Of a DNA stretch of 64,000 nt, positions 1 through 64,000 are shown piece by piece; positions within the stretch are counted from its first letter, which is position 1, and each line of letters starts with the position of its first letter. The position numbers and the translations under genes were made by a program. Origin of the DNA: Prostheceraeus crozeri (Eukaryota; Platyhelminthes; Polycladida; Euryleptidae). Below the pieces are notes generated by a model. It worked only from the letters and a program-made list of their open reading frames with translations. It ran no database searches and was not told the origin of the DNA. The stretch is taken from NCBI GenBank assembly GCA_907163375.1, contig CAJQUW010008706.1:620001-684000 (forward strand), read 5' to 3'.

Positions 1-735
1 GAAAGCAATTCAAAAAAGATCGATGCAATTTTGGATGCCTGATGATGTGGTCATCACCACGAAATGTCGAATTAAAAATCTATATTTATAATGTTTAATA
101 GCAGAAAACAATGTCAAATACTAATGCTTTCTGCGGAAATTATAATCTTCAAAATTATAATTTCATCAGCATTTGAAACATGTGAATCACTCCAGCTTAA
201 ATCTTACCACAACGACAATAGTTTAGTATTACTCTGTTTGACCATTCACTTTGCGTAGGCAGTGACTAATTATCGATGATGGATCATGCCTACGCTTAAA
301 GTTTTGTTTATCAAATATTAGATGAACAAAGACCAGAAAAGAACAATGACACGATGATTGGCGAAAATATTTCCTTGTAACGGTTTATATGCACCTTTAT
401 TCTTAGTTACAACTTTCCTTCGCTACACATGTACTATCTGTGCCATGAACATATCGTTAGGGTTGCTTAATAAACGCTTGCCACCGAATTATTCCATGAC
501 TTCCAACAAAATGAGCAATATCGAACAATGACCTTGAAATCTCTGAGTCACAACGCCCACTTCATTAATGAATACTACGTTGCGTTACAAAAGCTTCCGA
601 GAAAGTTCGATGAGTAACCAAACAGGACTTTGTGAAATAATGGCTGATGAAATTCTCAAATAGCGGACTATAGAAGCTTTAAAGAATTTTGAAAATACTG
701 ACATCTGAATGAAAATTATATGAGAAACTGTTATA
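1..735. other. AT-rich DNA, no gene recognised
   Basis: No open frame here resembles a known protein and no repeat structure was recognised apart from the foldback starting at 736. It may be intron of the downstream (leftward) part of ANAPC1 or intergenic DNA. Confidence 0.5.
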
Positions 736-906
736 GAAAGGTGAAAGCAAAATTCTTCTTTGGGTGTTGTATATTTAAAATAAATCTCCTGACGTTTCGC
801 CGTCTGGCTTGTTCCTGTGAACAAGCCAGACGGCGAAACGTCAGGAGATTTATTTTATTTATTTTAAATATACAACACCCAAAGAAGAATTTTGCTTTCA
901 CCTTTC
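736..906. repeat. Foldback (hairpin) MITE-like element
   Basis: A near-perfect inverted repeat. The left arm (736-814) reads back as the right arm (819-906) with a 4-base loop at 815-818. The only clear difference is an extra T/A-rich octamer in the right arm near 850-865. The core contains the motif CTGACGTTTCGCCGTCTGG and its complement. A hairpin this long and clean indicates a foldback MITE or a recently formed palindrome. No target-site duplication could be assigned. Confidence 0.85.
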
Positions 907-1689
907 CATATCAACAACCGGGTGTGTGGAACCATATCAACTCATATCGAAATTGGTATGGCAATGATAACAAGAAAAAATAAGCAAACTCCTGAATTCT
1001 GACTTAAAACCTCTGAAAACCAGGAATTCCCTTCTCTCTACACTGTTCGTCAAATTCGCACGGGAATTGAATCTATCAAAGTTTCCACTGACTTACTATA
1101 AGACACAAGACCTACTATAAGTAGAACCTACCTTTCCGGAAAACTAGCTTATTTTGGTTTCATCATCATATTTGGCATTATCACATGTGATCACAGAATT
1201 AGATTGTTTAATCCTATCACTTTGCTAGAAGTGCAAACTGATTCAAACAGATGGCACATGCAAGAACTTAATAAGTGGGCAAAAAGAAATTTTTAATACC
1301 TTACAGAGATAGGGAAAATAGTCGTGCGTCGCTTGCGGATTGCTCTGAATTCCTTCAAAATGCTCCGATCGCCACGATTCCTTCAGATTCGAAGAATTCA
1401 GATCATTGCGCAAAAGTTTTCTCGATAATGTTGGGTCCTCCGATCATTTCAAAAAAAGTTAGCAGGCGCACGAAAAAACGTTCACAAACTTCTCTGTAGA
1501 ACTTGACATCGACTGTGTCTCTTTGCTGTGTGATCCGGTTGATAACAGTCACTGAAACTTTGCACAATTTGGCGTGTTTAATGTTGAACTGACTGCTCAT
1601 TGTTCGATTGCTATGGTATTTAGTCAGCAGATTGTGCCATTTCATTTACGCTACATGTTCCAATGTTTCCCTTCTAGTCAAACGGAAGA
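907..1689. other. Unassigned flank, no supported gene
   Basis: Several overlapping frames are open on both strands around 1275-1645. The longest on the minus strand (1645-1403) is about 80 codons and matches nothing I recognise. There is no splice or start context that makes one frame convincing. Confidence 0.4.
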
Positions 1690-2064
1690 AGAGACGACCA
1701 GTCTAATTCTGTGCATGTGATATCTGTGCTGTGCTGACGTCGCTCTGTGCTTGGCCGTGTCATTGTCTTTTTCGTCGTTCTCTGGTGTTTTTTCAAGCGT
1801 TTCCGTCCGAGTTTTTGGTATCTACTGATTCGTCGATTCCTTATACATTTCTCTGTTGTGCTGGATTGGAGATATTTGCCCTGGGAGAGCCAAGATTGTT
1901 CATCGCATTTTTTTGTGTGTATTTCTCTGGTGAGCTGTAATCCTTGCCTCTGTCACTGGTCGGGCTGGCAATTGTCTGCCGATGCAATTCAAGGTCACTG
2001 CATTGATTTTTTGGCAAAATTGAATCATAAACATAATCTGCTGGTGTTATTTTCGGAACTGTTG

Positions 2065-2136
2065 CATGGTCTAGTGGTCAGCGCGTTTGACTAACGTGAA
2101 CAGTGTCAGTGGTTCGAATCCGTCCCCACTTTTTTT
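2065..2136 (+). promoter_or_regulatory. tRNA-like module with pol III A and B boxes and oligo-T terminator
   Basis: A box TGGTCTAGTGGT (2067-2078), perfect B box GGTTCGAATCC (2111-2121) and a T-run right after the tRNA-like 3' part (2130-2136). The anticodon region (about 2084-2102) pairs poorly and no 7-bp acceptor stem can be drawn, so it is not a functional tRNA gene. It lies 19 bases before the ORF1 start codon. It may be a tRNA-derived promoter of the LINE or a decayed tRNA/SINE head incorporated in its leader. Confidence 0.65.
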
Positions 2137-2154
2137 TACACACTTGGTCTCACG

Positions 2155-2895
2155 ATGGCAACGCCAAAACAGCGTCAGTTAAGCTCCAACTCTGTTTTAC
2201 AGTCGAACACGGGTACTGTTGATGAACTCAAACAGATCATATGTGAAACTCGCGAATCTTTAAGTAATGAGCTCAAGGATGTCAAAGACATGCTATCGTC
2301 TTTTAGTAAGCGCTTCGAGACAATTGAAAAAATTGTTAATATCATTCAGGCTGATCACACGTCCCTTAAACAAGAGGTTAGTGCGATGAAGTCCAGCATA
2401 AATAATGTGGGAGAAACCGTATTTTTTGAGTGCATGTCTGAGTTTCAAAAGAGAATTTCGAGATTGGATAGTCTAATAATACAAGAAATTCCAGAAACGC
2501 ATGATGGTAGTTTGGATGATATGAAGCGTGCTGATAAAGAGCAGTTTCAAGTAATGATGCGGGAAATTGATATGGATGAGGTCACTGTCTCTGATTGCAG
2601 AAGGATCGGTAAGCCAAGAGCCGACGGGTCTAGATTACTCAAAGTGCGTGTGAACAATTTTCACGTAAAATCTGAAATCTTATATCTGAAATCCAAATCT
2701 AAGCGATTGAGTAATTCCTTGGTACATAACGAAGTTTTCATCCGACCTGATCGTACAATATTGCAGCAGCAACAGAATAGAAGACTTAGAGAAGAATTAT
2801 ACCAAAGAAAATTCAATGGCGAAAATTTAGTTATCTATAACGGTAAAATTGAGCTCCGTGACAATCTTCAAAATTTTCGTCAACGTGTTTTATGA
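2155..2895 (+). CDS. LINE ORF1 protein (coiled coil plus nucleic-acid-binding C-terminal half), intact
   Basis: An uninterrupted 246-residue ORF from ATG at 2155. Residues about 20-100 have heptad-like spacing of L/I/V (DELKQI, ESLSNEL, DMLSSF, IEKIVNI), pointing to a coiled coil used for oligomerisation. The C-terminal half contains the block 'DCRRIGKPRADGSRLLKV' and 'VFIRPDRT ... RRLREELYQRKFNGENLVIYNGKIEL', which recurs in ORF1 of many invertebrate LINEs and is thought to bind the element RNA as part of the retrotransposition RNP. It is the only intact ORF of this element. The stop codon overlaps an ATG in the sequence TTATGAG (2890-2896), a layout compatible with termination-reinitiation for ORF2. 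Confidence 0.85.
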   Translation: MATPKQRQLSSNSVLQSNTGTVDELKQIICETRESLSNELKDVKDMLSSFSKRFETIEKIVNIIQADHTSLKQEVSAMKSSINNVGETVFFECMSEFQKRISRLDSLIIQEIPETHDGSLDDMKRADKEQFQVMMREIDMDEVTVSDCRRIGKPRADGSRLLKVRVNNFHVKSEILYLKSKSKRLSNSLVHNEVFIRPDRTILQQQQNRRLREELYQRKFNGENLVIYNGKIELRDNLQNFRQRVL

Positions 2896-3556
2896 GTCGT
2901 GCGCCTCCTGTTCTCTTTCTGTTAATACCCAATCGATTTTTCCAAAATTCGATGAGCTTTGTGTTACGGTGACAAATTTGAAACCTGATATTGTCATGGT
3001 CACTGAGACCTGGCTTTCACAAGATGTTGATGATAATCTGATAAATTTACCGGGTTACTCACTCTTTCGAATCGATCGCCATGGACGCCGAGGAGGTGGT
3101 GTTTGCCCATGGGTGTTTGACGATTTGAAGTCTTCAGTATTTCTGCCGTCTACTATCTGCCCTCCATGTATCGAATCTATTTTCATTGACATTTATGCTG
3201 GTTCCCGGCATGTTCTTTGTTGTAATTTATATGTTCCACCGGGTTTGTCAAAACCTGAGCATGATAGTGTTGCCTCATATAACAATGTCACTTGATGAAA
3301 TGTTGGAAATTGACCCTAACGTTAACATCATTGTTGCAGGAGATTTGAATGACTTTTCTATCTTATTTTTACATGAACAATTTGATTTGGTTGATAAAGT
3401 CAACACCCCAACTCGTATAAATTCAATCTTGGATCGCATTTTAGTTGATGAAGAATTGTCTGTACTGTACGAAGACTCCGCTATTATTGGCCCTCCTATT
3501 AAGAATTCTGATCATTCCCCTGTATTGTTATCTCCTATTTGTAAAGTTAAGCTGTA
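2892..3556 (+). pseudogene. LINE ORF2, N-terminal EEP (APE-type) endonuclease, frameshifted
   Basis: The EEP domain nicks target DNA to prime reverse transcription. Visible motifs: 'SIFPKFDELCVTV' near the start, 'PDIVMVTETWL' carrying the catalytic E (about 2981-3013), 'DRHGRRGGGV' (about 3075-3105), 'IIVAGDLNDF' carrying the D/N pair (about 3328-3357) and 'NSDHSPVLL' carrying the terminal DH (about 3504-3530). The frame changes once near 3285, where 'ASYNNVT' runs into a stop while 'ITMSLDEMLEIDPNV' continues in the next frame. The likely reinitiation ATG at 2892 is in a third frame relative to the EEP, so a further small indel near the start is probable. The domain is cut from its RT by the RTE insertion just after 3556. 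Confidence 0.85.
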
Positions 3557-3559
3557 AAG

Positions 3560-5424
3560 TTATTTGTAAAGTGTCTGGCTTTTTCAGACGAAGATAAGGT
3601 TGAAGCCTGGAGATCACATCATCAAAAGCTGCTCAATATGGAGTTTCCCTGGGATCCGTCCACCCTGAGTGAAGTGTACCCGAAAGTCGGCCCGGCTCTT
3701 TTCATATCTTTTGATATGGTAGAGCGGGCAGTTAGGAAAATGAAAGATGGCAAGGTTGCTGGTCCTTCAGGTATCGTTGTGGAAATGGTACGTGCGGGTG
3801 ATGCTGTGGTCACAGACTGCATTGTGAAGCTCTGCAATGCCATAATCAGAGAGCAGAAGGTGCCCGAGGAGTGGAGCAAGTCTACCATCATCAGCTGCTA
3901 TAAAGGCAAAGGAGACGCTCTTGAAAGAACAAATTACAGAGGCCTAAAACTCCAAGATCACATCATGAAGGTTATGGAACGCGTGTTAGAGCCCCTCATC
4001 AGACAGCAAGTCGACATCGATTCGATGCAGTTTGGCTTCATCCCCGGTCGTGGAACATCGGACGCAATATTCACCTTGCGCCAGATTCAAGAAAAGTTCC
4101 TTGCAAAGAAAAAAGACGTTCACTTCATGTTCGTTGACCTTGAAACGGCGTTTGACCGCATACCAAGGAGGGTCCTATGGTGGGCTATGCGTTTGGCTGG
4201 CATCGAGGAGTGGATTGTTCAAGTCGTCCAAGCAATGTACATGAACTCGACGTCAAACATTCGCGTCAATGGGTGTTACAGCAGCAGTTTCGATGTCACA
4301 GTGGGAGTACACCAGAGTTCAGTACTCAGTCCACTCCTTTTTATAATCGTTATGGAGGCGCTATCTTGCAACTTTCGACACGGTTACCCATGGGAAATCC
4401 TGCATGCGGATGACCTGGTTCTCGTTGCGGATAGCCTTGTGGATTTGGAGTCGCATTTCGCCATGTGGAAAGATAGCCTTGAATCTCGTGGGCTTCGTGT
4501 AAATGTGAGGAAGACCAAAGTTATGCACAGCACCTACCAGGACAGCAGAGCTCCAAAACCTGTCGGTAAATTTCCATGCGGCGTCTGTAGACAGGGTTTA
4601 GGACGCATTTCCAACTTGTGCTCCTGTTGCAAGCACTGGGTACATCACAAGTGCTCGGGGATCCGTGGACAGCTTAAAGATGACCCCAACTATAAGTGCA
4701 AAGTGTGCTGAGACGAAATTGCTAATCTCGCACAAATGACTCCTACCAATGTGAAAGTCAACGACGAGGAGTATGAAGTTGTTCCAGCTTTCTGTTACCT
4801 TGGCGACATGATCGGGCAGTCAGGTGGTTGTAAGGATGGAGTGGTGATGAGAGTGCGTTCCGCTTGGAAAAATTTCCGAGAGCTTCTCCCCGTCCTTACC
4901 GACAAAGGTATTCCCTTCAGAACGCGTGGGTACGTGTACAACATGTGTGTCCGCAGCATATTGCTCTACGCCAGCGAAACTTGGCCACTCACCAGTGAGG
5001 ATGTTGATCGTTTCATCCGGAATGACAATGCAATGGTGAGGTGGATATCTTCAAAGCGACTTGCCGACCGCGTTCCCATGGACGATCTGCGCGTGAGGCT
5101 CGGCATTCGCAGAATTGAAGATGTGATACGTACAAGAAGACTGCGCTGGTATGGTCACGTTCAGCGAATGGATGACAACTCGTGGCCTAAGAAGATCCTG
5201 TCCCTTGAGGTTCCTGGACCTAACCCACGAGGTCGCCCCAAGAAGAGATGGCTTGACAACATCAAGGAGGATATGCCAAAGCTTGATCTTCTCAACATCA
5301 GCCCACAAGATCGAACATTGTGAAGAAATGCCATCAAGATGGACCAACATTCGACGGCGTCCAACCATCGCAATACGGTGAAAAGAAGACGTTAAACGTG
5401 AAGTGAGTGAGTGAGTAAGCACTC
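3560..5424 (+). mobile_element. 5'-truncated RTE-type LINE inserted in LINE ORF2
   Basis: Begins near 3565-3572 directly in coding sequence ('FSDEDKVEAWRSHH') with no endonuclease domain, the usual result of incomplete target-primed reverse transcription. It ends in a short GTGA/GTAA tandem tail (5402-5419), the typical 3' end of RTE elements. Host LINE coding resumes with 'RRIPVWDSRESFLLEFL' from about 5430. No convincing TSD was found, so the edges are accurate only to about 10-15 bases. Confidence 0.85.
3570..5323 (+). pseudogene. RTE reverse transcriptase with C-terminal zinc-finger (PHD/RING-like) insert, one stop codon
   Basis: A single frame runs the full length, broken only by TGA at 4709-4711. 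RT motifs in order: 'VRKMKDGKVAGPSGI', 'GFIPGRGTSDAIF', 'FVDLETAFDRIPR' (catalytic D), 'VHQSSVLSPLLFIIV', 'ILHADDLVLV'. The usual YADD box here reads HADD and the usual QGS reads QSS, so the enzyme would be impaired even without the stop. After the RT comes a C-x2-C ... C-x2-C ... H-x2-C ... C-x2-C cluster ('PCGVCRQGLG' to 'YKCKVC', about 4572-4708). The C-terminal block 'RLRWYGHVQRMDD' and 'PRGRPKKRWLDNIKEDM' is characteristic of RTE-like elements. Three other fragments of this clade lie at 37645, 41557 and 44321. Confidence 0.88.
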
Positions 5425-7376
5425 CATCAATAGACGTCGCATTCCTGTATGGGATTCTCGTGAATCCTTTTTGCTCGAATTTTTAAATCGTTTAAGCATG
5501 ACCGATTTTTGATTCTATAAATCATTTTTTGTCTGTAGATGATATGCTCGATGAATTTTAAAGACTATTCTATGACTGTGCTGATGTCATTCCGTGTACT
5601 TTTGTATATTTTTCTGATAACGACAAGCCGTGGGTTACACCAGTTCTTAAGTTACTGATTGACAAAAGGTGGATGGCCTTTCGATCTAAGAATTGGCAAC
5701 TTTACAACCATTACATGAACAAAATCAAAGAAGAAATTCCTAAAGCCAGACGTTTGTGGGCGAATAGACAACTTGCTACTGTCAAAGGTGTATGGAGCGT
5801 TGTAAGGGACGTTGACGGGAAAGCTGGGAAGAATCAACTTGATACTTTGATTAATGACTTTTCTGGCTCCGATGCTCTGGCTCAAGCATTTACCAAAGTT
5901 TTCTCTGAGAATTTCAATGTCTCAGATGATGTTGAACTTGGTCCTCTTGACGACAACAGCTGGAGCTTTAGAGTATCTGAATATGATGTGCTACAGAAGC
6001 TCCTACGTCTCAAGATTGGTAAAGCGATTGGTCCCGATATGATTCCGACTAAGCTTCTGATTATCGGTGCTCACTTTTTATGCAGACCATTATGTGCCAT
6101 TTTCAATCGGTCGATACAAGAGAAGACATTTCCTCGGTATTTCAAAAGTGCATTCGTTTGTGCTGTCCCCAAATTACCGAAGCCATCGCTACAGGATTTC
6201 AGGCCAATATCTACCTTATCAGTTTTAGCAAAGTTGTTTGAACGTCTAGTTTTGGATAATGTGAGAAACGAATTAATGAAGTGCTACAGTAGCAATCAAC
6301 ATGCGTATCGACCTTAAGGATCGACCACAAGTGCATTAGTGCAAGTACACGACAGCATCACGACATTGCTCGACATGAAAGGTACACAGGCAGTTCGTGT
6401 GATCACCTTAGACTTGTCCAAGGCATTCGATGGACTTCAATTTCATCGTTTGCTCAACTATATGAAAGACAGAGGTATAGACGCTGACTTCCTTAAATGG
6501 CTTTACTCATATCTTACTGATCGCCACTTTCAAGTAAAAGTACGTGACTCCTTGGGCTATGTTGTGGAAATACCTTCTGGGGTTCCTCAGGGATCTGTAT
6601 TGGGTCCGTATCTTTTTGCCGCTTTCATGGGCTGTATAGAATTTTGTGATTATGATGTTATTTCAGTGCAATATGCAGACGACATTATTTTAGAAGCTGT
6701 GAAAGAAGATGTTATTTGCATTCCTATATCATACATTGAAAGACAATTTTGCAATTCTGGACTAAAGCTTAATTCTAGAAAATGCAAAGAAATGATAATT
6801 CGCCGCTCGCCTCCTTTCCAAGTGGATGATATTAACACATCGTTTAAGCTGTGTGATTCTTTACGAATTTTGGGAGTTACTTTTTCAAATACTTTATCAT
6901 GGAAGCTCCAATTTACTGATATGTTGAAACATGCATCCAAGAGACTGTATCTAATACGTAGGTTGAAAAATGTCATCTCTTCTGAAGATTTGACTACTGT
7001 GTATCATGCCATGATTACATCGCTATTTTTATACGCGTCACCTGTTTATGGATGTATTCCTGTAACTTTAATGAATAAGCTAGAGAGCTTTCAAAGAAGG
7101 GCTCACTTGATTATTTGTGGAGCGAACTGTGATTGTAATCGCTTTCCATTAGTGGCTGAACGTATTTTTAAGGCAGGTATGAAGTTTTTGAGGGCTTGCG
7201 AGAATTCAAGATGCCATCCTCTCCATGAAATGGTTCCATCTCGCCTCCCATGCAGTGGCCAATTTTCCATTCCTTTTTGCTCAACGTCTAGACGTCTGCA
7301 CTCATTTTTCCCGTGGTTTTGTGTGCAGCTTAATTACAGAATGTGTCTTCCCCCTAGATATACATGTAGTTCGTAG
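5425..7376 (+). pseudogene. LINE ORF2, linker and reverse transcriptase (continuation after RTE insertion)
   Basis: Linker motifs 'RRIPVWDSRESFLLEFL' and 'DKPWVTPVLKLLIDKRWMAF' lead into the RT: 'DFRPISTLSVLAKLFERLV', 'LDLSKAFDGLQFHRLL' (catalytic D), 'GVPQGSVLGPYLFAAF', 'VQYADDIILEAV' (intact YADD), 'LRILGVTFSNTLSWKLQF'. The C-terminus has the 'HPLHEMVPSR ... FPWFCVQLNY' block seen at the end of CR1/L2-like ORF2. Frames at 5673-6317 and 6339-7376 are identical and separated only by TAA at 6315-6317, read as a Q-to-stop change within 'AYRP-GSTTSALV'. At least one further small indel lies in the linker near 5500-5650. Confidence 0.88.
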
Positions 7377-7542
7377 CTGACTTATTTTCTTTCATTTTAC
7401 TAAATATATTTTCTATTCATTGATTAATTTTGGTATTAAAACACTATACTGTCACTTGCATGAACTTTTTGACATACGTGTATGTCATGTACACTCTAAA
7501 GTGCGAACGTTATGTGCTCTGTGTGATTAACATTTACTTAGA

Positions 7543-7584
7543 AATAAACGCATTTCTGTCCTGTTCTGTTCTGTTCTGTTCTGT
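7543..7584 (+). terminator. LINE 3' end: AATAAA and (CTGTT)n tail
   Basis: AATAAA at 7543-7548 is followed by five near-exact CTGTT units up to about 7584. This is the probable end of the element. Confidence 0.7.
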
Positions 7585-8005
7585 ATCATCATGCAGGATA
7601 TACCCCGGACTGACTGTATTTAATCTATAGGGAAATAGTGACGGTAGTCAAAAGCCTTTATACATTTCATGGTTCAGAGAACCATTAGATATCAAAAGGT
7701 CGCACTTTCCTGTCTAGCTAAGGTTGAACCTTGGGCTTTGACTCCACCTTGAGAAAGTGATACAAAACTTGGGTCTTCTATTAATGCTGCATATATACGT
7801 TACAAAACTCAATATTTTGATTTGAATCTTAGGAGAACTGCATGATGAGAATACAAAGTTCTGATTTCTTATCAAAGTTCCACTCAATTCACAGAATATT
7901 TCAAGAATGAAGCAGGCCTACATGTGATTATCAGCTATTTCATTTTGGGATAGAATTACCGCGCATTGAAAGTTCATACATATTGTATTTGCTGCAAGCC
8001 TATAT
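7585..8005. other. Unassigned DNA, no gene seen
   Basis: AT-rich sequence between the LINE tail and a MITE. No coding or repeat structure recognised. Confidence 0.4.
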
Positions 8006-8425
8006 CAGGGAACGATTTAACCGGCATCGCATCACAGTTTGCGATGCAGTTTGTGGAATTTGCGACGCAACTTCAAAGATGCATCGCACAAACTGCGATG
8101 CAAATAATCGTGACTGCTCTGTGTGCGTGTTGTCGCGTGATTTCTTACTACAAAACCGGATCTCAAAAATAAAATTCTAATACCGAAGTGATGTAGAATT
8201 CTGGAGTCTTTGAAACTAAACTGATTGACAAATAAACTTAGATTTGATCACAGGTTTTGATTTTAGAAGTCAATTTTGACTGATAGTTGCAAATGATATT
8301 CTACAACGACAGTTTTGGGGTTCTTAAAAAGCCTAAATACACCAAACTGCGATACGAGTAATTTACGTTGCGATATGAATAGAATTTTGCATCGCAGCAA
8401 GAAGCTGAAAGCAAATCGTTCCCTG
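8006..8425. mobile_element. hAT-type MITE with GCATCGCA subterminal repeats
   Basis: The terminal inverted repeat CAGGGAACGATTT (8006-8018) has its complement at 8413-8425. Internally, GCATCGCA/TGCGATGC motifs recur in both orientations near each end (about 8033-8105 and 8345-8400), as is common for hAT elements. The 8-bp flanks do not match, so the insertion is old or the family assignment is imprecise. Non-coding. Confidence 0.6.
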
Positions 8426-9539
8426 TGCATGTATTCTGTTGCATTTGTGCACATTGAATTGCTATATATTACTCGTACATGCATCTTATATCTTCGCATC
8501 CTTACACTGTCTCCGATAGCTGACATTTATCCAAAAATGAATTCATTCCAATTTCGTATTCTAATTACATGTATGTTTAACCATGCACTCAATATGCAGC
8601 TGTTATATTCATTAAGTCTGTTTATATTTCTGAATGATGAAATGAAAACAATTGCTTTGTGATCAGTAATGCGTTATTCAATAATAATTAAATCAAAGAT
8701 CTTCAATTAGTCAGTATGTCAGTGTAGGTTAAATTAAAGGAAAGCTTCATAGCTTAATACCTTTACTAGGGCTACTAATTGCAGTTATTGCATTAAAATA
8801 ATCGTTTCCCAGTAATACCGCATTACTCATGGACCAAATTGGAATTTTGGCCTATAGAAGAATCTTTATGTCAGCACAAAACATAAAGAATTCACTTCGT
8901 TTACTTGATTCTACTCATTTATTGAAAATTGGGCTTGGGTTTTGAGTTTTGGGCCAAGTTTTGGCCCAAAATTTGTATTGGGCATACCCAATACAAGTTT
9001 TTGCCCAAACTTGTTGCAGCTGCTAAGAACATCACTGATCCACGATCACCACTTCGATACTCATGATTATGAACAACCAAATCTGAGTACCAAATCAGTG
9101 CTTGACTTTCTCCATAAAGTCCTCAAGCGAACATCAGCGCAACGACCTATGAGAGCATTTTCCTCAGCGAAAATCGCTCCAATCTCGGATGGCAGACCAT
9201 GAGCAATTCATGTGTGTCCACTTCAAATGAGCATGTGAGTTTATAACGATCGGTGAGAGAAGGAAAATTGAGCGGACGGCAAAATTTACCATTTAATGTG
9301 AAGACAGACTTAACAAAAACGCCTGCTTAGGGATGCCTGAGGCTGTGGAAAGATGGAAAAATATGGTACTGGCGCGCTCTTAATTATGGCGACCGAAACT
9401 CAGTAAAATCAACTTTTCTCACACGCTTTGATTTTAAATTTCAAACATGCATACAGCGTATAACAAATACACGTATGATATAAATTTTGCTCTTCGCCGA
9501 CAGGCCCTTCTCGTCGAATGTCGAATGGGCTAGCATTTT
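8426..9539. other. Unassigned DNA with a small palindrome
   Basis: No gene supported. A palindrome centres near 8988: TGTATTGGG, CATA, CCCAATACA, within a GGGC/GCCC-rich patch (about 8930-9010). Confidence 0.4.
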
Positions 9540-10663
9540 GCGAGATGGGCGTGCCGATGAAATGGACTGTCACGAGATGGGTGTGCCGATGAAATGGACT
9601 GTCACGAGATGGGTGTGACGATGAAATGGACTGTCGCGAGATGAGTGTGTCGATGAAATGGACTGTCGCGAGATGGGTGTGTCGATGAAATGGACTGTCG
9701 CGAGATGAGTGTGTCGATGAAATGGACTGTCGCGAGATGGGTGTGTCGATGAAATGGACTGTCGCGAGATGGGTGTGTCGATGAAATGGACTGTCGCGAG
9801 ATGGGTGTGTCGATGAAATGGACTGTCACGAGATGGGTGTGTCGATGAAATGGACTGTCGCGAGATGAGTGTGTCGATGAAATGGACTGTCGAGAGATGG
9901 GTGTGTCGATGGAATGGACTGTCGCGAGATGGGTGTGTCGATGAAATGGACTGTCTCGAGATGGATGTGTCGATGAAATGGACTGTCGCGAGATGGGTGT
10001 GTCGATGAAATTGACTGTCACGAGATGGGTGTGTCGATGAAATGGACTGTCGCGAGATGAGTGTGTCGATGAAATGGACTGTCGAGAGATGGGTGTGTCG
10101 ATGAAATGGACTGTCGCGAGATGGGTGTGTCGATGAAATGGACTGTCACGAGATGGGTGTGCCGATGAAATGGACTGTCACGAGATGAGTGTGTCGATGA
10201 AATGGACTGTCACGAGATGGGTGTGCCGATGAAATGGACTGTCGCGAGATGGGTGTGTCGATGAAATGGACTGTCGCGAGATGGGTGTGTCGATGAAATG
10301 GACTGTCACGAGATGAGTGTGTCGATGAAATGTACTTTCGCGAGATGAGTGTGTCGATGAAATGGACTGTCACGAGATGGGTGTGACGATGAAATGGACT
10401 GTCGCAAGATGGGTGTGCCGATGAAATGGACTGTCACGAGATTGGTGTGTCGATGGAATGGATTGTCGCGAGATGGGTGTGTCGATGAAATGGACTGTCG
10501 CGAGATGAGTGTGTCGATGAAATAGACTGTCGCGAGATGGGTGTGTCGATGAAATGGACTGTCACGAGATGGGTGTGTCGATGAAATGGACTGTCACGAG
10601 ATGGGTGTGTCGATGAAATGGATTGTCGCGAGATGTGTGGGTTTGTGTGTCGATTAAATTGAC
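9540..10663. repeat. 32-bp minisatellite, about 35 units
   Basis: The tandem unit is CGCGAGATGGGTGTGTCGAT followed by GAAATGGACTGT, 32 bp, repeated without interruption. The main variation is CG/CA in the 'GTCGCGAG/GTCACGAG' core and GGGTG/GAGTG, consistent with CpG decay. The unit has no stop in several frames on the minus strand, giving spurious repetitive ORFs (10021-9602 and 10373-10146). Since 32 is not a multiple of 3, all three frames are sampled every 96 bases. I do not regard these ORFs as genes. Confidence 0.95.
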
Positions 10664-11379
10664 TTCATAAATCTATAACTATCTCCTTTTTTCCCAGCTA
10701 CATTAAAAATAACTTCATTCGGAAATATCTGTTTTCCTATGCATCGCCGGAGGTTGCGATTGTCAACACTAGAAACTCCTGAAACCCCGCAATGAGAAAA
10801 AAACTTAGCCGCTTCGTGGTGAAAGATGATCTACAGACGTAATGTCGCCAAATGGAGCAATGAATGGGATAATACTACAAAATTTTGTCAAATGAAGACT
10901 TTGTCGCCGTTGTGGTAAAAGTAAGTCGCCAAAAATTCAATGAGACTCTTTTACAACGTGTCATTTAAGTATCAAAAAATTAGAGTCGATGCAACATTCA
11001 ACGCAAATAAAAGTTCAGTGAGACCTCAACATACATAGTTCAGTAAAATGTATCGAACATTCAAGACAGCAGATGTTCAATGACAGTTTAATTAGATGAC
11101 GTTTTCATTAGTTGCTTTCATGATGCACTGAAGGACAGGTCACTATATCCACAAGATAAGATCACTTTCTATTTGTCTGAATCACTACTGCCAGCTTTCT
11201 TATCTTTTGTCTACTCCCGTCTGACATGAACAATATAACTGAATGTACCAGTTCGGCATAAAAGGACATCGAGACTAACATAAGGATGGACAGTCAAGAA
11301 GCAACATCTTCCTAATTTGTCCATTGTTTCTGAAGGTGTCTCTCGCACACCATTTCCATTTTAACTACAGGACTTTGCA
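10664..11379. other. Unassigned DNA
   Basis: No coding or repeat structure recognised. Confidence 0.4.
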
Positions 11380-12168
11380 TTTATATTCAAGAATCCCACA
11401 AATTTATTTCAGTATTCCGAAGTTCGTTTTATAGAATAAAACATTAGTTTTGATATCAACACTTTGATTTCAAAGATTTCTTTTCTGCGTGTTTATGCTC
11501 GTATCATTTACATTTGGAAACGCGAAACTTATATTTCAGATGTCATTTTTAACTAAGAGATAGATTTTATAATTCAGAAATTATCTTTTATAACTCATTT
11601 AAGTCGTTTATAGTTGGGAATTCTAGAAAAGACGATATATATTTAAGAATGTGTCAGATTTGTAGTTTATTCTGAAGACTCGGTTACCTCAAAATGAGAT
11701 ATGTCATCGTTTATAATTCAGAAATATATAATACAGAAACGTCATTTGTATTTCAAGGATCACCATTTCAATTTCAGAATTGGTCACTTGCCATTCAGAT
11801 GTGATGTTTTAATTTCAGACACGATGAATTACATTTCAGAGCACATCAATTCAGTAGAGCAATTATCAGTTGTCAGTAAATGCCTGTTAAGATCCAAGTA
11901 ATGTGCAAGAGACTACGCATAATTAGCCCAACAGAGATTATCTGAAAAATTAAACTGCTGACATTTAGCAATTGAAAATACAATATGATAGATCATCCAA
12001 AATGTAGACATCATCAAATTAAATTGATACGTTCTGAAATATATATATCACCGTGTCTGAAATTAAGACTTGACATCTGAATAAATAGTGACCATTTCTA
12101 AATTGAAATGGTGATTTCCGAAATAAAAATGATGATTTGTGAATTACATCTGGCGTCTGAATTATAAA

Positions 12169-12238
<70 letters not shown>

Positions 12239-12540
12239 GTAATTGAAAAAAACACCTTGTACCGGTACTCAGAGTTTCATGTATTGTGTCCAATTTATAT
12301 ATATATATATATATAAATTTTAAATAAACGATTCCTAAAATATAAATGACATTAGCACACAGAGGAATATCTCTGAAATTGAAGTGCTAATATCAAAAAT
12401 ATTAGTTTTAATCTGAAATACAAACTTGGAGTACTGATATAAATATGTTGGATTCTTGAATAAATGTAGAGTTTTGTAATTAAAATGGAAATGGTATAGT
12501 ATGGAAGATGTTAAATTATCATTGTAGATTTCCATCTTTT
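11380..12540. repeat. Long degenerate inverted repeat built from short ATTTCAGA-type units
   Basis: The left arm (about 11380-11860) and right arm (about 12025-12530) are inverted relatives. For example, ATCACCATTTCAATTTCAGA near 11760-11780 pairs with the sequence at 12090-12115, and TTAATTTCAGACACGATGA near 11811-11830 pairs with 12054-12070. Within each arm a loose unit of roughly 20-30 bp recurs (ATTCAGA or ATTTCAG followed by a variable spacer). No ORF spans it. It looks like an old foldback-type element. Confidence 0.55.
12171..12237. repeat. (AT)n microsatellite
   Basis: About 33 uninterrupted AT dinucleotides. A second, shorter AT run is at 12296-12316. Confidence 0.97.
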
Positions 12541-13314
12541 GTACATAGCTAAGCGCAGTTTTTGAATATCCGACGTGGCTTTGAAGGAGAATGGGAATGC
12601 TTCACATTAGAAGTGTGTCGACGTGTCCCGAATCCGACGAATAACGGGGACTTGATAAAAAATTACGACATTTTGTGGACTTTTTATGTATAACCAAAAA
12701 TGAACAATCTTTTGTACACCTTTTAACTCACGCTATCCATCTGCAACTTCAATTTTTCAATTCATGCTCACCTCAAAGCATTTTTATTATGAAAATCGAG
12801 TGTACAGTTGCAAGGAGGTTACAGATTGCAAATTTTGAACAACTCTGCGAATAGTTCTTCATTAAACAGACTTAATGAAGTCTTCACTTTGAAAATCTTG
12901 TATTTAACTAATGCAACTAAAATTACTGCAACACATCAATCATTCAAGAAAGAAACTTCTGTGATTTAATAAAGCAATGGAATTTTATGAGTACAAGATA
13001 TTCGTTCCGGAGCTAATTGATTCAAAAATTCATTGAATTTAATTTAGATTAATGCAGATGTTAGTTAGTATTTACACAGATATTTACTTGCATCGAATAA
13101 ATGACATAAGTTCAATTGAGCAACCATCGCTGCCTTACATAGGCAAAACCACTCAGCTGTAGTTAGTTTCGATTTCAATTTTTTAAAGCAGCTTCTTTAG
13201 TTTCCTTATGACACATCTTCCATATTAATATTAAAGCCAAACTCGCACTAGAAAAAGAGTTAGAGCGCTTTGAAATTTGAACGGTTGCAAAAGAAAATGC
13301 AAATCATCACTCTC
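12541..13314. other. Unassigned DNA
   Basis: No gene seen. A partial copy of the neighbouring transposon's subterminal motif (AGGCAAAACCACT) occurs near 13141. Confidence 0.4.
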
Positions 13315-15104
13315 ACAAAGGCAAAATCACTTAACAAAGATCAGCAAAGGCAAAACAACTCAATTGAAGAGTTAAGTTGTTTTTCCTTTGCATTACGTCA
13401 TCAATGGTATTCGGAAACTAGAGTGTTCAACTTAACTCGACACTTAAGTTGTTTTGCCTTTTGCAAAGCTACTGAACTGGAAATGAAGATATTCTGACGT
13501 TTAGCATAACTCAGCATTTAAGTTGTTTTGCCTTTGCATATTACAACACTGGAAATGAATATCCACTGACGGATTCTGATTTAATGAAATGTGATATCGC
13601 GAGTGGAGATTATGCAAATGACGATGCTTCAATTACCCTCAAGTATAGTAAGGAGAAAGCTGAATATTGTGGAGCTATTTTGAATGAAATGCGCAAGGAA
13701 ACATCAAGTGCTTTTAAGAAGTTGAAGGAGAGAACTATACGATCTGGACAGGAACAAGATGAGCATCGACAGGAAATGTATCGTATGAGATCACCGTGCA
13801 AATGCAGACTAAAGTAGTCCGAAAAACTTTCTGATGAAGATCGCATGATTGGATGGAATGACCATTGGGAAAAGGACTACAAATGCCATACAAAGCGTGC
13901 ATCTTCACACCATGTGTAATTGCTTTCAGCCAGACGTTCTCACCAATTGGGGCTTCAAAAACGAAAGATCTAGCATTTGTATGAGACGAATCAACGGCTG
14001 GTCGAAACAAAGAAGTATAGCCAGTACCTTTGTTAATTTCATCACGCACTTGAGAGACACGGCAGAGATTACAATATTTGTGGATAATTGCGCAGCACAA
14101 AATATAAATTTGTTCCTTTATGGCATCTGCCTACAATGCGTTTAACAAAAGAATGGCCGCCGATTGTAATCATTTAACCACAGAGAAAAGTCTGAAAACT
14201 ATGAAATCTGTGTTGGACATACATCATTTACTTCCTGTTGTTCAACAAACAGAGTACTGCCATGAGATTGACATTCACCGATTTCATCACCGCAAAAGAG
14301 CATGATTATGTTTCCCACTATCGCTTAAATAGTCTTTCAACCTCATCCGGTCCTCCAAAGCCATTTCTAGCCGATATCGTGGTCGTCCAGTTTCGAAGGA
14401 ATTCAGATTCTATGTACATGGAATCATCATATGACGGTGATTTCGTTGAATACCGAGCCAGGGATATTCTCAAGAAAAAGTTCAGTTTATTGGAAGCATT
14501 TTATTCGCAGTTCGTCCGGCGATCGTCAAACCGCAGAATTAGCAGTGTCAAGAAGCGGGAAATTCTCCGGGAGTTGTCCCACTGATGACTGAACATTGGC
14601 GGGATTTCTGGACCAATATGCCGGAATTGGACAAAAGTGCCGATCTCATTAATTATCCTGAAAAACTCATCAATCCATTTTTGTTTAAAAATGGCGTTCA
14701 TGATAAATTTGTTGTTTTCATTATTCAATTTGGCTAGTGCTATGTTTACTTGATAATTAAGCACAAACAAAAAAGCAATAAAAGAAAGTACAAATTGGAG
14801 GCCATGTATCATGTTGTATCATGCTGCTGTATCACAGTGTTCCGTTATCAAAGTGGAAACAAATACACTTAATTGATGAAGGTCACTATTTACGAAGGCA
14901 AAGCAACTTAGGTCAAACTATAGAATGATGACGTCATCATTTATAAGTCATGTATCACGGCGACATGGACGACCATGTTGGCAAAGTTGGTGTAAAGTTG
15001 GAACAATTATTTATTATTAAAACTATCATTTTGCGAATAATTTTTTCGAAAAATGGCTCTCCTGAAAAGTTTGCAAAACTACAATTAAGTGATTTTGCCT
15101 TTGT
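13315..15104 (+). mobile_element. DNA transposon with 20-bp TIRs and repeated subterminal motif
   Basis: ACAAAGGCAAAATCACTTAA at 13315-13334 is repeated as an exact inverted copy at 15085-15104. Near-copies of the core (AAGGCAAAACAACTTAA type) recur in both orientations inside the left end (13345-13391, where two copies form a hairpin, 13444-13467 and 13514-13537) and near the right end (about 14895-14914). Between them lies a decayed transposase-like gene. No target-site duplication was recognised, so the true ends could be slightly outside. Confidence 0.65.
13584..14650 (+). pseudogene. Decayed transposase-like protein of a widespread invertebrate family (DNCxxQN motif)
   Basis: Several frames must be combined. 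First segment: 'EKAEYCGAILNEMRKETSSAFKKL ... SPCKCRLK', then a TAG (13815-13817) inside what should continue in frame as 'SEKLSDEDRMIGWNDHW'. This is a C-x-C...C cluster followed by a helical block. Next segment: 'AEITIFVDNCAAQNINLFLYGICL' (about 14065-14135), resembling the DNC-x2-QN-x-N signature. Then 'MAADCNHLTTEKSLKTMKSV' in another frame, and finally 'KPFLADIVVVQF ... ISSVKKREILRELSH' (14358-14583), followed by 'TEHWRDFWTNMPELDKS'. I recognise the arrangement from many invertebrate predicted proteins of presumed transposon origin, but not with a firm superfamily name. At least three frameshifts or stops make it inactive. Confidence 0.6.
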
Positions 15105-16026
15105 ACAGCAGATCGGGTCCGTTCAGGTTGAGACATCTTTCACGACCGCACACCTCTACGGTTTACCGGTTTTACAGGTTATGGTCTGGACCGCATCATC
15201 TACGGTTGAAGAGTTACTGAAGAATCCTATTCCTTAGTTCCTTCTAGAGCGCATTCTGATATCGCGCATTCCTTTGCAAACCCTGATGAAAAGACGCGTT
15301 TAGCGACATCAGTGAATGAAGAAACTCTGCGTGTGCCACCGGGAACTCCATTTTGATGGCAACTAGATGGACTTCACCTTCGTATCCGATCCATTTTGTT
15401 TCAATCCATCCTTCCGTAAAAATAAAATTGCAACATATGCCAAAAAGCTGGTATTTCAATCATGGATTGTTCGTGGCATTAATTGTTGTTTAGAAAATTT
15501 GCGATTTAAAAGTTCTTGATTTCTGACCAAAATCACTGCTAAAATTCCAATATGAATGCCGCGATCACCCTTATAGCACAAATCCAATAACACAAAGTTT
15601 CATTGCTACAGGATCTAGTGAACACATTTTTCTCCACGGAAGTACTGGGAAAATCATAAATTGAATAAATATCATTAATTATATAACAAATTACGAACTA
15701 TCAATTAAACTTCTGTGAATTTCAAATTTCAATTCCCTAGCAATTTTGAGTCATTAATAAACAAATTATCAAGCGTCATTCTCCAAGAGCTAAACAAACT
15801 TGAATTAAAACATTGAATTGAATGATAAATTATGAAATATCAGACAAGGCGTCCAAGAAATAATTTACTCTGACATCTGTGCACCTAAAAACATTGTACT
15901 AATAGAAACTTGAATCCAACTCCTAATAATTCATTGCCTCAAAAGGATCAAACTGTAACCAAATTTGAAGGTTAAAGTCTTTCCCAGATTGAGAACATTT
16001 CTCAGTCTCTGACATCAAATCCTTAC
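15105..16026. other. Probable ANAPC1 intron or flank, no gene seen
   Basis: Lies immediately downstream (minus strand) of an ANAPC1 exon whose donor is at 16026-16021. No next exon was recognised here or further left, so the rest of ANAPC1 is either in unrecognised short exons or outside the window. Confidence 0.45.
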
Positions 16027-16560
16027 TTCATACACAAGATGAAGCGCCAGCATGACGACAGGCAAATATCGTCCCAGCATGGCAATGGACGGATTCAACT
16101 CTCCTGATTCTTGCTTTTCTTCCTCTTCTGAGTTCTCGCCTCTCCAGCTGTCCAATACTGCGTCCAGGACTGCTCTACTCGCTGCACCTTCTGGTCGATT
16201 CAATCTGGCTTTCAATTCGGCAAAATGTCCGTCTCCAGCAGCTCCTGACCCCCGTCTCATCCTTTTGGCCGGTTGATCGGCGCCACATTCATCCATGCGG
16301 CCCGTGAGACGATCCACAACTGCCCACGCCTCGCCGTAGCCGGCAGAGAGCAGCAGGAATCTGGCCAGCTTCACGGCCTCACCAGGGCGACCGGGCTCAG
16401 TGCCCGGAGCGTGGTGAAGAGTATACCAATGACTGATCAACTTCAGGCCAACTTCACGCGGCAATACTTGACGAAGAGCGGACAAACATCGACGGACCAG
16501 ACGAGAACGAGCTAGACGAGGCAGGTACACGCGAAAGCTAATGCCTGATCCAATTTGATC
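16027..16560 (-). CDS. ANAPC1: ANAPC1 exon (sixth recognised)
   Basis: Acceptor ATACTTCCAG|GATCAAAT, donor TATGAA|GTAAGG, phase 0. It encodes 'SGISFRVYLPRLARSRLVRRC', 'ALRQVLPREVGLKLISHWYTLHHAPG' and, at the end, 'YLPVVMLALHLVYE'. These align with vertebrate 'NGSMVRITIPEIATSELVQTC', 'FILPKEIAVQMLVKWYNVHSAPGG' and 'HIPAIFFVLHLVYEE'. The intervening acidic segment 'WRGENSEEEEKQE' is a lineage-specific loop. It is separated from the previous recognised exon by almost 18 kb. Confidence 0.9.
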
Positions 16561-19500
16561 CTGGAAGTATCAAAAGAGATAACTGTACAATTTGCTGCCT
16601 TAAATTCTGATATTATGGATAATTAGAAGCAGTCCCTGATTCAGCTAAGACACATGGATAAAAATTCAATTTGTAAATGTTCCCGACACGCTTCATCGAA
16701 CTGACAGTATCAAGTGTCCAAACCATATTTACCCAAGAAGGAGGGGGGATAGGACTCTGGTACCCTTACACATATTTTGATGTTGTTTAAAATTTTAACA
16801 GTTGCGACTCTCGATTTTTTTACCTTTATTTTCCATGCATTTCTGATAGTATATCCAAATTTTTATCAAATTTTGCCGATGAGAGACATCATAACTTTGA
16901 CCTTCATTCAAAAGTGCATTATGAAAATCAAGACTTTCTAGTCAGTTTCTTACAAAATTAAGCATCATAATCAATCAAAAATGCTTATAGACAATTGACA
17001 AAGTACAAATGAAGCTCTGACGAACATGCTCACTCATCCACTAATGCATCTGTGCAATTATTTTATTAATGACCATTAAAACATTACTCACAATAGATTT
17101 ATAAGTAATACTGTCAGTTTCATGCTTCAAATGGATAATCCAAAACTTAAAATGAACATTTCATGCCTCACAATATTCTTGATGTATTCATTTATTTAGA
17201 TTTGAATATTGGAGTATGTGTATCACCCTTGCCATGTCAGCAGCCTGAAATCTGATTTCAGAAGAAGGAAACAACCTCCTCAACAGCAGGTCAACTATGG
17301 AGCATGGACAGGATAAATATTGAGATAAGCAAATTTCATCCGTTCGATTCTTCAGACATTGAGATGCCATTATCGAATGTTGAATAATAGCATTGGAGAA
17401 ATAAGTTTTCGATGCTCCTAGAACTGTCAAGTGTTAATCTTCGGTGCCATCTGTTCTTTCTTCTGATAAATTGTATCTTCTCTTTAATATGGAGATGAAC
17501 ACATTGACTGCGTGTGTGGGCTGTCCTTATCTAAGCACACAATAGATGATTTGGTAGAGGAGAAAATTCCCTTTAAGTGAATACGTAATTAATGAAATTT
17601 TAGATAAGATTCAACTTCAACTCTGTCACAATTAAGCCATTTATCATGACTTGATTTATCATATCCTTTGCGTCGTCATTTCAATAAGAAAGTTATGGTA
17701 TGTTCCGATAATTCATGCAATTCTCCAATCAAATATCATCAGCGCTAGGAAAATAGAGCAAAACCCGCATATACAAAAAACGAAAAAATGATTAATTTTG
17801 TATGACAATGCTTTTCGTTCATGACAATTCTGATTAATGTGTTTCAGTGTGAATTATTAATGCAATAGATTTAATTGCACTGAGGCACATGCATGCTACA
17901 GGCACCATAGCCAGGCCGAGAAACTTTCCACTTCAAATTTAGACCGAAACATCATAAGATGCAAGGAAAAACTTCACTTTTGGCTGGTTGGATAGCTAGG
18001 TGTTTTTAGTGACCTCGCTTTGGTATAGATGTGCAGGTTACGGGCTTGTAGATATCCTAAGAACTCGATTCTAAACACGAAGCACATGAAATCAACACAC
18101 TCCACCATTTTGACAAAATAGTAAATAGTGAGTTTGAAACAACCTCAAAGATATGGGACTAGCCAAAGGCTCAGTTTTCAAGCGCGATATTTTTACTTTA
18201 ATCGAGTCATGCGCTCATCATCACTAGCGAAATATTCTTCATTCAAATTGAAAATTTCTAAATCATGAAGGAAATGGTTCAACCATGTGTTGAATTTTCA
18301 ACAGTCAGATTATTGCTTGTCCTAGAACGCTAGATCATGCCACCATCTATTTTTTGTCTATCAGGTCACATGATATACTAAAAGATTTTGAACTTTTCAG
18401 TAGGTTTTCAAATTTAAGGCTTTTTAGGACTTTTCAATGACTTCTGGGACTCCACAGGCATCCTGTTCAGTCCTCTCGAGCCTAGAGAAATCCAAAGCCA
18501 TTAACTTATTACTTTCAAAAAATCGAAAGATGACAGCTACTTGAAAAAAAATTTTAAAACTTTCTCGTAGATGACACTATCGGTACTTTACTTTATTTTG
18601 GATCTTGGTAATTGTAGAATAATTATTTGAAAATAAAAATGGAAAGCATGGTAACGAAGCTTCTGTCTGGGGAATACACTGGTGTGCCAATAAGGCAAGT
18701 TCGTTGAAACATATCTGATTTTTACATTTAAAATTATCTAATTTTCATGAGGAAATTTGCCATGAAATTGTCATTTCTGTTCACTTCACCTTAATCCCTC
18801 TACACTTTTCGTCAATCGATACAAGAAAGCCTCTATTTATGAACTTTTCTTTCTGTGCTAATGGCTCTATCTGCATGTATTTCATATATTCCAGGTGCTG
18901 GGCTGCAGCAAAATGTTCTAGGTACGTAGAGCAGGAATAATCTATCAACAGACGACTGGCAAGCGTTTGACTCGATACGGCATTATCAGATGCGTGGCAG
19001 CGTGACATCATCGTCGGAAATTTCCTCTAAAATACACTATCAATGTCCCGCTGGAAACATGAATTATTTACAACATGTTCGATGATCGCCATGAATTCCA
19101 GAGAGGATACGAACGGCGTGAATTGATGAATTAATGTCCTTATTAATTATAAACAGGAAACGATAACAGGGTAGCAAATGTGATTGCGTCACCGAAACGA
19201 GAAATCTTCCTTCCGTTCATTCATTTCTATCTGCAAAAGCATCAATCAGAGGAATCAAAAAATAGATTCGATAAATTCGCTCTTTCAATCGAGATGGTCA
19301 TCACATGGATATGATAGTGAGCCTCAGACAATCCCAAAATACAGCAAATTATATTCAGTGAATGAATTTCAGGAACAGTATATCGAAAAAATCAAATGAA
19401 ACATTGCATTATCACAAATTGAAATTTTTAGTAACTAGAAATTATTAAACAGGAAAAAATTAATAGAATATAATGAATCTTTTCAAATATATTAAGAAGA

Positions 19501-22500
19501 ATTTGATGCACCACCGTCATTAAAACAAAAAAACTTTGTTGGATTATAAAGCAACATTATCAATGTATGAAATTTGTTACCGAACTCGAAACCATTGTCT
19601 GCCCTGCTGACTGCAGGCTAGGACACTTTGACAATCGCCAGACTGATCACATCTTGTGTTTATCCACCATCGCATGTGATAGTCGTTCCCCAAATTCCAA
19701 GTTAGTGTTCATCAAAAACATTTTGTGAATCTGAACAATATAACATCAACATGGATTTTTGAGGGCAACAATGTAGAACATTTGAGGACGCTTAAGCGCC
19801 TGAAAATGTCCTACATTGGTGACCGAAAAAAATCTGTGTTAATAATATTGTGCGTGATTGAAATGGACTAGGCCGCAATGCTATGAATACATCTGTAGGT
19901 ATACGCTAATTGAGACTTCAAAAAAATCTTTCACATGCATAGATTCAGATATCATCATTACGAGATACATTGTTGTAGACTTTAGCGTCCAGCAATGAGA
20001 TTTTATCTAACATAGAAATTGTTTTCCGATTACTTTAAACATTAGAAATCAGTGATATTTGATGTTAACCGTCCAGCAATGGAGGTCATTTTATTAAATC
20101 TCATGGCATTTGAACCAGAGAAGATAGCTCAGAGTACATGCGTACTAATATAATGCATGATTTTGTAAGGCTTTCTATACATTCTTTGCAGATATTTCTT
20201 TGCAGACTTCTATGAAAAAGTCATGCATTATGCAACAGATAATGCATAAGTACACAAGTAGGTATAGTACTAACTGAGACATCCTGCACTAATTAAAATA
20301 ATACACTGAGAAATACAGAGTAACATCAAATAAGTTCAACAGTGTAGGTCATTGGCGGCAAACATTGAATAGCAGATGCATTCAATAATTCAGCAATTAA
20401 GATATGCATTAAATTAAGTGGGAAAGCTGCAATTAGCATGCCACATATTCACATTCACAATCTCTGATGGTGTCAATTGATCAAATTAGACATAACAGAA
20501 ATATCGAAAAGATATAATAAGAAAGTTATATATTTGCATTGTGATCGCCAATACCTGTGGATGAATTCTTTCAACGCCTTAATAAGGTCTGAACAATAAC
20601 AAAGCAACCAATTGACGAGGTTCAAATTTACCATTGACATCACCACATTAGTTTCCGAAACTACATGTATTTTTACTATCTTCAGAAATAGTGAGGACTT
20701 AAAAATATCGAAGAATGGTTGATTGAACACTATTGACAAGTTGGTGGGACAGGATACATTCCTCTGTTTGATAATAGTCTATGAGCAAACAAGTCGTTGG
20801 TCACTTTTGAGTATTTTTTCTCAATTTTGAGCAGATAAAAAATATCAAACCCTCTCACAAAAATTAATTGTATACTGTTGAATGCAGAATTGTGGATTTG
20901 CCAAATTTATGCGTTACACAACATGATCCCTCAATATTATCCTAAATATGATCGAGACATCCGTATTCACATTGAAGTTTTCAGCTTCTTGTTTGTTTCA
21001 TAGAACAATTTTGAGGCATTATACAGTAAGAAAATTTGTATCAAATATTCTTTCTGCTCTTTCAATTCAAATATGGCTTCAGCTTGCAATTTTGAGAAAT
21101 GCACTGAATCTCTCCAAATCATTTTTCACTTGCACGATGCACACATTCTACAAGGAATGACGAATTTAAGCTACTTGCCCAATAAAAGAATATATGGAAA
21201 ATTGAAATTTGAATTGGCTAACCGTACAGCGATGAAACAGTCATAGCTTCTGAGAGAGGTCTATAACAATGACTACGACAATTGAATATGTCCATCTATG
21301 TCATTGCTATCTTCTTTTTTCCACATTACACCATAGATTAATTACGCACAGTATTATTGATTATAATAATGTACCATAACATTTGGATTTGAACAAAATG
21401 TCGTTTTCAAATTGTACGCAAATATTGAGACCAGGAATGCGGAGTTATCATTTTGATAGGACTCCGACTAAGGGGATTGATAGGACTCCGACTCCGGTTG
21501 GCAAGTATATATAGCCTAGTTTTTTTAAAAAAACTTGTAACCTACATCATAGATAGGCTTACCTGAACCTATCTTCAGTTATCATTGCTGTATCAATTAT
21601 CAATCATTTTCGATGAAAGTCTATCAAAAGTCGCTTTATGTTAGATGCAGGCGACTCGGCTCCTCCCATCTTGTTGATGTGTGCTTCACACGGTTTTTCT
21701 CCAGTCTCTACCAAGCAGGAAATATGAGTACACTTTCGATTTTAATGTGTGCTTTGGAGGACCCATCACACACGATTAACGTGAACAAGCTAACTCAAAC
21801 AAACTAGTATTTCATCTTTGTCTCTGACGTGACCTTTGGTGCGTAGGTGTGGAAGGCTAGGAAGGCTTGTCTTCTCTATTAAATCACCGAGTGAAAAGAC
21901 AATCCTTTTTTCACTATCACGGTTCATTCCCTCAACTAGGCTATTACAAGCTTTGCATCCAGCAGTGTCTCTGTACTTTTGTTTGACGGAGAAAGTTGAC
22001 ATCAAGACAGTGACAGCTATGCACGAGGATAAATAATTTGTTTGTGTTATACTTCGGGTCTAGTTATAGGCTGGAGTCTGGAGTCCTATCATTTGATAGG
22101 ATTCCGACTCCGACTCCAGCAAAAATGATAGGACTCCGGAAGTCCGAGTCCGACTCCGCATCCCTGATTGAGTCTATCTATGATGATTCTATAATATTGA
22201 AATCTATAATATTGAGATGTAGCATGGGTATATACAGATATGTAAGTGATGGATAAAAGAATTCGCATTTGCGGCAACATTGTTTTCTAAGGAAAATGCG
22301 TAAGTGAATTTTACAAGGTAACATGGTAAGTCCATGTTAAGAAAGGTAAATTAAAAGTGACATGATAGTGCAACAGAAATGACCTTGAACTTCATTTTAT
22401 TATCATTAGTATACCACAAACATCCAGCTTTGTTATTCAGGTTGTCTGCCCTTTAATGTTTGTTTGGTCAATAGGAATTGAATGGTTATTTTCTATCTAT

Positions 22501-25500
22501 TTTCTTTTCAAATTGGTTAACATTTTTGTTTTTTCATGTTTAATACATTTTCATAATATTTTAATGTGTTTTAAACTAAAATGATAGAACTTTACTGTTA
22601 TCTCTATTGCAGGAATGTTCGAAAGTCACAATTGGGACTACCGATGACAATTTTGGTTACAAAAACGCATTTAGAGACTTCAAACGGGACTTAGATCTAT
22701 TTAATTTGTGTCAAGCGATCAATGACATTGGACACAAAAAATGAATTCTTATGCATTGTCTTAGCGAGCATTTTCATCAATGGCTCCGCTATATCGGTGC
22801 GTTTAGGTCATGTAGTAAATAAAGCAGCAGGTTATTGCGGACAGTCAATTCGCCGAATTGTAGAGAAGACCTTATCCGAGTTATGGCATGTTTGGCAAGG
22901 ATCTTGTCAGGCGATCACGCATCGGCTCAAGATTCTACAATTTCCGTTGCCTTGCAGGAAGATCCTGTTTACAATGATATCATCATCTTGTGACCTTGGA
23001 GAGTTTGCAAACTTCCGTTCAAACGGATGAATGAATGAAACCGCACTGTTATTCGGACACAAATTACGTCAAATCAGCTAGTACACCTCGTGATTCTTAT
23101 GTAACTGTGATTATATCAATGAACGGACGAACACACCCATTTCGAAAAGTTCTTGCAGTTAAACAATGGATGCTTGAAATCAAAACAATTGGATTCAGCA
23201 TTTTAAAAAAGCATTCTTATCTTTTCTAAGTTTAAACCTTCACAAAAAATTGTCTGTGAGAGATGCAAAACAATCTTCAACTGTCAATTTCATTTTTTGA
23301 ACAAATCAAGTGATACTGATCAGAAAAAACAAATGAACAGTTGGCATGTCATCTCAGACAGAAAAATGACAGACTGAATCAATGACAACATAATGCAGAA
23401 CGGGATCGGTAACCTCAACACCTCGCTTAAGACACAGATTAATACAAATTTGCATTTTTAAAATACAGCTATGGAGGATTATTGACTATTGAGGCAATGG
23501 AGTTCAAATTCAAAGCTTTACCGGAGACTGATCTAGAATATCTTGCCGTGTACTAGAATTATTAACCCCGAGATGCCGAGTTCCGCTACGTTCCAATGGA
23601 TCCCGAAAAAATAGGAAGAAGAATTTGCGGTGTTTGAGTGAAATAAAAGATAAATAGTACTTCTTTCCACATAGATTGACATCCAGATGTGCATGACATA
23701 GTGAACCTAGCAGGAAGCAAAGACTGCATGAAAATAGTAAGACAGATTTCTTAAAAAAATGAATCCCCTTTTGATAGTTTATAAATAAAAAGAGCCACGA
23801 AATTCATTAAGATCTATTAGCACGAGGCCTTTCGTCCAATCTCAACGGGTGCTAACTTTGGACAGAAACAAATCTTAGATGCAAACTTAGGCATGAAATT
23901 TGAATCATGATATAAGATTTTATATTTAATATTAATAAAATATAATAAAATTTTATATCATTATTCAAATTTTATATCTAAGTTTGCATCTAAGATTTGT
24001 TTCTGTCCAAAGTTAGCACCCGTTGAGATTGGACGAAAGGCCTCGTGCTAGCAGATTTCTTAACAAGTTTCAATTATCGTGACTAAAAAGCATTAAAACC
24101 CTTATCCACTCTCCAAGGACAGGAACACATGAAGTACAATTGAAATAATTTGTCTATACTCAAATTCTTGAGTGGATGTAACAGTTGAATAATTATCTAC
24201 ACCGAGACGGTTAGGAGATCAAAACTTCGGTTTATCGTAAACCCACTTTCACTGGTCTCAACATCAATTACAGCGCCTTCTGCCCCAAACAATACAAGAT
24301 AAATTTGATTAGAAACCTGTGCGACCGAGGAGCAAAGCTTTACTCAGCTGAGTTTTTCGCTGAAGAGTCTGCATTCCTGCGAGTTGTTCTGAGCAGAAAT
24401 GGCTACCCTTGCTAGTTTATCGACAAGTAGCTAGCCCATCAACAGACAAGAAGTTGCAACAGCGGCAAGGAAGAAGATCCTATTTGGCATACAGTACATC
24501 GAAAGCATCTACCCGAGAGATGAGTTACAGCAAGACTGTTGAGCGAGCCTACCCTCACCTCAACGCCGTGCCGCGGTATCGAACAAGGAGAGCCGCAGCC
24601 AACGCTTCGAGGGATCCACTCCCTATAGCTCAAAGACAGCAGGTCGTCTATTCTTACCGCTCTTACGTGGGCAGGACTGAAAGGACCCCTGACAAGCGAA
24701 AGGCCGAGCATATACCAAGATGATGAGAGAACAAAATGCATCGACCAAGATCTAGGCAGCCTCCTTCCTCCTCCATCACACAGCATCACTTGGAGTGCCC
24801 TCATCCTGGCTCAAGAGATAACTTCAGAGCTGCTCAGTTCTGTAGAACTGCATTGAAGCTCCGCATCAGTGAGACAGTACTCATACGACTCTCCAAACCA
24901 CCTCTGTGTATAGAAAGAGTTTACTTTTACTTGTGCTTTGATTCTTTGATTTTTTTCCTCTCTAACCTAAGTTGAATGTGTTCTACGTGAACAATTCAGT
25001 CAAGCGTAGTGTCTGAATGAGAGCTGGCCGAAACATGTCGCGCACTCAATATACATGTACGTTTAAAAAACACTGTTATTTCTTTTCATGTATAAATACT
25101 GTAAGGGATCAAACTTCTTAAGCTGAATAATTAGCATAAATTCCACGTATAGTTCTCCTTGAAGACCAACTAACTTTTAAGAAAGTGAATTCGGCATACT
25201 TATTTCGTAGGTGACTAAAAAATCCAAGGACATGCCTAAAATTCCTGGACATTCCGGGACCGCGGATACTCTGCTCTCTAGCCCGTTAAATGCGATGAAG
25301 ATATTGGACTTACACTGTAATCAGACCTAATATTGGCCTATTTCATGATTAAGATATTTTCCTCAAAATTCGGTTGCCTTTTCACAATCTGAGATGTAGT
25401 GAATTCTTTCCTAATTAAAGGGGATGTACAGGGTGATTCCGATCTTCCCGTCACTTTTCAAGTAAGGACTACAGCTGTATCACATGTCTGGTTGTAGTGA

Positions 25501-28500
25501 TGGTTCATGATTTATATACTACGTTTCATGGCCTTTCAAATCGTATATTATTTATTTTCTTGTGATCTGCTTTTCTGCTGATACGAGCACTTGAAATTGT
25601 TTACCCATATTACAACTTTTTAAATCAATTTTAAGTACTTTTTTAATTTTTTTATTCCTAGTCTACTATTTATTTATTTTATTTTACTATTTAAGTTTTT
25701 TTTCATTTGATTTCGAAAAACATTTCATGTCCAAAAAAACTTTATTATAAGTGACAGGTATGCAGTAACGCAAAATTAACTCACAAGAACTGTTCAAAGT
25801 GACCACCACCATTCTCAGAGCACAACTCGCATCGACGCAAGAATGACCTGTACGAAGATCGCATCATCTCGATCTCCACGCTATCGAGTAAGCTCGTAAG
25901 TCTTTCTTGTAAAGCTTCAAGAGTACGAGGACGTGGATCTCTGTATAGTTTGTCACGAATATAGTACTTCTTCCGCGTAGATGAAGGCGTTGTGAAGGTT
26001 CACAGATCCATTCAAGGCGAACGTTGCTTCATCGGAGAAAACTATATTTCCAACGAAATTACTGTCGCGCTGTTGATGTTGAAGGATAAGGTTAGAAAAC
26101 TTGATTCTTTGAACTTTATCGTCGTCCGAGATCTCTTGCATGCGGGTAAACTTCCAAGCTCTCAAACCTTCATCTTTCAACACTCTGTTCACCGACGATT
26201 GTGAAACGCTGCAGAGCTGAGCTGCCTTTCGTTGCGAAAGTGTTGGATCATCACCATAGGCCTCGACTATTTCGTCTCGTTTGTCGTCGGAAAGCCGTCG
26301 ATCTGAATGGTCACCGACTCTTGCATTTTTGGTGACAGATAGCGAGGTTTTAAAACGCTTTGCCCACCCAATTAAGGTTGTGTGCGGTGGAGCTTCTTTC
26401 TTAAAATCTATACGAAATCGTCGCCTTGCATCTTCAGGATATGAAGAGATGGTATAGGCCACGGCCGTCGCAATTTCTTCATTCGTGAAGCCAGGATAGT
26501 TCATTGCTGTCAAGTGTTGATAGTGAATAAATTTCAGCCAGTTTAATACCGTCTACACTGAAAAGTCAATCTCAATTAACTTTGCATGGTGTCGCTCAAA
26601 GCAAGCAATTATTAGATATCTATGCTGAATGCGGCTGATGATATTGATTGTTGCGATGTTCTTGTCATAGATATTGATTTAAAAAGTTGTAATATGGGTA
26701 AACAATTTCAATTGCTCGTATCAGCAGAAATGCAGATCACAAGAAAATAAATAATATACGATTTGAAAGGCCATGAAACGTAGTATATAAATCATGAACC
26801 ATCACTACAACCAGACATGTGATACAGCTGTAGTCCTTACTTGAAAAGTGACGGGAAGATCAGAATCACCCTGTATGTGCCTGCAAAAGCGTTCATATAT
26901 TAATATAGCTGCACACAGCATATGTTTGCAGTACATGAACAACTTAACTTCGTGTATTTAGTGAGATTCCAAGAGCATTGATAATAGCATACTTTCCACG
27001 CATTTTTGGCTTATACATGGTATTTTCGATCCTATAAATGTAGACAAAGCATTGGTACCTGTCCTCATGAACTTTATGTGTCGAAAAAAATTTTAGAAGT
27101 ATGAAGTTCGCGAAATTTACGATTTTCGGATACGAAACATGATGAAAGTTCCGCGAAAAACCATTGGCCTAGAGTAGAATTCACAAAATCACTCGAGGAT
27201 GCGCGAGGTTGGTTTATATAAACACCATCAGAAATTCTAAATAATTTCAACATAATGACATAAATGTTTATTCTCTATCGAATAAATTATTTGTAAATTA
27301 GTTCAGTACGGTTGTTTACACTTAAATTCACAACAGACACACTTAGGTAAATTGTACTAGTCACCTTCAGTGTAAAGGAGTTCTGGAACTTCATCAGGCT
27401 TCTTAATCTGGCACAATAAGCCTTCATTACGTCAGTGCAGCAGAAAAGACCAATCTTTTGAAAATTCCATTGTAGATTTTTGGACGTGAATAGTCTCAAC
27501 AAGTTCTCTTTCAAAAAGTAGGATTGGCAGCATGTGTGTGGGCTCGTCAGTCTCAAGGTCACGTCATCAGACAGTAGCGTGAGACATTCACCCCGCACAC
27601 TGACTTGGAATAATTCCATCAAGTCCACTCATTCAAGGTGAACTAGTGGCAGTTTCCTCTTTCTCGTCAGACTGAACAATGCGCTTTCACAAATACGTGA
27701 ACGAGATTAATAATGAGAAAATTATTTAATTAATCTAATCATGCAAGTGCGTTATTTCTTCGGAGAAGTTTGCTTCTATCGATAGTTGGAAATTTAGACA
27801 TGATTTAGACAAGTTTTTAATTTGACAAGTTCTCGACTTGTATTTTCGAAATTTTCACAATTTTTCATAAAATTATTGGCTGCCAGATCGACTCGCATTT
27901 TTTGAGACGACGTTCCTCAGAGCGCCCGAATAAATAGCCAAATTGAATTTTCTTCTAATTTTTTAGGCTCTAATGGTACCATTCCCGACCTCGAACGACG
28001 CCTAGAACGTCCGAAAATTGCAGTTGAAAAATTTAATGGAAAAACTCTAATTTTTGAATGATGCGCTCGACAATAATGGGTTAATATAGATTTCCTTCTC
28101 CGTCACTGTAATATCTTTTGTCTTTTCTTCTAGCGCCAGATATCTTGAAATCACAAATTCGGGCTTGTCAAAAATTCTCTAACATCGTCATGACAAAGTC
28201 CCACTTTAACTCCAAAAAATGACAAAGTGATGCCTTTCATGTATTTTTAGGTATTAGCAACAATTAGGCTTCGGAAGAATATGTTTTTAACCTAAGACCT
28301 GGATTTTAACGTAAAGCGGAGCTTTTGGATCGGACGGATCACCTTTGTCAACATAGCTTCAAGCAATATAGATATCGAGCAATGTCTTCTTAGTAAAGAA
28401 GACTGGGCAGCCACTTTCAAGTAATTACAAGCTCTTGTGACAACCAGCGTATTTCTGCGATTTCTTGTGCGACAACAGACAAATTTCTGAAAACACATTG

Positions 28501-31500
28501 GACGTGTCTGCATATCCGTGAAGCAATATCAAGGAAACTAGGACCAATTTCATCAAATCGTAGCATCTCCCTTTGACGAAGTTGTTGTGTCTACCAAACC
28601 TGCTTCAGAACGTGACCCGTGAAGACTGAAAATGTCAATTGACTAGAAAGGAACGAAAGCGAAATGACCAGCTGGATCTGTTCCACCAAGTTAAACCAAC
28701 GAAAATTGATGGCCGAGCTGAAGCGAGCGCTGAGTATCGTGCATCTGAATAGTGTACTGCGATCAAATTGTCTGCGATGTTTTGGCTACTTGGAGCTTAC
28801 GCCTGGCGGGACGGCCCCAGATCATGAGCCACGATATACCTGGTCCGAGCATACGAGAATTGCTCTAATTTGTGAAAGATAAGTTTTCTGTACATTTGAC
28901 TGGGTTTGTATATTGGCATATAAATTACAATTTAAATCATAAAGAGTATGCATGCATAGTGAATTGACAAAGCTTGACATCAAATCGTATTTGAAGCTTC
29001 GGGCATCTAACAATTCAATTTTCTGGCGTGATGTCCAGAATACGGGCGTTCGGACCACAATCGGAGCACTGATTAATAAACATGATTTATTACCTTAAAT
29101 CCGATGTTCTTAATGTAATTTTGTAAAGGCAAATATGCTTCATGGAATTAATGTGCCGTACAGAAAGCATTGGTATGAATCATACTATGAAACATACTAT
29201 GGACATGTAACGCTCTGTCGGGACATACCCTGGCATACGTATGATTCATACTATGACTTAACATAGTATGAAACTTAGCATGAAGCATACCCTAAATCAT
29301 ACTGAGCAAAATCATACTATGAAACATACCATGAAAAATCATATACGTATTCATACCAGACACACTGTGAAAACGTAGTATGAATCATAGTATGGAACAG
29401 ACGTATGAAACATACTATGAACATGTAACGCTCTGTCGGGCCATACCCTAACATACGTACGATTCATACTATGACTTTACATAGTATGAATCATATTATG
29501 AAAATAGTATGCATACTCATATGGCACACGCTGTGAAAACATGATGTGAAACATAGTATGGAACAGACACACGAAACATAGAATGAGACGTACTAAGAGC
29601 ATGTAACGCGTTGTCGTGCCATACGCATGAATCATACAAAGAAACATACCATGAAAATAGGTACGTATACTCATCCTAAACACACGTGAGTTTTCAGAGT
29701 ATGTTCCTGACATAAAAATGCAACATATATGCATACAGCAGTAATATCGTACGAAGGAATATCATACATAAGCACATATGTTTTGATGTTGTACATATAT
29801 TCTATAACAGCATGAATTCATTATTATATGCACCACTTATCATATGAATAATAACATGCACTCTGTATTCAATATGTCGTATTTTAATCTGAAAGGGAAC
29901 AAAGTCAAAAGCACCTTGTCTCTCCGGTAACATGTCAAATGTAGCAAGTCAACTGATTTAGATAGAGAACATATCATGAGGGAGACAGCTATTAGCATCA
30001 TTTTAAGATCAAAATAATTACAATTTCTCATACGTTAAAATCACATTTATGGCATTCATTAGTTACAACACACGAACGACGTACCCATTTGATCAAAGAT
30101 AAACATTTTTGTATGATTTTTTAAAATCAAAGTTCGAGTGAAGAGGACGGTACCATAAACCCTTAAGCAGAAGATAAAAAAAGAAAGTGAAGCAACTCGT
30201 TAGCATTCAGTAGCATAAACAATCTTAAAAGAATCCGTTACCGTTACCTGTAATGCAAGCAGCTAATAATAATGCTCCCACGTCAAGACAGTGTGAAGTT
30301 TATTGTTTTGACGTTCATACAAGTTCATTTATGCTTTCAATGGAAATAAACTAATGCTTATTATTAGAGAAGTGAAAGGAACCAGGAGCCTTCTGAGTTA
30401 GACTGGACAACCTGATGGGCATGATGGAAAACTTCAGATACAATGACACACTACTAAAAGAATTATACACGTTTATGATAAGGTGGCAGTTTCTCAAGCA
30501 ATAATAGGAAAGATAAATAATCAAAATAAATATCAACAATATTTTTCGAAACTAATTGAATTAGCTTTTATTACTTTCATGAATCATGTTTGATAGAATT
30601 TATTATCTTAAATGTGTTGGTGTTCAAAATAGCGCTTAATCAATGGCAACTCAAGGAAATTATATTAGTAACACTTTCATATTTAACTTTTAGATTACTC
30701 AAAAATAGACTTTCAAATTTTTACTGACATTGTAGAGATCCACAATACACATGAGACTTTTCAAAAGTAAACTCTTTGAATAACTAATTCTTTGAGCAAA
30801 AGAAAGCTACAAGACACGTTATTATTTCGTTTAAACAAGAATAATACCTGCTCTAGTTATATGCATGGTAATCGTTAATCAAATTCTTGTGATATCATCA
30901 TGTTATGTAAAAAAAATGCATGTAGGTCATGCAATTATGAGATGAGAAGGATCCAACTCGATGAATTCTTGGTTAGACTAAATATACATAAATGAATCAT
31001 TTATACATTGAAAATAAAACAAAATCGATGTGTTGGGCATTATCAGTAGGTTTTCACTATCATTTTCAAAACACGTTGAAATATTGTGGAGATACTGTGG
31101 AAGCTCCATAAATATCAATATTGCATTAATAATCATAGAAAAACAATGAGTAATATTTCAGAATTGCATGCATTAAGTACCATACGTGTTTGATAAAATC
31201 GTCTCAGATGAAATTTTCAGCTTGTAGCAAAGACGTTTTGCATAAAGTATCTGAAAAGCATGAACAATATATACATATATATGAAAGAATTTCATTATCA
31301 CAAGAATCAGAACTATTGACGAATTCGTTATCTGCAAATAATGTCATTATATGCTAGCAAAATAGTTATTTAATACTAGACAAAGATAATTAAATGAAAA
31401 ATAATTTTTTCCAATGACCTGAGATAAAAATGGGTACGTCATTCATCAGGAAGTTGAACAGCAACATTATGAACATTATGAAACATATTCAACGAAAGTT

Positions 31501-34500
31501 ATATTTGATATCACTCATTAATTCTGTATAGATAATGACTGATAATCACCAGCATCATTCAGCATGGGTACAAAATTCGGGTTACGCATCAAACATCATA
31601 GTAGAAAAAATGGTCGCTACCCAACATAGATTACTCCTGCACAATAACATGTAGTATGTGTGCAATGTGCATACGGTATGAATTTAAATAATCAATTATG
31701 ACTATGTTTCACAGTATGTTAATACATACGTATGCGAAATTCATACTTATGCCAGTGTTCCTACTGGTTAACTTGAAAATTTTCGGGCATTGAGTTTTCC
31801 CGCAAAAATTCGGGCATTTTTCGGGCATGACTACGATTTATCTTTATTAAACAAAGGGACTAACATAGGTCTATGTTCGCGAACATAACGCACATATTTT
31901 ATCGATCTGGTCACCTTAAATATACTGCCAAATCTTTATTGTTCGACATAGTAGGCCTACACTTCATACTTTCTGATGATAATAGTTTCCTGCGGTAGTT
32001 TTCGTTGCGGTAGGCCACGTTGGTTTCAATCATATAAAATAACTTACATGTATTATTCAGGGTAGTGCTCCAACTATGTATTCTTTAAATACATGTACGT
32101 CAATATACGAGTACATACATCCTGATATTCGATGTATCCTTATATTATTAAGTGTTTGGGAATATAATTTACATAGCATAGGCAAAAACTATATATGAAA
32201 AATCATAATTTACTTCGACACGACCACTATTTTAAAAACTACTTCCAAGATGAGTAAATCCGTCTTATCTGTAATACTCCGTCAGAGGTATCATCGTATC
32301 TGTAATAATTGGAAATTCATTAATTACCAATATAATTCATCAATTCGCTGAGAATAATTTCATGGGTATAATTAACATGAACAATTTATAGGCCTACATA
32401 GCAAATTTTCAACTCTCATTTACTACAATCAAGTGTTAACATATCAAAATTCCAGGACTTTTCCAGAAGTGTGAAATTTAAGGAGTTTCCAGGGTCCTTA
32501 AAATTTATTTTAAGATTTCAGGAGTTTTCCAGGAAATTGAGGAGCGCAGGAACCCTGAATAAAACAAACTGGAGAAAAATTGATAAATTTATGGCCATCT
32601 CTTTAGAGCCTCGACATATGGACATGATACATAATCAATAGTTGCAGAAGATTTTCTGTCGCATCCCTCAAAGGCTCTGCAATTTCACCTTTCAGAGGCG
32701 TTCCTGAACTGTACATATGATAGGGGCCTATGTTTTCGTTATATATCGACATTATATACGTAATAGGAATTTAGATCAAAATTCGGGCATTCGGGCGTCA
32801 TGATTTTGGATTCGGGCATTCGGGCGAGACTAGGAACACTGACTTATGCATACATATGCGTAATACATTTTTATTCATAGTATGTTTCATAGAATATCAA
32901 GACATACGTATGCGCTATTCATATTTATGCATACTATGTTTCATAGTATGTTAACACATACGTATGCGCTATTCATATTTATGCATACTATGTTTCATAG
33001 TATGTTAATACATACGTATGCGCTATTCATATTTATGCATACTATGTTTCATAGTATATTTATACACACGTATGCATTATTCATACTTGTACATACTATG
33101 TTTCATAGTATGTTATTACATACGTATGCGTTGTCATACTATTTTTCATACTTTTTCATACTATGATTCATACGGACTTATTTCTGTACGGGGTATTTTA
33201 CAAAATAAAGCGTGCTAAAATTAAAAAAAAAATACATCCAAGTTCTCAAGTTGAACTTGCAATGATGAATTTTGACCTGTGCATATTTCCGAATGATTAT
33301 TTTTTGTTTAAAATATGAAAAATAAGCCCAATCTTAAGTACTCACGGACTATCCATCACATCGTTGATATCGCGTGTCAGTCATTCATATTTACTCTATG
33401 CTTTTATATATGTAATACTTATATTTAGATCTAGATATCCTTTTACGTTAACTCTCCAGCTTTGATAAACCAAACTGCTTCATGAGAACATCGTGCAGTG
33501 AAGATTAAAAGACGAAACGTTCAAGTGAAATGTGGATCTGATAAGGGAAAATTGTAATTCGAATGAACATGATTGCATGCACGTTTGAATTTTGCTTCAT
33601 CATTATATTTATTAAATTAAAATACTGGGTTAGGCATGTTGAGGGAAGCTTGAACGAATTTTTCCAAACCAATAACGCTTCAAAGCGACAATCTCTCATT
33701 GTTTATATTTGTAAAAAGTTTCGGCTTAACAACGAAACCGTTCAATCGACCATAGTGAACAAAATGCAAATATCGTCCGATGTATAAAGTATTTGTCCCA
33801 GTTAATATAAAACTATCCTCCTGCCATTTCCTTGATACAAAGCAGTAGCCGCATCAACCATCTTGTATGTCTAGGAATCATAACTTGCAGGTTTACACAA
33901 TCATAAGTAAAAATTGGCAATGATCTGACGAAATTTAATTTTCATTCAATTAGAAGAATCTCCCTGGAAATTCCAATGTATGACTTTATCCCATTTTATT
34001 GAAGTAATATTCTAATTAAGAAATGTTCATACTTGGAGAATGAATGTGACGCTTCAAATAGGGTTCCCATGTATAGCAACATGAAGCTACACTGAAGCAC
34101 TTGCTTTCACTATATTAGTAGACTACTGATAATTCAGGAAAATGTTTCTTTTACATTCTACATGCAATCAGAACCTATGATAATCATGAATGGGCACTTC
34201 AAGAGCATGCCTTTACCTAACAATTCGGTTTCGAACAGCAAATTCATTATTGTAAAGTTTAAAATAAAAGCATGCACGATCAGTTGATGAGCATTCTGAA
34301 AACGAACGCATGAGATTCTAAGGGCAACATTTTCAATTCAAAATGACTACAGTTCTAACTAAACATCAATACAATTGCAATTGAGCGAATAATCAAATAT
34401 TCTAGAGAACAATAAAAAAAATCTACAAATCTACTCACCACTGTGCATGCATGAAGTGAGGGATCTTTCAACGACAATTTCGGTGTCACTGATGTCTCTG

Positions 34501-37500
34501 AAGTCTTCGGACTTCCAGGAACAGAGTCAAATGGCAAAGGTTGGTCCAAAGTTGTCCCTAATGATGGTAAGGCCAATTTGCAAACCTGCGGAAAAATCGA
34601 AATTTTCGATGTCATACATCACACTCAGCGATTTCCTATATGCATCATATGCATATTTCACATATGCATCATCAGTAGTATGTAAACCTATATAAATTGC
34701 ACTAGCATAATAAAAAGCGTCGAAGCCATTTCACTCACTCTCTGAGTGCCTGAGTAGAGGTAAATCGTTTGACGTGGGTCAAGCAACACAATCAGTCGTT
34801 GTCCTGTCAAGTAAACAGCCTCTTGTGCAGGAATTGATTGAACAGGACCAAACGCGAGTTCTTGCATCCTTCCATCAGCGCCGCCGATGGGTTCCAATTT
34901 GACGCATGCCAATCGCTGAGCGTGAGGAACCAGGAAACAGAGATGTCGAGTTCGAACGTAATCTTCACTGATAAATCCGATTACTTTATGCTGTCTTTGC
35001 ATTCCTTGAATTGGTGGATTCGCAACAGTCTGTGATAAAAAGTAAACATTGACAACAAGCGAATTCCATGAGACTAGAGAATTTTTTAATTGACTTCACA
35101 ATGACCTCCATGCATTGATAAAAAAACCTTTTACTCTGATTATATATTTCTTCAAATAGACATCGAAAGGGTGCTTTAATGTGCTGGTTTATTCGAAGAA
35201 GTGTCTATTATAAACGTGGATACAGTGCTTCTTACCAAAGCCAAGTTAATTGGCAATTTGCAGTTTCAGGCTAAAAAAATGGATGTGATCTTTATAGGCT
35301 TCGACTTTATTTGATTCAATAATTTGAATCTATTGCCTCCATTACCATCAATGTGCTATGATCATATCATTGATATCTTGCACTATCTGAACTATGGCTC
35401 ACAATCTTTATTCTGGATATATTTTCCTACATCCCATAGTTTACGCTATGCAACATCAGTTCATTTAGAAAAATTGCCTAGATTGTTTGTAAATTTCGTC
35501 TAACTTCTTCGGACGAAGATTGAGACAGTTCTGATCTACAATTGAAAGCAGTTGGAGAAAACTGTTTTCATAACATGTAATAATTTAAGGACATGACGCA
35601 CTAACTTCACGTTGATGGTGAAGTAGAAGAAGTGAAGTCTCGTACATGCAAATGGCTAAATTTTGCATGATTATCTTCAAACAACCTGTGTTAGAAACCT
35701 TCATGATCAATCTAGAGAGAGGGAATAGCGTTTTATAAACCACTTACTACAGATGCGGCGCCTATGCAAGAGTATATTTACTTACTACCCATTTGAAGGG
35801 TGTGTTTGAGGGCGGGCTCCATGCGAATACAGAACTGTTATTTATCCAAATAATGGCATTGAATACAAAACTTATGAATATTTAGTATGAGCCCGTGTCT
35901 TATCGCATATATTTATATTATCAAGTAAATTTTTTACATTGATTCACTATAATTCAATTGCTTATTGCCAAGTGAACTTTTATAGCAACCTGTCGTTATT
36001 GCCCCGAGTGAACGCAACAATGAGTCAGTTTCATGACTACTTAAAGTCATTTTCTGTGTGCATGTGGAAATGCAAAGGCTAGCAGTGCATAGAAGACATA
36101 AAATTCGAAAAAGATATAAAATTCAAATATCATTAGAAAATCCCCATATCACTTCGGGCTGCAGGTCTTTACCATGTCCGGTGTAGCCTATATTCTGTAA
36201 ATAGTCTATGGTCTAGATATTCAGTAAATTTTCCTAAATATGGTTGCTAAAATCAAACATTTGGTATCGGTGAACGCTACATTCATCCTTGTTATTGATC
36301 GAAATATGCAAATTATCAATAATAATGGCTTCTCGGAACGTCAGATTAACGACATGACGGTCATTATCCTATTTATGACAATAGGAAATAGTCAGACATT
36401 AAAGATATTACCACACATTTCAGGGAATCAGATGTCTTGATATCCAATTTGCAAACATTTATCCAACGAACTTACATACAAGCTGTCCCTCTTTACTACC
36501 AATCTATATCTATTGTAGGTGGTAGGATACTTCAGTTGGTTGAGGGCCGCAGCACGTCGGTACAGAAGGTAGGTACCACCGCTCTGACTAGAGATTGCCA
36601 ACCCCAACCTTGTCGGAGTTGCGAGTGTGTGAAGGCTGCCCACCCTTAGCTTGCTAGATTGGCTCTTTGTCTTGGGCAGGGATGAATAAAAAAAGAGGAA
36701 ATATGCTAGAATCATTAAGAAACTGATACATCTTGCTTGGTGCCCTTCTCAAGCGAAATATTTGCAGGAAACGTCCTAAAGAATGGCTATCTCACCTGAT
36801 TCCGCTTGGCCTCTGAGTCAGGTTCCACCCACACCAGTTGAAGACAAGCTTGTGGCAGAAGAGGCTCCGCATCTCCTTCACCTTCTTCCTCGTCCTGTGA
36901 CAGTTCAGTCTCACACTCGCTCATTCTCTGTTTGGGTGATGACAGTCGCGGCCCACCTGGTGATTGTGACAACTTGCTGAGATGTTGAGGTAACAGCGGT
37001 GATCGCGGTGAGTGAGTGAGGCGCGTGAGGGAGCGTGCGAAAGGAGAAAGCGGCGAGTTGGGCGCCCGTGATAGCCGGGCGGGGATAGAAGGGATGGGTG
37101 TGATTGGAATATTAGCAGCGGGGGCGCAGGGAAGAAGCAGCGGCGCGAATTCCGCTTCATGAGCTGGCCGGAGTCTCCACAGAGCATGAGTGTTGTCAGC
37201 AGAGGAGAGAAGCAGTGGACCGAGAGCAGGATCAGGACAGAGGAAGAGACATCGCTGAGACGAATCACATGCGAATTGCACACGACCATCAGCGGTGACA
37301 GAGGCGGGACTTGAGGATGGAGGGAAGCGTGTGAGGAGTGAGAGAGGAATGTGAGTGATGACCGGACTCGGCTCGTCCAGAGGGTGACCCAAGAAGAAAA
37401 CACACGGCAGATGAGCTCTGAAAATTAATGAAAAAATCACAAATCAGTGATCTCATTGTTAATCATCTAACAAAACTTATTACGTCCATGAGACAATTAT

Positions 37501-40500
37501 AAATAATCGAAAAGAAACATGGATATACATGTCAAATAGAACCGGCACCTAAAATGATCGATTAGCTTTTATTGTAAAACCACAGTCCATCGGCGTGTGT
37601 CTGCATAAAAGTTTAACAATAACTGTCAATAAATGTCATTGTTCAATGGTCGGACTATTACACTTATGCGTTTTACGTCCGTTTTCTCAGACTTCGTAGG
37701 GTTGGACGATTCTTCCCAACGCTGTGGATCGCAGAGCGCCAGCGTTGACGATCGTTGGCGTCATTTGGTTTGAGACCATTCTGTTTGAGATCAGCGGCAA
37801 CAGAGTCACTCCATGTCTTCCGAGGTCGACCTTTCCTTCTTCTTCCCTCTACCTTCCATGTCAACACTTGGCGGACGCAGTCTTTGGGCTCTTTTCGCAT
37901 CCCGTGACCAAACCATCTGAGTCGATTTCGTTCTATGACATCGGATATTGTTTCGATGTTAGGCCTCAGCCACACTGCGAGCTTTTCCAAGCGTTTCCGA
38001 GCAAAGCGTTTTGCAGCAAATATAGAGTCATCATTGCAGCAGCTGTAGACTGCCACACTGCAAGCAAAGCAAACGAAAGCGATTGAAACCTTGCGGACAT
38101 ACGCTTGCTCGCGTTTGCTCGGGACGCTCGTGTTTGCTTTGCTTTTAGTGTGGCTGAGGCCTTAAGCATATCCCTCAAGTCGTCACTTCGCTTTCCTAGC
38201 GACTGCTACTAATTAACTGCTCCCGGTGCTTCTATCAAACATCATAGAAAACTGCTGCTATTTAGAAGAAGATAAGAACGCTATTTTCATTGCTATGATG
38301 AACCTATGCTGTGGTTGCGATGGTCCACAGCACCGGCTCTCGTCGATGGAACTAACTCCAACCTTCCGGCGGGAGGCGGTGTACCGGTCACACGTTTGGC
38401 AATCTTGTTTGTTATCTTCAGCAAAGAACAAGATGCATGTCAGGTACGTTCTTACATGAATATTCATTTCATTGGATAACCACGGAATTCACCTCAGTAG
38501 GGACAGGGCTCCTGCAGCATTTACTAATACATTGTCAAGAGACAATATCACGTAGCTTACGAGCAAGTAACACCAAACGACCGGACTAGCCGGTGCTGAA
38601 TTCCAATCCGCCTCAAGTCGAAAGTGTAAGCATGGGCGCAGACAAGACATCATCTCTGTTAGAATGTTGAATTATATTGGTCCTATTAGCCGAAATCACT
38701 TCTCTTCCAGCAGCATATACTTCCAAAATATAGGATGATTGCTTCATGGAATAGGTGTCAATATACTTAACTGAGCACTTGAAGCAGTTAAATTTCAAGA
38801 TCTATTCTTATCAGTTAACCTCTTAAATGACTTGTCTATGTCATGAAAAGTAAATATGCAATAAATCACAAATATCAATCGATAATCCATTACAATAATT
38901 GGATTATCAATGTTATATTATTAATATAATATAATGCTATAATTATTACAAATACTTGATAACATTGATAGTTACTGTTATAATTTACATGATCAATTTA
39001 GCTGAACAAATAGAGACGACTATTTAATTGTGATCATGTTCGAAAAAATATTGAAGACGAGCCAACTTATAATCATTGATCATAGAGCAAGATGTTGACC
39101 GACAAACGGCTTCCTACAGATTGAAAAATCAAAATCACGCTATCCACATTACACAGTTAGCAATTGGCAGATTTGATGACATCGTCATTTGCTCTTGGTT
39201 CCTACAAGTGATCTTCCGATGCAATCGAAGTCAAGGAATTCATGAGGCTTCGGAGAGACAACTGTAAATGTCACAGTGCATTCAAGTATTCAGTTTCTTT
39301 ATGAAAATTGAGAGCGATCCGACTCATCCTACTCCTATGATTGGGGTACGGAAGATTTCCTCCAGTTGATAATAATATCTGATCAAAGCTGCAATTACTC
39401 GACTCGAAAGATGCATATTTTATAGGGAAAGCTGCACGATGCTTCGAATGACCACTGCATCCATTCTCAAGTGGCAAAATGACAAATTGAAGAAAATGTC
39501 GAGTATCTATCAACGCTGAACGGATGCTAGAATGCGTGAAGCGGTCAAGTGACCTAGATTGCACTGAAGAGCATGCAAATTCAGTATTTCTTTCATTACA
39601 ATTGAATAAAAATGCTCAAAAATGCGACGCTGTCAGACATATTTACATCAACCATATCACTATTTCTCTCCCATTCCACAGGTTGATTTCGATAAGCTGC
39701 ACGTACATGTACATCAAAAGAAAGCCTAGAAAATGCTTGTCATCCTTGTGAATACTTCCTTGTCTCAATTTGTCAGCTGTCAAGAAAATTCAGCAAAGGA
39801 TACTAGTTCATAATGGCTTATTTGAAAGCTGAGAATGCAAGCTCTCAAATCATGTGGAACGCTCTGATATGCGACACGATTGGAGGGCATTAGAATCCAT
39901 TTGATTTTGATATAATTTAGGTGGTCCGTATTCAGTTATCAACTCTTTGATGAAGATTGATCAGACAGAAATTCAATCGTTACAGGGTGACCCAGAATTA
40001 GCTACCTAATTTCATATTCATATTATTTGGAGCTTACTTAGCACGAAAGTCTTGAACTTTCGCACTTCTTGCAAACTCTAACCAAGAAATTTCACATTTT
40101 TGCGATAGGAATTAAGCACACAATTCAAAATACGGTGCGTTGTGCAAGAAAGCGACATTTGATAACGGAGAGAAGACACCTATAACGGCTTGTTTTTATC
40201 TGCAACATTAATCGATTGCTTATATACTGTCTCTACCTTTATTGAAACATCAGTCCAACTTACTTCACACAAGTCTGTCGAAAGAGACCTTGAATAAACT
40301 GACGTGATATTGATACTAAATGAGAAGCTATAATTTTCAGCATGAGTTGCTTTTGAAACTATACTTTTTAGCTACGAAGCTGTTATGGCGAAGTTTTTAA
40401 GTAAAAGTCTACATGACGATTTACTAGGACGGACTAAATAAGAACATGTTTATATATCAAAAGACAGATGCAAAATTTGAATAAGGAAAGACCAAAACTA

Positions 40501-43500
40501 TGAAAGCAGATGTAGAAAACTTTTCAACACATCACACCAATGGCGGAAAGAGAACCAAAAGTGCATCTTACTTTGTTTGCGATTCCTCTTCGGTTGGATG
40601 TCTCTCCAGGAGAAGTCCCATTCCCGCAGGCCACATGTTCCAAACCCGAAAAGGAATTCGAGTTTCGTACTTCTCCCCTTGCGTCGTGTAGAAAAGCAGA
40701 CAATTGTCGGAGGTGAGCAGACAAATACCTTCCTTCTTCTCCCCGTGAGGTTTATTTAACACAGACACCGAAGTCCATATTCGAGAGGTCTCCACAAAAC
40801 TTCGCTTAGGTACCAAGAATTCGGCCCAGCACGCGCCGACAATGCTTTCCCCTTCCCCAACTGACACCACGTCGCTAATGCATGATGTGAGACGTCCAAA
40901 TGAGGGTCCAGGAGTAGTGTCAGAGTCCATTGATGATTCCTGAAATGACACGGATTAAGATCACAATAACTAGAAGTTCTTCGTCAGTCATGAAATCCAA
41001 CAGTTCAAGGTAGCACGCACTATGCTACTTCGTGGGAACAGATGAAGTTTCAAAATAGAGATAAGCCAAAAAACGTAGTCGGGGAAATTAAATTACTACG
41101 CAATGGTAATTCTGATTCTGATTTGATGTAGTTTGTCATTTGAATCATTTGATGCTCAAAGCGCTAAGGCAGCTTCTCATCTCAAAAGTCTGCATCGCCC
41201 GCAAGGCTCCCCAGGTACAGTATTTAATAGAATATAGCCGCCCTTGAATAGTAGCCTCGACTATTATTCGATGCCGCGTATGGACAGCTTAACAGAACCA
41301 TATATGCCCATGTGCTCCCTGCCGCTTCGAGTGTTACAAAGGCTTCTAAATGACTGTACGACATTGAATATGCAGAGAGAACTCCAGCGAGTTCCACATC
41401 CTTGAATGTGCATAATAGACGAGTGCTAATTACGACAGAGACGAGGCTAATTCTACTGAGTTGAAGGCTATGAAAACCATTCAACATTCCTTTTTAATTT
41501 AACAATATGTTGTATAAAATTTCATTGGCTACGGTTAATTTCAACCATAGGCTATTACTTTACTTTATCCTTTTAGCGTCTTCGTTTCCCCTATACTCGA
41601 GGGTTTGACGTTTGATCAACCGTCTCCAATGGTTTCGATCCTGGGCGTCCTCTTCTGTCGCACCAATCCTCGTCAGATCATCTTTGACGTTTGCGAGCCA
41701 AGTCCCTTCTTCGGCCTTCCACGAGGACGCGCTCCTTCCACCACGATGTCCAGTACACGACCAAGGGCTCCTTCTCCGTTTCTCCTCTTCACATGCCCGA
41801 ACCACCTCAGTCTTTTCTCCGTGATCACTTCTTCCAACGGGCTAATACCAAACCGACATGCCACTTCACTGCTGGAGATGTTATCAGCCAGTGATATGCC
41901 GCACATGCAGCGTAGCATTCTCCTGTCGCATGCCCGTAATTGATGTTGCAGTCTTTCTGTCAGATTCCAGGACTCCGCACCGTAGAGCAACACAGATCTC
42001 ACACAAGTGCTGTATACAATGGCTCTGCACTTCAGCGGGATATGACAGTTGCGTAGAAGACTGGCAAGCTCTTTCCACTTCCTCCACGCAGATGCAACTC
42101 TTGCTTTAACAGCTCGCTCTGATCCGCCGTTGCATGCGAGGAAGTCACCGAGGTAACAGAAATCGTACACTTCATCCATTTCTTGGTCATCACTTTCATC
42201 ATCGTCTTCATGAGCGCTGCTTAGCACAGTTGGGGAGCGAGAGCATGTGGGACAGCGGAAATCGACCACGTAACAAATGCTTCTCAAGCCGCTGCAGCGC
42301 TTGTGGCACCACTTGTTGCATTGACCACAGAGGACCGAGTTGACGCCAACACCCCTTCCACACACACCGCAAGGATACCTGCCACCGCGAATGGGTTCGC
42401 TGGGTTCCTTTCCGCTCACCATGTATTTGGTCTTCCCGATGTTGACTTTCATACCACACTTTTCCGATCTCTCCTTCCAGTTTCCAAACCTCGCCATGAC
42501 TTCCGTCTTGCTCTCACCAGTCAGAACCAGATCGTCGGCGTATAAGAGCTCCCAGACACCTCCGATCATGCAGTCTCTGGTTGCCTCCTCCATCACTAGG
42601 ATGAAGAGAAGTGGGCTGAGAGCGGATCCTTGATATAGTCCAACGTTGATCCCGAACTCGTCAGATACACCCCCTGCGACGTTGACTTGTGATTTCGAAC
42701 CGACATACAGTGACATGACGACATCGATGAGTCTCTCCGGAACACCTTGACGGCGAAGTGCCCATGCGACTGTACATCTGGGTACCCGGTCGAAGGCCTT
42801 CTGCAGGTCGACGAAGATGTGATGGAGTCTCTTCTTCTTTTCCAAAAACTTTTCTTGCAGGCTATTGCATGTTAATAAAAATGCTGTTCATTTCCTAAGC
42901 CTGTCCGGCTGGAAGGTTTAGTCAAAAGAATTGAATGAATGTTCTAGGATTTGGTGTCATAAGCTCTATAACTTAGTTGAATACTAAATCGGTAAATTTC
43001 TGCCGACAGAGCTTCAGTTAATGGAAAGGGCGGTTACTTTTGCCAATGCAAAGGTCTTTATATTACTCAGGTAGCCAGAACGAGCTTCTGTACGGAACGA
43101 GACCGAAAATGAGACTTTCACAAAATGATGTACACCCCATGTGCGAATCTGCGCGTCTGCCGAGTTCTAGTTAATTCCTCTTCTTGTCAGATGCGATCAA
43201 AGGAAAACACAAGTTAATTCAATGGGAAGCAGATTGCAGATTTTAATTAAAATGAAATTTTCCATGTTTTCGCCTATTACGGTGAAAGTACTAAGTCTTC
43301 AGGACATTTCCTGTTATGTTCATGCATCCCTGTAAGGGAAGCTAAACACATTCAGATTTGGCTAGCTGCCTAATGTCGGCTAGCCTGACACCCAATCAAC
43401 TCGGTGTGTGACCTCTATACCTCAGCCAAAATCGAAAAAAATTGCATGGCATCTTGAATTATCCGTCGGCCACGATATAGTCCCCAAACATTTTGAAATT

Positions 43501-44123
43501 CGAAAAAAACGTTTTTCCGATCCACCATAATGTGCATATCTCGAATCACTTGCCTAATTCGCTTACCTCGAGGTGCTTAATATATACCACTGAGTGGAAA
43601 GATCATATTTTAGCATCATGAATGATAGGCACCTCCTGCTCACGTCTTGTACTCAACCTGCCTACTGATCTAAGTTAATCAGTAAACGTGACGTGTAATG
43701 CTTCTAAACATGAGACAGAAATCTATTGCATCTACTTACCACTGGAGAGAATCGTGTTCTGACACAGTGTCCTCCTCGAATAAAGATTTCCTCCTCTAAA
43801 GGTGTTCTTCCGCTTGTTTCATCATCAGTATTACCTGGCTGTCTTATAAAGCAGAACTCAGTGCCTCCACCTGCCACGCCGTCACCCTCTCCTCCCAACC
43901 TGCACCTGCGCATCAAAGTAGAGATTGAAGCTGGAGATGCATCTGAACCATTTGGGGCGGGCGCAGGTGCGGGACGTGGTAAGAGGGGGAGGGACTGGGT
44001 GGGTAGATAGAGATGCTCAGCACAGTAGCGGCGTCCTAGAGGTCCCGGGAGAGCGCATACTAGGTCAGGGTTGATCATGACACTCGGATCGCAAAGAACT
44101 GAGGCGTCGGAATGGCAACGCAT
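16027..44123 (-). CDS. ANAPC1: ANAPC1 (APC1/Tsg24), anaphase-promoting complex subunit 1, 5' part of the gene
   Basis: APC1 is the largest scaffold subunit of the APC/C, the nuclear and cytosolic ubiquitin ligase that triggers anaphase and mitotic exit. Recognised by collinear similarity with the animal protein over six exons: 44123(or 44078)-43740, 40939-40572, 37417-36796, 35029-34739, 34585-34439 and 16560-16027. Every consecutive junction has GT/AG and matching phase (0, 2/1, 0, 0). A short exon for about 40-60 residues between 34439 and 16560 is missing from my model. The total seen is about 770 residues, versus about 1940 in the human protein: the N-terminal beta-propeller region, the serine/proline-rich regulatory loop and the start of the middle domain. 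The PC-repeat domain is not in the window. Exons are much more GC-rich than the introns, which are full of transposons. Confidence 0.88.
16561..21431. other. ANAPC1 intron DNA
   Basis: No exon or protein-coding element recognised in about 4.9 kb, apart from a hairpin at 19733-19853. The missing ANAPC1 exon could be short and lie here. Confidence 0.5.
19733..19853. repeat. Imperfect hairpin of about 120 bp
   Basis: The left arm (AATATAACATCAACATGGAT ... GTAGAACATTT) pairs with the right arm (AAATGTCCTAC ... ATCTGTGTTAATAATATT). The tip is AGGACGCTTAAGCGCCT, which contains the palindrome CGCTTAAGCG. Arm identity is roughly 75-80%. This is probably a small decayed MITE within an ANAPC1 intron; a microRNA-type hairpin is a less likely alternative. 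Confidence 0.55.
21432..22166. mobile_element. hAT-type MITE with GGACTCCGAC subterminal repeats, near-perfect 8-bp TSD
   Basis: Left end CAGGAATGCGGAGT (21432) and inverted right end ACTCCGCATCCCTG (ending 22166). Flanks ATTGAGAC (21424-21431) and ATTGAGTC (22167-22174) match at 7 of 8 bases. Both ends are packed with GATAGGACTCCGAC-type motifs, six or more copies in two orientations. CAGNGATG-like termini with 8-bp TSDs are typical of hAT. No transposase is encoded in the 735 bp. Located in an ANAPC1 intron. Confidence 0.82.
22175..23819. other. ANAPC1 intron DNA with an unassigned coding-like stretch
   Basis: A pyrimidine-rich tract ending TCTCTATTGCAG (about 22601-22612) is followed on the plus strand by an open segment 'ECSKVTIGTTDDNFGYKNAF ... 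NLCQAINDIGHKK' to a stop near 22743. Further open pieces occur to 23229. It looks like an acceptor plus exon or a decayed transposon gene, but I do not recognise the protein. Confidence 0.3.
23820..24048. mobile_element. 229-bp MITE with about 75-bp TIRs and TA target duplication
   Basis: GCACGAGGCCTTTCGTCCAA at the left end is complemented at the right end (24029-24048). The arms (about 23820-23898 and 23973-24048) are nearly identical and joined by an AT-rich centre. TA flanks both ends (23818-23819 and 24049-24050), compatible with a Tc1/mariner-type MITE. A diverged copy of one arm is at about 55321-55392 in the hAT-type element near DMAC2. Confidence 0.85.
24190..24940 (+). pseudogene. 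Penelope-like element fragment: RT C-terminus plus GIY-YIG endonuclease
   Basis: 'KPTFTGLNINYSAFCPKQYKINLIRNLCDRGAKLYSAEFF' and 'FLRVVLSRNGYP' (24239-24412) match the conserved end of Penelope-like RTs. In a second frame, 'YSYRSYVGRTERTPDKRKAEHIPR' (about 24649-24720) is the GIY-YIG nuclease start. After two tandem TGA codons (24721-24726) it continues in frame as 'PPSSSITQHHLECPHPGSRDNF ... LKLRISETVLIRLSKPPLCI' to about 24915. GIY-YIG nucleases cut target DNA for these elements. The fragment lacks most of the RT and carries a frameshift and stops, so it is a relic in an ANAPC1 intron. Confidence 0.75.
24976..25428. other. ANAPC1 intron DNA
   Basis: Nothing recognised. Confidence 0.4.
25429..26873 (-). 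mobile_element. Tc1/mariner-superfamily element with 201-bp TIRs, internally deleted
   Basis: The ends start CAGGGTGATTC and are flanked by TA on both sides (25427-25428 and 26874-26875). The left TIR 25429-25629 and right TIR 26673-26873 are about 97% identical inverted copies. They enclose a transposase gene on the minus strand that lacks its catalytic centre. The long, well-matched TIRs and TA duplications show recent mobilisation, probably in trans. Total length 1445 bp, in an ANAPC1 intron. Confidence 0.92.
25781..26504 (-). pseudogene. Tc1/mariner-type transposase, catalytic core partly deleted
   Basis: Starts at ATG 26504 ('MNYPGFTNEEIATAVAY'). The N-terminal helix-turn-helix part includes 'LIGWAKRFKTS', and a second HTH 'PTLSQRKAAQLCSVSQSSVNRVL' is followed by 'RAWKFTRMQEISDDDKVQR'. 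The first catalytic aspartate motif is visible as 'NIVFSDEATFALNGSVNLHN'. Soon after ('FIYAEEVLYS') the frame ends at 25953-25955. A different frame then gives 'YRDPRPRTLEALQERLTSLL ... GGGHFEQFL' to the stop at 25781, which looks like the true C-terminus. The segment with the second D and the third acidic residue is absent, so a deletion joined the two parts. Confidence 0.82.
26876..29160. other. ANAPC1 intron DNA
   Basis: Only weak candidates: a minus-strand open stretch at 28603-28438 ('REMLRFDEIGPSFLDIASRI' and onward) and a segment near 27625-27555 that superficially resembles APC1 but fails the phase test. No gene is called. Confidence 0.4.
29204..29780. repeat. About 218-bp tandem repeat, 2-3 units, palindrome-rich
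   Basis: Markers CATGTAACGCTCTGTCGGG recur at 29204 and 29422 and partly at 29600. Each unit contains several ACATAGTATGAATCAT-type palindromic motifs, so the strand can fold on itself. Confidence 0.8.
31753..32841. mobile_element. hAT-type non-autonomous element with perfect 8-bp TSD
   Basis: Ends CAGTGTTCCTA (31753-31763) and its inverted copy TAGGAACACTG (32831-32841). Target duplication ACTTATGC at 31745-31752 and 32842-32849 is exact. Subterminal TTCGGGCATT motifs occur at both ends (about 31778-31830 and 32780-32825). It interrupts a 54-bp repeat array of the larger element. Internally, about 32450-32565 has a 'CCAGGACTTTTCCAG ... GCAGGAACCCTG' block that may be one end of yet another hAT relic. 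No ORF of note in 1089 bp. Confidence 0.88.
32888..33157. repeat. 54-bp tandem repeat, five units
   Basis: CATAGTATGTTAACACATAC and the rest of the unit recur at 32888, 32942, 32996, 33050 and 33104, exactly 54 bp apart. As 54 is divisible by 3, one plus-strand frame stays open and gives a repetitive peptide (HTYALFIFMHTMFHSML), which I regard as incidental. Confidence 0.95.
33187..34438. other. ANAPC1 intron DNA
   Basis: No coding or repeat element recognised between the inverted-array element and exon 5. Confidence 0.45.
34439..34585 (-). CDS. ANAPC1: ANAPC1 exon 5
   Basis: Acceptor TTTCCGCAG|GTTTGC, donor ACAGTG|GTGAGT, phase 0 at both ends. It encodes 'VCKLALPSLGTTLDQPLPFDSVPGSPKTSETSVTPKLSLKDPSLHA', matching the vertebrate region 'VGKVFIPGLPAPS ... 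STPKPLSKLLGSLDEV'. Confidence 0.85.
34739..35029 (-). CDS. ANAPC1: ANAPC1 exon 4
   Basis: Acceptor TATCACAG|ACTGTTGC, donor CAGAGA|GTGAGT, both phase 0. It encodes 'DYVRTRHLCFLVPHAQRLACVKLE' and 'FGPVQSIPAQEAVYLTGQRLIVLLDPRQTIYLYSGTQR', collinear with vertebrate 'CGQKFLCFLVESQLQLRCVKF ... FGSVTNIPAKDAAPV ... LVLYTGVVR'. Confidence 0.92.
35030..36795. other. ANAPC1 intron 3
   Basis: No gene recognised. Near 36533-36545, CTTCAGTTGGTTGAGGGCC resembles a pol III A box, but no B box follows, so no tRNA or SINE is called. Confidence 0.5.
36796..37417 (-). CDS. ANAPC1: ANAPC1 exon 3, including the Ser/Pro-rich regulatory loop
   Basis: Acceptor TTTTCAG|AGCTCATC completes the split AAA codon of exon 2; donor AATCAG|GTGAGA, phase 0. 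It starts with 'FFLGHPLDEPSPV' (vertebrate 'SMLHPLDEITPL'). It contains a low-complexity loop with six SP sites within about 60 residues (NSP, LSP, HSP, RSP, QSP, SSP), then an acidic stretch 'SQDEEEGEGDAE'. In vertebrates the equivalent loop blocks CDC20 binding until mitotic phosphorylation; by analogy this is the regulatory loop. The exon ends at 'LQLVWVEPDSEAKRNQ', matching 'DHLWTETITNIREKN'. Confidence 0.88.
37645..38205 (-). pseudogene. RTE-type LINE C-terminal fragment, split by a MITE
   Basis: Minus-strand reading: 'QSLGKRSDDLRDML' (38204-38162), then the 200-bp MITE, then 'NIETISDVIERNRLRWFGHGMRKE ... GRRRKGRPRKTWSDSVAADLKQNGL ... RWRSAIHS' to the stop near 37673. Removing the MITE and one TTA copy joins the two halves in frame. 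The 'RLRWFGH' and 'GRPRKTW' motifs identify the RTE clade. Only about 120 codons of the C-terminus remain. It lies in ANAPC1 intron 2. Confidence 0.85.
37962..38161. mobile_element. 200-bp PIF/Harbinger-type MITE, TTA target duplication
   Basis: GGCCTCAGCCACACT at the left end and AGTGTGGCTGAGGCC at the right end form a 15-bp perfect TIR. TTA is present on both sides (37959-37961 and 38162-38164), and the interrupted RTE frame proves it is a true duplication. A 3-bp TTA/TAA duplication is the hallmark of PIF/Harbinger elements. The interior is rich in AGCAAAGCAAAC / GTTTGCT motifs. Confidence 0.9.
38206..40571. other. ANAPC1 intron 2 remainder
   Basis: No gene or clear repeat recognised. Confidence 0.45.
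40572..40939 (-). CDS. ANAPC1: ANAPC1 exon 2
   Basis: Acceptor TTTCAG|GAATCATC, donor ACAAA|GTAAGA, entering in phase 0 and leaving in phase 2. It encodes 'GACWAEFLVPKRS', 'CLLTSDNCLLFYTTQGEKYETRIPFRVWNMWPAGMGLLLER', which aligns with vertebrate APC1 'LWCDFIIS ... IASLPFQVANVWPTKYGLLFERS'. This is part of the N-terminal propeller. Confidence 0.88.
41557..42858 (-). mobile_element. 5'-truncated RTE-type LINE with 8-bp TSD
   Basis: Flanked by AGGCTATT on both sides (41549-41556 and 42859-42866). On the minus strand it begins inside the RT domain ('LQEKFLEKKKRLHHIFVDL') and ends with a short AAAGTAAAGTAA tail. It lies in ANAPC1 intron 1, in the same orientation as the gene. Confidence 0.88.
41563..42858 (-). 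pseudogene. RTE reverse transcriptase fragment, long ORF with one late frameshift
   Basis: One open frame of about 390 codons (to 41673) contains 'FVDLQKAFDRVPR', 'GLYQGSALSPLLFILVMEE', an intact 'LLYADDLVLTG' box, the zinc cluster 'YPCGVCGRGVGVNSVLCGQCNKWCHKRCSG ... DFRCPTC', and the C-terminal 'RLRWFGHVKRRNGEG' and 'GARPRGRPKK'. A frameshift near 41700 separates the last part ('TWLANVKDDLTRIGATEEDAQDRNHWRRLIK', ending near 41563). It differs from the RTE at 3570 in keeping YADD, so it is a separate and less decayed copy. Confidence 0.88.
42867..43739. other. ANAPC1 intron 1, with a dispersed repeat at about 43073-43205
   Basis: The segment starting GTAGCCAGAACGAGCTTCTG is related to sequences at 54155-54225 and, inverted, at 55135-55252: shared GAACGAG ... 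GATGAGACTTTCAC and, further on, CCGAGTTC. It is a dispersed repeat end with no coding capacity. Confidence 0.6.
43740..44123 (-). CDS. ANAPC1: ANAPC1 exon 1 (N-terminus)
   Basis: Ends with donor GTG|GTAAGT in phase 0. Two start codons are in frame: ATG at 44123-44121 and ATG at 44078-44076. The second begins 'MINPDLVCALPGPLGRRYCAEH', which parallels 'MIAARDLQEFVPFGRDHC' of vertebrate APC1, so either is possible. The block 'TPLEEEIFIRGGHCVRTRFSPV' corresponds to the conserved 'DYDEELYVAGNMVIWSKG' segment. A proline/alanine-rich stretch 'RPAPAPAPNGSD' sits between them. Confidence 0.78.
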
Positions 44124-44320
44124 AGGCAACTGAGCAGGAATTCTGCGTTGATTGTCTGCAGAGGGATTATGTGATTACCTGCAATGGAGAACATTGAATT
44201 CATCACATGAACGACTTTCATTGCGAAAATTATACAGAGGAATCAATCAAATAACCAAAGATAAACAGAGGAAGCATCCATTCAATCAACTGTACGAGAT
44301 GTCAATTTTAGCCTCACAAG
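44124..44320. other. ANAPC1 5' flank / probable promoter region
   Basis: Only about 200 bp separate the possible ANAPC1 start codon from an RTE fragment. The DNA becomes GC-richer toward the exon. No TATA box was recognised. Confidence 0.35.
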
Positions 44321-45078
44321 CTCTGCAGTGGCATTGTGGGCCGCCTGTCATCCGCAGTAGCTGCATTCGTGTGTCGCCGGTGTAACGGGAAAATGAGGAC
44401 CGACCAAACTCCATCATTTGGAGACGGTGATCTTTTCAAGGTTGATGAGGAAAGCTACGAAGTAGTGAATACTTTCCGTTACCTCGTTGATATCATTGAT
44501 GCTAACGGAGGAGCAAGTGCAGCAGTCAGAGCGGTTACCCGCAACCGTCGGTGCATGTTTCGCGATCTGGCACCCTTTCTGACATCCAGAGCAACTGCAC
44601 TTTCAATGAAGACAGTAATCTACAAGTCAAGTGTGCGCACCAACATGTTGTACGGCAGCGAGACTTGGCCATGTCATCAGTGTTTGAGGCATCTTGAGGT
44701 GAATGAAATGAGGATACTCCGTTGGATGTGCGGAGTCTCCTCTCGAGACTGCATTTCCAATGAAGAACTCAGAAGAACAGTGTACCTAAAGTCTATCGGT
44801 GACACTGTAAGAAGACGTCGACTAAGATCGTGTGGTCATGTGGAAAGGAAAGACGAATGAAAGTGGTTGAGGCGCGTGCGAAAAATACAAGTGAATGGTC
44901 GTCGACCTGTTGGACGTGGAGCGATAACATCAAAGAAGACCTTCGAGCGTTCGGGCTCCGTATGGAAGATGCAAGCAACCGAGCGAAGTGGAGAACTGCC
45001 ATACAAGCAAACAGTCGCACCTAACATGGATGGAACAATCGGCGTCAAATGGTACGAGTAAGTAAGTAGGAAAGTAAG
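44321..45078 (+). pseudogene. 5'-truncated RTE-type LINE, C-terminal part
   Basis: Starts abruptly in the zinc-cluster region ('LCSGIVGRLSSAVAAFVCRRCNG'), followed by 'VDEESYEVVNTFRYLVDIIDANGG', 'SSVRTNMLYGSETWP' and 'RRRRLRSCGHVERKDE'. A frameshift near 44855 then leads to 'KIQVNGRRPVGRG', which corresponds to the GRPKKRW region. It ends with a GTAA-type tail (45056-45078). It sits just upstream of, and divergent from, ANAPC1. Confidence 0.85.
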
Positions 45079-46590
45079 AATCCTGCTTATGTAACCGATC
45101 TCTGGCTCCACGATAATGCAGTTTATAGGATGGGTCAGAAGTGACATGTAATTGAATAAATAATTATTATAATAATTTGTTGACACTGTCTATATTATAA
45201 TTTGAACTGACAGGGTTGCTGCCCTTTAATGCAGCGTTAATTTTCCTCTTTCCAAACCAATTGTTTTTCGTGTGTACAACAATTAAGGTAATCTCCAATT
45301 TTTGTGCTTATCCTATCAAGAACTAAATTCAACAATGGCTTTATTTTGATTAATTATCTTACTTGATAAATAACTAAATAACAGATTGAACGAAGATGAT
45401 TGTCTTTTCATTGTCTGCTTAATCGCTGAAATAACATTGTCCGGGGCTATAGGCCCATGGAAGTCACAATTAACACCCCTTATTCAACAATAGAATAAAG
45501 CTACCTCTGTCGATCTATCTCTCTCTCTTATCTCTGCGTGCAGTCAACACAACGAACGAGTACTGTGATTTCAATTTTTGTACAAATAGATTTATCGCAA
45601 GTCTATCGAAAAAGTGGAATTGAGGTTTATCAAGGTCAATTCCAATTCCAGTAGATTTAAATATCGTCAATTCCAATTCCAATTCCGACTTTTCCAACTC
45701 TGGTGTCAGACGCCTTATCATGAAGGCTGGGTAGATTGAAAATGATGCTGATTACGGCTTTCAGACGCTTTGTCGGGTCAGTGATAATTATAATGCGTTT
45801 AAGCAATAATTTGAATCGCGATAAAAATGTTTGATACTGTGCATGCAGTGATCGCAGTTTTTATCTAAACTCATCTCCTTACTTTCTTAATTATGCGTTT
45901 TATTTTCCTTGTTCAATTAAAAAGCTTGCTGAATTATTATTACTGCAATTATTCGATTTCGCTCATTATCATCATAGCGTAGAAATTGACAAAAGCATTG
46001 ATTTCATATATAGGGAAGACATTCTACGACGAGGCGTGAACGCATGTTCATGACCGTGCATCAAGGATTGGTACTCTCTGCGACATTGTGTACTTTCAGT
46101 CCTTACGTAGTCGAGGTGTCATTCGGCCATCGGTGGGTGGCCGTGTTCTGATCTCAACTGATGTTTGCAACGCTAAAATTAAATTTAAACAATTTGCTGA
46201 TTAATTAACGTGATGTTGATTATGATTAATGATTGATTAAATTTTCAAAACCGTGATTATGATTGAGATTAATGATTGAACTTAATTTCAATGACGTGAT
46301 TATGATCATGATTAGCCTCAAAAAGTTACTTGATTATGATTTTGATCAATGATTGATTAACCCACCTCTAGATGGACCAGACCTCATCAGACTGATAGAG
46401 TGACTTGTGTGCATGTATTACATGCACCGATCCGATGTTATCTTGGTCATGCTATGAGAGAAAAGACCAAAGCGGAGTCTGATGTACAATGTAGATTAAA
46501 ATATTTGTACACAAGTAAAGGATGCCACCCGCTGCGACGGCGAGATGAATCTGTCTTAGTCATTGTTGTAAAGCAATGCCGATTTCCAAT
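45079..46590. other. Intergenic DNA with hAT-like subterminal repeat relics
   Basis: Two compact clusters look like hAT ends. Cluster one at 45611-45706 has repeated CAATTCCAATTCC ending in CTTTTCCAACTCTGG. Cluster two at about 46180-46375 has repeated TTGATTATGATTAATGATTG units ending in AACCCACCTCTAGATG. Partner ends were not identified, so neither is called as a complete element. Confidence 0.45.
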
Positions 46591-47078
46591 AAGTTTTAAT
46601 AATGAAAGCAACACAATTGACTTCATGTGTTTAATACCCGAGCGCTTTCGTGGCCTCTTGTCAAGGGTGGACGGCCAAGTGTGAACATGTACAGAGATGG
46701 CTGAGAAACATTCAATGATAACTGCCGCCAGTGACACCAAACAATCAGTGCCAAGGTAAAGACAATGAATAAGGGAACTCTTCATGTACACATAAAACAG
46801 GTCGTCTCGCAGCTATGTACAGTGCTTCCAATACAGGCAAAGAAAAACGATATTTACAAGATGATAAAATAGAAAAATATGTACAAAGTGGACGTCTGTG
46901 GTGTTGTCTTTACCTTGGCACTGATTGGTTGGTGTCACTGGCGGCAGTTATCATTGAATGTTTCTCAGCCATCTCTGTACATGTTCACACTTGGCCGTCC
47001 ACCTTTGACAAGAGGCCATGAAAGCGCTCGGGTATTAAACACATGAAGTCAATTGTGTTGCTTTCATTATTAAAACTT
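46591..47078. repeat. 174-bp inverted repeat, about 98% identical, 140-bp spacer
   Basis: The left arm 46591-46764 and right arm 46905-47078 are reverse complements with three mismatches by my count. The 13-mer CTTAGTCATTGTT occurs as a direct repeat just outside or overlapping the two ends (46555-46567 and 47076-47088). The arms contain no recognisable coding domain. The near identity points to a recent event: a young foldback element or a templated inverted duplication. Confidence 0.9.
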
Positions 47079-47088
47079 AGTCATTGTT

Positions 47089-47515
47089 ACCGATTTTCTT
47101 AAAAGATCATTCTCTGGCAGAATATTCGCCGAGAAGAAAATTATTGATGAAGCTGAGCGGCCGATGCCCGAGTTTCAAATGAAGACAGAAGCGTCAAAAA
47201 GACGGGAAGGTGTACGTACGTCGATGTGATGCTATTTTCCGTGGATGTGTGGAAGCACAAGTCTGAATATCAATTAAGAAAACTTTACTAACACAAATGA
47301 GGCAAGAAAGTTCCTACCATGTTGTCCTCGATGACTTCGTCAAACAGTCAAGGAGGATGGACTTCATTTTAAGATAATTTCATGATTATGCACGCTGTGA
47401 AGTACAAGAAATTCATTAGAACAAATAGCCTTTGTATAATCTTAATAGCAAATAACCGACCGAGTATCAAATAAAAATGTTTAAGATTCTATGAGTATAA
47501 ATTAGATTGAGGCCC
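47089..47515. other. Intergenic DNA
   Basis: Nothing recognised. Confidence 0.4.
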
Positions 47516-48125
47516 TTATAAGATAAGATCTCTTTATTGCCTTACAAGTTACAATCGGTAAGCGCAGTACATATCACGATAGTCAATAATAAACATAAGA
47601 ATGCAAAGAAGAGCTTACATGGCAGAATCATAAAAAGTGAGTAAAAAGTAAAATAAAACACTGAACAAAACTATTTACAATAGCAAATAAAAGACGAAGC
47701 GAAGCGCTTCGTCCTAGCGAAGGGTCTGCAAAGGGCACAGTTGGGTTTTGTATGCCGATTCACACGATGTTTGACTTTAGACACAAACATTTCTCTCAGG
47801 AGATGATCAGAACAACTTTCATTAACAATTTTTCACACATTGAATGCTTGAAAATAGCAATCGAAACACCAGGAAATTGAGAAACATCAACACCAATTAT
47901 GCGGAAGATGCGTCGTTCGATAGACAAAAGCTTCTTGAAAACATGTTCTGACATGTTGCAAATACATGGATATGCATATATCAAAATTGAGCGAATCAGT
48001 GTTACATAGCATCGCACCATCAAAGGAACAGGGTAGTGCGACTTCCTTAGGTTTCGAAAAATAAAAATACGCTTGGAAACCTTCTTGACAATGACATCAA
48101 CATGCAACTTCCACTTAAGATCAGA
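47516..48125 (-). pseudogene. LINE 3' fragment: end of a CR1/jockey-like RT ORF
   Basis: 'LHVDVIVKKVSKRIFIFRNLRKSHYPVPL', 'CYVTLIRSILIYAYPCICNMSE', 'LLSIERRIFRIIGV' is the thumb / C-terminal region of CR1/jockey-like RTs. After a frameshift, 'NCALCRPFARTKRFASSFICYC' resembles the very end of such ORFs. Upstream RT motifs are missing, so the copy is 5'-truncated near 48125. The 3' UTR ends near AATAAAGAGATCTTATC (about 47525-47541). Confidence 0.78.
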
Positions 48126-50445
48126 CGCTTATAAATATCGAATGATGAAACCTATAATGTACAAAGACCAATGAAAGCATAAGCATTTAAATAAATATCA
48201 AACACTGATTCCACGCATAGCATGCCTATTGAAAAGTAGATCCGTACACCACTGTGTAAAACACAATTTCATGAAGGACTTTGCGGAAACCATGTCTCAG
48301 ATCAGAAGTTATGGTGTGTAGACAGAGCAGATATGTGAACCATTCCCGCATTCGTACATGAAATTGACCTATATGTCAGTTTTCGTCATTCAAGGTTCGA
48401 GGTGGAATTTCTGACAGATAAGATGGTACAGAATCAGGGAGACAAAACTCGTACGTTTAACATAATGTCAAAAATTCCAAAAAATAGGAGCTGGTGAAAG
48501 AAAACGTGAATCATCTAGCGATCGAGAAAAGTCTCTCATGCTACCAACAATCCAGGTGGACCAAAGTGGAGAAGTTCCTAGGTGATAGTGGGTAAAAGAA
48601 AACGCAACTCTTTTTAGTTTTCAGATGGTTCTTTCAAACCAAGCCTCTCACTCTCCCCAGCTTGGTAAAGTCACTGTTTTGATAAAATCTCATTCTGGAA
48701 ATCGTTGATTAAGTATTTTTGCAGCTTTTGTAAAACTATAGTCGCTGATGCTATTATCAATATTAACAGTCAGCAATTGAAAGTATTAATCAGCTATTTT
48801 GAATAAACAAGCAGCACAGGGTTGACGACGGGTCTTGAAATCGTAAACTCATTAAAGAAGCGGCCTACATTATTTAAAGCAGAACTATTTCTTGCCAATT
48901 AAGATCAATGATATCTATTTAAGTTTAAATCGCAACTTTATTTTTGAAGAAAAGTCAACATGTCGACCAAAATGCATAATAAACAGCATTTTTGATAAGG
49001 AACATTCCGAGGAGAGTGACTGATCAAGAGATACCGGGTTCTAACATCAATGGCGATCAGAGAAAGAAGTAGAGCATTGTCAGAAGGACATGAAGCTCCT
49101 GCATCTCAACCCTCGACTTGTGCAAGACCAAACTCTGTAGATAAGGCGCACACACGCAAACAGGGACCGACTAGCCCAAATGTCGCACCCTTCAACCTGG
49201 GCCTCAACCGACACTAAACGAGGAGCAAGAGAGTAAGTGGTCAAGTGGCGGCTTTAGCGATCAAGCCTTTAATGCTCAGCATGACAAAATATTTTGTCTT
49301 ATTATCCACACTAAATCGACGTTCTTAACAATAAGAAAATTATCCTCTTGTATCAACAAGCCAAACTTTATTGCAGCATTTTTAAGCTTCCATTACATTA
49401 AATTACTATTCTCTGATCATATCAATGATATTAAGGTCATACCAAGTGTCATACTTAATTAAGATTTATTAAGTAGCTGACTTATTCTGAAAAATACAAG
49501 GGAATGTAAGTCTATTCGAGCAGGTCTCATTCGTCATTGGCCAATGCATCTCAAACGAATACAATAGCGAAACCTGTAGATACTAGATAATGAATTCCAT
49601 ACTCCATCTCATTCAATGGACGAAAAACACAAGTTACACGCATAGCTCCCTCGAAAGTTGTTCTCAACTGACAAGCGCCAGCTGACTGGACGGCAAGCTA
49701 CTGATAATCGACGTAGTGAGATGTCTTAATTGAGTCTCAGCAAGTTCAGTGACATCAGCTTCTGTATAATGTGCTTACTACACATTTCATGAGACAGAGA
49801 AAATGCAAATTGGAAATGAGCGCGAGATTTTGTTCGTCAAATCGGTAGAAGTTTATTTAGCTACGTATAACATTAACTCCTTGATAATGTATGCGTGGCT
49901 CAAAAAATTGCATTTTTAACACTTGGAATTTCCGCTTCATACCAAAGAATTTGATGAGCATGACCTTATGAAAAATCATGGATCTGCCAATGAAGTACTC
50001 CCCATCAGGGACTTGGACGGTGGCATCGTGACGGTGCCGCCACGTTGCCGACATAGTCTGGATCTCATAGTTGCTATTAAATTGGACTCCTTCCTACCGT
50101 CTTCCATTGCCACTCTCGGGGCTTGACCATGCGACCAAAATATTATCACTGTATCAACGAAACCACTTTGAATCGTTTAGGTCAATGAGAAATGAAGAAA
50201 AGGAATAAATTTTCACTGAAAAGCAATTTTTACAATTAAAATGTAATTGAAGAACTTATTGGGTCATTTACATGTGTCACCTATATTATTTCGCTTATTT
50301 TAATATTTCATGACATACAAGTCCCAATTCCAACACATATTCACTTTCGAACTGTTACTTGCATGAACATTTACGTTCTGTAATAGGGCGTGATTTGACT
50401 GGTGTACATTGAATCATCAAAAACAAAATATTTCATCATATTTCT
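48126..50445. other. Intergenic DNA, no gene supported
   Basis: No convincing gene. At 49857-50126 both strands are open for more than 60 codons and GC content is locally higher. The minus-strand reading contains 'MEDGRKESNLIATMRSRLCR' and the plus-strand reading 'MEFPLHTKEFDEHDLMKNHG'. I recognise neither and cannot choose between them. Confidence 0.35.
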
Positions 50446-50762
50446 TTATCTTGAATGACCTATAGGATATGTTTCTAGAGTGTCAATTTTCTTTTCAATT
50501 GTCACTGTATCCGATATCTTGTCTTTAGCCACCTCTTCATCAACTGCCGTTTCAATTTTCGTTATATCACCAACCTCGTCTTTAACCACTTCTTCATCTG
50601 ATATTCGATGAGATTCTGATTTCATCTGATTTTCTGATGATCGAGGAATATCCAGCAATTTTCCATCTTCACCGACACTCAATCCCAATTTGAATCTTTC
50701 TGCTTTCTGTGCCACTATTTCTCGACGAGCCGCAGCCCTCATCTCCTTTTCGTAATCGACAC
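50446..50762 (-). CDS. DMAC2: DMAC2 exon 4 (C-terminal charged tail)
   Basis: Acceptor TTGTCTTCAG|GTGTCGAT completes a GGT codon. 'VDYEKEMRAAARREIVAQK' is followed by a tail rich in D, E and K with repeated 'DEEV.KDE/DKI.D' segments, ending at TAA 50448-50446. This tail has no counterpart in human DMAC2 and looks disordered. Confidence 0.85.
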
Positions 50763-53087
50763 CTGAAGACAAATTAATCTTGTATACTATTATTCAAAAA
50801 TATCCTACTACTTACAAAGCACCATATAAGTACAATGGCTATCATATAAATTGTTTGAGTTTTAAAAATTGGCTTACCCTCAATGTACAACTTTTCGTTG
50901 CGTTCCTCCAGCAACAAACACGCTAATTCTTTATCTTCTTGCAGCTCTGGAACAGTCATCCCCTCGATGCAAAGGCGTTGTAGTTGTCGTTGAGACCATA
51001 ATGTCGTGAGACCACGAGCAGAGACGTATGGACAATAACTAAGATCGAGAGCGAGCAAAGTACGACGTACATGATAAAGTTGAGAGATGCAGTGGTCATC
51101 TACGAAGGCGCAGGCTCGCAGTGACAAATACTGTAGGTTTTGCAATCCACCTGTAATAGAAAACTTGTGTAACCTCCTAATTTATGAAACTGGTCAGCTA
51201 GTAATCTTCACTTACGCAGGTAGCAGAGCCCTTCATACATTATGGGAGTATTGCCAAGGTCAATTATCTCCAACTTGTATTTGGAGGAAGGTCCGGTGGT
51301 CATATCTCTAGGAAGGAGAGCACGTTTTTTGAGTTGATTCCGACTTCCACGCAACCACTGATCTGAGCCCTGAAACTTCACAGCCCCACCAATCCGAAGA
51401 ACCATTTCTGCAACTGCCACATCATTCCCCAGCCTTTCCAAACTTTCTTTAGAGATCCTGAAAAACACCGGAATTCCATAAAAGGCATAGAATTGCATCC
51501 CTGATTAGACCGGAGCAGGTATCGCAATTCACTCAAGAAAAAAACCGGAAAATCGGGAAAAACCGGGGTTTGAATGCATAAATTTGAAATATTTACATTA
51601 GACTAATTTCGCAAAAAACCGGAAAAGCCTGAAAAAACGGAAAATTGCGATCCCTGGACCGGAGTCCTTTGCCCCTACCATCAGTTACATTAAACTCGAA
51701 ATCATGTTCAAGTAGAAGCCGCTTCAATCAGTCACTAAATTGAATCAATTTACTCCGGAACAAATTGAATTATGTTCATTAGGATTGATATTTTGCTTAA
51801 TCTCAGAACCTCTTTAATTGATTCACATTTTTGTCACAGTTAATGAGCTGCCACATAGATTGTAACTTGAACTGCATAACTGCGCTCTCATTTTATTGGC
51901 TCTGGACAAAATCGCTCGCCAGTGGAAGCTTTTAACTCTATTTCATGATAATTATTCTATCTCTATATAAATACAATGCATAGCAGATAATCATACCAAA
52001 TCATTTCTCCATGACGACACACAGCGGTATGCATTGTATCTAACCGCATGTTCACAATATCCATGTGCTCGTAAATGTCATCGAGTTTTCGCTCACATTT
52101 CTTGTGATTTTATAAGTCATGACAGTCTGTTTTTTTCATTAGGTAGGCCTTTATCTTTTAATCTCATGCCATAACACAGATAAAATTGCCTAGCTTAATT
52201 AGTTTTTGATGAGAATAATGCTGTCTTTAGTTGAGTTTTGAATTCAGCTAAATCCTGTAGTTTGTATTCGAATAGCTCGCATACTACAAGTAGACACACT
52301 ACTTGTAGGCAGGTTGCATGTACAATTGAGCATGCGATGAAAATACGAGTTAGATTGTTCATACATGACAAACTTCGAAACACTGAAATATGACTGGCTG
52401 AACTTATTTTCTACTCATCAAAGCAGTGTTCAGACTTTGCAAAATTCTTCTTTTAATTCCAAACATCACATATCCAATAGATAACAGTTTCATTTCAAAA
52501 TCAATCGACTGGAGACAAAGTTGCCTAAGACTGTACTTTATATAAGATAAATTTAATTAAGAAAGTACTTTACTAAACAACTTTCCTACTAATATTGTTA
52601 TTTGGCCTATTCTTAGACGATCACCGGCCAAATTATCCAACCAGTCAATTAATTGGATTAAATGCGATCGGACAAACATATATCAATGAAGCGATTTACA
52701 CTGTACTGACAGAAGGAATAAATGGGTCAATGAGAAAAATGCAGGCACTGATAACACAATAGTGATACGGCAAATCGAACAGTACATAAGACAGACACAC
52801 TACAAAAAAAATTCATTCAAATATGTTTTATCTTACATTTGTTGTTTGCGAAATCGACGTCGCTGACGTATCATAGCTGAACGCTTCACGTTTTCTTTAC
52901 TGGTATCGTACTGTTTCGTCATTCCAAGTGAATACAACCTCAAAACTTCTATTCCTTCCAGATTTGCCTTTCCCCAATGGCCGATTGTATCCCATGTGTC
53001 GTTGTGTTTGGAGCGTACACTGACCGACTGACTGCTGCTCAACTGCATGCAAGCTCGCCAACTTCTTAATATGCAGCGAGACAGCAT
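50446..53087 (-). CDS. DMAC2: DMAC2 (ATP5SL-like), distal membrane-arm assembly component 2
   Basis: DMAC2 is a mitochondrial protein needed to assemble the distal membrane arm of respiratory complex I. Four exons, 53087-52837, 51457-51216, 51150-50878 and 50762-50446, join through GT/AG sites with matching phases to 360 codons plus TAA. The N-terminus 'MLSRCILRSWRACMQLSSSQSVSVRSK' is basic with no acidic residues, as expected for a mitochondrial presequence. The core 'LRIGGAVKFQGSDQWLRG', 'EGLCYLRGLQNLQYLSLRACAFVDDHCISQLY', 'LALDLSYCPYVSARGLTTLW' and 'LQRLCIEGM' aligns with human DMAC2 ('KQGGAVKFRDKEWIR', '[21 protein letters not shown]', 'LSLAGCPRISERGLACL') and has leucine-rich (AMN1-type) repeats. 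The protein is about 100 residues longer than human DMAC2 because of a charged C-terminal tail. The related ATP5S/DMAC2L is a less likely match. Confidence 0.9.
50878..51150 (-). CDS. DMAC2: DMAC2 exon 3 (leucine-rich repeats)
   Basis: Acceptor CTATTACAG|GTGGATTG, donor ATTGAGG|GTAAGC, phase 1 in and out. It contains the 'LQYLSLRACAFVDDHC', 'LALDLSYCPYVSARGL' and 'LQRLCIEGM' repeats. Confidence 0.92.
51216..51457 (-). CDS. DMAC2: DMAC2 exon 2
   Basis: Acceptor GTTTTTCAG|GATCTC completes the split ATG codon; donor TACCTGC|GTAAGT, phase 1. It carries the conserved 'GGAVKF' motif and 'IDLGNTPIMYEGLCYL'. Confidence 0.9.
51458..52836. other. DMAC2 intron 1
   Basis: About 1.4 kb; no gene or clear transposon recognised. 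Confidence 0.6.
52837..53087 (-). CDS. DMAC2: DMAC2 exon 1
   Basis: ATG at 53087-53085; donor CAACAAAT|GTAAGA, phase 2. It encodes the presequence and 'EVLRLYSLGMTKQYDTSKENVKRSAMIRQRRRFRKQQ'. Confidence 0.85.
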
Positions 53088-53152
53088 GGTGAACTATAAA
53101 TACAAAGGACATTCATAAGTATAAAACGAAATCCGTAGGACTATATTTTTTG

Positions 53153-53306
53153 TCAAACTTGAAGAATACCCGAAAACGGCAGGTGGTGTAATCGACTGCT
53201 ATCCTGATAGCGAGGTTTTTCAGCCACTAAAGGAAGCTATCTTTATGCGAACAGACTAGAATGGCAATCGATTACACTGTCGTTTTCGGGCATTCCTCAA
53301 CTTTGA
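53153..53306. mobile_element. 154-bp MITE upstream of DMAC2
   Basis: TIRs of about 40-45 bp: TCAAACTTGAAGAATACCCG at the left pairs with CGGGCATTCCTCAACTTTGA at the right; the arms continue through CGAAAACG and TGTAATCGA. It lies 66-219 bases upstream of the DMAC2 start codon, probably in its promoter or 5' UTR. No clear TSD. Confidence 0.8.
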
Positions 53307-53864
53307 TGTCTGACCCTCTATTCAGAGAAAAACCAGTGTCACATTTTGATGTGTTCTTGGTCATCCTAAATGTAGGTGTCATCTTGAATGCATGTGAACA
53401 AAAGGACAGAGAAGTCAAAGTTTTTCTTAAAGCAATATCGATTCAAGCAAAAATTAGTTTCATCAAATTCATGCCATACCTTGCTGAAAAGACTTAGAAC
53501 CAATCAAAGTCATCTGTCCTTAACCATCTCTAGAGAAAATTTACGTGTGCAAAATATGTCTTCTGATATTGGCTATAAGGCTGTCGAATACTCTAGCCAA
53601 AATATATCCTAGCACTGACACTGTTTTGACTATAATTTAATGACTATATGACAATAACTAAAATCCGCGAAAAATCTGAACCCCCTAAGTTGGTTTTTGG
53701 GTAGGATAATCTAAAAGCTGGTGGCAATGTGAAACACACATTGAAAAATACTAAATGTTTCAAGCGCAACTGCAGATTCTAGAAATTCCTTCAACTTGAG
53801 TAAGAGCAACATTCTGCAAGCTTCATGCACCAAGTCCTTTAAGTTCACAGACTGAATATTTACT
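53307..53864. other. Intergenic DNA
   Basis: Only short open frames; nothing recognised. Confidence 0.4.
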
Positions 53865-53872
53865 GATATGAT

Positions 53873-55805
53873 CAGAGGTGCAACCTCGACCTCGCAGACC
53901 TCAATAGTCTGACCTCGACCTCAACCTCGATTAGGCAAATTTCAATCGAGGTCGAGGTCGGACTGAACAGTAGTCAGATAATTACAGAAATTTTTCACCA
54001 TTTAATGTTTTTTCATTTGTTTCCCTGCTTTTCATACTGATTTGCTTCTTTACCCGTACTTATCGGACACCTCGGACGTAAGAATCTTGAATAAACACAA
54101 AATTTGAATGATTGCAGCTAATACTATGGAAATATAGAAATGTACTTATTGTTCAGCCGCCAGGACGAGTTTTTGCATGGAACGAGAACAAAGATGAGAT
54201 TTTCACAGCATGTTCTACACCAGGGGTCTGAAAACTCCCGCCTAGCTAGTATTCCAGTACGGCATAACGGCTCCTTAATTTTCTTAACTGCATCCGGCCT
54301 AACTGACTTGTAGCAGTTTTCGCAGAAACAATTGTGCTAAAGGCATGCCTTAAGGAAAACTGAAAATTTTAACACGCCCTAAGTTTCCATTACTGTTAGC
54401 CCGTGCCAAGCGCGATAATGAAGCTTTGAAAGAACAAGCTGTGATCTCAGCTCATAGACGAGTACCTAAATGACATTCTGTTGTTGAACGCTTCCTCAGC
54501 CAATCCCGATGTTGTTTCCATCTCAAAGAAACATGTTTCCAATTGATCGTGTCCTATATTTTAACAAATTTGTCTTTTCTTGGAAAGCTTGTTTTATACG
54601 ACCCTGTGCGCCTTCTTGACTACGCGAAATGGCCTAGTTGTCGAAAACGCTTGCCAACCCCTGTTCTACACCCTAAGACTATTACGAAAATGCGCGCCTT
54701 CCGAGTTCCTTCAATCTATAGACAGAAGAAAGAATCAGTTTGATGTGTTTACTCCGACTATGCGAGATCTACTAACTTTAGCGGAATGTCTTATGCTAAG
54801 ATATATCTTCAGGTAATGAAGTCATGCAACCATATACCTCAACCTACAAAACTAAACACATTAGGTTTCATCGAGCATCTTGAAAAGGTAAACATAATTT
54901 TTATAAAATTGTAGCTCAAACCTTAAGCATCTAACCACATTCTTACAAACATCACACATCGAAATCGTCTCTAGCGCTTGATAGAACGTGATAGAAGACG
55001 ATATGAAGACATGGCATGTCCAAAATTATGTAGTAGCTACTGTTGATATATCGCGCATAGTTCGAGTGAACACACCAAGCTGATGTTGGTCGAAAACCTC
55101 AATTAACATGTCTTATACTTTGATATTGTTTGTAGATCAAAGGAACTCGATAGAACTCGGAAAGTGGGCATTTTCGTATAAGTCAGAGTGTAGAAGATTC
55201 TGTGAAAGTCTCATCTTCGGTCGCGTTCCATGCAGAAGCTCGTCCTGGCGGCGGGACTGCAAGTATATCTATATGTTTCCATAGCATTTGTTATAATCAT
55301 TCAAATTTTATGTACACATCTAACTTTGTATTCGAGATTCTTGTGTCCAAAGTAAGCACCTGTTGAGATTGGACGTGAGGGCTCATGCCACTGGAAAATT
55401 TCAATTAAATTTGAATCGCTTTTTCATTTACAAAAGAAAATGTTTTTTAATGATTTTATGTCATGTATTCAGTGATTCTTTGAGCATATCCGTGAATAAT
55501 CATCATTTTTTATCTGCACTTGTTAGTATAAAGAATATATAACACTTTCACATAAACATAAGCATAAAGCACATTATGATGTAGCAATCAACTAATCATA
55601 ACGATCTAAGATTATATTCAGATTTTCAGTGTGTTGACAGACCGTGATTAACAACATGATAAACACAAATATTTTTATTTTCCTTTCATGCACGTGCCAG
55701 ATACCAAAGTCAATCAATGTTATATAACTTATTTCGGGGCCGACCTCGATTCGACCACGACCTTGATCTCGACCTCTATTAAATTTAATCGAGGTTGCAT
55801 CACTG
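53873..55805. mobile_element. hAT-type non-autonomous element with perfect 8-bp TSD and a second inverted repeat inside
   Basis: Ends CAGAGGTGCAACCTCGA (53873) and TCGAGGTTGCATCACTG (ending 55805), flanked by exact GATATGAT duplications (53865-53872 and 55806-55813). Subterminal GACCTCGACCTC arrays lie at both ends (53880-53965 and 55740-55795). Inside, an independent pair of arms at about 54055-54215 and 55195-55363 is inverted (shared GCCGCCAGGACGAG ... GGAACG ... GATGAGACTTTCAC and AAAATTTGAATGATT). This suggests another element or a compound structure. The inner right arm is related to the MITE at 23820. No transposase seen. Confidence 0.85.
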
Positions 55806-55813
55806 GATATGAT

Positions 55814-56419
55814 AATATTATTTTTTTCCTGTTGAAGTAAGTGGTCGTAAAGGAGAGGAAATCTGTGTCATTCGTTAAGAAATTGAAAACACCAGTTTTG
55901 AATCTGAGTGGCTAGAAAATATACAATCTGCAAAGCAACCACTAAACCTATCCAATTTACCAAAAACAAATCAGTCCCTGCCCTGATAGTAGAACAACGA
56001 TTCGATTCCAACTTAAATAGTATCGTTACTACCCGGTAGAGGCAGATTTCAGACAATGATTACACGGAAAAGGTTTTGTTCTCATTCGAATTTATCAATG
56101 AGTAAGCAAAGTTGTCAAAATCTCCCGACATAATTTACTCAGTTCAATGGTCTAGTCTTCCAAGTTTTGATATGACACTCTAATGCAGGATGACTATGTC
56201 GGCGATTGTTCACTTCATTTCGGAAGCCGGAAAGATTTAGATTTTTTGATTAACCTTTTACAATCGGATTCCGAAAAAGTGAGACCTTTGTTTATATAAT
56301 GGCTTCATGCTTTTAATTTTATTAAATTTAATGCTAATTAATTTTATGCCAATAAATATCACGGATAGTCATGCTGGAGGTATGAGGAGAAGCATTGCTG
56401 AGCAGTGATAGATTCATCA
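55814..56419. other. Intergenic DNA
   Basis: Nothing recognised. Confidence 0.4.
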
Positions 56420-57934
56420 AACTCACAAAAATTTGAAATCATCGGCGTATTATAAAATGTTATTATTAGAAAGGCACACATCGATATCGTTTATAAAAAT
56501 GTTGAAAAACAATGGCCCCAAAACAGAGCCTTGCAAAACCCCAGTGGAAGCCTCTATATGGTTAGAGACCGCTTCATGAATTCTCGAATGCCTCTTTGAA
56601 ATAGAAAAGCAACATCAACACACCTTCTAGAAACTAACTTACACGACATATTCGAAAAAGGTAAGAGCAGCTGCTTCTGTCGAGCGGTCTCATGAACCCA
56701 TGCTGAGGTTAAGAATATTAATTTACTTGTACAAATAAAACGATCCAATGATATTTGATAACTTTCTATATGACTCTACAAACGGAACTAGCAATTGCAT
56801 TTGGTCGGAAGGCTTTAAGGTCTTATTTGTCACCAGTTTAAAAATGGGCATAACCGACAGCGTTATTCAATCATACAGGATTTTTTTTGTAGTCACAGAT
56901 ATCATAAATAAGGTAGTAAGTTTACTACCAAGAACAGTCGCACCTTCCTTCAATACCTTGCATGAAATTCCGTCAATGTCAGTATTCGCACGATCGGGAA
57001 AGTTCATCAAAATGTCACGTATGATAGAGGCGTCGAACGGAACATGATAGAAGGATTGCTATCACCAAAGTGCACAATTTGCTGGTGAGATCCAGTACAA
57101 TTTTACTAAATGTCGTGGCAATCTGATAATGATCTGCAAGAATGCTACCAAATTATCTTTCAATACATCAAAGCGATGATCTACAATGAGCATACCTTTT
57201 ATATATGACCAAAATGCATTGCTATCGGACTTCCTCAACTTACCTACCTTAATCTCATGATCTAATTTTACTTTCTGAACAATATACGTAATAGGCATTT
57301 GAGCATGAGATTGGCAAGCTGCTGCCTCGAAGGTAGGTTTCATCTTGAATTGATCGAATAGCCTTTTGAAAGCTCTGCATGCTGCTCTGAACTTTGATGA
57401 ACGTATAGTTTGCCATTTAGATTTCCATTTATATGGCACACCTGAATCCAGTGCATTCTGGATATTCATTTCAATAAATTCCATACGTCATTAACATTTG
57501 CATGACTACTTACGACATTCCATGAGGCTGACTTCAAATGTTGCAAACATAGTTTCCAGTTGTTTCTATTGGAGAAAGAAACTCTGATAAGTTGATCTGA
57601 CGAACAGTGAATGGCAACGTTCATCTAGGTAAAAAAAGCTCTGGGACATATATGTCTGATACTTGCGTATACAGAAAAGTAAAAAGAAGTACTAGGGGGT
57701 TTGTAGATGGTGGCCGCGTAGACTAATGAATATGCTGCTTTAAGAAATTATCCAAATACCAATATCAAAAAGGACTACTGTTTGAAATAGCAACGTTGTC
57801 GGATCACATAATGTCAGGGTAATAATCTCATTCAAAAATTGAGAAGTTCACAATTCGCATAAATGTGATGGGTAGGTGATGGGTATACACATATGATATT
57901 AAGAACTTTGGCATCGTCCAGTGCAATGTGACAT
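56420..57934 (-). pseudogene. LINE ORF2 part: EEP end, linker and RT remnants
   Basis: Right after the P element the EEP continues 'IALDDAKVLNIICVYPSPTHH' (from 57934). Then 'QLIRVSFSNRNNWKLCLQHLKSASWNVVSS' and 'KVGKLRKSDSNAFWSYIKGM' (57484-57170) form the linker. RT remnants include 'FDASIIRDILMNFPDRANTDIDGIS', 'PQHGFM', 'ASTGVLQGSVLGPLFFNIFINDID' (about 56555-56480) and 'YADDF' (about 56435-56421). Multiple stops and frameshifts. Confidence 0.82.
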
Positions 57935-60900
57935 CAGGGAATTATAGATAGTGTATCGGGAAGAACAACGCACGATGTTGCGAAATCTGCCTTGACAGGG
58001 AGAGGGTTAACATCTCGCGCTGCAGTGACTGCTTACATGACAAAGATAGAGCGAGAAGCTGTCCCTTCCAAGTTCCAATGCATGCGATAACGTGACTCAC
58101 ACCTTTCATTACCTATGTGTAAATGTGTTAGCTGGGACATTGCTTCGTCTTGCTGACTATCGGACTGTCCGATTCTCAACTTCGCTCGCCATAACGTGTA
58201 TTACCGTGTAACATATATTTTAAAGACAACGTTCAACCGATGGTGTTTTCGTGCTGCGTTCCTAATTGTCGCAGTGGCTATAAGCCCAGGAAAAATGAGG
58301 TCATTGAGAAATGCTCAATGTTTCAGTTTCCAACAGACCCTGCTCTACATTCAAGATGGATGTCTGCTATCCCACGAAAGGATTTTACTCCTAATGAGAA
58401 TCACAGAGTGTGTGAGAAACACTTCAACGACCACGACTTCGAAACAACGTCGACCGACTCACGTGAAAGTAGACGGAAGAGTAGATTATCGCAAATTCTT
58501 CAGAAGAAACGATTGAAATCAACGGCAATTCCTTCAGTGTTCCCAGGGTGTCCTAAATATTTCACCAAATCTCCAACTGTTCCCCGATCTTCAAATTCGA
58601 CTGCTGATTCCCGACGGTCCTTTGAGAACAATAGAATTTGATCAGAGAATCTATTGAGGAAGATTCGTTTGATTCTCTCGATGCTCTGCGTTCGAAACTA
58701 AGTGATTCTTCAAGTCACCCTCTCCCCACCAATATTGTGAAGGTAGATCATCAGTCGTGTTTGATTTTTATGTACGTCAGTGTTTCTAACATCGAACTTA
58801 TGGCTCCTGTTCACAAAGCTACGGTGATCGTCGACGAAAGCATGAGCGTGCGAGTATTCGTGCTGTCATCAAAGTTAGAGAATTCCAACTTTCACCATAT
58901 CTTCAGTGGAGATAAAGTAAAAACTATTTCTCAACTTTGTAACGTTATTGCCTATACGAAGAATTTGTCAGAAAAACATTTAGATAACAACAGTACCTCT
59001 CAGTACCTAGAACTCGCTGCTTCTTTTCTTGAAACATTTTTAGATTGTGAAAGTCAATCAGATGACCCCGAATTTGAAATGTACCACCTAGTAAATTTTG
59101 TTATTGAGCAGCTGCGACTTTGTCAAGTACCAAAGAATGCCAGAAAATATTCATGTAAGACGTTGGCACTTTCTTTTTTGTGGCAGATTACAAGTGCATC
59201 TTTGTATAATAAATTAAGAGATATTTTTATTCTGCCCTCTATGACTACGCTGCGTTCATTGTCTAGAGGATCTGCAGTTGAAACCTGTTCGATTGATCTC
59301 GAGTATCTGCAAAGGAGATCAAGTTTTTTTGGATGACAGAGAAAAAATTGTTACATTGATGATCGACGAAGTCTATACTGCTCAGCGTGTAGAACTCAGT
59401 AATGGACAATTTGTAGGTTATACATCGGATGGCATACCCGCCAAGACCGTTTTAACTTTTATGATTCAGTCGTCTTGTTCAAAATATAAGGATATCGTGT
59501 GTTTAATTCCTGTGTTTCGACTTAATTCCGATATTTTGTACAATGAGTTTATGAGTGTCATTCGTCAAATTGATTCACTTTTTCGTGTTGTTGCTGCTTC
59601 AACTGACAATCATGTGATCAACCGCTCTTTTTTCAAGCGACTTTGTGGTGGTAATCAAATATTTCCTTTTATTAACCATCCTATTCGAGCAGAGGCAAAA
59701 CTGTTTATTTTATTTGATTTCACTCACAACTTGAAGAACATATTCAATAATTTTGTGAATAAAACAAAAATGACACTTCCTGATGGACATAGAGATATTT
59801 TGAACGTTGACGGTGTTTGTAATGCCTCATTTTTACATGTAAAGAAACTGTATTCGAAGGAGGAGAACTTGCCTTTGAAGATAGCAAATGCATTGAAGGC
59901 TCGCTAAATCCGGTTAATATTTCTCGAACCTATCCTCAACATGCGCTGTCAATTTTCCATGAATCAACTGTGAATGCTCTTAGATTTTATGATGACAGAG
60001 ATAGGCAGACAGCTGCATATGTACAGATAATTGTTAACGTTTGGAAAATTGTTTCACTAAAAAATCCTTCCGAAGGATTTCACAAAAGTGATCCTATGTG
60101 TGAACCTTTTCGAAATCTGTCAGATTCTCATGTTTTGTATTTGAGACGTGTCACAAATCTTTTTGAAGACTGGAAGAAGTCTAGACGGTCAGGTCTCACA
60201 GATGAAACATTTTTAGCTTGTATTCAAACTATGAAAGCTCTACCTATGCTAGCAGATTATTTAATAAAAATGCATGGTTTTTCATATGTACTTCTTGGAA
60301 AATTCTGTTCTGATCCTATTGAAGCCCGATTCAAATGAACGGGGGCAACATTTTAATGTCAATAAAACAATTGCTTGAATCAGAAAAGAAAATTCGTGTA
60401 CTTGGTCAAATTCAGCGGAAACTTATTTCCACTGTTATGCATGATGACTCCTTTCTGATTGTTAAACCAGACGCTTTATGTGAGTCCAAGTGGTTGGTGG
60501 ATTTTTTGTCACCAGAATTGTTGGACTTCGACAATTTATTAGAAAATGATGTAAATATTGTTTACTATGTTGCTGGTTACATCGGTAGAAGTGTTGCACG
60601 CCAATTCAAATGTTCGGAATGTAAAATTCTGCTTATTGCAAATGATTCTGTCGACGAGTGTCCACCGTTTACGATTCCTTTGGGTAGTAGCCAGCTTTTT
60701 GAAATGGCCAATCGAGGTGGTTTGGCTAAGCCCTCAGATTTGTGTTTTCTTATAAGCGCGATCGGCTACCTCTCTTACGCTGTCATTTTTGAAATGATGT
60801 TTCGAAATCACGTTTCCTTTCAGAGCAAAATCATCGCTCTCTGTTTGTGAAAGCAACATCTGATGTAATGATGCGCAAATTCTGTAATATATCGACGAGA

Positions 60901-61460
60901 TGCAAATCAAATCATATTGCTGTTGACCATATTCTCACACGAATGTACAATTGTTTGTCAAAGAATGAACTAAAACGAGTGAACAAAGATGAGTCGGCAA
61001 GTATCACAAAAAAATGCAGGAAACTTCAGAGTGATTTTTGATGTACACAATGGTTGTCAAATCATGTAAATATGATGTTGTAAATATTCCTTAATTTTCT
61101 GTGAATAGTTCTTGCAATATTTTCTTATTTGTTGGATGAATGTTTTAACACGAATTTTTGTAAATATTGTAAAATTATGTAAAAAAACAAGAAACTGTAG
61201 AGAAATGCTGCAAACTGTAATAAATTTTCTTGTCATATTCTTCATTGCTTTCATTATTTATATAGTGTATAAAGATGGGGATGTGCGCATATACATGAGT
61301 TATGATATGCAATTAATAGTTGTACATAGCGATTTAGTATCTTGACTTAGGCAACATGAGTGGTAGTGTTCTAAACTACTAATGAAAGTAACCCTCATTA
61401 TGTCAGTAGTGCGACGTTGTTGTTCTTCCCGTAACAAAAGATATAATCTATAATTCCCTG
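57935..61460 (+). mobile_element. P-element-type DNA transposon (THAP transposase), complete ends, perfect 8-bp TSD
   Basis: The ends are CAGGGAATTATAGAT (57935-57949) and its exact inverted copy (61446-61460). A second shared inverted block, CGGGAAGAACAAC, lies 7 bases further in on the left and 14 bases in on the right. Target duplication TGTGACAT is exact (57927-57934 and 61461-61468); 8-bp duplications are characteristic of P elements. The 3526-bp body encodes a THAP-domain transposase on the plus strand, followed by AATAAA at 61219. It is inserted in the EEP domain of a LINE. Confidence 0.96.
58240..61041 (+). pseudogene. P-element/THAP9-like transposase in six open segments
   Basis: It starts at ATG 58240 with a THAP zinc finger: 'MVFSCCVPNCRSGY', 'FQFPTDPALHSRWMSAI', 'ENHRVCEKHFND' (C2CH, DNA binding). 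Then come 'LEYLQRRSS' and the RNase-H-like catalytic region: 'IVTLMIDEVYT' (first acidic residue), 'AASTDNHVINRSFFKRL' (second), 'ILFDFTHNLKNIFNNF', 'HESTVNALRFYDDRD', and 'LLGKFCSDPIEARFK-MNGGNILMSIKQLLESEKKIR' (the DPIE-type motif). The C-terminus 'VYYVAGYIGRSVARQFKCSECKILL' is typical of this family. Segments at 58240-58641, 58638-59336, 59278-59907, 59907-60338, 60335-60850 and 60847-61041 lie in changing frames; each junction is a short overlap with no stop inside segments. One junction is at a run of seven T (about 59322-59328). Confidence 0.92.
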
Positions 61461-61468
61461 TGTGACAT

Positions 61469-61582
61469 ACTATGGCTTCAGCTTTATGCTCAGAAAATGA
61501 ATGCAACTGATAGGACTTGAAGTCTTTATTAACATATTTCAAAAATACTCCCCCACAGCCATGAGTACGGAAACACTGGAAC
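61469..61582 (-). pseudogene. LINE EEP fragment between the two insertions
   Basis: Minus strand: 'FQCFRTHGCGGVFLKYVNKDFKSYQLHSFSEHKAEAIVCH'. This is the middle of the EEP domain (GGGVFL motif). Its left side joins 57934 after removal of the P element and its right side joins 62905 after removal of the TIR element, with a one-base indel. Confidence 0.85.
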
Positions 61583-62896
61583 ATAGGGAAGACTGGGGTG
61601 ACATAGCATATGGGTCCTCCTGAAGAAACTTAAGGCAGTATGAAGCCACCAGTGTTTTCTCCAGGACCATCTCCATATCAGACAGTGATAATATTGCAAT
61701 GCCTGCTTCAGTAGTTTATGTCTCAGGCGAGGATGAAGTAAAATTGTTGAAAAATCACCTTTTTTGGAGTTTGACACATCAACTTTCTAAGGGTCCTGTA
61801 TACAAACTCGGACGAGTTGAAAATTGAATTCTGTCTGAAGATCTATCAGAACGAGACTTCATTTGAGTGGTGGTATATCACGACTACATGAAATTTGATG
61901 TCACATGAAACGTGAACATTCATTCAGGATGGGGGTTGGGTTGAGTTGGCATATGGTGGCATGGGGAGAGTTGGCATATTAGCTGATGGGTAGAGCTGGC
62001 ATACTTTTTTAAGACCTTGCGCTGAATATCGAAGACATTTTTATGTGGCTCCTGTCTTCCATTTAAGTGCCTGACCGACCAGCTGTAGCTTCGGCCTACA
62101 TTAGAGGAGACCATGGTTAGGACCTTTTGAATCCTATTAATAGCTTTCATAAGTATTAGGCCAAATAAGGTCACATGGTCAACTGAAAAGACATCAGAAA
62201 TTTACATAAGTTTGCGGATTCATTTTTTCCACCTGAAGCCGAAGGAGCACTAATGAATGGCGCATCATGCTCTTGTTATCAGCTTTCGTCGTCATGATCA
62301 TTGCCGGTAATGATACTAGCGTCCATATGCTCCCAAACGTGGAGTTATACGATGATTGAATAAAAAGATCAAATGTACTGCACCTGTTGTCTTCCTTCGT
62401 ATAAAGTGTTGACTAAATAAATCACAAAAGTATCCTCTCCAATGTTTCCTGCAGTCGAAACAATTTATCTGTCTTGATTCATATTACCACTCTCCTTTCC
62501 AACGCTTTATTCAGCTGGGCTAATGACCGGACAGATATCTATGCCATCGTCATAGCGATAGTTATGATGGCCGTTTAACTTCCCGAAGCGCAGAGTTCCA
62601 TGCTTTTCCAATTAATCAAAAGTTGTCAATATTTAGACATCAACTACGCTGCTTTCGCTACACAAACACCTCCACATGTCATGTCTGCCCACCCCTATGT
62701 CAACCCACCACACCTGACCACGAATGTAAAAATGTGAAGCATGTGGATTCTATTGACCATTCATGAAAGAGATTTTAAAGAATGGTTAAGTGATGGTGGT
62801 GACACAGAGTGGTCACAATACCGGCACTTCACCTTCATTTATTAATCAATGAGAGCATCTTCACAAAACGTGCGCCATGTCACCCCAGTCTCCCCT
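61583..62896. mobile_element. TIR DNA transposon, AGGGGAGACTGGGG ends, 8-bp near-perfect TSD
   Basis: The left end ATAGGGAAGACTGGGGTGACA (61583) and right end (reading inward AGGGGAGACTGGGGTGACAT) form a TIR of about 22 bp. Flanks ACTGGAAC (61575-61582) and ATTGGAAC (62897-62904) match at 7 of 8. A TA duplication is also possible because TA precedes GGG at both ends. The interior has repeated GAGTTGGCATA motifs (about 61945-62003) and no recognisable transposase. It is inserted in the EEP of the minus-strand LINE. Confidence 0.78.
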
Positions 62897-62904
62897 ATTG
62901 GAAC

Positions 62905-63964
62905 CATTGATACCATAGCTTTCAAAAATATCATAGTTCGACTAAGATTCAGAGATACAGATCATACGCGGTTTGTGTATTGATGCATGATGTCTGAGTC
63001 AATCGACTTTGTCAACGAGGCTTTTAGCATTGCAATAGAAAACAGATAAACCTTCAATTGACAAAGTGGAAGATGAAATCTTAGGAAAACTGTCATTCTC
63101 AGCGGTATCAAGAAGAACCAAATCTTTGAAAGGGTCAAATACTATAGAAAAACAAGACCGATAGTTTAACAACAAAAAATGAGCACACTGTAGAAAAATT
63201 AGCATAATATTAAAATAATTTCCGCAAATTCCAGTGAGCCATAATAAGTTTCTCAGAGGCGGAATTTTATCTACAACTAAGTGACCATCGTGCAATCTAC
63301 TACTTCTTGAGGTAAGCCTTTCTACTGTAATTTTCATCCGATCGAATCTCTTTCATTAGCCTGCACAACCTAGACAACTCCATACGTACTAAACCGAACC
63401 GAAAGGCAAGTTCTGATTTACACGAATGATTTCATGTTTGAGAACGGCGACATTACGGGAACCGGCACAATTTAATCTAACTTTCAGAGGACGCGTATTA
63501 TTTGCTTTTGGTTCACCACTGAGAGAGTATTCAATAATTGAACCATCACAAAATTCCTAGTCTATAAAGTTACACAAGTACAGAACTTTGTCATTGTCGG
63601 TCGAAAGTACATAATTTGTCTCAATAGATAGGACCTGTATAATTCTCGGATGCACCCATAAATATCAGATTGTTTGGGTTATTTCCATCTTTTTTATTTG
63701 ATTTTGCTGCTTGATTATTGCATCTTTAACCTGATCAACCCAAAGTAATAGTTTTTGCCTGAGAAGTATAATCTTGAACTTTCGTTCGAGATTAAATATT
63801 CGAGTCATCAACCCGTCAATCTTAAAAGGAATTCTATTCCCCTGGCTAAACAAGCATTTTCGATCATAGATTTTACGACATCAGTATTAATCGTCTATTT
63901 GGAGACACAAGCAACAGCACGGCGACAAGAACATCCGATTCGCAAATTTCGGAGTTTCGAATAA
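62905..63964 (-). pseudogene. LINE ORF1 remnant and start of EEP, running off the right edge
   Basis: Minus strand: 'RKFKIILLRQKLLLWVDQVKDAIIKQQNQIKK' (63790-63670, coiled-coil-like), 'GEPKANNTRPLKVRLNCAGSRNVAVLKHEIIRV' (about 63530-63410, ORF1 nucleic-acid-binding block), then the EEP start 'LSVFYCNAKSLVDKVD' (63050-63000), a stop, and 'LRHHASIHKPRMICISES' to about 62935. Frames shift several times. Confidence 0.72.
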
Positions 63965-64000
63965 GTGTCCAAGCAGGTACAATTTTTTAATATGAAATGT

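Follow-up and report, generated by a model that had tools for sequence, protein, structure and literature searches.

Excision scars suggest unequal, block-guided cuts in a P-superfamily transposon family of the flatworm Prostheceraeus crozeri

The locus examined here carries a transposon that had been described, from its letters alone, as a complete P-element-type element whose inner inverted block is spaced differently from the tip at its two ends. Does this asymmetry belong to one copy or to a family, and does it bear on where the element is cut? The element itself is ordinary; what is new is the cut geometry that can be derived from its excision scars. Of the original prediction, the asymmetry is the most valuable part, since the apparent cut positions follow from it.

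Intact ends around a broken frame

Read directly from the window (the whole analysed stretch of 64,000 nucleotides), the element spans 57935-61460, or 3526 bp, with TGTGACAT on either flank. Its features are as follows.

57927-57934, no strand: target-site duplication, left copy, TGTGACAT (sequence; single copy, TTTGACAT, at the paralogous empty site L063)
57935-57949, plus: outer terminal inverted repeat, left, 15 bp, CAGGGAATTATAGAT (sequence and repeat search)
57950-57956, plus: left spacer, 7 nt (retained in the longest left scars, 22-23 nt)
57957-57969, plus: inner block, left, 13 bp, CGGGAAGAACAAC (outer edge is the putative inner-strand cut)
57993-58009, plus: candidate subterminal inverted repeat, left, element positions 59-75 (13/17 matches to right copy)
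58240-58641, plus: transposase piece 1, start codon and THAP domain (PF05485, 2.2e-17)
58635-59336, plus: transposase piece 2, other frame (without a Pfam match of its own)
59245-59907, plus: transposase piece 3, N-terminal part of RNase H (PF21787, 1.6e-06)
59365-59367, plus: predicted catalytic D, D230 of Drosophila TNP (L007 alignment to 6p5a; codon counted by hand)
59605-59607, plus: predicted catalytic D, D303 of Drosophila TNP (same alignment; codon counted by hand)
59823-60338, plus: transposase piece 4, ending just past the catalytic E (without a Pfam match of its own)
60321-60323, plus: predicted catalytic E, E531 of Drosophila TNP (same alignment; codon counted by hand)
60323-60850, plus: transposase piece 5, C-terminal region (without a Pfam match of its own)
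60793-61041, plus: transposase piece 6, frame end (sub-threshold, unrelated Pfam matches only)
61389-61405, minus: candidate subterminal inverted repeat, right, element positions 56-72 (pair comparison with shuffles)
61419-61431, minus: inner block, right, 13 bp, CGGGAAGAACAAC inverted (sequence; found in right ends across the genome)
61432-61445, minus: right spacer, 14 nt (retained in the longest right scars, 29-30 nt)
61446-61460, minus: outer terminal inverted repeat, right, 15 bp, CAGGGAATTATAGAT inverted (sequence and repeat search)
61461-61468, no strand: target-site duplication, right copy, TGTGACAT (sequence)

The outer 15-bp repeats and the inner 13-bp blocks are perfect, with spacers of 7 nt on the left and 14 nt on the right. 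A repeat search of the window recovered the 15-bp arms at 100% identity and an extended 29-bp arm at 79%, and nowhere else in the 64 kb does either motif recur at full identity. The P-type ends of the original prediction are thereby verified, with exact coordinates for termini and inner blocks, as is its exact 8-bp duplication at 57927-57934 and 61461-61468. Since TGTGACAT is not a rare word (5 matches in the window against 4.4 expected), what makes the duplication convincing is where it stands, together with the other members of the family, rather than the match itself. The subterminal pair (59-75 / 56-72) is suggestive at most, a 13/17 match having been reached by 9 of 300 shuffles; its left member may possibly be a THAP site.

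The same prediction called the element complete and its transposase recognisable end to end. Completeness stands for the ends and recognition stands from the THAP domain (2.2e-17) to the C-terminal region, but the coding frame consists of six overlapping open pieces in changing frames, which had gone unmentioned, and the window copy is non-autonomous because its frame is broken. In two other copies, L007 and L010, a single exon holds a continuous frame of 958 codons (about 943 if counted from the first methionine onwards), which is open also across the region of window piece 2. The intact copy matches the THAP profile PF05485 at 4.2e-16 and PF21787 above cut-off. Intact L007 aligns to the Drosophila P transposase (6p5a) with an E-value of 1.1e-05, placing D230, D303 and E531 on D, D and E, and the window pieces carry the same residues; the part of L007 that corresponds to window piece 5 aligns to a canonical P transposase. 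A P-type RNase H fold with a D-D-E triad is thus predicted for the family. L007 and L010 differ by 7 synonymous and 15 non-synonymous substitutions, a ratio of about 0.6; these are too few changes for an estimate of selection. In eight deleted copies inspected for KP-like repressors, the longest frame from the THAP methionine has 119 residues (L054) and barely extends beyond the THAP domain. One scan of viral contigs confirmed no viral relatives of the intact transposase.

Copies, duplications and empty sites

The genome that holds the window (2.05 Gb in 14165 contigs) was searched with the whole element and with its ends. With 40 of 226 candidates scored, the whole-element search returned 65 matching pieces, including copies up to 99% identical over the full length. 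A first search for ends left the spacer open at 5-16 bases and yielded 232 matches, of which about a hundred were listed; among the matches listed, every left-type end has a spacer of 7 and every right-type end one of 14, with a single exception of 13. The directional asymmetry noted in the window copy is therefore a property of the family. Using fixed spacers, 116 left ends were found with both repeats exact and 130 right ends with at most two mismatches, against 0 for the reversed-pattern control in either case.

Pairing of the listed ends gave 72 copies, 13 of them at 3.49-3.61 kb and 16 at 2231-2257 bp. In the nine copies of the shorter class for which the missing interval was read, it is the same, about 1708-2990. 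Eight of them are flanked by exact 8-bp duplications that differ from copy to copy, although one consists of an AT repeat; the left join of the ninth is irregular. Internally deleted classes have thus multiplied as well.

Duplications were tabulated for 72 end pairs, which coincide in part but not entirely with the 72 paired copies. They are exact over 8 bp in 53 pairs, over 9 bp in 10 and over 7 bp in 1; the 8 inexact ones are one base off (3), two (2), five (2) or six (1). A genome search with the ends, proposed earlier as the check on the element, has thus recovered the same termini beside different 8-bp duplications (53/72 exact). Six of the ten 9-bp cases lie on one common flank and represent one duplicated locus. 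They are copies of about 2.05 kb with the same flanks and the duplication GTATAGGTT, on contigs C438, C1084, C5119, C6268, C7742 and C10677, and may be a duplicated locus, haplotigs or a passenger inside another repeat. Exact 9-bp duplications are present in five independent copies and a 7-bp one in a single copy, so that the target stagger seems to be slightly variable. Both ends were not located in seven of the first 20 loci (L005, L008, L012, L015, L016, L018, L020); L005, L008 and L015 had exact 8-bp duplications in an earlier reading and stand outside the 53.

Two paralogues of the repeat that hosts the window element lack the insertion. The one on C2612 is 79% identical and gapless across the junction, with a single TTTGACAT; the one on C13064 is 76% identical, reads TTTAACAT and has small alignment gaps nearby. 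Over 52 independent sites, the target preference amounts to a weak palindrome only.

Fourteen full-length copies are 0.6-4.1% apart (mean 2.0%), the nearest to the window copy among them being L002 (0.6%) and L003 (0.9%). L001-L004 and L008 have four length changes in common relative to intact L007, judged by size and order; L001, L002, L003 and L008 occupy different target sites and L004 lies in an AT repeat. A frame-broken lineage found at different target sites has evidently been moved by transposase from elsewhere. Membership of the P superfamily and mobility of the family are near certain.

Two copies on contig C2870 with the same flanks (L072/L073 and L080/L081), normal in other respects at 2.25 kb, are separated from the duplication GGTTCTCA by 13 additional nt of terminus, CAGGGAATTATAT, which resemble a piece of an excision scar fused to a copy.

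Excision scars and the apparent cut positions

Cut-and-paste transposition with a deep cut in the second strand is expected to leave, as residue, the target duplication together with a stretch of each end. Sites of this kind were sought with an exact pattern of the first 11 bases, a gap and the last 11 bases, which heavily trimmed scars escape. Genome-wide, gaps of 0-30 gave 27 sites, gaps of 31-60 gave 11 and gaps of 61-90 gave none, with no site for the reversed patterns. All 38 sites were fetched, and the 31 that are independent and have an exact duplication (8 bp in 29, 9 bp in 2) were kept; two duplicates (L159, L182) and five sites without an exact duplication (L147, L148, L156, L161, L163) were dropped.

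Counted by exact match to natural variants of the termini, the 31 scars retain 12-23 nt of the left end and 12-30 nt of the right. The right stretch is the longer in 26 of them and the left in one, with four equal (sign test without ties, p = 4.2e-07). The longest left stretches measure 21-23 nt (nine scars) and the longest right ones 28-30 nt (sixteen scars), and by exact match they end where the inner block begins or at most one base inside it. The block itself, with up to three mismatches allowed, is absent between the ends at all 38 sites, and its first five or more bases occur only in L180, whose right end reaches 36 nt, or 7 nt inside the block, if one mismatch is allowed. The two ends do not overlap in L150 (left 22 nt plus 7 nt of filler), L167 (23+28) and L179 (23+29 with 4 nt of filler). 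Filler, a frequent outcome of end joining, is present in several scars and is in some partly copied from the ends; elsewhere the piece shared with the ends is no longer than in shuffled sequence. In three of the 31 (L146, L170, L178) either end is reduced to 12-13 nt, which makes them little informative, and L178, counted as 12/12, reads 12/29 at the same locus on another contig (L182). None of the loci examined pairs a scar with a filled copy sharing both its flanks. The data suggest that the short sites are excision scars, that is, repaired products in which trimming hides part of the overhang.

A canonical P family of the same genome, family A (L189-L193), served as a control. Three of its copies are 99.3-99.6% identical over the main stretch; open frames of 738 residues in L191 and 735 in L189 have the THAP domain in a neighbouring frame, the ends are CACAGAACAAGGAGGAGGTAGAATGAGTGTT and CACAGAACAAGGAGAAGTAGAATGCGTGTT, and the duplications are GGCGGGGG and GTATAAAC. 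Its transposase is 21% identical to that of the window family over 607 aligned positions. The two families have in common 8-bp duplications, a 13-bp inner block and scars that mostly end there. Family A differs in its near-continuous repeat of 31/30 bp, in a block that begins at position 19 (left) or 18 (right), hence after 18/17 nt, and in matching four P-transposase domains of Pfam, the GTP-binding domain among them at 3.2e-39; its layout resembles that of Drosophila P (31 bp, 17-nt cut). The scar pattern built for family A matches 15 sites genome-wide, against 0 for the control; the 13 that were fetched represent 8 independent loci by flank, six with exact 8-bp duplications and two (L195, L204) one base off. 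At seven of the eight loci no more than 19 nt of the left end and 17 nt of the right are retained; the exception, L203/L205, retains 28 left nt and so runs 10 nt into the inner block. In both families, then, scars stop at the block, at distances that differ between the two, and each family has one exception.

The short sites might instead have inserted in their present form, as miniature copies with internal deletions, since they carry 8-bp duplications, three independent sites share one 48-mer and two share a 45-mer, and longer internally deleted copies do transpose. We nonetheless consider this unlikely: apart from L180, 37 of the 38 sites possess neither the inner block nor its first five bases, nothing is found at gaps of 61-90, the contents are heterogeneous with some filler copied from the ends, and the 48-mer has a three-base overlap of the two ends at its join. 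An ordinary P-type family making symmetric cuts of about 29-30 nt, with left overhangs merely trimmed more, would explain right retention of up to 30 nt, trimming being variable. It fits poorly, however, with a left stop at the edge of the inner block, which family A repeats at its own block in 7 of 8 loci, and with the finding that none of the 31 scars has at least 24 left nt by exact match although nine reach 21-23; symmetric cutting thus appears quite improbable. As for a domesticated or dead relic with chance repeats and without recent mobility, the window frame, broken at several places, would suit it, but it is refuted by the many copies 0.6-4% apart, with their different duplications, empty sites and open frames elsewhere, and we give it practically no weight.

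The explanation we favour, and hold to be probable, is a P-superfamily cut-and-paste family with unequal overhangs in which the inner block would set the inner-strand cut. Ends, duplications, empty sites, copies and the contents of the scars, with their limits, are established directly; from them the following course of events can be proposed. The family (THAP and RNase H, D-D-E) appears young, and the window copy is a frame-broken member evidently mobilised in trans by transposase made elsewhere. The transposase would cut at the tip on one strand and, on the other, at the outer boundary of the 13-bp inner block. From tip to block the distance is 22 nt on the left and 29 nt on the right; because these distances differ, the single-stranded extensions would be unequal, about 22-23 against 29-30 nt. 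The donor site would retain those stretches and be closed by end joining, often with filler. In Drosophila P, according to the available text of PMC7776569, the second strand is cut 17 bp into the 31-bp repeat, whose inner half is held by the helix-turn-helix domain, with the single-stranded stretch looped out and partly disordered. By analogy, the inner block may be the docking site, equivalent to the inner half held by the helix-turn-helix domain, and the looped stretch may tolerate different lengths; docking at the block, a cut at its edge and a tolerant loop would together turn spacers of 7 and 14 into unequal extensions.

Blocks at 22/29 nt beside those of family A at 18/17 nt form a natural spacing series within one genome, from which it is predicted that shifting the inner block would shift the cut. 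More generally, readable excision scars persist in genomes, so that cut positions can be estimated without biochemistry. Among the titles and abstract openings searched, a set in which most subscription journals are missing, none reports a map of unequal cuts, or one derived from scars, for any P-type element.

Relation to known P elements

In the wide sense the family belongs to the P superfamily, since a THAP domain, an RNase H D-D-E, an 8-bp duplication and shared terminal repeats are all present. We do not file it as a canonical P element because it has neither a continuous 31-bp terminal repeat, its layout being 15 + 7 or 14 + 13, nor a match to the GTP-domain profile. Set beside the 17-nt staggered cut that canonical elements make at both ends, its scars, which are repaired products, retain up to 23 and 30 nt. 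The view that full-length P elements with verified ends are seldom documented outside flies finds no support: in this genome all 150 candidates scored, out of 1766, exceed the PF21787 cut-off, and zebrafish Pdre2, with repeats of 13 bp and a duplication of 8 bp, is a full-length element already in print (PMC10983969, available text). Very many P-superfamily genes coexist in the genome, and open frames of 700-890 codons contain some of the PF21787 matches.

Pfam matches of the window family are confined to THAP and the N-terminal part of RNase H. The GTP-binding domain PF21788 has no match in the intact copy P0002 at E-values up to 10, a range in which the HMMER filters drop most matches above 0.1. 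Among the eight GTP-contacting residues named in PMC7776569, D528 is aligned (by hand count, in a region that aligns weakly), N447 is aligned only in the three-protein alignment, one of two, and the remaining contacts in neither. Because the region aligns weakly, loss of GTP use can be put forward only as a hypothesis. A fuller reading, in which a cut measured from an internal block and unequal extensions would go together with loss of the canonical GTP pocket in favour of another cofactor or none, is conceivable, though we incline somewhat against it. As a relative of P in which no GTP domain can be recognised, the family offers a handle on what the cofactor does.

As far as the available text of PMC7776569 goes, Drosophila P (6p5a) has in common with the window family the THAP finger, the D230/D303/E531 triad, the 8-bp duplication, internally deleted non-autonomous copies and an asymmetry of its ends, and is distinguished by its continuous 31-bp repeat, 17-nt cut, introns and GTP pocket, against 15+7+13 / 15+14+13, apparent cuts of 22-23 / 29-30 nt and a single exon here. 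Its asymmetry lies further in, with 9 vs 21 bp to the THAP site at the 5' and 3' ends. The accessible part of PMC3688188 places that site at 53-63 (5') and 41-51 (3'), and the two sources conflict on which end has the longer gap. THAP domains are described as restricted to animals (PMC7776569, same text).

Pdre2 / zfTHAP9 is alike in its short (13-bp) repeats with separate 12-bp subterminal repeats, its 8-bp duplication and its deleted copies (PMC10983969), whereas its repeats are separated by about 400 bp (PMC7776569) in place of 7/14; the available text of PMC10983969 contains no scar-derived cut map. Galileo, also of the P superfamily, has very long, internally repetitive ends, and THAP leaves a footprint there 63-80 bp in from the terminus (PMC3688188, accessible part), near the position of the candidate subterminal repeat of the window family (59-75 / 56-72).

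Elsewhere in the window, weak Pfam and PDB matches mark ANAPC1 exons at 16018-16569 and 40571-40954 on the minus strand, and the transposon lies outside them. A minisatellite at 9540-10639 comprises 34 copies of 32-bp units that are 93% alike, reverse-transcriptase pieces (PF00078) occupy 6318-7373 and 41676-42887, and a sub-threshold Tc-like helix-turn-helix match lies at 25956-26552. The right flank of the transposon, about 61583-61700, forms part of an older interspersed repeat; with 40 of 138 candidates scored, dozens of places match it at 79-89% identity.
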